Assembly (NCBI RefSeq): GCF_026914265.1
Contig: NC_069125.1
Location: 63,477,479 to 63,541,478 of the forward strand
DNA from: Mya arenaria
Taxonomy: Eukaryota > Mollusca > Bivalvia > Myida > Myidae
Direction of reading: 5' to 3'
Length of the DNA stretch: 64,000 nt
The notes below the pieces were generated by a model. It had not been told where the DNA came from. It saw only the letters and a list, made by a program, of their open reading frames with translations, and did no database searches. Positions 1-64,000 of the stretch are shown one piece after another; within the stretch, counting starts at the first letter, position 1; the number at the start of each line of letters is the position of its first letter. Made by a program: the position numbers and the translations under genes.

Positions 1-188
1 AATTCAAAATTTTACGAACTACTTCAACTGATGTACCTGCATACATCCGAGGTTGTTTTTGAAAAAAATGGCCGAGGAGTTCCGAATGTCGGCCCGGATC
101 GCCTGTTGCACGTGTTGGCGCGTGTTACCCGTGCAAATTACTGAGGCCCAATGTTGCAATTAGTTTCGGCTTAATATAACACACCTAC

Positions 189-2056
189 CGGCGTGAGTTT
201 GCCGAGTTTCAGGAGCATGAGGACGGCTCCCGGCCATTCCTTCTCCAGTCGTATTAGCCGCTCACTCATGTTGCACTCCGAATATAGGTCTGAAAAATAT
301 AAAACATTGAAGGGCTCAAGTCATTTACTTATATATCACTGCAATACAAAGGCATGTGTAAATGGTGTTTCAAGTACGTCTATTTGGTAAATAAAATGAC
401 TATATGTGAATGGTTGTGTCAGATTGTATTAGTCAGAATCTATATTAATGGGAAATGTGTTTTACAACTTACTTTTTACTTTGCCAGTGTCATATAACTT
501 TTGGGCTATGTTATCAATCAAACGGGCGAACGATTGCCGACATGGCTCTATTTCTTCCTCTGTGAAAAACCCTTCAACTACCGTAAAGCCCTGAAACCAT
601 ATAGTCTGTATTCTTAGTTCGTATAAGAGACCGTGCAAGTCGGGTCGAGGGTTAGGTCGAAGTTTTTTAGATCCGATTTTTTTATTGATAGGTCAATATT
701 TATTCAATAATGAGTGTTGATAAATTAAATTGCTTCAATGTGCAAACTAACCAACTATCCAGTTTTTACAATTGGCCCCAGTGCTCACTATTTCCAACAA
801 AGCTGGTTTAAGCTTACCTGGTCGAAGTATTCCTGGACCTTCTCCAGGGGCAGCTGTCCGGGCTTTTTCTCTGTGGGCTGAGCAGGCATGGTGGTGAAAG
901 GCCCAGGGTGGCACTCTCCTAGAGCAAAATGGGTAGAAATGGGAGTTCAGGCCATAGTGTAATTTATGGATTTTACGCAATTGGCAAATGAGTTCTACAG
1001 CGGTCACATTCCGACTGTTCAAACGAAAACCTAACAAATAGTATGGTGGAAACAGATGTGAGAACAAGTCTTATTTGCATCGCACCATTGCATGCCGATG
1101 AATCACTAAGTTACACTCATCAAACAGTTTCATCTTGATATGTCAACTTAACGGATACTGTCACACAGATATTTTGTCAATAACCTTTTATCGACAGTGA
1201 TTGCGTACGTAATGAACCAGTCAATTGTAACCACGGCCGCCCCCAAGGTGCGGGGGTGTATTGGGGATAGCCGGGGGAAATGGGCCGTGTTTTTACCTTT
1301 CAGGTGGCCCCGAAAAGCCTTTTGAATGGGGTGGTTTTGTTTTTTGCGCCAAAAATGGCCGGGAATGAGTCCCTGTGGTACGGGGTCATTTGTCGGGGAT
1401 TTTACCAGCAGTTTGTCCCCGCAGGACGGGGATCTTACCCGTGCTTGGCTGGACCGAAAGTCAAAGTCCCCGCTATTCCCCGGACGTGGGGGGGGGGCGT
1501 GGTTACAATTGACTGGTGCATAATGCTTTCACATGACGTCAAATGCATATAGTGATGGATTCCATGAATGAAGACCGGTGTAGGGAAGGATTTTGACCTC
1601 ATGACGGTAATGTTGGGAGGTAGTTATATTTGGTAGTTGGGGATTCGAATATCCGACTACCGTCTACCGTTGATTATGACCTCTGACTTCCGCGTGACTT
1701 TTCTTACGGTCCAACAAATGTAATAGTTTAAGATAGTATTAAATTTTATAAACGTAGTATCGCATAGCATAAGCGAATATTTTCACTTGTTCACATCAAG
1801 AACTTGACCATGGCGTAATGCCAACAAGAGAGCCGAGATGGTCCTAGCAGGCTCAGCAAGAAGTTTCATCGCTCTACATGTCATCGAGGAAACAATCTTG
1901 AAAAAGGTGAAGGACCACGAATATTGAAATATACATTAAACACTACTTTATTGTTACATTAACAAATCAACTCTCCGTTTTGGCAATAATGTTAAAATAG
2001 AGCTTACCTGTAAAACCAGGATATTTCGTTGCATCTTGTTCAATTGTTTCGGCCAT
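189..2056 (-). CDS. Phytanoyl-CoA dioxygenase-like protein, 5' part (partial)
   Basis: Four coding exons are visible, in transcript order 2008-2056, 818-918, 473-590 and 189-289. All have GT-AG borders and join in phase to give 123 residues; the gene continues past the left edge. The start is the ATG whose complement lies at 2054-2056. The protein begins MAETIEQDATKYPGFTG and reaches the second exon's internal Met (MPAQPTEKKPG) in frame. The segment GFTVVEGFFTEEEIEPC resembles the start of PhyH-family Fe(II)/2-oxoglutarate dioxygenases, where a 'GF-V-V--FF-EEEI' strand and helix precede the double-stranded beta-helix. The iron-binding His-x-Asp...His residues would lie in exons outside the window, so activity cannot be judged. 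A mobile element (1213-1520) sits in the first intron. The substrate is unknown. The family call rests on remembered similarity only. Confidence 0.7.
1213..1520. mobile_element. MITE family A, copy 1 (~308 bp)
   Basis: Terminal inverted repeats read TGAACCAGTCAATTGTAACC at the left and the reverse complement (GGTTACAATTGACTGGTGCA) at the right. TAA flanks both ends (1210-1212 and 1521-1523), as expected of a 3-bp target duplication like that of PIF/Harbinger-type elements. The interior is GC-rich and has no convincing gene. A second copy lies at 52066-52375. It sits in the first intron of the PhyH-like gene. Confidence 0.8.
1521..2007. other. Intron remainder, old repeat fragment
   Basis: This is intronic sequence of the PhyH-like gene. 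Around 1826-1890 the text 'caacaagagagccgagatgg' resembles the start of a short repeat very common in bivalve genomes ('aacaagagggccatgatggcc', from memory). Nothing else is recognised. Confidence 0.35.
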
Positions 2057-2402
2057 TTCTTTAATTCAAACTTCTGCAAATTATAACCGTATACACCTTT
2101 TAGGTAGGCTAATATACTATGTTTAAAATGAATACACAATCTTCTGCATTTCCTCAACGCGTTTTTCTTTCTTTTAAAAACTTCAGTAAACCGTCAATAT
2201 TAAAAATGAAGACATTCATACCACAACAATTGCACTAAATGCTGATATCAAACTAGACAACCTTGATTTAAGATAAAACAAAAGGTGAACAAGTATTGAG
2301 GCCCAGAGTGATACTATATTTGTAGTCAATTATCGTTCGTTCCTCATCTTATCAGCACCGCAATATCTGAAGTAAATGATTTTCCTAACTTCGTAAGGTT
2401 CT

Positions 2403-2932
2403 TGCATAGTCAGATACATGTACCGTGTATAGTCAGATACCGTGTACAGTCATATACCGGGTACAGTCATATACCGTGTATAGTCAGATACCGTGTAAAG
2501 TCATATATCGATTACAGTCATATACCGTGTATAGTCAGATACCGTGTATAGTCATATACCGTGTATAGTCATATACCGTGTATAGTCAGATACCGTGTAT
2601 AGTCATATACCGGGTACAGTCATATACCGTGTATAGTCAGATACCGTGTAAAGTCATATACCGAGTACAGTCATATACCGTGTATAGTCAGATACCGTGT
2701 ATAGTCATATACCGTGTATAGTCATATACCGTGTATAGTCAGATACCGTGTATAGTCATATACCGTGTATAGTCAGACACCGTGTATAGTCAGATACCGT
2801 GTATAGTCAGATACCGTGTATACTCAGATACCGTGTATAGCCAGAAACTGTACGTGGTATAGTCAGATACCGTGTATAGTTAGATACTGTGGTATGTTCA
2901 GATACCGTGTATAGTCAGATACCGTGTATGGC
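2403..2932. repeat. 17-bp minisatellite (atagtcagataccgtgt)
   Basis: About 30 copies of a 17-bp unit, alternating between 'gtcagataccgtgtata' and 'gtcatataccgtgtata' forms with some 'gggtac' variants. The array lies about 350 bp upstream of the PhyH-like start codon, between the gene and its decayed copy. The unit shares the core 'agata..accgt' and the same period with the array at 3785-4860. Confidence 0.9.
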
Positions 2933-3784
2933 TCAAGACCACAGTTATCTGCCCCCCATGATCCGGATGTTAATACAGAAAAAAGAGTGCTTGTGTTCAA
3001 GTATCAATATTTTATTAAAATTGAATGAAAAAGAAGCAAAAAATGTTCTTTTTCCAGAGAACTTGACTAAATTTGACACTCTATTGCAGAAATTGATAGT
3101 TTTCAGTGTAAATATTGGAAAAATCATAGCTTGTGGAAGTCTGAAAATTAGTTGTTTGTAGCCGATTGACTCCTTGGTGGAAGGTTTCTGTATTTTAACT
3201 CAATTTTGACAGTCGGGTCAATGGTCAACATGGTGTTTTCTTGTGATTATATTTTGTGTCTTAAATTGTTCTAGAGATGACATGTCCTTGTTTTTCAATT
3301 GGGATGTGTATAAAGTAAAAAGCTAGGTTAGTGTCTATATGAAACATATAGTAAAATAACTGTGGTCTCACGCCGTATAGGCAGATACCAGATCGTCCAT
3401 CGCGTAAACGAACATTGAGCGAGAGGGGCCACATCCCACGTTGCGTCCCTATTAGCATGCTCTCTAACGATAAACCTGGAACACTGCCCCTGCTTACTTT
3501 TACGATGTTAAAGTATCCGATGACTGGTTGAAGTTGAAAAGTACTTGATGCTCGAGCTTAGGTTAGATATTTTTCATATACGCATATAGGTATATGTATA
3601 TTGTTGTTGTTTTTAATCATGAAATAATTGTTGCCCAGCCGGTCGAATCGCATAACGTCGAGTGTGGGTAAATTAATATGAGTAGCGTAAAAAGAGAATG
3701 ATACGCGTATCCATATTTGCGTACATATCACGTACCGGATAATGACGACCGAGTATTCATGTAAAAATGACCATATTGAGAAAA
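2933..3784. other. Spacer between two minisatellites
   Basis: AT-rich unique sequence. Short open frames occur on both strands but none has a recognisable protein or splice context. I see no gene or RNA here. Confidence 0.4.
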
Positions 3785-4860
3785 GCACTCCCAGAATGAG
3801 ATAAGTACCATAGTGAGATAAGCACTATAGGTAGATAAGCACCGTAGTGTGTGGAAAGTGAGATAAAAACCATAGTACGATAAGTATTGTAGTGAGATAA
3901 CACACTGGGAGATATGTACTGTTGTTAGATAAACACCGTAGTGAGATGAATACCGCAGTTCTGTATTTCAGGTTCTGGTCCGCAGAGAAGTTCGTTCGTA
4001 AGATAAGTACCCCAGTGAGATATTTAGTACCATAGTGTGATGAGAACCATAAGAACCGTGGTAGGATGATTGTATTTGTGAGATAGGATGGTTAACGGAG
4101 TAACATAAGTACCATACTGAGATTAATACCATAGTAAGATAAGTATCGTATTGAGATGAGACACGTGATAGAATGGTTAACGCAGTGAGATAAGTACCAC
4201 AGTGAGTGAAGTACTATAGTGAGATAAGTACCGTAGTGAGATGAGAACCGTGATAGGATGGTTAACGCAGTGAGATAAGTACCACAGTGAGTAAAGTACT
4301 ATAGTGAGATAAGTACCGTATTGAGATGAGACACGTGATAGAATGGTTAACGCAGTGAGATAAGTACCACAGTGAGTGAAGTACTATAGTGAGATAAGTA
4401 CCGTAGTGAGATGAGAACCGTGATAGGATGGTTAAAGCAGTGAGATAAGTACCACAGTGAGTAAAATATGGTAGTGAGATGAGTACCGTAGTGAGATGAG
4501 AACCGTGATAGAATGGTTAACGTAGCGAGTTAAGTACCATAATGCGATTAGTACCGTAGTGATATTAGTACCGTAATCAGAAGGGTATCGTACGGATATA
4601 ATTATCGTTGTTGGAAAGTACCGTTGTGAGGTGAGCACCGAATGAGATAAGTACTTCAGTGAGATGAGTACTGTTATGAGACCAGTACCGTAGTTCAATA
4701 AGTACTTGGTTTGAGATGAGTATTGTTGTTCTCGGTTGTAAGATGAGCGTCGGATTAGATGAGTACTTTATTGAGATATGTTCTTATGTTGGCTATGTAT
4801 TGTTTGGAGCTGAGTACAGTGAGATGAGTATTGTTTTTTAAAGGAGTAAGATGCACGCTT
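3785..4860. repeat. 17-bp minisatellite (gtgagataagtaccgta) with higher-order unit
   Basis: Degenerate 17-bp units of the form 'agtgagataagtaccgt'. Between about 4150 and 4530 they are organised in a larger unit of roughly 85-100 bp marked by 'gatggttaacgcagtgag', repeated at least four times. Copies decay toward both edges. The array abuts the last recognisable exon of the PhyH-like pseudogene, so it lies where the next exon would be expected. Confidence 0.85.
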
Positions 4861-4975
4861 TTGTGCTAGGAGTACTGTCGTATAGTAATAGAAGTGAAAT
4901 GGGTACTATAGTAAGATGAACATTTAGTTATGTTTGTACCGAACATACTGGTGTGGTTTGGTTTTTCCTTAAGAA

Positions 4976-5978
4976 CATCATGACTGCACCCGGCCATTCC
5001 GTCTCCAGGCGTATTGATCAGCCGCTCACTCATGTTGCCCTCCGAAAAAAGGTCTGAAATATGACCGTATCTATTATACGATTTATAATATTTATGGTAA
5101 ATAGCAAATAATAATATATTCATGCTTTTCTATCGGTACTGATATACCTTAACCGCAACGTCGGATATGTTCAAAACATTCGATCATCGGTATTTGAGTG
5201 AACATCAAAATTCCGCCATGCAGGTTGTATTTACTTACTTTTTACTTTACCAGTAGCATATAGCCGTTGCGCTATGCAATCTATCAAACGGGCGAACGAT
5301 TGTCTACATGATTCAATTTCTTTCTCTGTGAAAAATTATTCAACCAATGTGACACCCTGAAATAGTTTTCTCTTTGACTGGCCATGTGACTGTGATATAC
5401 GTGTCAAGAGTCGAGCTGATACCATGTTGTTCGGCTTGTATGGACAGTGACAAAATGGTGCGTTGTAAGAAGACTCTGTATGCTTATATTGTTCTAGTGT
5501 TTATCGTACATAATTCCATGTAATCAAGTATATATAGGTATTATTCAGTACACCAACTGGTTTAAGCTAACTTGGTCGAAGTATTCCTGGACCTTCTTCT
5601 AAGAGAGCTGAACAGGCTTTTTATCTGTGGGCTGTGGCAGCATGGTGGTGAACGGACCCGGTGGCACTCACCTGTTGGACCGGAAGTACAGGATTTGGCG
5701 TTACAAATCAGAGTAAAATATCTTAAAGCGTGTCGTGTAAAGGTGTTGTTGGACATTGTTTTAATTGTATTTCCTTGAATGTACAGGTACAATGACATGT
5801 TATCAGTTTTAAAGGTATCTTGAAGGCTTTGTAATGAGGGCTATGGCAGAAATGTATGAGAGTTGCAAACTATACACGCTGTGTCTATTTCCTTTTAGGT
5901 CTTATTATGAAACTAACAAACAAATGGTTTACCTGTAAAACCTCAACATTTTGTCGGTAACTGTACAGTTTCAGCAAT
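4976..5978 (-). pseudogene. Decayed tandem copy of the PhyH-like gene
   Basis: The four 5' exons of the neighbouring gene recur in the same order and orientation: relics at about 5933-5978, 5572-5671, 5239-5356 and about 4976-5053. Splice sites are mostly kept. The first exon has lost its ATG (now ATT) and has a stop. The second lost one base relative to the intact copy and carries TAG in the 'QLP-L-EKVQEY' stretch. The third has TAA after 'GVTLVE'. The fourth is out of frame after 'NMSERLI'. Introns are alignable only in patches, so the duplication is not recent. Nothing of the gene is seen to the left of 4976, where a minisatellite takes over. Confidence 0.85.
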
Positions 5979-5985
5979 TTCTTTC

Positions 5986-6578
5986 GAAACACAATCACAA
6001 TATTTTCGTCGACATTAATAATGCGACTTAATACCGTACTAACAGAAAACGATGTAAACATATTGTTTCAAAAAGCTACAGACTCCATAAAAGGTATCAT
6101 CAAATCTGTTTTTTACATGACATGATAAAATAATGAAAGCACTGCGGTATCAATATGGGACGTATGGTGTTATACAGTTTGAAATAGTGCGAATTTAAAG
6201 ACCAATTTATTTAAGTACTTTCATAAGATGGCAACGTAAAAGTGAATTGAAAGCAAGCCGAAGAATCTTAAATAAAGTTTGACGTGGAACCGATGGGAAG
6301 AGATAATTAATTAATTATAGATAAGTACGCAGAAAAACGGAATTGAGGTGACTTAAAGACCATGCATGTCTTTACATACTACAAAAGAACAATACACATG
6401 TATACGAGATGAAAGCAATGCTCTAATGTCAGAAAGCCAAACGCAATTTAATACCCTTCCATACCTACAGCCTTTCAACGCCTTAAGCTATTTCATTACA
6501 GATTCAGAGCGTACACACGCCCGTGATAAGTTCTCAGTTCCGTTTAGAACAATCAGTATACATATTTCAGATTCAAGA
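5986..6578. other. Intergenic, nothing recognised
   Basis: AT-rich spacer between the PhyH-like pseudogene and the 3' end of the P450. An 81-codon open frame on the plus strand (6366-6611) has no recognisable family, no splice context and overlaps the inferred P450 3' UTR, so it is not called. Confidence 0.4.
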
Positions 6579-6584
6579 TTTATT
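6579..6584 (-). terminator. Candidate poly(A) signal of the P450 gene
   Basis: AATAAA on the minus strand about 315 nt after the P450 stop codon. It is the first canonical hexamer seen downstream, so a short 3' UTR is inferred. Confidence 0.4.
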
Positions 6585-6898
6585 TTAACACACACAAACG
6601 TTACAATTTAAAGAGTTTGATCACTTAAAAATTAACTTAAACACAAGTAGAACGGATCACGGAAATAAACAATATACACAGTAATACTGTTTCTGATGTC
6701 AATATACTTTTAACATATTTATGAACAAATATGCACACAAAAATACAGATGCTAGAACGGGGACATAAAATATCTATCACTTTCGGACTACTATTATAAT
6801 CGTCGTCTTCATTTGGAAACCAATATCAGCAGCAAACGTGTCCCAGAGCATTGATCTATTTAAAACATCACAGTCCTAGAGCGGTACTTGTGTTGGTG

Positions 6899-11439
<4,541 letters not shown>

Positions 11440-11483
11440 TTTGATGACTCGTTAGTTCTTCTTTACGAGTACCATCACTTGTT

Positions 11484-11493
11484 CATATATTTA
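11484..11493 (-). promoter_or_regulatory. Possible TATA-like element of the P450
   Basis: The minus strand reads TTAAATATATGAAC about 50 nt before the start ATG, a plausible TATA-like motif. In AT-rich DNA this could be chance. Confidence 0.25.
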
Positions 11494-11728
11494 AGATTGA
11501 CACATTCACGGGATCAGGATCACTTCATACCGAGTTTCTCATGGCCAACAATGTTATTGGACTTTGACAGGTATGGCCAATTTTAAAATAAGGGAAGTAA
11601 CACTCATGTCAATTCGACATCCAAGGGAGAGGATCACAGTCAGCGTTAAGTTACACTATATTGAACCATGTTTTTCAGAGATAACACCAAACTAGTCTAA
11701 AATAATCAACTATCCATGGTTTGTTTTC

Positions 11729-11734
11729 TTTATT
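11729..11734 (-). terminator. Candidate poly(A) signal of NCKAP1
   Basis: AATAAA on the minus strand about 890 nt past the NCKAP1 stop codon. If used, the transcript would end only about 300 bp before the P450 start codon on the same strand. Nothing gene-like other than 3' UTR is recognised in 11735-12626. Confidence 0.35.
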
Positions 11735-12626
11735 CAAAATTGACGATATAAATTGACATGCATGCAAATTAAGTATTAATGTTGAAGTATGTTATCTGCC
11801 ACATGCAGGAAGTATATTGGAAAGCTGTAAATAAAATGCTATACAAAATATAATTGTCTAATTTCATAAACAAAATTAAAAGAGATTCTATATTATCAGA
11901 TGAAAATTGAAAGAATTATAACAAAATCATGAAAATAATAAAAATGTTTTTTCTTTCACACCTTGCAGTTATATATAGACAGTCTTTATCCTAACACTTA
12001 TAGACTGAAATGCCAAAGTCTTAACAACACGTGTATTGTCTGGTCCGTATACATGTACACTTGCAGCAGTTTGATGACCTTCATGTATAAAAGGCATACA
12101 TGGCATACAATATACCATTCAGTTATCATGTTATCATGCAAGTCACAAGAGGCAAACCACAACCAACTGGTATAGATGACTCGGTGCATGATGCAGGAAA
12201 TTAAGTTACTATTTGATGAGGAAGTGTTTCTCATAATTAGCATTTTACAAATATGTACACTATTATCATCTCATAATACATGTGCGTAATTATTGTGCCA
12301 TCCTTACCATCGGAACTGAACAAAATCATAATGCTTATAAAGCTAATGCCATCTCTTTACACATACCCTTACATGCATGTACATGTAAGTATACCTACTA
12401 TACCATTTAAAGAACTTCAGAATACACAGTTCAGGATTAATATACTAAATTAATGTAAGCATGAATACATGACAAACAGATCAATGTATTATGAAATAAT
12501 TGCACATTCCACATATAAAAGGTATATATTTTGTGTCCCATGAACATGTACTAGAACACTTTCTATAGTCCCAGGTGTATTTAGCACATTTCACTATAGT
12601 CTTCTATGATTGGCTGGTGTGTCACC

Positions 12627-15600
12627 TCAGGAGCCTTTCATTGGTTGTTTGTAAACAGAGTTATATGCGTTACGTAGCAGGGCGTACGGGAAGCAGGATT
12701 CCAGCAGATCCATTGTCAGGAACGGTGACTCTTGAACTATCTGTAGGGTTTGAAATAAACAACAGGTTAGGGTATATTTCTCAAGCAAAAAAACAACAAC
12801 AGACAATAAACAGAACAGGCTATTTGTAATGAAACTATATAGGTTTATATAGCCAAATTTATCATCTTAAACTTGGTTAGAAGACACAAGAATCACTATT
12901 TAACTCTAAGAATATGATAATAATAAACATTGCTGACATTAAAATCTAATTCATGTACATGTTTTCGAAACTATGCATTAAGAAAGACTAAGCATCATAA
13001 TGTATAGTAAAGCTGGATGGCTAAGAATTCAACTCACTTGAGTGACTTCATATAAATTCCAACATAAAGAGTCTTCAAAAATCAAACTTACATAAAGAAA
13101 GCCTTTAAAAATCTATTTCAGTCCATTCTTACATAAAGAATGTCTACAAAAATCTTTTTAGTCATTTCTTACATAAAGAATGTCTTCAAAAAATATATTT
13201 CTGTCAATTCTTACATAAAGAATGTCTTCAAACATCTATTCATACATAAAGAATGTATTCAAAAGTCAGTTCTTACATAAAGAAAGTCTCTTCATAAATC
13301 AGTTTTAAATCACCTTACTGTCCCCAACATAAACCAAACCAAACCTTATCAAGGAGGAGATAGACAGACTCCCGATTCTTCACCGCCTCCTTCTCACTCT
13401 CCTGGCCCAGGCGTAACAGGCTTGATGATGCAAGCTGAAACACAGAGAGACTACCATTATTGTACATGGTGTTCATACAATCACACAGTACTATTAAACA
13501 CCTCATATCATAGTGAGAAAAAAAATCTTTCAGTGGATTCAATTTTGAGGCTTATGAGTACAGCCATTTTTTTTCAATTTGCACAATAACTGAACATTGA
13601 TTCCTTCTTTTCAGAATGCTTAAGTCTAAAATGATTCTTTTATTGAGAAAGAAAATTGAACAACAGCACAAACAGAGACCCATACCGCAAGGAACTCCTG
13701 CAGCCTCTGTTCGGTATCTCCAGGTCCATGCAGGTAGAACAGTGCCCCGGCAAGCTGGTTGATGGCCTTCGCAAGGCAGTGACAGTTGTTCAGATGGCCT
13801 GCAAGAATAATACACAAGTGCAGAATCCTTAAACAAGAGAATGTTTTCTTAGTTCACAAAATGGATAACTCGACATTTCAAACATGGTGCACATTTTCTT
13901 GATCAGCATTTGTACAACTTTCATGGGAATATCTATTGTCAGAAAGTTTAGGCACGATGCAAACAGTCACAATGCTGAAACACCTAGGCTATAACAATAC
14001 ATGACAACCTTGTTTAAAAAACAAATAAACTCAAGGCAAGCTTATAAAAAGGACATAGCATTAATTTAATACATCTTGCTTCAAATACATTGTGAAGATT
14101 TGAAAAGACACTTGAACATAGACACAACAAACATTTATCATTTTTCATGTTAAATACAACATTGTATTATCAAAAAATATTTTAAATGTAATTCCTTCAT
14201 TTCAAAAACAAATGTTTAATGTACATAATTAAAACCATACCTTCCACATTTGCCTTGAAGAACGAGCTGTCACTCCGAGCCAGTTTGGGGATGGACACAG
14301 CCACAAACACCATCAGCAGGCATGCTATGTCATACTCTGACTCCGCAAATTCTACAACAATAGAAACAATAATTTATCATGTTGCATCATTCATCCAAAA
14401 CACCATCAGCAGGCATGCTATGTCATACTCTGACTCCGCAAATTCTGCAACAATAATTTATCATGTTGCATCATTTATCCAAAACACCATCAGCAGGCAT
14501 GCTATGTAATACTCTGACTCCGCAAATTCTGCAACAATAGCAACAATAATTTATCATGTTGCATCATTCATCCAAAACACCATCAGCAGGCATGCTATGT
14601 CATACTCTGACTCCGCAAATTCTACAACAATAGCAACAATAATTTATCATGTTGCATAATTCATCCAAAACACCAGCAGCAGGCATGCTATGTAATACTC
14701 TGACTCCGCAAATTCTGCAACAATAGCAACAATAATTTATCATGTTGCATCATTCATCCAAAACACCATCAGCAGGCATGCTATGTAATACTCTGACTCC
14801 GCAAATTCTGCAACAATAGCAACAATAATTTATCATGTTGCATCATTCATCCAAAACACCATCAGCAGACATGCTATGTCATACTCTGACTCCGCAAATT
14901 CTGCAACAATAATTTATCATGTTGCATCATTCATCCAAAACACCATCAGCAGGCATGCTATGTCATACTCTGACTCCGCAAATTCTGCAACAATAGCAAC
15001 AATAATTTATCATGTTGCATCATTCATCCAAAACACCATCAGCAGGCATGCTATGTAATACTCTGACTCCGCAAATTCTGCAACAATAGCAACAATAATT
15101 TATCATGTTGCATCATTCATCCAAAACACCATCAGCAGGCATGCTATGTCATACTCTGACTCCGCAAATTCTGCAACAATAGCAACAATATTTTATCATG
15201 TTGCATCATTCATCCAAAACACCAGCAGCAGGCATGCTATGTCATACTCTGACTCCGCAAATTCTGCAACAATAGCAACAATAATTTATCATGTTGCATA
15301 ATTCATCCAAAACACCAGCAGCAGGCATGCTATGTCATACTCTGACTCCGCAAATTCTACAACAATAGAAACAATAATTTATCATGTTGCATCATTCATC
15401 CAAAACACCAGCAGCAGGCATGCTATGTCATACTCTGACTCCGCAAATTCTGCAACAATAGCAACAATAATTTATCATGTTGCATCATTCATCCAAAACA
15501 CCAGCAGCAGGCATGCTATGTCATACTCTGACTCCGCAAATTCTGCAACAATAGCAACAATAATTTATCATGTTGCATCATTCATCCAAAACACCATCAG

Positions 15601-18600
15601 CAGGCATGCTATGTAATACTCTGACTACGCAAATTCTGCAACAATAGCAACAATAATTTATCATGTTGCATCATTCATCCAAAACACCAGCAGCAGGCAT
15701 GCTATGTCATACTCTGACTCCGCAAATTCTGCAACAATAATTTATCATGTTGCATCATTCATCCATAACACCAGCAGCAGGCATGCTATGTCATACTCTG
15801 ACTCCGCAAATTCTACAACAATAGTAACAATAATTTATCATGTTGCATCATTCATCCAAAACACCAGCAGCAGACATGCTATGTCATACTCTGACTCCGC
15901 AAATTCTACAACAATAGCAACAATAATTTATCATGTTGCATCATTCATCCAAAACACCAGCAGCAGGCATGCTATGTCATACTCTGACTCCGCAAATTCT
16001 ACAACAATAGCAACAATAATTTATCATGTTGCATCATTCATCCAAAACACCATCAGCAGGCATGCTATGTCATACTCTGACTCCGCAAATTCTACAACAA
16101 TAGTAACAATAATTTATCATGTTGCATCATTCATCCAAAACACCAGCAGCAGACATGCTATGTCATACTCTGACTCCGCAAATTCTACAACAATAGCAAC
16201 AATAATTTATCATGTTGCATCATTCATCCAAAAAACCAGCAGCAGACATGCTATGTCATACTCTGACTCCGCAAATTCTACAACAATAGCAACAATAATT
16301 TATCATGTTGCATCATTCATCCAAAACACCAGCAGCAGGCATGCTATGTCATACTCTGACTCTGCAAATTCTACAACAATAGTAACAATAATTTATCATG
16401 TTGCATCATTCATCCATAACACCAGCAGCAGGCATGCTATGGTATGCTTTGTCATGTCATGCTATGTCATAATCCAACTATGCAAACTCTTTCTAATTTC
16501 AGGAAATTGTATTCCTGATTTGTTAAAGAGTTTGTTACAATTGACACAAACTGATGAATATTCATAACAATTAGACCCATTTACTAGTCACCCTGGACAA
16601 ACAAATTCATTTGGACTTAGATTCTATATATTCTTCTGTTAAACAAATTATCAAGGGCAGTCGTAATCTGATTTAAGTATCAAATAAAACAGGAATTTGT
16701 TCCATCTATAATAATGTACAGCAGCCATACTAAAATATTTCACTCTCCTGAAACTTGATAAGACTTTCAGCACATTATATTATATACAAAAAGAGAAAAG
16801 CTTATCCAAAAGCATTAACAAAAAGAGAAAAGCTAAGTTAGAGGCTGCACATACCACTCTTTTGTAGTCGGAGCACCTGGACGAGAACCGGGTCAATACT
16901 GCAGGGAAGGCCGGCAGCTGAAGCCAGCTCATTCACCATCTGAAACACATACATCTTGTACAGTTTACTTGATTCAAACATATCGGCCTAGTTGCCTGTT
17001 TTGGTCATCCATCATCTTGACATTTCCAGGGCAATGACTCAAGAGTAACATCGGCGATCTGACTGATAAACAATCTCAGTTGAGATAATGCCAATTAGCA
17101 TTGCAGCCAAGTTTTGTGAAGATTGGCTCTGAGCGTAAATCTAAATGAAGTGTGACACCGTGGTCGCGGACGATGACACCGTACGACATGATCACCATAG
17201 GTCTGCCATGCTGCGCAGGAAACACAATTAATTGAATAGTCATGTACCATTATCTACCACATTTAAAGTGACCCTCTTACTCAATGTCAATGCGTATAAC
17301 AAACATAATTTTTGACTGATAAACCTTTAACTACTTACTTAATAATGCATTTATGGAAAATATTATTTACTGATAACAAGATTGTAACTGTGTATTTAAA
17401 ATAGGTGAAAATGCAAAAATATTAAATGATTGGTGAATGCTAAAAGATTTACTGTGATCTACTATGATCTCAAATGGTTGAAATACTGTGTTTGATGTAC
17501 ATTTCTTTCAAATTAAAATAGGAATAATAAAACAATAGTATTAATTGTGGTTAATCTTATGCGGGAGTAAGAGTGCATCTTTAAATGAGGTTGAATGCTT
17601 ATTTTTCATCAACCACATAAAATGTACACATTAAGGATTTATATATTATAATATTGTGTTTAAAAAAGCTTTAATTTTTCTTTAAAATGTTTATGTAAAA
17701 TATACCATAAAAACCAGAAACATATTTAAAAAAAGATGCTCGGCTGTGGTAAACCAGCGTGATGATTAATGTCCAAATGATTTGAATGTTCGACATGTTA
17801 TAGAGATTGTTTTTGTTTTAATTGTTGTTTGTCAATTCCTGAGTATGTGCAGCTTTTTGAAAGGAATATCATAACCATGCTCAGTATTACAGAGTATTGC
17901 AATGTTTGACTAAACACACGTTTTTTCAATACTGACATGTTTTTACTCCTAAAAATGTAATGCATCAATAATTAGTTATTGAGAACATGAGTCTTTTAAA
18001 ATGACTTAAATAAAATATCATTTTAAAATAAATATTTGACAAACAAATAGTACATAATAAAACATAAAACAACTCTTCATACATTTTTCACGTTTACTAG
18101 TAAGAATTTCTTTTTTTTATATTAAGAAAATATTTAGACAGGCTTGATTCTTATTTCAAAGTCAATTTATTCTCTTTAATTATTCAATTTATATCTCAAG
18201 GCATTTCTGTCCCTTTGAACTCCTTCATGCTCTGGAGCCAAAGGCCGCGGACTGCTGACCAGACCCATCAGGGACCCCGTAGTCCCCTGGCCCCAAGCAT
18301 TTTTCCACTAATTGGTCAGCGCTTTAGCACGACCCAAAATGATGTTTGTTAAGCAGGTCTCAATGCAAGGATGGAAAACAAAGCAGGACACCAAAAAGCA
18401 ATCAAGTCTGAAAACAATGTGTATACTATTTTTAGCGTTTTACTCCTTGTGTTACCCTTTAAAAGATGATCCGTCTAAACTTTTCTGGAAAAATCGATTT
18501 TTAAATAAAAGACTAACAGCATGATAAAATAACGACATGAAAAATGCATTTTGATTCTGTGCATATCATTTCAGTCTTACTTCATGAATGTTGTCATTCA

Positions 18601-20404
18601 TGAAGATCGAAGAACCAATAAGTTAAGACAACGGCAACATACACAACATAGATTGACAGAGCTTCATGCAATATTTCAGAGACTAGTTCTAAATGGAATT
18701 ACCATTATATACAATTTTATATCATAAAATCCACAACAAAAGCAAAACATGCAGATGCCAATGCCAAGCTGATCATGGTTGATAAAGGGGAATAATTCAC
18801 CAAACATTTAAGACAGAGTTATTGGATTCGCCACACATATTCATGTTGTTGTTGTCAAAACAAGAACTGAATGTTATGGATACTGGTTACTAATTTTTAC
18901 CTACATGTATTCACAAAATATGGTTGCAAATTTTCTAGACATTTAACTAGCTGGCACTGTCTTCTTTTGGTCTTGTAACCAGATTGAAAAGAACATGCAT
19001 GGTGTGTCTTACATACAGATACCCCAGTAGTAAATCTGACTGTAATCTCTGGGCCTGTGTTTACAAAACATGGTCAGGTTTTAGACTTAAACTTTGAATC
19101 TGACTTTTACCCCCATAAATTCTGTTCTTGCAAGAAGTTGGTGGAGGAAATGTATATTAAATATTTTCTGCACTAATCAAAATCTGATTTTGAGTTGACT
19201 CAGGCTTGAGCATTTGTGTAAACACAGGCCCAGGTTTGATCATAAACTGTATTTTCTGAAAATTTTAACCATCACCGGGATGTTCGATAGTAGATTAAAA
19301 GTAAGGTTCAACGATAGCAAAACACAACACTGAATCTAACCTTGCTTCTAATTGTTGAATGCTAGAGGCAAAATGGCAAATAAGAAATAGAAATAATAAG
19401 GAGAGTAATGTGATGCCTTTGAAGTATAAAAATAAATTGCTTCGGTATGACAATATAAAAGATAAGTTTGTCACATTGCTACAGAAATAATTGTATCAAA
19501 CTGTATCTTACAATGCAATGCCAATGGGTTAAATGAAAGTAATGAATCTTTAAAGATAGCTCATACAATAATATGATAACCAAAGATTACCGGTACCGTG
19601 GAACAGGACACAATTTCTCGAAATATCTTGTGTTCTTCATAACAGAATTAAGATAAGCTTACATTTGAAGAGTTTTTTTTGACTATCTTAATGGTAATCA
19701 TGATCAAATATTTTTTATTTAGTAAAATCAAGATTAAGTTATACATTTGGATTAATGCAATAAGCTACTTAAACTTGTTACGCTTAAGAAATTCGAGAAA
19801 TGGCAACCAGGTATACATGTATAGATTATTAGAAAACATAACTTTAGAAAGCTTTTGCGAACAAGAAGCAGAAATTATATGTAATAAAATAACTTCAGGT
19901 GCTAATTGTAATATTAAGCACTTAAATTTATGCCAAGATGAGGAAGCCATTTTACGATAAATTGTACGAAAATCAGACTTCCTATAAACTTTTTCTAGGA
20001 CACATACATGATTGAGAGTAGTACATACCATGGCATCCTTAGACTTGGGTACATAGTGGTGGATGTCCTTGACAGAGGCTATCATGAAGGGCACACGGTC
20101 CTCCAGCACCTGGAAGTTGTACATGTTCATTTAAAAAACTGGAAAGAATTCACATGTTTTGGAAGGCAATGAAACATTGACAAGATTTGGTAAGATAATA
20201 TCCGGAGTATTTCATTGCAAACAAAACCTTACATACCTTGAAATAATCAGTTTTCAAAGAAACACTGATGTCAAAATGAAATATTGTCATTTAAGAATTT
20301 TTGAAATTTTACTGATCGTACATCATTAAGGGCCTCTTGAGAGAGACTCCTGAAGGACAACAGAACCCCCACAATGGTCATCCGCAGCAACACACTGTCC
20401 ACAT
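12627..20404 (-). CDS. NCKAP1: NCKAP1 coding exons 26-32
   Basis: Exons: 20322-20404, 20029-20109, 16855-16939, 14241-14351, 13686-13798, 13345-13434 and 12627-12740 (stop TGA). They encode residues 907-1131. Exon 29 (14241-14351) is the one whose acceptor and first bases have been copied into the 14312-16450 array. The copy that joins the rest of the exon is the lowest-coordinate one. It uses TTGTAG as acceptor and phase 1, matching exon 28's donor. Confidence 0.95.
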
Positions 20405-23400
20405 CTGCAAAATGAAGTACCACAGTGGATTAAACTCTGCAAATATAATGATTCGAGTATTTGGTGCAATGGCCAAAAAATGGTACTTAAAGAGCCTGCC
20501 TACCCCTACTCATTGCTAAACTTGAGAAAACAGAACAGAGACAATAACAGGCAGTCACTGGTCACCACATCTGCAGTTAAGAATTACAATAACAAAATCT
20601 GAACCTACCAATGGTCTATTATCTAAGTACAACCTGCATAAATTCATAAATAAGTGGCCATATTGTTGATGCATAATTAGAGCAAGTTGATTAAGAATCA
20701 ACCAAATTCACATTTAAAACTAAGCCAAATGCAGGTCTAAAGTGCTAAGGCACCTTTACTGGTCCAAAGATTCATGTCCCTACTTCATATTTAAGGTGTC
20801 CACCAAAAGCAATCATTGATTCCAAGCCTAAAACTGTAGGAAGTTACAACTACATAGTACAACAAACAGTGGTACCAGTTAATAATGGCAATAAAAGCAA
20901 TAAGTGGGTTCAAGTTCACAGGTAAAACAAGTGGTAAAAGTTAATAACTACAGCAATCAATGGCTTCAAGTTTACAGCTTAAACAAACACATGTCTTAAA
21001 GCTGCACTCTCACAGATATATTGTTCTTACAACTTTTTTTTAGCAGTCTTATATATCTGGTTTTCATGCATTTTCGCAAAAAAAATTTTTTTGTCAAAAC
21101 GTTCAATCTGTGAGAGTGCAGCTTTAAGTACATGTATATAGATGAAACAACCAGTGGTCTCCAACTGTGCATCTGCTTTTAACAGTTAACCAAGGGGCAT
21201 AACCTGACAAGTATATTAGCCAAAAATGAGGGACTTCCTACACATGAGGCAGATCCATGATGTACTGGTATGACACTTCAACAATAGCTCAGGGGTTGCA
21301 TATTTGATCCTATGCCTCAAAACTAAAATACTTAACTGGCTTCCGAGAGGGACTTCTCGGAGTGCTATGAATCACTGCTATACACTGGAGCACATTAAAG
21401 AACCAGTGGTAGCTCTATCTGCTTGTGCACTATGACCCATACATAACCTATCAAGACTGAAACTTTTCCAAGGGCCGCTGCATATGAACAGTCTAGTTGC
21501 ACCATCAGATAAATATCCACACATTGTTGCATATACATCTTACGTGCATTGTACCAAGTTTCAAATTTACAAAAAACAACAGACAAGCAAAAATGCCAGG
21601 TTTCACTGAATCAAACAGACAATGATTATTAACTTTTAAAAGCCAAAAACTGCTTATTTATTTAAAAGAATTACAGTATCAACATACGAATCAAAGGGTC
21701 CAGTTGCAAAGTAAGGGAGAGATATCAAGAAAGAAAAAGGGCAGATAATCTTGTACACATCATAACTATATTGATCCTATATAAAACTGTTTACGAATGA
21801 ATATACGGTACACATATATAAGACAGAAACCTTCTGTACACTGCAGATAAATTTCCTTTATAAATACAAAAGCAAATCAATTTAACACAAAGAATAATAA
21901 TTAAACCATTTTTTGAGATGGTGCATTTTGTCAATTATCTAATTGTATTTAAGCGAATGTTTGCAACATCAATCCCTGCACATAATTCTCATAATGGCAG
22001 ATGTTTGCAACATTACAACCAGCACCTCATCCTCATACTGGCAGATGTTTGAAACATTACAGCCATCACCTCATCCTCATACTGGCAGATGTTTTTAACA
22101 TTACAAACAGCACCTAATTCTCATACTGGCAGATTTGCGACATGAAAAACCAGCACCTAATTCCTCTTAATGGCAGATATTTGCAACATGAAAACCAGCA
22201 CCTAATTCTTCTTAATGGCAGATGTTTGCAACATGAAAACCAGCACCTCATCCACATACTGGCAGATATTTTCAACATTGCAACCAGCACCTCATCCTTA
22301 TACTGGCTAGGGATAATGCCCTAAAAGCTTACATGAAAGAAAGAAATTGTATTGTTGACTGTACGTCATCGATATCATCACAACCGGCTAGATATCAATG
22401 ACGCAAGGTAGATTGCCAGCCAAGTGACTGGCTACATTATCAATTGTGTTATACATGTGTAGATACAAGTTCAAATCTAAATCATGTACTAGTGTGTTGG
22501 CAGAAAGAGTGAATTCATGCCATGTATTCATACTTAGATGTCTTAAATACTTGAGCAATATGTTATCGAACAAAAAAGAAGGGATCAACAATGAATTCAT
22601 GCATATAAAATAAAAACAGATGCTACAGGCAGGGTAATATTGCTTTCAAATACCTCTTTCTGAATGCTTTTCTTTTGCTAAAATAATGAACAAAACAAAA
22701 TGAACATAAACAAATAAAACATCCTCTACTGCTCGACATATCAGAAGCAGGTCTAGCCTAGTTTTTACTGGCATCAACAGACATTTACAGCGTGTTAGCT
22801 GGTTGTCAAATATGCTGCAATAATCATAACCAACTGGTGACATTAACAATATTTGTCTCATAAATTCAGACTTCAACATACATGCATGTAATACAATTTT
22901 GTAAATACAAGTGTGTTTCCTCCGGGTACTCCGTTTCATCTCACAGCATGAGACCACACTCATAAAACACATGCTAATGAGAGTGATATATAAGCTGCAT
23001 CGCATAATTTTAGGCCTTCAGAGATATATTTGCTTTTATAATTTTGGGGTATTTGAATAAATGACATTTCAGGAAGTTATTCTGAACATTTCATGATGAT
23101 ATCACTTATATTGCGTAAGAAACATGTTTACAAGTGAACCATGCATTGCACATTTTAAATACTAAATTTGACATTATTCACATGACGTCATATTGACATA
23201 ACAAAAATACAATTTATTCAAATGACATGCAAAATTAATGTATCAATATTTCAACTAGCTTATAATTTAATTTTTATCTTAGCATGAATCTTTATGGAAC
23301 ATAAATCAAGAATAAAATAAGATTCAATTTTGTATTTTTAACACATTGGGCCGTTTAATCACAGATTATAAATGCAGTCAAAATAAGTCAGGACAAAATC

Positions 23401-26400
23401 CGAGGTTACTATGGAAACATGAGTAAACCAATGGTCATAAACCTTCAAAAGAAAGAAGTTTGAAAGCAATTGATATAGATAGAAAAAATAATTATTTTGG
23501 GCATTTTTATTAATGATCATGTCCGAAGGCCCAAAATCGTGCGATGCCACTCATATATCAACTGTTGCAAAATAAATGCATTTAATCTAAGTATATTTTC
23601 AGAGTTGTTAAACGTCACTTAAAAAAGAAGGATGATTATTTATTATTATTTTTTTGCAGAATTTATGAGACATCTCTGCTAAAAAAAAATGTGGGGCAGA
23701 ATTTATGAGACATCCCTCCTAAACAAAGTTTGCAGTCCAGGTTTTGTTGTGTGGACTCACCAGGCGAAGTGTTGGCCCTCAAGTCTAGAAACAACAGGTA
23801 TGGGTTAGGTGAGTTCAGATTGAAGAGAGAAAAGATGAAGGATGGAACATGAAGGGACTCTGTATAAAAGGTAAACACATTTACTGACCTTAAGAACTAT
23901 ACATCTTTTATTTCCTTTTCTTACGATTACACTGTGGCTATTGTATTTAGAATGTGAAGTAAGAGAAACATAAAGTAGATGAATACCCATGAAATGGTAG
24001 AGTTGTTTCTACTCCTGAACAACAAATTGCATAAAGAAACAGAAATTAGGATATACATTGAACAAATTTCCTATAACTAAATGTACAATTTATGTTGTTT
24101 CAATAAAATAGTACTTACAAATTCATATCATAAATAAAATGTAGCAAGTCACCATATTAAGATAATAATGTTTGATCGTGTGAATATGTTTTTCCCGTTT
24201 ATTTTCAAAGCAAAGCCTCAGCTTCCCTTCCCTTTATTGACATGTGTAAAACCTACACTAGAAAAACAAAATCTGTTTTTCATTAGATTACCGGTAAACA
24301 TAATTTCTACTTACTGACAAGTTTCTTGAATAGTTCTCTCATAACCTCTGGCCGGTCGAAACTAGTTCTCAGCTGGGCCAACACATCCTTGTTTGCGACC
24401 ACAAGTTTCTGTGCATAAAATTTTTGAAGCTGTTAGAAAACACTGACTGGGTAAAAAATTGATACAAGATATACAGTAACAGAAATCTGCTGAAGGATTA
24501 CTAGAGCTGGAAAATACAATTCTGAAAATCAAACTACATATGTCTGAAAGGGAAAACAACAACTTTACAAGTAATAATAAGTGTTATTCCAGTTTCTAAT
24601 AAAACACAATCAAAATGTAAAGAAGTTTTCTAGTTATTATAACATAAAAACTGATTATTCCTGTAAAACTCTACTACTGCAGTGATGACTCTAGATTTAT
24701 GTGTTCCACCTGTGCCCCCACCCTACCTTGAGTTCCTCGACCTGATTGGCAACATGAAACATGAGCTTCTCCCCCATATACTTCATCCCGTACGGACCTA
24801 TCAGCTCCGCTAGCGCTTTCAACTCTGAAACATTAACCAAAGGTATATATCAGAGACATGTTCGAACATTTGTTTCAATTTTGCTAATCAAAATTGAAAT
24901 GGGTATATTTATAAATTCAAACCTGCATAAATTCATTTTTTTACTGTTTCTTTAAATTATGAATGCTTTCTAAACAATAAAGACACAAAACCCAGTTATC
25001 ACAATCCCCATTCCAGTATTACTTTCTTAAATGAAAACAACATTTTTCCAATGAGTTTTGCACAAATCAACAAACATACCATGCAAAGTTATGAGTTGCC
25101 AAGGTTTTTCCGACATACCTGTAAGGTCAGCATACTCCTCTGCAGCGAAGGGCACCTGTTGTCCCTCGTGTGGAAGACTGACAAAGGCCTTCTGGCTTGG
25201 GGAGAAGATGATCTGGCCAACATTACACGTCACCTTTCGTAGAAACACCTCTAGGTACCTGAGACAGCAAACCAACCATGTAAAATTGTAAATATCTAGT
25301 TGGGTTTCATGTTTCAATTAAAGTATAAGGGTGAATGTATGAAGCATATTCAATATCTGGTCAAAAGAATATTTTATTTTTTACAAATTTAAAAGTCTAA
25401 GGAAGTTGATCATCACAGAAATTAAACTACTTTATGATAGAGCTTTGATGCATAAATGAAATTTTCACATGTGTTACCAGTTGGAGTAGTTGTGTGTGAT
25501 GGTTTTCTCGCCACTGAAGCTGTCCAGGGCCTGTGTCTGCTGGGGAAGCACGTTGTTGAACACCCGGGCAATGTCAATGTGCACTGCAGGTAAGTTAAAT
25601 AATAAATAATATCTCTTCATCATATCCCCTTCATCTTAATCCAGACAATTCATTGCAGTAAGGTTGAGCTAATTTGAATTAATTTCACTGTGACGCCAAT
25701 GCCTTAGTTGAACTACATGTACAAAGAGCTATACACATATTTTAATTTCTTATATTTATTGCTTTAATTAACAATTATTTTTCCTCTCTCAAAATTAAGT
25801 CTAAATATAAGATATAACAAATAGTTTAAAGGTAACAAGATTCACCCAAACAAGTGAAACCTACCATAGTTTTCAATGGACTGGAGGACACTCATGATGG
25901 CCTTGACACTGCACAGCAGCTCCGAGGGTTTGGCAATCTCGTTTGTCTCTGGGTTGTACATCATCATACCCACCAGTGCCCTGCAATAACGCACATGGTG
26001 ATCAGTAACATTACACTAGGGTTTAGAATGTAGAACATTGCATCCACTTCATTACTGCTATGTCAATGTACATGTATATTTGGCACACGGATGATACATC
26101 AATAGACTACAAGATTTGTTTGACTTTTTCACTTTTTAAATAAGTAATTTTATGAATATTATATGTGATCTATAAGATTTACAGACATCTTAAGCAAAAA
26201 CAATATGCATATATAATTAGGCAACCATAGAAAGTCTCATGTACATTTTTATCCATAAATATTCATCCAGAGAATGCAGAAATGTGAAGGAAAAGACAAT
26301 GGGAAACTTGAAGCAATTTTCTTGACTATGATACCAAAGACATATATGATATAAGGAGAAAACGTCTGTACAATTTCATATTGTACTCAGCAGTAGTAAC

Positions 26401-29400
26401 AACAGAAGGAAAGGCTGGACATATGAAGGGAAAGACATGAGAAAACTGAAAGCACAGTATCATCAACAAAACTGACAAACACTTTCTATTAAGGCTCTTA
26501 TAAAAATAGGAGGCTAGTACATCTATCATGAATTCATTACATTTATTTACAACATTGATTTTTTTTCTACAGCGGCAATTCAATACTTTTAATTCCTTTT
26601 CCATCTAAATTGAAAACAACTTACAGAAGAAATACATGTATACCATAAAATATACAAACTCATTTATTACTGTATAACAAAACATGACTCCTAAATCATC
26701 ACTGCATTCATGATATGATCATTGCAGTAAAAGTTTGTGATTCATGCTGCTGTATGTGCTCAATAAAAAAGAAACAGTGAAAGAACAAAGGGAGTTATCA
26801 TAATATTGTACACCATTTCACCATCTTCAAAAAATAAAATGAGCAATAACAAATTATTATATTTATTATGCAACAAAATGTTTGATGCAAAAAACTATGA
26901 AAATATGGTCTATATCTTGCTGAAATTCAGCTTCAACGTTAGTAGGTTACATTTGAATTCAGGTTCCCTTATTATTTTGGTATAATTGCAATTGGTTTGG
27001 TGTCTTAAGATTTTTTTTTATTATGGCCTTGAAATAGTTCTATACACCAAATACAAGTTTGTGATAAAAACACTGGAAATGGCCTTGCTATATATCTTAC
27101 CGGTATTTTAGATGTGTATATTCAATGACAAATGATATTCCCCTTCAACTCACACTTCACAGTACATGTTATCATCAATCAATGTGTTCCATATATATTG
27201 AATTGTGTAGGTCATTTTAATACTTATGAAAGTCACTATAAATGCTATCTTAAAAAAAATATTAAGGAATAACATAGGATTTATAAGCAAGGTAAGATTT
27301 GTATGGAACCGTTTCTGTACATGTACAAAACTGACAATGACTAACAAAGCTTCACAAAGAGTTTACTGCCTTAAATTTGGAAATATCATTAGATATGCCA
27401 CTTTAACATAGATGAAAAAGTTATCTTTATCTCTGAAAGCAAGGGTATTTTGATTGTAGTTTTGATTTAATACAAAGCAGATATGTGACTTCCTAACATA
27501 CACTGTAGTATTAATTCATTAGCAAGAAAATGTCTTTATTTTCTTCACAAAGCTTCCATCTTTTTTTTCTAGTTGGATAAACAGACGCAAACACTTGTTT
27601 GTAGAAAATCAAGTTCTTATCTTGCTTAGAATCAAATATATGCAAGTTTGAAACTTAGTGTAACTGAAAACAATGTGTCTTTTTTCCAGAGAGGGTTGGG
27701 GCTGTTTCATCAAGGATCAAGGCTCAATTCCGTTCCCAGGAACGACCGTCATCTATGCAATGCTGCTGTTTAAAATCTGTGTTAGGTACAAAATTGCTCC
27801 AAGCATTCTTGATGAAACAGTCCCACGTCCACCATTTATATTAAGAATTCATAAATAAAGTTTTTTTGAACTACATGTAGAACTCATGCTATCTGATCGA
27901 TTTCTGATTTTGATCATGCTTTAAAAAGTATATGTTATCGTATAGAGTCTGCTCTTAAGGTCATGCATGTTTAGGGTACATTTTCACATCTCGCTACTGA
28001 CAGTCTACTTGTATTCAGGCAAAGACTTCAAGGTACATACTTATCCTTAAACACATCTTTGAATGTAAACATTCTTAAATAGAAATAATCAACAGTGATA
28101 AATAAGACAAGCTTCTTCTTCTTCTTCTTCTATATATACATAACAATCTTTCACGTCCGTATATTATATTATTATATATTATTAGCAAAAGTTATGAAAT
28201 GCTATACAATATATAAACTATTGGCATGAGTGTAATGTATCTCGATCCTGATTACAAGAAATTAGTAATTAATGACAGGAAAATAATTATTATTTGGTAA
28301 AAAGGGTCATTAAAAATTATAACAGGTATTATAAACAAGAGAGCCACACAACTATGCAAATGCTTGCCCATTATTCTCAGTTGATGAAGGCACAGAACTT
28401 GACAATTAGTTCACTATGAGTTATGAAACTTGCTACACATCTGCATATTGTGAAAGTGAAGAAGTGTACCAAGTTTGATCTCAATATTATCAATGTTTTT
28501 CAATTATGGCAGACATTAATGCTCTTGCAACAACAACATACAAGATTCCTGATGAAAAAACCAAGGCTATGCAGACACTATTACCTTTTTCAAAAACAGA
28601 GAATCTAATGTCATGAATAGATGAGAATAACATAAGTTTTTCTCATAAGACGTCAATCTTAAAATTAAATGATCTTGGTAGTGAAAACTTCCTTCTCAAA
28701 TACAAATACAAAAGTTATCTGTGAGAACATGTAGATAAACTTTCACCAAAAAGATTTATTCTAAGAAAGCCAGAACCTACTTGTTGAAGCGAGTTTCCAG
28801 CTGTTGGTGAAAGAATTCGCGCGGCACAAATCCGTGTTCCCAGACGTTGATCACACTACTGTAGTTGATGGCAAAGCACAGCTCTGTCAGGGCCATGTGC
28901 AGCTTGTCCATCCTAAAATACAAACATCTCATGTTAGGTTTTGCTTAAGAGTTTAAGAAGGGTGCTGAATCCCTGCCCTTTTTGATAGTACCCTTCTGCC
29001 CTCATGGAGACCAACATGTTCACCCATTCTGCCTTCATAGAATTGAATGTTTATTATACTTTTCTAAATTTGTTTTTTTAAAAACTAATCATATGATTAT
29101 AAATGCATACAATATTGATACATTTAGCAGCTAAAAACTAAAACCAGCTGAATGAAACACTGTTTACATTTGTGGTCATAATATTTTAAATTTTAGCAGC
29201 CCACTACAATATGCCCTTTCACCCTGCCCCTTTTCTGCAGTACAGTGCATTTGTTAAATCTTGGCTGAAACCCTAAGGTAGCAACTGAAAAATGCACAAA
29301 ATTAAGATAAAATTAATTTATGACATTAACTGGAACTACAAATTCTACATTTTTATGACACAACCCGGAGTTAATTTAATTTTCATTTAAGTTGAAGCTA

Positions 29401-32400
29401 TCATGGAATCTGTTCAAGAGAATTTGGTAATACAGCATCTCACAGCAAACATAATGTGGCACAATGAATATATAATATGAATCTTTTATTCCTTGAGAGA
29501 AGTTCTTGAACATAAAGAGGTGAATTCTTCAGGTATTAAAACGCACATTATGAACATTATGAACCAGACAATGACCACATTAAGACATCTAAAGCACTTC
29601 CCTATCTACACATGTACATGAACTATTAGTTACACTGTTAGTAGCTATAGGTGTACGGTATATACACCCTCAATGGTTTCATACCATAGTACCTTAAATT
29701 AGTAGCGGTATATGGATTACAAGGGGGGTATGGATTATACCCCCTCCACGTGATGGCTCTAGACCAATCGAATAGCATCATTTATGTAGGTGGTGAGATA
29801 TATGTTAGTTACCTGGTGAAATTTTCCCTGTTTTTGCGAGCACTCTCCTGGCCTGGTTTGACCACCTCCTTTGTGTCTCCACCCTTCTTCTTGTCCTTGC
29901 TGGGCTTCTTCTTCTGCGATGTCTGAACTGTGTGCTTTGGTAACAACTGTAAACACAATCTCAAAAGTTTACTTGACTGAAACTCAAGATTTCGACACAG
30001 TTTTTGATTGATTTATTAGAATTATCAACAATTTGAAGGCATGAAGAGGAATTCATGCCAAATACGATAAAGGAAAGTATGAGCTATAAGCATAGAATAA
30101 ACACATTAAATAACTCTTCAGATATAACCAATTGCTCTAGACAATAATATATCCATGTATGTGTGCTAAATTCCCCCAACCCTGCAGCCTACCTGGTAGT
30201 TGAGGAGGCAGTGCTCCTCGCAGATAGCTGTGATCACCTGGTTCACCTCCTCTGCCATGTCCTTAAGGAACCAGTGGGCATACTGTACACTTGTTGTGCC
30301 GATAGAGTGGCGCTGGAATTGAAAATAGTGAATGTCATGATCTCAAAAACTACAGAATAGTTAGGGCAAAATAGAAATGTTAAACATAGTCAACACTATG
30401 ATGAATAATAATCATTATATTAAAACCATTATCCAATCAAAATGGATGTCCTTGAGTTTTAGCTAATGTAGACATGCCTTGGTCAATTTACATATGCCCT
30501 AAATTCAACACAGATGAATTATTGGGTAAGACAAAAGTCGTCCAATTAAAATGCCATTGCTTATCATATAGAGGATACTTGTTTGTTACAGTGTAAGATA
30601 GCAAAATATTTTACCGAAAATGCACAAAAAGTTATTTTTACTTTTGGTGTTCATAAGTGGACTTAAATTGAAATAAGCAATTTTTCTTTTTTACTTAATG
30701 CTTTCATTTCATTAAAAATGATATTTATTTGACACTGAATTGGAAAACCGTGCAAAATTTTAGCTCAATGGCTTCGAATCTGACTTAATTGATTTTTCTT
30801 CCCAGCATATATCTTTATATTTGTTTCTTAAAGACAAGTGGGCCAATACTTCAGAAACAGTCAAATTTTATTTGGATTTTTTTTCAATTAACCACTGAAA
30901 GGCATGAAATAAAAGAATACAGACCATGGGATATGATTGTGAAGGTCAAAGTTATTCTGTTACCTCCTCCGGACACAGAGTGTGTGTGGCGTTCATGAAG
31001 TGACTGCAGATCATTGGGAAGACAACGCAGTATCGGTGCTGGGCAGGAAACTCCATACACTGCTTGAATTGGTTCTCAAACAATGTTGTATAGAAACTAA
31101 AAAACAACAATTAATAGGTACATTACATTTTGGGGAACGTCATTTCTGATAAAGCCATTTCCGGATGGGCATAGGAACAAAGCAAAATCTTTGCCTATAA
31201 GAACTTGCACTAAATCAGTGCATTCTGACTTTTTCAGGCATCAGGAACTACAACATACATTCCTTGTAAGCATTCTTTCTAAGTTATGGTTATTTAAAAG
31301 TAATAATATTCAACAACAGCTCAATAAAATACAACACATAAGCGTACCAGTATATGGAAAGGTCGGAGACTTCGTTAATGACTTCATCAAGGTCATCGAC
31401 CATGCGGGTGTGGAAGATGATTGTATTAATGTGTTTTGGGAGGTCCGTGTGGTCCTTCAACACCAGCCCTGCCTTGCTCACACTTGTGTATGCCTGCAAA
31501 TGTAGTTCAAGGGTTATTCATGAATCAAGAGTATTCCAGATGAGGTTACCACTGAGTATAAATGAGAGAGTATCCGTATTATCAAGCCTTTAATATTAAT
31601 CAAACGAAATTCAGTATTCTTTACATAAAATGTTCCTATATAACAGTAGTTGTAATGTGATGTATGTGTGTTACTTTTAAATAACTAAGTATGATCTACA
31701 TATACACAAACTCATTTACTTGTTATCACTGGTTGTCATTACAATAATCTATTTCAAACAACATAAACATGGCAAGCTGCAAGAAGTCCTATGTTCTGTC
31801 TAGAAAGAACCCACCTGTAGTCTGAACCAGTCCAGCCGCAGACCTCGGAAGTCAAACATCTCATTCTCCTCCACTGAAAACAGAGAGAACAGGAAATAAA
31901 CATGTAAGTGACGTGCTTACCCGCAAAGAAGAAATTCTCAAAGTTTTATAAATATCAAAGGGGCACAATAAAAGTAAATAATCAAAACAAAATAAGCATA
32001 TGATTTGTGGACAGATATAAAAAAGTATAAGCCTTTATAAATGGAGTTTTCAGTTAAAAGCTTAGAGGCCACAAATTCCGCATTTAAAAAAGGTGCCAAA
32101 ATATCGCTAATAAATTTTTGACCTGCAAACATATCAAATGCTTTTTCTTTTTTTTTGAACTGATCTTTTAAGTCCAATGAGTTAAACATAATAATGTATT
32201 AAAATTAACATTTCTTTTGTGCATCGATCAAGTGTAAAGCCATAGTGTGCCCTCCAAAACAATTATTTTGATTACAATTCTAGATAGCTAAACATTTCAC
32301 TTTACACTACATTTGCAAAATAAAACTTTCCGAGCAAAACTGTTTGCATCACATCCATACAAACAGCACTAACCAGCATAGCAGAACAGTATAAAAGTTC

Positions 32401-35400
32401 TACTAATGAATGTAAGTGCTGTATCAGTACTTGGATATACAGTTGAAGTTAAACCTACCTTGTCTGACTGTGAGGGAGGATATAGATGTGGAGAAGGAGG
32501 ACAGGATGATGGACTCGTCCTCTGGGCACATGTTCAGGTTCTGTAATGGTGTGAAGGGCAGTGAAAACAGAGCAGTTATATCTGTCAATGCTATTCACTA
32601 ACAGTGTAACTAAAATTCTTGTAATTACATCTACATCATGTATGAAACTACAGGGTAAGGATATGACTATGATTGTGTGACAAGGTTTCTAAATTCTGAT
32701 TTATTAATCGAGGACGAGCAAAAACAAAACTATTAACTTGAATACTGGATAAGAGTTATAATGCTTGCCACTGTGTACATTTTACAGACATACGAATCAA
32801 TGCTACACAGTACTTAGCCAATCATAGATACCACTGGATTTATTGCTTCCTACCATTTGTTACAATGGAAATGCACAATGTTTATAGGTGTCTTACTTGT
32901 ATAAGTTGGTTGAGAAGGACAGCATCATAGCCGGCAAGGTACTGGACATAGTATCGCTGCATCACTTGGTGGTACTTCTTCACCAGACCTGATCACCCAC
33001 ACACATACAGAGACATTCACTTTGTATTCACGTCATTGGAAATGTCAATAATGTTTTTCATATGGTATACAATCAACGAGCACCAGTTAAACTGTGGTAA
33101 ACAAAATATACAAAACATTGGTATTAAAACCGCACCATGTTTCTACTCAATTATTGAATATAAAAAGTTTGACATACAGAAAATACACTTGTCATTAGCC
33201 TTGTACTCACCTTTTAGTTCTTCTATGTAGAAAAGTAGCTCAGGTATTTGCCTGAAAAAGAGAAAAAAATATTCTTTAATTAATAAGAAATGAAAAAAGA
33301 TTAAAAGAAATGGAAAAATACAGTTGTTAAAGGGAAAGGTTTTCTTCTATGCCCAACAACAACAGTGTATACATATAGTTTCCAATGTAATATGAGCAAA
33401 GGTCCATGATCATCATTGGGGGGGGGGGGGCATTTTGTGAAGCTCTGATTAAATATATTTGTAGAATAACTTGTTTGAAGTCATTGGCAATAAACTGTGA
33501 CCATTGCTTTAAGAATTTATCTGGATAAGTCAACTATGACCACACAACACAAGACCACACTCTCGCGTAACATCGTGCCAATGAGAGTGACTTAGTATAA
33601 GTTATCATAACTTTCTTCGAAAAAAATCGTTGTAATATATACTGTTTAAACTAACTATGAGGGCCTCAGATATTTGAATCATTTATGGGTGAGATACAGC
33701 TAGTCCCTGAGACTGATCTCATTCCTTGTAACAACACTGGGGTGAAATGTTCTATTCAAAGATTACTTTAAACATATTTATTTTACAACAATTGTGAAAC
33801 AAGTTATTACAACATTATATTAATCACTCTCGTTGGCCTGATTTTGCGTGAGAGTGTGGTCTTTCAAAGATTATGAAATTTGGTTTGATTTTTCATTTCT
33901 AATTATTTTTTTCTTAAAGGTTTAAGTTTGCAATTCACAAATTCATATATGCATATTTAAATAATCTGGCATTACAACAAAGATAACCATTTACAACCTA
34001 AATTGTACCTACTTTTTCCCCATGTGAAGATGTAAACTATGAAACTACCTGTCCATAAAGTCCTCCTGGCTGATCTTCACATTGTGCCTGCGACTGGGCG
34101 GGTTCTGGTAGTGTCGGAGCAGCCAGTGCACCTCTGTCTGGGCCATGGAGAGGGCCTGCAGCACATACAGGGCTTTAGGGCCTAGCAGGCCCGGCTGGTC
34201 TGTGTAGATTAAGGACAATTCCCGCAGGGCCACACGCAGAAACTTACGCCGCTCCTTGTGAATTCCTGTCCTGAAAACCAGTTGGACAAATGGATATAAC
34301 ATGAAATGTGGATAAATAAATACATTGTTACTGTAAGTGTTCATGCATGTAGATAGCTTGTCATATCTGACCTACCAGGTTCACTCTAAAAGGTGAAAAA
34401 TTATTCATATTGAATTGTTCATACTTTTACCACTTAAATAAATTAAATTTTATTTATTCAAATGTTTTATGACTATTAAATTGGTTTTCCTTAGCAACAT
34501 AAAATGTTAATCAATAATGAATAAATATTTTTTTATTCATACTTTCAACACTTAAATAAATTAATTTATTAAAACATTTTATGACTAGTACCCGGTAGAC
34601 TGGTTTTCATGGGCAATATAAAATGTTACAAATGAATAAATTAAACTGCTCCTGATTCAATATGAGATAAGGGAAGGTCAGATATGTGCATAATATGGTA
34701 AAACCCATAACACACAATAACTTTTATGATACATAAAAGATATCAAGTTATAAATATAAATATAATTCTGGAAAGCAACTAGTACTAATTCAAACTGGCA
34801 AAATAAATAAAAACTGCATATTACTTTAAAATTATAAATATATGAAATATATTTAAAACATTGCTTGTTAATAACTCAGCAATACTGCTTCATGAGTGCA
34901 CATTAATCTTACTAAATCACTACAAATTATTCAACTTCTACACCGATCACCAGTATACAAGTCAAACCACTGCATGCATACATATACACTACTTTTTTCA
35001 ATGTTAAGAAACTTGAAATTAAACTTCAGAGTATGACAATGATATTATCTTCAAAATATATGTTTGCAAAATTTTCACAAAAAGATTACTAGCAACGATT
35101 GGCTTAAACACTAAGCTTCACACAGAAACAACAGCGCCAAATCACCATGAAATACTTACAAATTTCTGTAAAAGTTCAGAACAAAGTAAATAAAAACAAA
35201 AAAGAAATACAAACTACGTGCCCATAAATGATTGAATCATGCAACAGATATGTAAGCAAACCATTACAAAATCTACTGGCAAGATGCAGGATTTGTGTTC
35301 AAAATAAACTCTGAAGAACACATTAAGCTTGCAGAAAGAAAAACAATCACAAAAAACATAAGGTCTCTGAAGCTAGAAACTAATATTTATCAAAACCAAA

Positions 35401-38400
35401 GAATTGCCCAGTTTTATGCAATTTACTGATATATTAAATGAGCGACCATCTATAATGTTATGTAAAACATCTATATATTTACGCTGTTTGAAGAGCCTGG
35501 TGCTGCAACTCCTTCACCTCATTTACTCTCTTGTTTAAATTGGCTCTGCAATGGAAACAAGAAAGTTATCTAACTGTCTAACAAGGACGTAGACTAACAC
35601 ACAATTTTGTTCCTGAAACGTAAGTGTATACCCAGTACCCATTTCTTTTGCTTGAATGTGAAGACAGCTGAAAGCTGATATGAATCACTCTGAACTCTGT
35701 TTCCTGGGAAGAATGCAGTACTGGTGTTCTGATTGAGAAGACACCAAAACATGGCTCTGGTGAGGATTAAATACATGATCTCTTGTGAGATAAGGGGACA
35801 CCAATACTATGAGACCAATATTTTGAATAAAAAACATGACCCTTTCAAGTATATGATGAAATATTAATGCCATCGTACCCTTTCACATTCAGGCTCTCAA
35901 AGAAGTGTATAATGTAGCTGTGTATATGCAGGACCTCGTCACGGCACAGCTGGACAATGTAGCCGGACTGTAGAGCCATCTTCCACAGCTCATATGTCTG
36001 GGCTTCCTGCAGGTACTGGTGACACAACATCAGACCAACTGGCAAGGAATATGACACATTATATCAATATGACTTTTCTTTAGGACGACAGTGAATCTTG
36101 TAAAAACCAAGAGTATATTGTTGACAGAGGCTTAAAGATTGGACCATTTATATCTACAGAATGTTAAAAGCTACACATAATCTATACAAATGGTGTCATG
36201 AGTACTTATCAGATCCCATTTTTCAGGCAGTCAAACACTCTCATACCTTTTAGATAGATTATAAATAACCTTTAACTTTTATGTAATTAATACTTTCATA
36301 TCAGTATTTGAAACTATAAAAAGACGTAATATAACTCACAAATTATCCATCTTTCGATGATATCTTGTGACAGGTATTCACACTGAATCTGAAAATAAAG
36401 ATTAAATGCCATTTTTATCGAATTTGTTTTTAAGAATCAATAAAAAGGCCAATCTAAGGTGTCCATATGAAATTCAGCTATAAAAGCAAGTTTAAAGGCA
36501 AAAAGTTATCATAAGTACAAATTCAAAACTGAACACACTAATCCAGTAAGGACTACACCATCGAGCCTGCGTACCGTGGTTGTTGCGGGGACCTGGCTGA
36601 TTTTCGAGGGCTCAGCTAGCAGACTCAGCACCTGCATGGCTCTCAGTTGGTCGGCCGGCAGTGTCTTCTTGCTGTAGACACCGTGCAGCGACAGGATACC
36701 AGGTATCAACACCTGAAATAGGCACCAGTAATAGGTCATACTTTAAAACATATTCAATGATGTACTCTTATTGCATCTTTAGCAATCTAAATTAGACTTT
36801 TGGTCGAAGAGTCCAGAATCCTTAGCTTATTATTACTTTATTTCAGAAAGTGTGGCTATTCCACAATTTGAACAAGTCTTATTAAGTCAGGGTTGCAGAC
36901 ACATGTACATTTAGATAAAGAATCATTGTTTTATATTGCAGGTTTATATACTTAGGTAATATTCTTAATGTTTTTTAATAATAAATTGTGATGGTTTCAC
37001 TAACCCTGGAGTGGGGCACAAACTCCTCGGCCATTTTCTTCATTGGGACGTCATACTCCAGGATCATCTGCCCAAGTCTCGGAAATGAAGGGTCTCTAAA
37101 GAAAACAGTCTCACCTTTAGTCATAGTGGCCAAACAACCATTGAAAGACAGCATTGTAAAAGAAACTGTACTTGATGACAACAATACTTGTTTTACAGAT
37201 ATTTTATTGAATCCTTCATTTATGGAACAAAGAATTGTGGTTTGCTCCACATTATATTATTTGCGAACCAGAGCGCCAAATATTGCAAAGTATGCCTGTC
37301 CTATTTTTAGGACACCAAGTTTGAAGAAAATACCAAATTTGGTAATGATTGGACAAAGGCTTCTAAAATACTTAATCAGACAAGAATGATTTGAGGTAAC
37401 TTGTATAATTAAGGGGAAATAACTCTCCAGTAACTTGAGCGTTATGCCTGGTTATCCGTCTTGACCCAGAAATTATGCCCCTACACATTAACTGATTTAG
37501 ACCAAATTTGATGATAATTGAAAAAATGCTTCTAAAGTTATTGATGGGAAAACATACTGAATGCTGCCCGCCGCAGGGAAAATTATAATATGTCCCATTC
37601 TATAAATGGGCTAAATACTGTATAATCTTTTTGACTTTATGAGATTTTTACTTAAAGCATGCGCCTATGTTTTCATTTCAGAGTGAAAAAAAGAAGATAA
37701 ACAAAACCATATAAAGTATATATGCATACCCCTGTCCATGCATAAACTCATGTGCAACGTTGTACAGGGCAAGGATATTCTTCCGGTCATCCACTTTAGA
37801 CACAAGGATCATGATGGACACATATGTGGTCACTAGGTCCAGGTAACTCTTGCATAGGTCAAAGTTTAAAGTCTGTGCAGATAAAAAATAATATTTTTAT
37901 TATTTCCAGTAAGCTTACATACACACATGTACACAATTTGATTTAAAATGTAACCAAAACATTATTGTTTAAGAGAGAAGCATGTTCAATTTATTTTGTA
38001 AGGTATATGGTACGAATTGTATATGTAACTGTACTAGCATTACTCACAATATCCAGGAAAACCTGACAAGCATCAATGGTGGTCAGCAAGTCAGCAACAT
38101 GGTCCTATAATGGATGTGTGATTATTATACATACATGTGTAAGACTTAGTACCAACATTTTTTATTTTTTTTTATTTACTTGACTAATGCACATCTACAA
38201 AAAAAGAGCAACAACCAGTCAAAACTAGAGATATCATTAAATGCGATAAATACCCCTCCAAACCCATCCTTATAGGAAATGGCCGTGAGATGTTAACCTT
38301 TTTGCCACATATAAAACCCCTTCAAATGGTACTAAAATAATATGGGGTCACCAGGCATTCAAAGTCACATCGTACATTTTAAAAATTATGAAAGTAAGCT

Positions 38401-41400
38401 TCGTTCTGAAAGCTGTAAAATGCTCACATCGAGTTATTACAATATTTTCTATATCATTGTAAAGGAATGGTTATCACCTTGAAATCCATAATGTCAACAA
38501 ATGTGTAGTAATAGAGAGACAGTGACTTGACAATTTCTGTCTTGATGTTATTGACTGGAACAAGCTGAAAAAGAAAAAAGTACATGAATGAGACCAATAT
38601 CATCCTATTCCTTATACATATTCTCACATAGGGTTTTAGCCAGGTTTAAAAAAGGAAAGTATCCTGTAGAAGAGGGACAGTGTGCTAAGGGTGAAAAAAG
38701 CACATTTTATCTTGCAGAATAGAATTTTAAAACATATAAATTTGACATATTAATAGAAATTGTGCTTAATACAACTATTGTAGTAATGTAAGGTTTCAAC
38801 TGCCAAATATGTGAAGTTTGTATGAATTTATTCTCAAAATCAAATTGGTTTTAATTCAAACTAAAGTAAGCATTGATTTTATGAAGATGGGTACACATGG
38901 GTACAAAGTGCTACCAAAATAGGAAATGGTAGAGCACCATTCCATAACATTTTAGCTGAAACCCTAACTTACATACATGTATACAATAGCTTAAATAGAC
39001 TCGTGATAACTCTTACATGAAATCTACTTCAATACAAGTACAACACTCACTGCATTGGCTTTTGAGTCTATCTGGGGAAACTTGCGTTGAAGAAACCGCA
39101 CGGCAGGATCAAGCTGTTTGTCAGATAGGAATGCCGGCTTGTTTTCTGGCGTCCCAAGCATCTGACACAGATACAGAATACATAGATGTAAAAATAAAAA
39201 ATATCTTGTTCCTATTGAGTAAAAGTACATCAAATTTGAGGGGTGCCTGCATAACTGTAGTAACTAACTGAATTTATAGTAGGACTTACTACAGTCTTGC
39301 AGGTACTCCTCATATTATGTAAAAGCAAAGTCGACTATGTAGATCTATACATTATAATTATATCAGAGAACAAGAAGGAAGTGTTTTGCTATAAATGAAC
39401 ATGTATCATTAAAGATTGTAGAACAGTTTTAAAGTGCCTTTACTTGTCATTATTTAAACTTTTTTAAGTTTCATAAATTTAGAAAACTCAATGTAAAATA
39501 AATAAAAGATGAGAAAGCCAAACACAATCAAACAATGTGATGTAACAAAACTGACATAACATTACAGACATTGAAACCAACTTTATACCAAAAGCAAAAT
39601 AAACCCAGATATCTTTATATACATTAATACACAATATACAACTGAACTAAGAACTCCTGATAAGGTGCCCAGTTGGTCAATACTAATAAAATGATGAAAA
39701 ACGCAATTTCAATTCCAAGTGGAGGTCATTTTTTAAAACCAGTTCAGCACCTACCTCAGAAATGATATCTAAACAAGATTTTATTTCATTGGGCACTTGT
39801 TGTTGAAATGTTTTACAGCAAAACATATTCCTTTGGAAATATATCTGGGGGTATAATACCTTCTGACCAACCTAAACCTCATCTGGTGCTCTGTGTTCAT
39901 GTACCAGTAGTATTAACAAACAAACGTAAGCACAAACAACACAGAAACATCGAAGCTAAATAAAATAACGACCTAAATTATTTTTTTCAACATATTTAAG
40001 GAATAAAAAAAACATGTGCCTTAAATTCATTCAGTATAACATATTTTTAAAATCTTTTGTAATTTACTTCACAATCTGAAAGGAAACACAAATATTATTA
40101 TAGGTTTCCAAAGAAATCATGTTTGGAACACCAATATATTTCTTGACCAGAGGAATACTGTTTGAAGGGTAGCTATGGTTCTATAGTTTTTGTGACATAC
40201 GTGTATATAACAGTCTAATGGAAACTGTGGATTATTTTGTCTCTCAGTATTTAGACAAAAACAACAAAATCATCTGTCCAAAAAATAGTAATTAAAGGCG
40301 GTTATGATATATAACAAATATCTACAAAATTACTAACTCATGCAGCTTGCAGAAGTTAAAGTCTTGTCATTTCATGAAAAATTAAACATAAACTGCTTGT
40401 AATTGCAATTTTGAATAATATCTGTGTGTAAACAACAAGTTCACAACTACAACGGACACAGGAGAAGTTATAACAACTGATACTCACTCCGGTACCAAGT
40501 CATGTCAGCTTTGAAGAAGTTGCCCCACCAGTCATATTGTTAAACAAAGATACGCTGAACAATTTAAAGCTGCACTCTCACAGATATATCATTTTTACAA
40601 CTTTTTTGTTTTGGTTATGGAAAGAGCAAATTTTTGCGTTAATACTTGTAAACCAATGATATAAGATTGCTGACAAAAAATCAGATCGTAGATTTTCATA
40701 TTTCCGTTCGAAAATTAATGTTTTATGGCTTAAACCGTTACTAACGGTTTAAAAAAATGCATAAAACATCAATTTTTGAACTTAAATATAAAAATCTGCG
40801 ATCTAATTTTTTGTCAGCAATCATATATAACTGGTTTCCATGGATTTTCGCAAAAATTTGCTCGTTCCAAGACAAAAAATAAAAAGGTTGCCAAAACGTT
40901 CAATCTGTGAGAGTGCAGCTTTAAATTATGAAGAGTGCCATCAAGTGAATGCCAACTCTGGGCTGTTTTTTTTCAGTTTGACAAGGGTCATTACCGGTAC
41001 ATGACAAATATTTAAGACAGAGTCATGGACCTTGCTATACATGAGCATATTGTCTCTGGCAACAGGTTTACCAAGCTTAATTTCAAAACCTTGAACGGTT
41101 TCTGAGTTATGGTCATGGTTTAAGGTTTTACATAACAACCCTCTGACACTAAGGCTATAAAAATAATGCTTAAACCTAGATAATTTTATTTGTAAAACAG
41201 ACAAGATAAAACTGTTGTCATATAGATATTTGTTGGCATGGTTACAAAATCAAAGGCACATTAAAATGATTTCTTCTTGTTTGTCTTTTTTTAAGTCAAA
41301 TAATATTTACCGGTGCCTTGAAAACGAAGTAAAATATCCTTAGAATGACCATGCACAATCTTCAATTGAATAATTTTGGGACAACTTCTACAAAGCTGGT

Positions 41401-43365
41401 ACTGCTTTGTACTGGTTTGAGTGTGTGCTGGAACTACTTCTTTTGTAGTCACTACAACATGGTCGTACTTACACACATCTATAATCAGTTATTTGTAAAA
41501 CACAAATTTCAAATGTTATTTTTTTCTGTGAAGTGTACATAGTCTATTTTGATAACAGGACAAAGTCATTAAAGTGATTAGTTGAAAGAGTTAATTTAAG
41601 CCAAATCACATTATATTCTGACTTTAAATAAAGTTAATAGCAGCAAAGATTAACAGCAGAAAAAACAACACAACAAAATAGAGTACATGTATGCAGTAGT
41701 ATTTTATATCGGAAAATAACTGCCACTTCTGTTTCTACTACCATTGTTTCTAAAGGAATTTGTTGACATTATGGTGCTTGTAATTTTATTATAATTATCA
41801 ATATCATGGCAATAAAATACGGAGGATCAAGTGTGTTACATAAATCCTAGCAAGTTAAATAAAAAATCTACTATCAGTTCTAGTAAAAAAACAAGTAAAA
41901 AAACAGTCAGTTTTGATCTTCAGGCATTGCCAGATGATTCCAGCACTGATGACAAAATGTTATTATCTCCTCAAAAAATCAATTATCGAACAAATTCTTG
42001 CAAAGATTTAGCATTAGGATTTTAAGCAAAATTTCAATAGTAAATTTAGTCCATGATATGAAAAGACACCAGGATTAATTCTACAACTTTGGAATTTGAA
42101 GACTTTGTCATCCATGGTCATTGTCATTTATTCAAAGGTGAATGCACCGCAGAGATTCTCATAAACATTTTGAGGCCCTATTTTAACAAATCTGTAGCTT
42201 TTCAAAGTCAAAATGGATATCAGATACTCTATGGACCCTTTGTCTAAAAGTTTCTCCAGGAAAAACCATGGAAATAAAAATATTTTTATATTAGGCATGA
42301 AAAAATGAATAGGTGCTAGCCAGTGTATTCCTGTAACGAGGTTTACTTACATGGATTAAACAATAAGGACACTTTTCAAAAATGTCTTCTTTTTTTACAT
42401 TTCCCTCAACCCCAACACATTCATATTATTAACCATATTAACCATGGATTGGAAACTTCCTTCAATTATCAATGTCTAAAAAGATTATATTGAACCCTCT
42501 CGAGTAGTTAGAAGTCAGCCAAGAACATATCTGCAATAATATTAATCGTTTAATTAGTGGATTTCCCAGTACTTGCCAGGAGCATGCTAATGATTATGAG
42601 CAAATTGTGTGTTTATATATTTATAATCATAGAGTAATTTTATCAACTACCTTACTCATTCAAAAAAATAAATAATTCTTAATTAATATCAAACTTAATT
42701 AGTCCATAACATTGACAAAAGACAAACAGATTAATCACTAATTTCACAGACATACATGTGGACATGGAGTGGTTTACATCTCAGTGATTCTTATCAGAAG
42801 TGCTGATGGAAATTAACTGAGATTATCTCTTATGGAAAAATTGTCGGAATTTTCGAGATATTTGCTGTGCTTAGAAATGGGGGTCAACTATTTCTACTTC
42901 TCGTCAATGATATGGGGCAGTTCCCAGTCCATGGTTAATATGTTTGTGACCCTGATTAATGTGGCTTATTTTCAATCATGCAATTCTTGAAAGTTTGGTC
43001 AGTAGTGCAACTGACCAAAAGTACCTTACTTACTAGTAAAGAAACTCTTGCCCATGGCACTTGTGTAAAGGAATACATGTGTAGCCTAGTTTTTAATGCA
43101 GGAAAAATGTTTGCAAGGCTCGTTCAAAATAACAACTACACATAGCAACAGATAGCAGTATGTGTTTGCAATTTAAAAGCACAGTAATTGTGTGTGCATT
43201 TTGATCCGAAATCAACCATCAACGATGACCTGGGTCTTGAACTAGTTAGAGGTTGCCCACCTTTTTGATGTTGTAGATTCTCGTAAGCATTCCTTGACCA
43301 CGGTCATTTAAAATTTTGAGTTTTTCTGCCAACTTCTGTTGGCTAGGTATCATAGATCTAGACAT
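12627..43365 (-). CDS. NCKAP1: Nck-associated protein 1 / HEM (WAVE complex subunit), complete
   Basis: Thirty-two coding exons, listed in the block entries below, join in phase to a 1131-residue protein. Vertebrate NCKAP1 has about 1128. It starts [19 protein letters not shown], almost as in vertebrates, and the last exon ends [20 protein letters not shown]. Similarity is continuous: examples are DREYPRLGQM versus the [10 protein letters not shown] seen here, [12 protein letters not shown] versus [12 protein letters not shown], and [10 protein letters not shown], which is identical. NCKAP1 pairs with CYFIP/Sra1 as the scaffold of the five-subunit WAVE regulatory complex, which relays Rac1-GTP to Arp2/3-driven actin branching at the cell cortex. 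No stop, frameshift or missing exon was found. A lysine-rich loop ([12 protein letters not shown], near residue 650) matches the variable loop of the family. The gene covers nearly half the window. Confidence 0.98.
13060..13290. repeat. Degenerate ~56-bp tandem repeat in NCKAP1 intron
   Basis: Five or so units built on 'cttacataaagaatgtcttc' with a variable 'aaaatctatttcagtc' tail. It lies in the intron between coding exons 31 and 32. No function is suggested. Confidence 0.75.
14312..16450. repeat. Exon-derived tandem array (23 full copies, 93/84 bp)
   Basis: The unit is 93 bp, or 84 bp where 9 bp are missing. On the gene's (minus) strand each unit contains an AT-rich stretch, a TTG(C/T)AG acceptor, and then the first ~45 nt of NCKAP1 exon 29, encoding (E)[14 protein letters not shown]. 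It then returns to intron-like sequence, reading FWMNDAT and a stop. The unit nearest the low end runs on into the true exon. The others repeat about every 93 bp up to 16419, where a partial copy ends in 'catgctatggtatgc'. Common variants are D to Y (GAC/TAC) in EYDIAC, TTGCAG versus TTGTAG, and CAGCAG versus CATCAG. The plus strand also stays open because both unit lengths are multiples of three. Confidence 0.95.
17262..17585. mobile_element. MITE family C, copy 1
   Basis: Ends read TTTAAAGTGACCCTCTTACT and GAGTAAGAGTGCATCTTTAA, imperfect inverted repeats. The interior ('aataatgcatttatgg', 'ataacaagattgtaac', 'attggtgaatgctaaa') is found in the opposite orientation at 61963-62330. It lies in the 3-kb NCKAP1 intron between exons 27 and 28. 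No coding capacity. Confidence 0.75.
19051..19231. mobile_element. Short MITE-like element F (~181 bp)
   Basis: Inverted ends GGGCCTGTGTTTACA and TGTAAACACAGGCCC bound 181 bp of non-coding sequence. It is intronic in NCKAP1. It is a single copy in this window, so family membership is inferred from the perfect 15-bp ends. Confidence 0.65.
20996..21127. mobile_element. MITE family B, copy 1 (short form)
   Basis: Ends TTAAAGCTGCACTCTCACAG and its inverse (CTGTGAGAGTGCAGCTTTAA) enclose only about 130 bp. The longer forms at 40564-40924 and 63198-63541 share these ends and the subterminal 'caaaacgttcaatctgtgag', so this looks like an internally deleted copy. TTAA at both borders would fit a TTAA target site. 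Confidence 0.8.
21955..22310. repeat. 44-bp tandem repeat in NCKAP1 intron
   Basis: About eight degenerate units of 'ggcagatgtttgcaacatta' plus 'caaccagcacctcatcctc'. Intronic, no further meaning seen. Confidence 0.8.
22951..22998. mobile_element. Fragment of MITE family D
   Basis: 'agaccacactcataaaacac' followed by 'atgctaatgagagtgatata' matches the left end of the element at 33551-33863, so this is a solitary end fragment. Confidence 0.5.
24315..25980 (-). CDS. NCKAP1: NCKAP1 coding exons 21-25
   Basis: Exons: 25865-25980, 25478-25583, 25119-25258, 24727-24824 and 24315-24408. They encode residues 722-907, including [47 protein letters not shown] and [10 protein letters not shown]. Compare the vertebrate '[16 protein letters not shown]' and 'SELLGPYGMKFLSESL'. 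Confidence 0.95.
27698..27824. mobile_element. Short MITE-like element E (~127 bp)
   Basis: Inverted ends GGGGCTGTTTCATCAAG and TTGATGAAACAGTCCC, imperfect by one or two bases, with a mildly GC-rich interior in an otherwise AT-rich intron. Non-coding. Confidence 0.6.
28328..28620. repeat. Degenerate interspersed repeat in NCKAP1 intron 20
   Basis: Begins 'aacaagagagccacacaact', a start shared with a repeat I recall as abundant in bivalves. No ends or coding region can be defined. The rest of the 2.8-kb intron (25981-28780) shows nothing else apart from element E. Confidence 0.35.
28781..31873 (-). CDS. NCKAP1: NCKAP1 coding exons 15-20
   Basis: Exons: 31815-31873, 31348-31493, 30964-31096, 30193-30312, 29813-29946 and 28781-28912. 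They encode residues 481-721, including [36 protein letters not shown] and [11 protein letters not shown]. Exon 19 carries the lysine-rich segment, which in the family is a poorly conserved solvent loop. Confidence 0.95.
32459..36388 (-). CDS. NCKAP1: NCKAP1 coding exons 8-14
   Basis: Exons: 36340-36388, 35879-36038, 35483-35545, 34049-34270, 33211-33251, 32897-32988 and 32459-32540. Several are under 65 bp and were found by matching the family sequence between splice sites. They encode residues 245-480, including [46 protein letters not shown] and [12 protein letters not shown], all strongly family-like. Confidence 0.95.
33551..33863. mobile_element. MITE family D (~313 bp)
   Basis: Inverted ends AAGACCACACTCTCGCGTAA and the inverse ('ttgcgtgagagtgtggtctt') extend inward for about 40 bp with mismatches ('gccaatgagagtgac' / 'atcactctcgttggc'). 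Non-coding interior, intronic in NCKAP1. Confidence 0.75.
36575..43365 (-). CDS. NCKAP1: NCKAP1 coding exons 1-7
   Basis: Exons: 43261-43365 (start codon, 35 aa), 39051-39161, 38478-38564, 38048-38104, 37730-37872, 37005-37095 and 36575-36712. The first is too short to stand out as an open frame but is secure: it has a GT donor and the near-invariant N-terminus of the family. Intron 1 is 4.1 kb and contains a MITE and a possible coding relic. Together these encode residues 1-244, including the helix [16 protein letters not shown] and the motif YPRLGQM-like FPRLGQM. Confidence 0.95.
37262..37610. repeat. Degenerate interspersed repeat
   Basis: Contains two related lines, 'accaaatttggtaatgattg...aaggcttctaaaatac' and 'accaaatttgatgataattg...aatgcttctaaagtta', suggesting an old two-unit repeat of about 170 bp. 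It lies in the NCKAP1 intron just before coding exon 6. Confidence 0.5.
40564..40924. mobile_element. MITE family B, copy 2 (~361 bp)
   Basis: Ends are identical to copy 1. The interior is itself a long near-palindrome: 'aaaatgcataaaacatcaat' near the centre mirrors 'attaatgttttatggcttaa', so the whole element could fold into one hairpin. It lies in NCKAP1 intron 1. Confidence 0.85.
41831..42260 (+). pseudogene. Possible decayed coding fragment in NCKAP1 intron 1
   Basis: A 64-codon stretch with compositional bias ([20 protein letters not shown]) ends in a stop. It is followed by further codon-like text ([38 protein letters not shown]) interrupted by stops. No family is recognised and no splice sites frame it. 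It could be a relic of a retrocopied gene on the strand opposite NCKAP1, or chance. Confidence 0.25.
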
Positions 43366-43489
43366 GACTGCTGGGTAAAATGAAGAAAATCAAATGGAAA
43401 ATTGTTTTATTTTGTTACTTCCGTGTATGGTAGACATTTTCTAACGAACTGCTGAATCGTTGTCATATGACATATCAATTTCGAATTAT

Positions 43490-43714
<225 letters not shown>

Positions 43715-43884
43715 TTCTGACAAAATGGTAAAATAAACTTCTTTTTTTAAAAGAAAACCTTTACACCATAAGGCCACTAATTAGATTTAATTTATTTCAT
43801 TTTTTTTCAGAGTGGTGAAAACAAATATAATATTATGTCGAGCCAAGTTTGGTTTTGAGTAATGTGGAGTCAAAACAAGGACTG

Positions 43885-44890
43885 CGTGAATAAGCTCAAA
43901 TAAAACAGTTGCACACACTGATATGAGGGACCGCCCAATCACGGTTTGCCCAAAATCTATGAAACTTGGTCAGAATGTTTGCCTAAATTATTTGCAGGGT
44001 CAAGTTTGATACTGGACTAAAGTGAGGTGAATAATACAGGTCAACGTTAGCAAACCTCAGATGAATGAGATCTCAACAGGCTACACATTCGATTTGCGGA
44101 TTTCTAGTTTGTTTTCATAGGCAACAATTATGGTCCAAAAGTCAATGATATTTGGACAGTATTTCTTTATCAAACAAATCTAGACCAAATTTTATTATGA
44201 GATATTAAGAGTCCGAAAACTAGGTCACTAGGTTAAATTAAAGAAAAGCCTTGCCGTATCTTGAGGCCACACGTTTGGTCTTAGATCATAAAACCTGTGC
44301 AGAATATCTGCCTAAAATCTAAGTCAAGCTCGTAACTGGGTAAAAAATATGCGGGGTATTGTAAGGGCACTTTAGAGGGAACCAATTAGGGTCGTAACCC
44401 CTAAAGAAACTGGCCAGTATGTATATATGTCTGCATAGAATCAAATTCAAATTGGGTACTGAGTTACGAAGGGTCTAATTAACCAAGTTCACAAGGTAAA
44501 ATCGTAAAAAAGCCATGTAAACACAATACATGCCACAATATTGTCTGATATATTGAATGCAACTAGGCCAGTCAGACTATTTTCTCCATAAAATCAAGTT
44601 CAGCTCTTACTGGGTCATTTGCAAACAATAACTATGTAACAATTTCAAATGAAAAAAAACAACAACGTGTTAACAGTAAATGCAATAACTTTGACCCAAG
44701 GCCAATGAAACTTGTTCGAAAGTAGGTCACTAGGTCAAATATTACATAAACATTGTATACCCAAAGCATATTCTTGAACTTTGGTCAGCTGGTGTTTATC
44801 TTCATGAAATTTAGGCCGTATATAACTAACTTAATTGTCATTTGTTGGATTAAAAACTAGGTTGTTAATTCAAAACATTGATTTTGCACG
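43885..44890. repeat. Old degenerate repeat ('aaacttggtcagaatgttt')
   Basis: Recurring phrases such as 'gaaacttggtcagaatgttt', 'aggtcactaggttaaa', 'gaggccacacgtttggtct' and 'gggtcaagtttgatactg' reappear about every 100-150 bp with heavy decay. I recall the same wording as a very common invertebrate interspersed repeat. It lies upstream of NCKAP1; no gene is seen. Confidence 0.55.
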
Positions 44891-45099
44891 TTTTACGATT
44901 CAAATTCAAGTGACATTGATATTGAATTGTTTACCTACTATAAGGTCTTACCGTACACAAGTACCCGAAACATTCTTTGGCAAATGTTCGACAGTCATCT
45001 CCATATAGGTCACAATGTTTGTGGGCAATATATCTGAAAAAGAAATCGATTTCTAATTGCCCCATAACGATGACCCTTGAATAAACGATTATGTATGAT

Positions 45100-46640
45100 G
45101 GTGTTTGTTCGATCGTCAAATATTCACCAATCCTGACCAAACTTTGTCGCAATGTTTATGGGCAAAACTCGATAACTATTAAAATCCAAAATATATGTTC
45201 CTTGAAATAAAAAAAAATGCAGATAAGACAATCACCACATTCAGTTCTGTAAGAGTTTACCAATTAACCAGCTTGGTCACAATGTTTAAAGGCCCATAGT
45301 TTATGCAATGTTTGGCATGACAATCCCCTGCTGTGCATCACCTCCTTATTGCACTGATGTCACAGTAGGTGCCAATTTTCTGTTTATTTGTTTATTGGCC
45401 CAGGGCCATTAAATTTAGGTTCTAGTTCTATAATAAAACCTCCAAAACTGCACTGAAGGATTCTCAGATCGGAGATCTGATAAGACAATTATGCATCAAT
45501 ACACAGAGGTTGTGTACAATACACGTTATTTTTTTATATTTTTAATTATTATCTTTTCTTTTTTTTGGAGGGGGGAAGGGGGGTCACTTATAGAAGGATT
45601 AAACTAGGCCTATAACGAAGGAATATTATGAAACAATTTCAAGTCGCCCCAGACTTATTAATGACTTTTGAATTAACAAATAATTAAGGAATCACCACCA
45701 ACGGCGTATCATTGTATGGGCAAAAGTTATCCAACAAGTTACATAACTAGCAAAAAAGGACAGTCACTCTCGGGGTCATTGTCCTTGAATTAACGAAATA
45801 AACGTAACATATTAGACGATGTCTGCTCTCTGAATTGGCAAATAAACACTAATAATCACCAAAATTGCACGCATTAAGGTTTCACAGCATTTTCTCTCGG
45901 ACAAGATCGATAACTCGCCAGAAAGTTCCAGTCAACCTAGAGATACATGTCTGTCCGTTCTGGAGGCCATACACTGCTTTTTCTGGATACAGTATTTTCT
46001 GTAGTCTTGTTGAGAATAATAAAAAATATCGAGTCTTTGAATGGACGAAATAAGTAATGTATGGACTGTGTCCGCTCTCTAACTTTGGTAATTACATATC
46101 CATCACCACTAAACTTAGTCATAAGTTTTATGGGAAAACTATATGATTGACAAGTTCATAACCAGCCTGAGAGTCCACGTCACCCCAAAATTAAAGACCT
46201 TGAATTGACACTGAGTCCTCTAACTTTTAGGAAATACACAATTAATTTAAAAGTTAGTCACTATGTTTATAAGCAAAGTATCATGATCAACTTAATAACT
46301 GAACTTGCAATTGTACATGTATCCTCAACAAACGTGTCACAATGCTTAAGGGCAAATTATCACGAACACGGTTTTATACCTAGTGGGAAAGTCGAAATAG
46401 CTCCCAGAGTTATGACCCTGCAATTGTCGAAAGTATTGACTGTCTTCTCCCTAGCTCGCAACTATTCATGCATCATCAAACTTTTGACAGAATAGCTTTG
46501 ACAAGCTGTATATGTACTCTGAGAGTCCCAGTCATTCAGAGTTATGGCCCTTAAATTGTAAACACAGATTTAACTAACTCCGCCCTCTTTGGCAAATGTA
46601 CTAACAAAACCTGGTCACACTGGATGCTGGCAAACATAAT
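45100..46640. repeat. Old degenerate repeat ('gtcacaatgtttatgggcaa')
   Basis: Phrases like 'ggtcacaatgtttaaaggcc', 'gactgtgtccgctctctaac', 'ttgaattaacgaaataa' and 'agtcccagtcattcagag' recur with a long period of a couple of hundred bases. Short open frames here are shadows of the repeat. The borders are approximate. Confidence 0.5.
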
Positions 46641-46974
46641 GTTCAAATTCATTTATTACCGGGATGGTACCGATCATTCCATAATTGACAATATATTACA
46701 CATATAAATTAAACACGGTCTGCTCTCTGACAAATGTACCCAAGCATCACCAATATTCTTATAATAATGAATTATATATATTGACTTATAAATATACAAA
46801 AGGTTTGTTAAACACCATATTTCTAATCATAATATTGTGTATCGCGTTTGTGATTCCTAACACGTTTCCAAATAATTAAAAGAAATTTAAAGATTTCATT
46901 CGGAATTGAACATGAACTCTTAAAACATAGTACGTCGAAAAAAAGGTGCAAGCATGCAATACAACATACGATAT

Positions 46975-47330
46975 TTTGAATGTCCATTGGCCAATGTTGT
47001 TGCTGTGCAACATTCATTTTTGAATGTCAGTTTTGTAGGGTCAATGTCGCTCTATCACAACATTCATTTTTGAATGTCAGTTTTAAAGGGTCAATGTCGC
47101 TCTATCACAACATTCATTTTTTAAATGTCCAATGTCGTGCTAGCACGACATTCACTTTTTAACGTTCAATGTTGCACAAGCGATGACATTCGTTTTATGA
47201 TTATTTTTGAATTCCCAATGTCTTCCAAGCACGACTTTCGTTTACGAAAGTCTAACGTCTAATGTTCCAGCATGACATCCGTTTATGAATGTCAAATGTC
47301 CAATGTCGTATGTTTTGCTTACTTCACATA
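46975..47330. repeat. Left-arm minisatellite of the foldback-like element
   Basis: Units of roughly 58 bp around 'cattcatttttgaatgtcag' and 'gggtcaatgtcgctctatca', each unit itself partly palindromic ('cattcatttttgaatg', 'gtcgtgctagcacgac'). Confidence 0.75.
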
Positions 47331-47564
47331 ACCCAAAAAAGCAATCTCTGCTAGGGTCCTCTCAAATCACGAAAATGTATGTGATGACATTAGCAGATGA
47401 TAACGTTCGATTTTTGGGTCAAACAGTGCATCTTAGGAATGAAATGGTTTTCGAGCCTAGTGTTCACAAATTTCAAGGTGAAAAAAATAAATACCGTGCT
47501 GGCATTGAACATTCAATAATTGAATGTGAAACGTACACGACACTAGAAATTCAAATATGAATGT

Positions 47565-47845
47565 CTAGTGGGGCGGCTAAGTATAAAATCATGCACTTTG
47601 GGTTAAAAGCATAACACTTGGCACACATACAAAACATCCCCTACTGATTATTTTTAGATATGGACCCAAGTCAGCAGCGCCCACTGGTGACCATGGCCGC
47701 CAAAATGGCCGACCATTTCTTCAAATGATTTTATCTTTGTATCTTTATGTGATAGACTCATGTTCTTGGTGTCTAAATATTCATATTTTAGGCCAAGGAA
47801 GCCATTGGGCACACAAAAATGATATATAAAGTGTTTTCGTTCCAG
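47565..47845. repeat. Left inverted repeat of the foldback-like element
   Basis: Begins 'ctagtggggcggctaa' and runs through 'atatggacccaagtcagcag' and 'ggccaaggaagcc'. It is the reverse complement of 51284-51583 with modest divergence. Confidence 0.85.
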
Positions 47846-48159
47846 AAATAACTTTCATGTCAATTAAAATGGCCATCTTTGGCAACACCACCGACGAATA
47901 TTAAACACTCATAATCCTGGTATCTAGGAAATCTATAAAAGTTACTGGACTCAAAACTGTATAATATATTGTATTTTCCCAGTAATCTTTATTACTTAAC
48001 GATTGTCTTCCAGCGTGGGACAAAAGGCTGCAACGGCATTCCCTCATGGTAATGTTTGAACCATTCCATGTTTCTGTTCTAAAAAATCAACCATGTCGTA
48101 CAGTTACGCCACCACTGTTTTTCGTCTTCTTGTTTAATCCTTACCTTCTTTGGCCATCC

Positions 48160-50640
48160 AAATAGTGTCTGTCTCATGAACAGATCCTGTTGTTACTTAA
48201 TTAAAAGGACCTGTCAAGCCAGATTCTCTTAGTGCAGCAGTTGCACCATTAAAGGCCAATGTCTGGTTGGAGAAACTAGGGGGACTGCTCAGTTAACAGG
48301 AGCTTACGAAGGAAGATTTTGTCTCATGGACTGCATACCATGCTTCCATACAACAGGACAAAACAGCCCCTTGTACAGTTTAGGCTCATATGCCCTTGTT
48401 CCTTGAATTTGCACATTCGGATACCATAGTAAAACATTCGATGAATGTAGTTAAGGCTGCAACAGAATACCTCAACACTGGACAAAATACAGTGCTAGTA
48501 ATGGATCAACCACTGTTTGCAATAGCACAATCAATTCAGTACAACACATGGTTGGTGGACTACACATTGAGATGACGGCGTTCAATGTCATTGGCGACTG
48601 ACTTGATGTAAGTGGTTAGGTAACTGCCATCTTTAATGCCAGGATTGCAGCAGGTGGAGTCGGTGACTCCCCGTTAAAAGACATGCATTTCACCAGAACA
48701 AGGCATGCCTAACAGATAATAGCTGCTGACATCTTAATCCTGCAGCATGATGCTTACGACAAATACGAAGAAACTATCCTAGCGGGAGAGAACTTATTGA
48801 ATTTCACAGACTTGTGTGGCAAGATGACAGCAGAGGAATATCAGATCATCGAATTAATCATGACAGGAAATTTTCTGAACTACCACGTGCAATGGTCATC
48901 GCATGGGTATTCAGCTTTGACCATATCAATGATGCTAAATGGCACTCGATGCATATCAGAGAATATATTCTCTGTCAGAAATGCACCCTGCCATCTACGA
49001 AGAGCTTGTCGCAGGAAAGTTACTTGCACACAATATAAACTGACCATTATCTGCCATGACACTTAATCAAGCACAGGCAAATGCCAATCTGAAAAGGTGA
49101 TGGCTGAACTGTCGGCTTGACTGACAACCCATATGCACTACAACGCTGGATGTTTGTAGGCCCCGAACTATTAAAAATGGTGGCAGAGTTTGAAGATGGC
49201 ACCATTCATGGTTCAACTACATTTGAACAAACCTCATTTGCCCTCAGGAAGTGAAGGCACTTGTTGGGGTCTTTAAATAAATTGGAAATTCTTTTTAAGA
49301 GAACAGTGGCGGCTTGCTTACACTGGACACATAGCTCATTATGGACTCTGAGGTACATACACTTGTAGAAAATGCGTACAAAGTGGGCCAGGAACAATGA
49401 CCCTTTTGTCAAAGCAAGGTTTGTTGATCAAACAAAGTCAATCAATGACCCAATAATGAAAAAACCTTCAAATTTCCAACGATGAAGAAAGACTGTTCCC
49501 TGTTTGCCAGATTGTACATTGCCTGCTAATCCAGGGAAGGAAGTTCTGAATAGTTTTGCAAACACAAAAACCAGCCATAGTCTCCAGTACTCTTGAAAGG
49601 TGGGGCACTATCAGATTTTCTTGTAGAACTTGCAGCTTTGGCGTGACCAGTAGATGCAAACCCACAAGTTACCGCACGAATACTGGCTGGTGCAGTAATA
49701 GTTAAAATCATGCCTGCAAGAAACTCACAAACACTTGGAAACTATTCTAAAACAGTATTCATGGCATACATTGAACAACAGCTGGAACATGCCGATAGGA
49801 TTGATATCGTGCCGGATGTTTATACTCAATGGGGTAAGAAGGAGAGCAGAGCTTTCATCAAATATGCCAAGTAACTGTAAGTTTTCTTTGTGTTAATGAG
49901 AGCAAAACATTATTTTTTCACCTGTTGTTGACAGAAGAGGCTTCAGGCAAAGACCTTCCACATAAATAAACAAGTATTCAGCACAAACGGGGACAACCTG
50001 CTTTCAGCACCAAGGAATTGAGATATATTGCAGATTTGCAGATTAAAACAATGCACGCGAGTGGTAAATAACTGGTCACGATTAGGACATGCGACTCTGA
50101 TGTTGTCGTGAACAATCTGTCTAAACAAGCAACCATTCCAATGGCACGTGAAGTCTTTATATCGTTTGGTGTAGGGAGAAACCATAGGTAAATTGCAGCA
50201 CATACTATTACAACTACTTCAGGCCCACCTCGAGAACCAGAAATGACCTTATACATGCGTTCACTGGAAGTTACACAATGTCCGTCATTGTAGGCATCGG
50301 CAAGAAGAAAGCATGGAAACGTGGGATGTATGACTGCATTCTCGTTAGTCCCTTCTGCCTCCCTCCCCCCAATATACTTGTCACCACAATTGTTCAAGAG
50401 AAATATGTTATTCTCTTGTACGATAAAACATGTCAAAAGACAGGTAATTGAAGCAAGGCAGCATCTCTTTACACATCAATCTAGAGCATTGGAAAATATT
50501 CCTCCAACACAGGCAGCCCTGAAACAGCGTAAACTACGAACAGCTTTACAAGCAGGGCATGTCTGGGTCAATCACTACAAACATTACCCATATAACAATT
50601 GCTGTAAACTGGGGATGTCACCAAAGTGATGGTTCGCGGA
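48160..50640 (+). pseudogene. Decayed coding region inside the foldback-like element
   Basis: Fragments in the plus strand read like a long uncharacterised protein family that I recall as repeated many times in cnidarian and bivalve genomes. Examples are LTDNPYALQRWMFVGPELL, then YIEQQLEHADRIDIVPDVY, and near the end EARQHLFTHQSRALENIPPT followed by a GHVW motif. Their order matches the family order. The region is broken in several places and is treated as a fossil. The family's biochemical role is unknown to me, and no catalytic motif is claimed. Confidence 0.55.
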
Positions 50641-51283
50641 CACATAAATGGACCACCATTGGTCAGGCACAAGGCATGTGTAATGTACTGATACACTGAA
50701 ATTGTCGCAAGGCATGCAGGAGTGTGTGCAAATGCAGCAATGCTAGCCATCTGTTTAAAGCCCTTGGCCATTGTAAAGGCAACTGTTACCAAGAGTGACT
50801 AAACATGTGTAGATTTAATAGTGATATAAACCTTTATTCATGATTCTCATGTAAGCCGTGATCTCATTGGATTATTTCGAACCGTGAACTTCTCGGCCAT
50901 TTCCGCACCGCATGAGGTGTATCTCATGCAACAAATCAAGCGGCTGGATTTCACCTTATTAATTATTTACGAGTACGAGGTTTTTACAGCTGATTTGCCT
51001 AGGGTATCATATAGTATGTATGAAAACCCTTAGTATTAATGTTGTTATACAATAACTTGTAATGTCGCTCATATTGGACATGTATATAGTATTAATTCCG
51101 CACTGTTATTTGCTGTGGTAATACAAGTCCTTTAATTGTTATAAGTTTTTATAACATATTATACATATGTGGGTTGATTGGTTGGCACAATTCAAACAGT
51201 CGTTTCTATTTTTACTTACACTGATTCACTGGTTGTGTAAAATTACCATTTTAAATCAAATAAACGTTTTTAAAAGGTAAATA

Positions 51284-51583
51284 CTTTATATATCAAATTA
51301 TTTGTGTGCCAAACGGCTTCCTTGGCCTAAAATCTGTTTATTTAGACACCAAGAACATGAGTCTATGACATATAGTTACAAAGATATAAGCATTTAAAGA
51401 AATGGTCGGCCATTTCGGCGGCCATTTTGAAAAATGGCCGTTACGGTCACCAGAGGGCGCTGCTGACTTGGGTCCATATCTAAAAATAATCAGTAGAGGA
51501 TGTTTTGTATGTGTGCCAAGTTTCATGTTTTTAACCCAAAGTGCACGATTCTACCAAAATCTGCCCTTAACAGCCCCACTAGT
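51284..51583. repeat. Right inverted repeat of the foldback-like element
   Basis: Mirror of 47565-47845: 'cggcttccttggcctaaaat', 'gctgctgacttgggtccata', ending 'cagccccactag'. Confidence 0.85.
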
Positions 51584-51990
51584 CGTGCTGACACGACATT
51601 GGACATTCAAGAAATAAATAGGTCATTGGACATTCAATACATGAATGACGTTCTGGCACGACATTGGACATTCAAGAAATAAATAGGTCATTGGACATTC
51701 AATACATGAATGACGTTCTGGCACGACATTGGACATTCAAGAAATAAATAGGTCATTGGACATTCAATACATGAATGACGTTCTGGCACGACATTGGACA
51801 TTCAAGAAATAAATAGGTCATTGGACATTCAATACATGAATGACGTTCTGGGACGACATTGGACATTGACATTCAAAGGTGAATGTCATCATCGCGACGG
51901 GCACGACATTGGACATTTCACATTCATTTTCGAATGTCCAACGTCGTGCCATCAATCCACTCATCTTTTGAATGTCTAATGTTGTACGTT
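51584..51990. repeat. Right-arm 65-bp minisatellite
   Basis: Four nearly identical 65-bp units ('ggcacgacattggacattca' ... 'acatgaatgacgttct') followed by diverged units. These units are much more alike than those of the left arm, so this arm has been homogenised or expanded recently. Confidence 0.85.
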
Positions 51991-52065
51991 AAGCTAACAT
52001 CACTCGGGTTACATAGCGTTTAATCGTTTCTTTTAAATCCGACTTTAGGTGTTGATCTAGCGTAA

Positions 52066-52375
52066 TGCACCAGTCTATTGTAACCACGACCGCCAGGTCC
52101 AGTGGTATACCGGGAATAGCCGAGGAAATTGGCCGTGTTTTTACCTTCCAGGTGGCGCCGCAGTGCCGGGTGAATGCGGTGGTTTTGTCTTCGCGCCAAA
52201 AATAGCGGGAGATGGGCCTTACCTAGGGTCCCTGGGGTTCGGGGGCATTTGGCGGGGATTTTACGAGCAGTTCGTCCCCGCAGGGTGGGGATTTTACCCG
52301 GGATTGGCTGGACCGAAAGTCAATAAACCCGCTATTCCCCGACCAGATGGGCCGTGGTTACAACTGACTGGTGCA
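52066..52375. mobile_element. MITE family A, copy 2 (~310 bp)
   Basis: Ends TGCACCAGTCTATTGTAACC and GGTTACAACTGACTGGTGCA, with an interior closely matching 1213-1520 ('ggccgtgtttttaccttcca', 'ggaccgaaagtcaa'). Flanks are TAA at the left and TCA at the right, so one side of the target duplication has changed. It lies about 75 bp beyond the foldback-like element. Confidence 0.8.
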
Positions 52376-54350
52376 TCACTTTTAAGATTAAAAGGGGTGT
52401 TCTCTCCACCAGGTGCCAAAAATATGTTTCACAATCATTATATTTTTTTCTTCTGTAGCCTTCATTTGGCCCATAAAGGAGACCACGAACATAAGGCCAT
52501 CCTCATGGACCCGTACAGCATTCATAAACAGTAATATACAGTGTACATGCAATTATCAAATTACCGTAATTAAGTGCTTACGAAATCACATTTTAAACAA
52601 CAGTAAACAGAAAATTGACCATTTAAGAATTTGCGTAGATAACGCAACTTTAAAATTAATCATTAACTAGTAATTTCATGCATTACAAGAGGAAGTTAGA
52701 TGCACTACGCGGTTTAAAAGACTCAATAAAGGTAAACGTTCTGTGATGTGATTGAAATAAGCAAGGGTAATTAACTTGGATGGGTAATAGAGGTAAGTGT
52801 TTGATACGTAGGAAAATAACATAAACAAATCGGTCAATACAGTTATTTTTATATCAAGTTCAATTCTTTTCATAAATATATTTGACCTGAGAAGGATTGC
52901 GCGGCTTGGTCATAATTCAGAACATTGCTATCTTCGTCTCGTTTAGCTACTTCAAGCCGACCATGCATTACATTCAATGAAATCTGTTTTGATATTCGCT
53001 GTGCACTACTTGTTCTTAAATAAGGAATATTACAAAAAGGTGAGTTGTCCTATGTTTCTTGATATTATTCTGACAATTTTCCAGCAGGCCAATTGTAACC
53101 ATGGAAAAACAATATTTTAATTCTCATCCGGATTCAGAGATAGAGGTGGGATAGTATATATGTATTTTTTTCATTGTGTTTACTAGTAATCAAAGTTCTG
53201 AAAGTACTGCTGGAAGGTGATTTCATTAACATTACAGTTTTTCTTTATTAATGCTTTTTAAATAATATGGTCGACATTGACATTGATATATGTAAGGAAA
53301 ACAATTAAGTAAGCCCTTGGACATAAGGTTGGATCAAAAGACTACATGATGGACCAATGTATGGCTTAATTTATCCATACATTTTAAGAGAGAGATCACT
53401 CAAAATATATAAAACATATATTTTGAGACGGCCATATGCGAGAAACGGTTTCAAATATATTCTTCGGTAGTAAATTCGTATTATCAGGTAATATCCTGTA
53501 TTACGCTTAACCCGCATTTTGCCATGTTGTAACTCCATCCTATATATTTCAGTGTTTATTTAGAATGTTTACAAGATAATCCAAATATTTATTAATGTTC
53601 AATGAAACTCATTCAGCCTTTTATCATTTGCAATTGAGTAATCTATTTTAAGACTTTCAATCCAGGTTACTACTGGTAAGCAACTATTCTCTGCAGCATT
53701 CATTCACGATTTCAAACGTCGTGCCCTGATTCAGATATAAACCCTAGTAAAAAATATACCTGTAAAATAACAAGAATAGCGTTGATACATAGCACCACTC
53801 ACCAGACTGTTAATGGGCCCTTTAAAATGCTGGAAAAGTAGTTACATACATTTTTAAAATATGCGATATCTTCATTAAAATAGCCATTTCATTGTATACT
53901 AAGATTTAATTTAACACGAATACTTTTTTGATACACAACTCGATTACTTATGACAGTAATGAAGAGAATATGCACTTTAAAATGTGAAACTAATTAGCTG
54001 AAATCGTATGACTTTGATCCAGAAAGGAATCTAAGTGATTGCTATGGGGCTGATTATTGAATATTTGATCATTATTCCAAAACCGTATGTAACGTTTAAA
54101 TTTCGGTGTCGTTTCCCCGAATAACGACCCTTTCTCACACCGAAACAGATCGTGCTTTTGTAAATATTTTGATGTAGGCGGTTTCGAACAGGACCGCTCA
54201 TGGGTACCGAATGCGGCATCAACATCAATATATTTTCAACAATCCTAGAGCACCGTTAGCGTGGTTAGTTCTTATGACTATGTGGCTATAACTAATGTAT
54301 GATAATGCTTTTGTTTTATATTACATATTGATCTTTTTCTGGCCTTAGGA
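52376..54350. other. Upstream region of the nuclear receptor gene
   Basis: AT-rich, no repeat recognised. A short start-like segment at 53101-53145 (MEKQYFNSHPDSEIE followed by GTGGGA) does not join the first receptor exon in phase. An acceptor-like 'ccttag' stands two bases before the receptor ATG, so a non-coding upstream exon is likely somewhere here but cannot be placed. Confidence 0.4.
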
Positions 54351-57300
54351 ATGCTTGGTACCGAGACAATGGACGAAGGTACATTGGTCGATTCAAAGAC
54401 TCCGACACCAACTGGAATCTGCAGTCACGAACCGGTTGAAAAGACGGTTACGCCTCGTGAAGATGGAACCCGCGGGCGGAAGAGGAAGCAGTCCAAAGCG
54501 CGTCTGTTGGCGGGTGACAACATGCTGTTTCCGCCATGTAAGGTGTGCGGAAGGAGCGCCACAGGCTTCCATTTCGGCGTCATCACGTGCGAGGCGTGTA
54601 AGGTTGGGATTCGAGATGTGCATATTTTTTTCAAACCTGTTAAAGGGCAAAACCTGCGGATACAGTCTGCTTTACTGAAGAAAAACGTATTCCGAGAAAG
54701 GGATTAAATCATAATTGCAACGCTTTGTTTTTATGGAAAGATTTGTTTTAATAACAAATCGAACAAACCTCCTACCAAAGGTTATTGGTAGTCCGATACC
54801 AAAGTTCGACGTAATGTACACGCCAACAAAATTACAACTAACAACAACAACACCACAGCCAACCACAATCACCACCACAGTCAACACTTCTTCATAAAAA
54901 TCTATAACATCAACGTCACCCTAAGAAGTTGCAGCGATAGCATCACAATCATGTTTTATATCGTTTTGCATTTTAAGACCATGACATGTTTTATTCAACA
55001 ACTGTATCAAATAGGCACGATTAAAAATTCTAAATATATTGTAAAATATTGAATAACATCAATGACAGGATTGTTCAGTTTTTGCATGCAAACGTAATAT
55101 AACATCGTTCATCCACGTCAGGCGTTTTTCCGGCGCGCGTTGATCCACAAGCAGGCGTACATGTGCCTAGGAGACGGGAGCTGTGACGTCACAACTGCGG
55201 AACGGAAGTCGGTCATCTGCTCAGCCTGTAGACTCCAGAAGTGCATGACGCTCGGCATGAGCACGAACAGTAGGTATCTATTGGGTATATCCGCTACTTT
55301 AGCGATAGAGAATGGTTTTACTATTTACAAATATGAGTATACTTAAGGCTCAAAATTCTTACAATTTGTTACCGTATGAAATTAAAACGATAAATAATGT
55401 ATCCTATGTATTCATATGACATAAAGTTTGAAATATAAATATCTTTAATAGAAAACAGTCGTACCAGGTCGAGTAATTCAAATTGTAACTTAAATGAACC
55501 ATTCCCCCACTCCACCAGGTGTTCGAAAAGGTCGTTATTCGGTCGCGCTGAGGACACAGGCGATAGTGGAGGCAAAGACGCTGCGAGGGGAGGACCCAGG
55601 GGTAATGATAGCCACCCGATCTCCAATCCCGTCCTCGCGGGCTGCCGACACTACCCAGTCGTTAGAAGAGACAAAGAGGCATCGGGAAGAGGACACATGC
55701 CTTATGGTAGCTACCCGGTGTTCCCCGTCCCCGTCCTCACAAGTTGACGCCGTTAGCGAGGACGCACAGTCAATCGCTTGTTCAGAGGATAGACAAACAC
55801 GACCTGGGAAAGGCGTTCAATCACCATCGAGTAAATCGTTAACTTAATATTATTTTATTGCACGAGAACAAATAAGAATACGAATGCAAAATTTAACACA
55901 ATATTTAAACCGACATTATAAAATCGTAAATTGTAAATTTAGTACGCTGAAGTCTCTGAAATACTTGAACATATAGTGTTTACATCTGAAACTTATAATT
56001 CATAGGTATACAAGCGGTATTCGAGACGGATGCCTCTCCCGGAAGTATCAGCCAGATCCCGGATGCCCTGGAGCTGTCCGTAGAACGGTTCGTGCCGCTT
56101 GGGGAACTGGATCTGCTCATAGACACGCTGGTTTCGTGCCAGGATCTTGTGTACCCGAATATTCGCAGGCAGCTCGCGTTCTCCAGGGATATTCAACAAT
56201 GCCAGATAAAAACATATGTGTGTACGCTTTTTCGAAACAGTCTGTTGTTTCCCCAAGGTTTTACCTATGGCTCCATTCCGAGTAATAATAGTTGTAAATG
56301 CATGCTCCGTAGAGCATCATACTTATGAATTGAATGGAAAGACGTGAATATTCATCAATCTTCATTCGTTGATCAGTTGACCCACGCAGGGAAATCCGAC
56401 GAATGACTTGTCTTTGCTGCTTTGGGTTAAAATCACACTCTGAAACTCTTCATATAAAGATTTGATCTATTATCATCCAGATTGTTTATACCATTAAGGG
56501 ATATCTTTACGCATGTCGAACATATATACATGTAGAACAAAAATAAATAAACACGTTACGCAAAATTAATTGTCCCCATTTTGTCCGGTTTTCTACAGGA
56601 GGAATTAAAGGCAAAGAAGGAGATGTTCGCCCGTCTGTTCGGGGAGTCTAACGCGCCGACTACGGAGGAGTTTCAGACGATCTTCGCTGAGACGGGCATC
56701 GACGTTGACGACCGACTGGCCCACTTCAACATGAAGGGAAGACACATGGAGGCGACCATCGCGCAGAACATCAACTTCGTCAAGATCATCCCCGGCTTCC
56801 GGCACCTCTGCCCCCAAGACGTGTCCAAGCTCATAAAGGGTACGTTCGGGCACCGGTTAACCTGCCCCAATTTCACTGTTTTAACTTTTAACTGTAAAAA
56901 TATCAAATCGATATTTTTCACTGTTTTGAAATGTTTGCCCTTTCTCACGTCTAAATCAAACTTCAGCGCTAACAAGCCTTGGGCATAATTTCAACGACGT
57001 CATTTCCGAAATGACGTTACATTCGCATACAATTTGACGCACTTTCTCGTTTCTGGAAAACTACCATTAGGCATTAATGTCATTTTATAACCTGTGTATG
57101 CATATAATAAAAAAGAATTCAGCGTTAGGTCACAGTGTATATTACCTCACACCATAAGTGAAAGTTTAACTCATGGCTATGCCAACCATATAACTTTTGG
57201 TGCTCACTCGGTGAAATGTATTACGATCTTCCACTTAAACAAACTATTATCCTCTATATCACACTAAAGGTGCATTATGAAATACAATAAAAATAAAATG

Positions 57301-58526
57301 ACTATTTGCGGTATCGTTGTTTACTCGTTGTTTATCACATTGGCAGGTATCCTATTCCAAAGATTTAGAATTTAACTTGACCATGTATCCTGCAGCGTCT
57401 CATATGGAGTTCTGGCTGTTTGTTAACTACCTCCTGGTCAATAACAAACTTGGGCTTGCGGTCAGCTGTGACGGCTCCCGCTCATCCACCAAGGAGCAGA
57501 TCTGCAAGTTCTGGTGCTCCGAATGGGTGGACCGCTACTTCCGGTTCACGGATTCCCTGCACGCGCTCAGCCTCTCGGCCGAAGAGATCGCCCTGCTCAG
57601 GGTTATCATCCTGACGTTCACCGGTAATGAGGGAGACAAGGGTGTATATCAATTATGGGCTTATCGTATGGATACCTTAAGTTTTAATTTAATTGTGATG
57701 AAAAATGTACTCGTTAGTATCAGAAGAGGAAATTTGCTTGACCACATGTGAACACACCAACATTTTTATTCGCTTGAATCTTTCGAAAGAGGCTTGCGGG
57801 CTAAATTGATTTGAAAATATACTACTGATAATGGTTATTTAACTTATCTTATCAACCAATACTCGTTTGAAAACGTTCGATGTAGAGGATTTTGAAAACA
57901 TGGCAGAAGAGAAGATTCAATGCTTTATGGCCTTTATGATTCTAAGCATGGTATAAAGCTGATTTAAAGTTTCCTGTCATCTTGTTTTTGGGGAAACAGA
58001 AATTGAAAACGCACACATATGTTTACTGAGTTAACATGCGATCGAACCTGTAATTGAGAACATTATGGTAGTATTTTATCTTTTATATCCATTACCAACG
58101 AGCTCAACACTGTATTTATACGTAGTAATTACCATGATTTGTTTCCATTTAATTAATGGTCTGTGACGTTTTTGATGTCTGTGACGACTTATTATATCCC
58201 GATGTAATGCCGTAAAAGAAATGAAGTATGTAAACGTTAGTAAACCTTGCTGGCTCATCTTCGTCTTTACAGATAGATGTTCATTACTTAAGCCAGCTCC
58301 AATATCGGCACTGCAGGAGAAGTTTGTCGAATGTCTCCGCTACCAGATATCGAAGACGCAGCAAAATCCGGATACGCGTTTGCGCATGTTCATGGACCGC
58401 CTCCTGGCAGTGCGTGAACTCACGGAAATTAACATGCGAAGTAACCGGAAGTTCCTGCAGGAGTGGAACTTTGTCATCCAGGATTTCCCGCTCTGGTGGG
58501 AGATGCTGTCTTTCGATGAAATTTAG
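54351..58526 (+). CDS. Nuclear hormone receptor, NR1-like (557 aa)
   Basis: Seven coding exons: 54351-54602, 55122-55269, 55519-55830, 56006-56217, 56599-56839, 57369-57623 and 58273-58526. The DNA-binding domain (about residues 61-133) has first-finger Cys 63/66/80/83, P-box CEACKAFFRR, and second-finger Cys 99/105/117/120. The spacing C-x5-C-x11-C-x2-C is two residues longer than the usual x9. It is followed by QKCMTLGMSTNSVRKGR. A Ser/Arg-rich hinge (about 134-237) leads to a ligand-binding domain (about 239-557) with the NR1-like signature FVKIIPGFRHLCPQD and a C-terminal activation helix FPLWWEMLSFDEI. The receptor should act in the nucleus on hormone response elements. The ATG follows an acceptor-like site, so a 5' non-coding exon is probable. 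The donor of exon 4 (TAT|gtgtgt) and acceptor of exon 6 are the least certain borders. I infer a lophotrochozoan NR1 expansion member; the ligand is unknown. Confidence 0.88.
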
Positions 58527-58648
58527 TAGTGTAGTTCTCCTTTCTCACTATGTATGTGGTCTACGTGTTGTTCTTGTCAGTACATGTATTTTTTGTTAAA
58601 ATTCAAAATGGTAAATGCCAAAAATATGTTTTTGAATTAATTGATATA

Positions 58649-58654
58649 AATAAA
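58649..58654 (+). terminator. Poly(A) signal of the nuclear receptor
   Basis: AATAAA about 125 nt after the stop codon, within 'gatataaataaagttcaa', the first canonical hexamer downstream. Confidence 0.5.
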
Positions 58655-58984
58655 GTTCAAATGGGTCATTTTTATCTTATACTGAGCTGAAAATACCGGG
58701 GAATATTTTGAACATGCCTTCTAAAATTCTCCTGAGGATGGAGTACTTCGTCACCTACAACATGACAACAGAACAAGCTCCACGTGACTTTATATGGAAA
58801 CACAAACCGACATAAACAATTAAATCATTTATTTTATTTTTTTTTTAATCTATAACAACACTATCAAATTATAAAATCAAACGCATCTATATATCTGTAT
58901 CATAAAATAAAAAAAATAAGTGTTGTTTTAAATTTATGATTTTCATAATGAATTTAATTTTAAACAAATAATAAAGTCCATGTA

Positions 58985-59490
58985 GAACTGTTACGCCGAA
59001 TTTCGGTAGCGATGAGTAACCAACGTAATGCCGTATTTTGAAAGCGACGAGTCATCAATGTTATGCCGTATTTTGAAAGCGACGAGTCACCAATGTTATG
59101 CCTTATTTTGGGAGCGACGAGTCACCAATGTTATGCCGTATTTTGGAAGCGACGAGTCACCAATGTTATGCCGTATTTTGGAAGCGACGAGTCACCAATG
59201 TTATGCCATATTTTGAAAACGACGAGTCACCAATGTTACGCCGTATTTTCGTAGCGACGAGTCACCAATGGTAGCGCCGAGTCACTGATGGTTACGACGA
59301 ATCACAAATGTAATGCCATATTTTGATAGCGACGATACACCAATGTTACGCCGTATTTTGGTAGCGACGAGTCACCAATGGTAGCGACGAGTCACCAATG
59401 GTAGAGACGAGTCACCAATGGTAGAGACGAGTCACCAATGGTAGAGACGAGTCACTGATGGTTACGCCGTATTTTGGTAGCGACGGGTTA
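58985..59490. repeat. 35-bp minisatellite (gtattttgaaagcgacgagt)
   Basis: Units of 'ttatgccgtattttgaaagc' + 'gacgagtcaccaatg', shrinking to 20-bp units ('gtagagacgagtcaccaatg') at the right. The open frames on the plus strand are products of the repeat. Confidence 0.9.
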
Positions 59491-59613
59491 CTACTGCCGA
59501 ATGTTTGTGGTCGTATAACATTTAACAAATCTTGGTGTTTCATTACCAAAAATTGGTTGTTATAGACGTTTAAGTATAAAGAAAAAGTTCATCGAATCCT
59601 TGTGTTATCTAGC

Positions 59614-59759
59614 TCATTTAGAAATTGGTGGAAGAGGGTCTGACGGACGGACTAGTTTGGGCTCAGCTTCGGTGAACCCTTTGTTTTCTCTCCCCCGCAT
59701 CGCGTCAACTTCCGGGTTTGTGCTTGGCCGAACTGTATTCGTAATGGTCACCTTGGTGT
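59614..59759 (-). CDS. Candidate 3'-terminal exon, copy 1 (unknown gene)
   Basis: A strong acceptor (TTATTTCCACAG) opens a 48-codon frame ending in TGA. It reads TKVTITNTVRPSTNPEVDAM ... EAEPKLVRPSDPLPPISK. A second diverged copy at 60932-61065 keeps the acceptor and an open frame, which argues for protein-level constraint. The acidic/proline tail could be a cytoplasmic C-terminus, but no family is recognised. Upstream exons would lie at higher coordinates and are not identified. Confidence 0.4.
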
Positions 59760-59942
59760 CTGTGGAAATAATTAAAAACTCGACTTGGTCAGGTCAGTTT
59801 GCATGTAGTTTATTCTTCGACTTACTTTGTATAGTAAGGCTATATTGACTGTTAAGTAGGCGAGAGGCATTAAAGACGAGAATATAATAAATTAAATAAC
59901 CTATAGTTTTCAGTGAAACAACTCTTTAAAAAATATATACAA

Positions 59943-60220
59943 CATAATAAAGACCTGAGAAAGGCATTGAATCACCATCGAGTAAATCTTCAATTTATAA
60001 TTTAATTGCATTTAAACAAATATGACAATGAGAATATCAATGCAATGTTTAACACAACATATGATTCGACATTATAAAATCAAGCATGCAAAGGGATTGG
60101 GCCATGAGTTTTGCCAACATCAGATACGGTCCTCTCCCGTATCTCGGAGTAAATCTTATTTTGAGATGTACTATAAAATCGTAAATAGCAAATATTAGTA
60201 CGCTTTGTATGCACAAAACA
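59943..60220 (+). pseudogene. Stray copy of nuclear-receptor exon 3 edge and intron
   Basis: 'gacctgagaaaggcattgaa' and 'tcaccatcgagtaaatc' match the end of receptor coding exon 3 with its donor (55801-55836). The following ~100 bp match the start of the next intron, including 'cgacattataaaatc' and 'tagtacgct'. Order and strand are as in the gene. Only about 35 nt of coding sequence is present, so this is a duplicated scrap, not an exon in use. Confidence 0.75.
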
Positions 60221-60349
60221 TAGGATTGTTCAATTTCTACTGACGCATTTCAGGTAAAGTTTCATTGTTCATATTGAAACAAGTAACTTCACCAGTGTTT
60301 TAAATGATTTCAGAATAAACTTATTTTAATAAATAATAAAGTCCATTAA

Positions 60350-60830
60350 GAACCGTTACGCCGTATTTCGGTAGCGACGAGTAACCAATGAACCGCAGAA
60401 TTTTCGTAACGCCGTACTTTGGTAACGACGATTCACCAATGATACGCAGTATTCCGGTAACGAGTGACCCATGTTAAGCCGTATTTCGGCAGCGACGAGT
60501 CACCAATGTAACGCCGTATTCCGGTAGCGACGAGTCACCAATGAAACGCCGTATTCCGGTAGCAACGAGTCACCAATGAAACGCCGTATTCCGGTAGCGA
60601 CAAGTCACCAATGTTTCGCCTTATTCCGGTAGCGAAGAGTCAAAAATTGATACACCATATAATTCCGGTAGCGACGGGTCACTGATGGTAGCGACGGGTC
60701 ACTGATGGTAGCGACGAGTCACTGATGGTAGCGACGGGTCACTGATGGTAGCGACGAGTCACCAATGTAACGCCGTGTTTTGGAAGCCACGATTCACCAA
60801 TGTTATCGACGATGCTTGTGGTCGCTACCG
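60350..60830. repeat. Minisatellite, second copy of the duplicated unit
   Basis: Same family as 58985-59490: 'gtattccggtagcgacgagt' + 'caccaatgaaacgcc', then 19-bp units 'ggtagcgacgggtcactgat'. Confidence 0.9.
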
Positions 60831-60931
60831 AAAGTCGTAACAATGAACTGTTACAGATCTTGGTATTTTTTTACAAAACATCGGGTGATATTGACGCTTA
60901 AATAGAAAAGAAAAGTTCATCGAATCCTGGT

Positions 60932-61065
60932 TTATCTAGCACACCTAGAAATTGGTTGAAGAGGGTCTGGCGGACGGACTAGCTTGGGCTCAGCTTCGAA
61001 GGATACTTTTTTACGATCCCGCTTGGCCGAACTGTTCTCGTAATACAATGTAGTCAACTTGGTGT
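60932..61065 (-). CDS. Candidate 3'-terminal exon, copy 2 (unknown gene)
   Basis: Acceptor TTATTTTCACAG, then an open frame TKLTTLYYENSSAKRDRKK ... FEAEPKLVRPPDPLQPISRC ending in TAA. Compared with copy 1 it shares the phase and the block EAEPKLVRP.DPL.PIS. It differs in the middle and has a slightly longer tail because the stop moved. It could be an alternative last exon of the same gene or a relic. Confidence 0.4.
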
Positions 61066-61241
61066 CTGTGAAAATAATTCCAAACTCAATTAGGTCAGGT
61101 CATTTTGCATGTTAAACTTTGATTCGTAAGGCTATCATGACAATTAATTAAGTAGGCGAGAGGCATTAACGACGAAAATATAATAAATTAAACAAACTAT
61201 AGTTTTGAGTTAAAAACACCTTTAACAAAATATACACAACA

Positions 61242-61352
61242 TTACAAAGACCTCGTCGCTGTGGCGATTTTGGAGTAGTTACCCTTGGAGAGGACCGGTT
61301 TCATGCTAGCGTTCGCGGCCTCCTTCATGAGGCCCATGAGGGAGTCACCCTT
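61242..61352 (-). CDS. Candidate 3'-terminal exon, different sequence
   Basis: Acceptor GGGTGGGGGTAG, then 36 codons in phase 0 ending in TAA: KGDSLMGLMKEAANASMKPV then LSKGNYSKIATATRSL. It is GC-rich in an AT-rich setting, typical of coding exons here. The gene is not recognised and no upstream exon was found in 61353-64000. It may be a displaced exon like the receptor scrap nearby. Confidence 0.35.
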   Translation of the reverse strand, partial: KGDSLMGLMKEAANASMKPVLSKGNYSKIATATRSL

Positions 61353-61453
61353 CTACCCCCACCCGTGAGTAATTTAGATATAACCTACGATTTCAACAAA
61401 AAAAATCCCGATAATAAATGCACAATTTACCAATTTGTTTTGGGACACATCCA

Positions 61454-61670
61454 TGGAAAATGACCACATTACTGACCTGGTCTGTGAGAATGACCACATT
61501 ACTGACCTGGTCTGTAATAATGACCACATTACTGACCTGGTCTGTGAGAATGACCACATTACTATCCTGGTCTGTGAGAATGACCACATTACTGACCTGG
61601 TCTGTGAGAATGACCACATTACTGACCCGGTCTGTGAGAATGACCACATTACTGACCTGGTCTGTTTCAA
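61454..61670. repeat. 30-bp minisatellite (aatgaccacattactgacct)
   Basis: Seven to eight almost identical 30-bp units ('aatgaccacattactgacct' + 'ggtctgtgag'). Because 30 is a multiple of three, frames stay open on both strands (e.g. MTTLLTWSVR), but this is a consequence of the repeat. Confidence 0.95.
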
Positions 61671-61962
61671 CACTAAGGTCATCTAAAATACTTACAATAA
61701 ACAATTTCTTTGAATAAAGTATTATTGCACTGGAATGACCAAAGGTTTGGTACGATGTGGTGTTATTAATTTATTATAAAATACCAAATTATGCTCATCA
61801 AGTTATGTATTTGAAACAAGTTTCACTCCAGTAAGCCCTGACTCAAAATTCTAATCTGAAGTACTGACCGAAATGTATTTACTTAACCTTAGTAAGGCTG
61901 TTCCCATCATTTATAAAGTAAAGGGTCAGCCTAATTTTTTTGTTGTAAATAAATACCATATA

Positions 61963-62330
61963 ATTAAAGATGCACTCTTACTCCCAGATAAGATTTACCA
62001 CAATTAATAATATTGCTTTTATATTCCAAAAAGGATGAATAAATGTCGAAAACAATGGTTCTTATGAAGGATACCGAGTTTAATTTGAATGAAATGAGCT
62101 TAAAACACGGTATTTCTACCTTATGAGACTATAGTAAAATTTTAGCATTCACCAATCATTTAATATTTTTGTGCTTTCTGCTATATAAAATACACGGTTA
62201 CAATCTTGTTATCAGTAATTATTACTTTTCATAAATGCATTATTTAGTATGTAGTTAAAGGTTTATCAGTCAGATTGATGTTTGTTACACATATGTATGT
62301 ATTGATTTTGAATAAGAGTGTCACTTTAAA
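61963..62330. mobile_element. MITE family C, copy 2 (inverted)
   Basis: Ends ATTAAAGATGCACTCTTACT and AATAAGAGTGTCACTTTAAA. The interior is the reverse complement of 17262-17585 ('attcaccaatcatttaat', 'gttacaatcttgttatcagt', 'cataaatgcattattt'). Non-coding. Confidence 0.8.
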
Positions 62331-63197
62331 TAAAAAATACCACAATCAAGCTAATCGATATCGGAGAGATATCTTCCATGTTATATCGTTTTAATACGTA
62401 AACAGTTTGGATTTCACGTAGAAATCTGTTATTGTATGACAAGACTTTAATACTACCTGAGCAATCATTTGGATTTCCTCATCTTGATGTAGCTAATTTA
62501 TCATCGCCCTTTAAATGTTTAGAATGTCTGCATATTGCGCATGAATAGCATTAGTATGGAAACTATACATCTGACACAGTAATATAATATAAACTTATAT
62601 AATTAATTGAACAACTCTCATGCTAATTATCATATAGGTGTAGGAGCGGAACACAGCGAAGCGACTTTGTTTTTTTATTCACGAAGAAATTACTTAATAA
62701 TTAACTCAATAAATTCCCACCGACATAATGTTAGCCCCTTCTAAATTGCATCAGCTTTGATAAAAAGCCGTGCGCTACTTTAAAACGAACTCTTACTCAC
62801 TGCATGATATTTGAACGTCATCTAAATCAGCATTGGCACTAAAATGGCGCCTTTGCAAATGCATTGAAAATGTGTCAAATAACCAATTTGTAAATGCAAT
62901 GTAAACGTATATGTCAGCTCGTCTTTGTGCTTTTTGGATTAAATTTTGTTGAAATAATTGATCAAGGGCCATTTTGACCTATTTCAAACACATCGTTTGT
63001 GTATACAATTTCGATGAGCAGGCGTGGTTGTATGCGCATGCGCAGTTATAGCAATTTATTTTAATCATGAAGAGTCGTTTTCAGCAATAAGTAACGAATC
63101 CTCACTTAATATTAGAAACAAAACATTTTAAAACTAGCGCCCCTGATTGGCTGAAAATGTAAGGCGAGCACTACATAAGTATAGTTATGGTGCTTTG
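62331..63197. other. Spacer, nothing recognised
   Basis: AT-rich sequence with no supported gene, RNA or repeat. 'ggagcggaacacagcgaagc' near 62643 is a small GC-rich island of unknown nature. Confidence 0.4.
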
Positions 63198-63541
63198 TTA
63201 AAGCTGCACTCTCACAGTTTTACAACTTTTTTTATTTTTTGTCTTGGAAAGAACAAAATCTTTCGTAAATATCTTCAAACCAATGATATAAGATTGCTGA
63301 CAAAAATCAGATCGTAGATTTTCAGATTTCCTTTCGAAAATTAATGTTTTATGGCTTAAACCGTTTAGAAAAATGCATAAAACATCAATTTTGGAACTTT
63401 AATATAAAAATCTGGGAATTAATTTTTTTGTCAGCAGTTTTATATAACTAGTTTCCATGGATTTTCGCAAAAATGTGCTCGTTTGAGGACAAAAATAAAA
63501 AAAGTTGTCAAAACGTTCAATCTGTGAGAGGGCAGCTTTAA
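63198..63541. mobile_element. MITE family B, copy 3 (~344 bp)
   Basis: Same ends (TTAAAGCTGCACTCTCACAG; GTGAGAGGGCAGCTTTAA with one change) and nearly the same interior as 40564-40924 in the same orientation, including the central near-palindrome. The high similarity suggests recent spread of the family. Confidence 0.85.
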
Positions 63542-64000
63542 GAGTGGGAGTATGATCTTGTTATTGGCCCCAGGCTGAGACACCGTTCCTATTGTTTGTG
63601 CTTTGTTCATGATAACGAATATCCAGCTGATCATCACGACTTTGTATGGAAACACAAAATAACTTAAGAGAAATAATTAAGATTACATAATTTATTGTGC
63701 TTATTCAAAACATATCTCGCATTATTAAAGTGATAATATGAATAAGTTATCTGAATAAAATCTGTGTCATAAAAAGTACAACAATGAAATAAAACAATAG
63801 TAGATATAAAAATAAGATTTTTGGCTCTAATGCACATTTAATCGCCTTCTTTTCTAAATACAAATATAAGAAAAATATAAGAAAAATATCACGATCAAAA
63901 TATTTATAAAAGCTGCAGTTTACGTGAACAGAAGAAACGTCTATTGGTAAAATTAAAACCCATGTAAATTCTGTTGTTGTTTGGCGACCTCAGAGCTGGG
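63542..64000. other. Right edge, no gene supported
   Basis: AT-rich. The last 40 bases are less AT-rich and read on the minus strand as SEVAKQQQNLHGF followed by a stop, after a CAG. This could be the end of another minus-strand exon, but too little is visible. Confidence 0.25.

Follow-up and report, generated by a model that had tools for sequence, protein, structure and literature searches.

Introduction

Tandem duplications of exon-intron boundaries, termed 'mirage' minisatellites, have been described in lancelets, where the amphioxus genes for Adh3, troponin C (TnC), globin and PGBD5 are reported to carry them (PMC3087553, PMC3902484). A tendency shared across the lineage has been suggested for lancelets. 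The globin genes concerned include BflGb6 and BflGb9. In BflGb6 the repeated unit joins the 3' end of an intron to the 5' part of an exon and measures 150-160 bp, the two haplotypes carrying 6 and 3 of them, and the mirage units of Adh3 measure 10-72 bp (PMC3087553). The globin paper points out that repeated AG/GT signals could act as cryptic sites and give aberrant transcripts; according to the same text, data on Adh3 and RT-PCR of globin suggest that regular splicing is not interfered with (PMC3087553), and the Adh and TnC mirages are stated elsewhere to generate no aberrant mRNAs (PMC3902484). Somatic instability was detected at the Adh3 mirage, its BflGb6 counterpart appears to have been misassembled in the draft genome, and mirages have been proposed as a source of new introns (PMC3087553).

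Here we describe an array of this kind in the NCKAP1 gene of Mya arenaria, in a window (the whole stretch of DNA analysed, 64,000 nucleotides) with a GC content of 36.3%. The array has the structural features of a mirage, in that its unit spans an exon boundary, the AG is kept in the copies and the authentic boundary stands at one end. Like that of BflGb6, its unit consists of an intron 3' end and an exon 5' part. Unlike BflGb6, with its 6 and 3 copies of 150-160 bp, and Adh3, with its 10-72 bp units (PMC3087553), it has 23-24 copies of 93 or 84 bp. The host gene also differs from the amphioxus mirage genes. The array belongs to an already described and named kind, of which it appears to be a large and striking example. 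Among the matches listed from the open-licence literature, no case of the same anatomy was found outside amphioxus, a result that does not establish its absence there.

Results

The array repeats the 5' boundary of an NCKAP1 exon

A tandem array was detected by TRF at 14305-16441, with a period of 93, 23.3 copies, 95% matches and a score of 3777. Scanning the minus strand, which is the gene strand, for TTG[CT]AG/AATTTGC (the slash marks the splice boundary) gave 23 matches, namely the functional acceptor, whose exon starts at 14351, and 22 decoys, whose exon starts run from 16370 to 14444. The intervals from acceptor to acceptor (n=22) were 93 bp in 19 cases and 84 bp in the remaining 3, the shorter units missing 9 bp that adjoin the acceptor. 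The AG was retained in all 23 pattern matches and thus in 22/22 decoys. Although the scan pattern itself requires this AG, every one of the 22 intervals is either 93 or 84 bp, so that no complete unit was missed. Alignment of the units showed that each of the 23 copies is made up of 46 nt of intron 3' end and the first 47 nt of the NCKAP1 exon. The functional copy is preceded by 22 complete decoy units, and the final unit ends with the first 47 nt of the functional exon (14351-14305). The authentic boundary of the exon is the final unit, at the array end, and NCKAP1 exons lie on both sides.

At the far edge of the array lies a degenerate 24th copy, at about 16490-16417, which comprises the exon part only. 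Its segment 16490-16458 agrees with the unit at 27/33 positions (score 36), a score that none of 2000 shuffles equalled (best shuffle 30), and its segment 16441-16418 matches the unit exactly over 24 nt. In the intron further upstream of the array, four stretches showed no significant likeness to the unit, with 71 to 444 of 500 shuffles scoring as well.

The exon at the array matches Nck-associated protein 1 (PDB 3p8c_B, E 1.5e-5). In a tblastn search, human NCKAP1, which matches the PDB 3p8c_B chain over its full length, gave collinear exons on the minus strand between 43365 and 12630. They cover most of the 1128 aa, and a few short segments near residues 319-336 and 629-668 had no clean placement. 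Translation showed that the array exon continues in phase from the upstream exon. The array occupies ~2090 nt of the 2503-nt intron between them (16854-14352), and the intron downstream of the functional exon is 442 nt long. The features of the locus are given in Table 1.

Table 1. Positions in the window of the NCKAP1 array and of the exons that flank it
Feature	Position	Strand	Evidence
Upstream NCKAP1 exon, ending ...QKS + G; donor GTATGT from 16854	16855..16939	-	tblastn, donor scan, translation
Degenerate outermost copy, with ~26 nt of extra sequence within	16417..16490	-	27/33 positions and shuffles; exact 24 nt
22 complete decoy units (19 x 93 bp, 3 x 84 bp)	14398..16416	-	TRF, pattern scan, unit alignment
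46 nt of intron 3' end before the functional exon, terminating TTGTAG	14352..14397	-	unit alignment
Functional NCKAP1 exon, 111 nt; donor GTATGG from 14240	14241..14351	-	PDB 3p8c_B match, tblastn, donor scan

These results bear out the core of the initial annotation, which had described an array of about 24 units of acceptor plus exon start inside the exon's own intron and had assigned the gene to NCKAP1: there are 24 copies when the degenerate one is counted, and the assignment agrees with both the PDB 3p8c_B match and the ordered tblastn exons. Some of its details need adjustment. The exon-derived part, given there as 45 nt, is 47 nt in the alignment; its estimate of about 23 decoys stands for 22 complete ones, the 23rd being present only as the degenerate copy; and position 16855, named as the upstream donor, is the last base of that exon, the donor itself starting at 16854.

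Two other origins or roles were considered and set aside. A transposable-element origin was not favoured because the unit is built from the gene's own boundary. The copies were rejected as recursive (ratcheting) splice sites, since all 23 read AG/AATTTG and none regenerates a donor of the form AG/GT.

Variation among the units

We then compared the units with one another. Only 12/93 columns are variable, and diversity is 0.027 in the intron-derived part (23 units) versus 0.033 in the exon-derived part (22 decoys). By codon position, the variable exon-derived columns number 3/15 at position 1, 0/16 at position 2 and 4/16 at position 3. The exon-derived part of the decoys shows no visible constraint or selection, in a test of neutrality that is weak because there are just 12 variable columns. 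Among the variants, a Met/Leu difference places Leu in 12/22 decoys and Met in both the functional copy and human NCKAP1; Tyr replaces Asp in 5/22 decoys; and one decoy variant is a stop.

Set against the array consensus, the functional copy shows differences at 3/93 positions. A T at unit column 34 is common to unit 12 and the functional copy only, which fits exchange between the exon and the copies along the array. The divergence of two units rises weakly with the distance between them (r 0.12), but 558/5000 permutations gave a correlation as high, and a local spread of variants is therefore not demonstrated. Taken from acceptor to acceptor, 18 of the 22 units are distinct.

Strength of the decoy acceptors and predicted consequences of their use

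Acceptors were scored with a table built from 27 further acceptors in NCKAP1, whose leave-one-out scores averaged 6.26 and ranged from 0.53 to 13.95. The functional acceptor scored 5.88, a value reached by 4.6% of other AGs within the gene (n=1581). Thirteen of the 22 decoys scored higher, one scored the same and eight scored lower. The 13 are those that carry TTGCAG, where the functional copy has TTGTAG, so the expectation in the initial annotation that many TTGCAG decoys would be stronger than the functional site was correct. The nearest decoy acceptor is among the stronger ones (7.53 vs 5.88). The decoys are thus not weakened, as the AG is kept in 22/22 and 13/22 outscore the functional acceptor.

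The array intron contains four further AGs whose scores equal or exceed that of the functional acceptor. One of these, at 16361, lies inside the outermost complete unit, where a G-to-A change in the exon-derived part creates TTTGCAG/AG with a score of 7.97, above that of the functional acceptor.

When the upstream exon was joined to a decoy in silico, translation ran into an in-frame stop within the unit of that decoy in 22/22 cases, in agreement with the earlier statement that the decoys are in phase and terminated by a stop. The stop falls after ...NDAT or ...NYAT in 21 decoys and already after FA in one. Use of a decoy would extend the exon to 204 nt for the nearest and to 2130 nt for the farthest. 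Donors were scored with a table of 25 donors picked in the gene, the real one among them (leave-one-out median 7.34, range 1.2 to 10.6). The real donor scored 9.92, whereas the best other donor-like site between the array and the exon end reached 5.30. This weaker site, which 17 decoys share with the functional exon, lies 16 nt past the acceptor and would make a 16-nt exon. The last acceptor alone has the whole exon and a strong donor within 111 nt after it. Folding of 281 nt of RNA (~3 units) revealed no excess stability (z 0.57), 145/200 shuffles folding at least as well.

Discussion

The NCKAP1 array is probably a long mirage minisatellite whose copies remain part of the intron and leave splicing largely unaffected. 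The initial annotation had proposed that copy number tunes NCKAP1 output and had named a splicing-neutral satellite as its own alternative; the latter appears the better supported of the two, as the lancelet precedents point in that direction. On the anatomy described above, a 93-bp stretch across the intron/exon boundary would have been duplicated in tandem, with the functional boundary as the last copy. Later expansion and homogenisation to 23-24 copies may have followed, with unequal exchange or slippage as the probable route. Recognition of the exon probably takes place across the exon, and the decoys, whose 47 nt of exon come without a good donor, would then be passed over. Occasional use of the nearest decoys, at 14444 and 14528, would yield an mRNA prone to nonsense-mediated decay, and this would represent a small leak rather than regulated output.

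The usual limit for exon definition is ~250 nt. Because the array-bearing intron is long, exon definition is probable here, and the lengths of the upstream (2503 nt) and downstream (442 nt) introns make it plausible. Where human 3' splice sites separated by 20 nt or more compete, the upstream one is reported to be preferred, a preference that is significantly reduced, without a reversal being shown, when both flanking introns are long; according to the authors, exon definition favours those sites that lie closest to each other across the exon (PMC9225289). The nearest decoy could compete with the real acceptor, since the 204-nt exon it would give is not unusual in length and its acceptor outscores the real one.

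It is quite unlikely, in our view, that the array acts as a copy-number dial, in which competition between decoys and the real acceptor would send some NCKAP1 transcripts to truncation and decay, and the output of the gene would be set by array length. The higher scores of 13/22 decoys would favour such a role, as would the in-frame stops, which in all 22 cases lie upstream of later exon junctions; however, the decoys show no visible constraint, albeit in a weak test, and heavy loss of NCKAP1, a core subunit of the WAVE complex, would be selected against. The published record bears on the dial from both sides. Upstream acceptors are generally preferred in the human data (PMC9225289), and in hTERT the block 6 intronic VNTR, with a 38-nt unit, is reported to shift splicing above a minimal repeat number (PMC6562651), but the mirage arrays of lancelets are reported without splicing disturbance (PMC3087553, PMC3902484). 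The hTERT intron 6 VNTR resembles the NCKAP1 array in being an intronic minisatellite in a coding gene. It is proposed to act via RNA:RNA pairing and is not described as an exon-boundary copy in the text of that report that bears on it (PMC6562651), whereas ~3 units of the NCKAP1 array showed no unusual fold. The 22 decoy acceptors could instead serve to retain the intron, with factors bound to many acceptors holding it and so lowering or timing mature NCKAP1 mRNA while the decoys themselves go unused. Decoy exons can hold introns back, as described for OGT and SF3B1 (PMC8706089), and like them the NCKAP1 array consists of non-productive splice sites within an intron. Yet decoy exons, in agreement with what that source says, resemble exons in having a splice site on either side, whereas the NCKAP1 array has acceptors followed at best by a weak donor-like site (5.30 vs 9.92) just 16 nt on, and such retention is very unlikely.

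A further concern is whether the array as assembled is real, since the true germline array might be much shorter, or vary widely between alleles, if the assembly were faulty or the expansion somatic or allelic. Tandem arrays are often misassembled. The apparent misassembly of the BflGb6 mirage and the somatic instability of the Adh3 mirage (PMC3087553) point the same way, but the 18/22 distinct units differ in their combinations of variants. This speaks against a simple duplication in the assembly, and we consider an artefact or expansion of this type improbable. A more far-reaching reading is rather unlikely. It holds that this ladder of 22 near-identical acceptors, 13 of which outscore the real one, placed ahead of an exon of a core actin regulator, is either ignored by the cell or acts as a copy-number-dependent dial, that its units exchange with the exon and so form a reservoir of coding variants which conversion could write into the protein, and that it is possibly the first such array outside lancelets.

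The interest of the array lies in its length, in the 13/22 higher-scoring decoys and in the direct test that they afford of exon context against proximity and strength. It constitutes an unusually long natural test of how the spliceosome chooses among many near-identical acceptors: the decoys are favoured by nearness to the upstream donor and, in 13/22, by acceptor score, while the real site is favoured by exon context. Junction counts along the ladder would directly measure the weight of that context. The array is, in addition, an illustration of how minisatellite turnover can take in the first part of a coding exon.

Other features of the window

Self-comparison of the window with 31 approximate NCKAP1 exon intervals (one of which, 29780-29946, was partly guessed) found no other NCKAP1 exon boundary repeated in it. 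Neither Rfam, at gathering scores over the whole window, nor a tRNA scan of the window gave a match. When the NCKAP1 exon at 34048-34266 was compared with bacterial and archaeal contigs, 70 stretches matched the pattern and none encoded a relative, and a 24-nt exact pattern of the unit had no match in viral contigs. The lack of a bacterial, archaeal or viral relative in these comparisons is as expected for an animal nuclear gene.

On the plus strand, a stop-free frame of 316 codons (15617-16567) runs antisense through ~9 units. It is probably a by-product of the array, given that both unit lengths, 93 and 84, are multiples of three. Other minisatellites, with units of 17-85 bp, lie at 2421-2929, 4082-4694, 13087-13289, 21957-22307, 51584-51867, 58989-59469, 60354-60803 and 61459-61665; no NCKAP1 exon boundary was seen among their repeats. 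As judged by eye from their translations, open frames at 7243-11451 on the minus strand resemble cytochrome P450 (CYP4-like), and those at 54306-58526 on the plus strand resemble a nuclear receptor.
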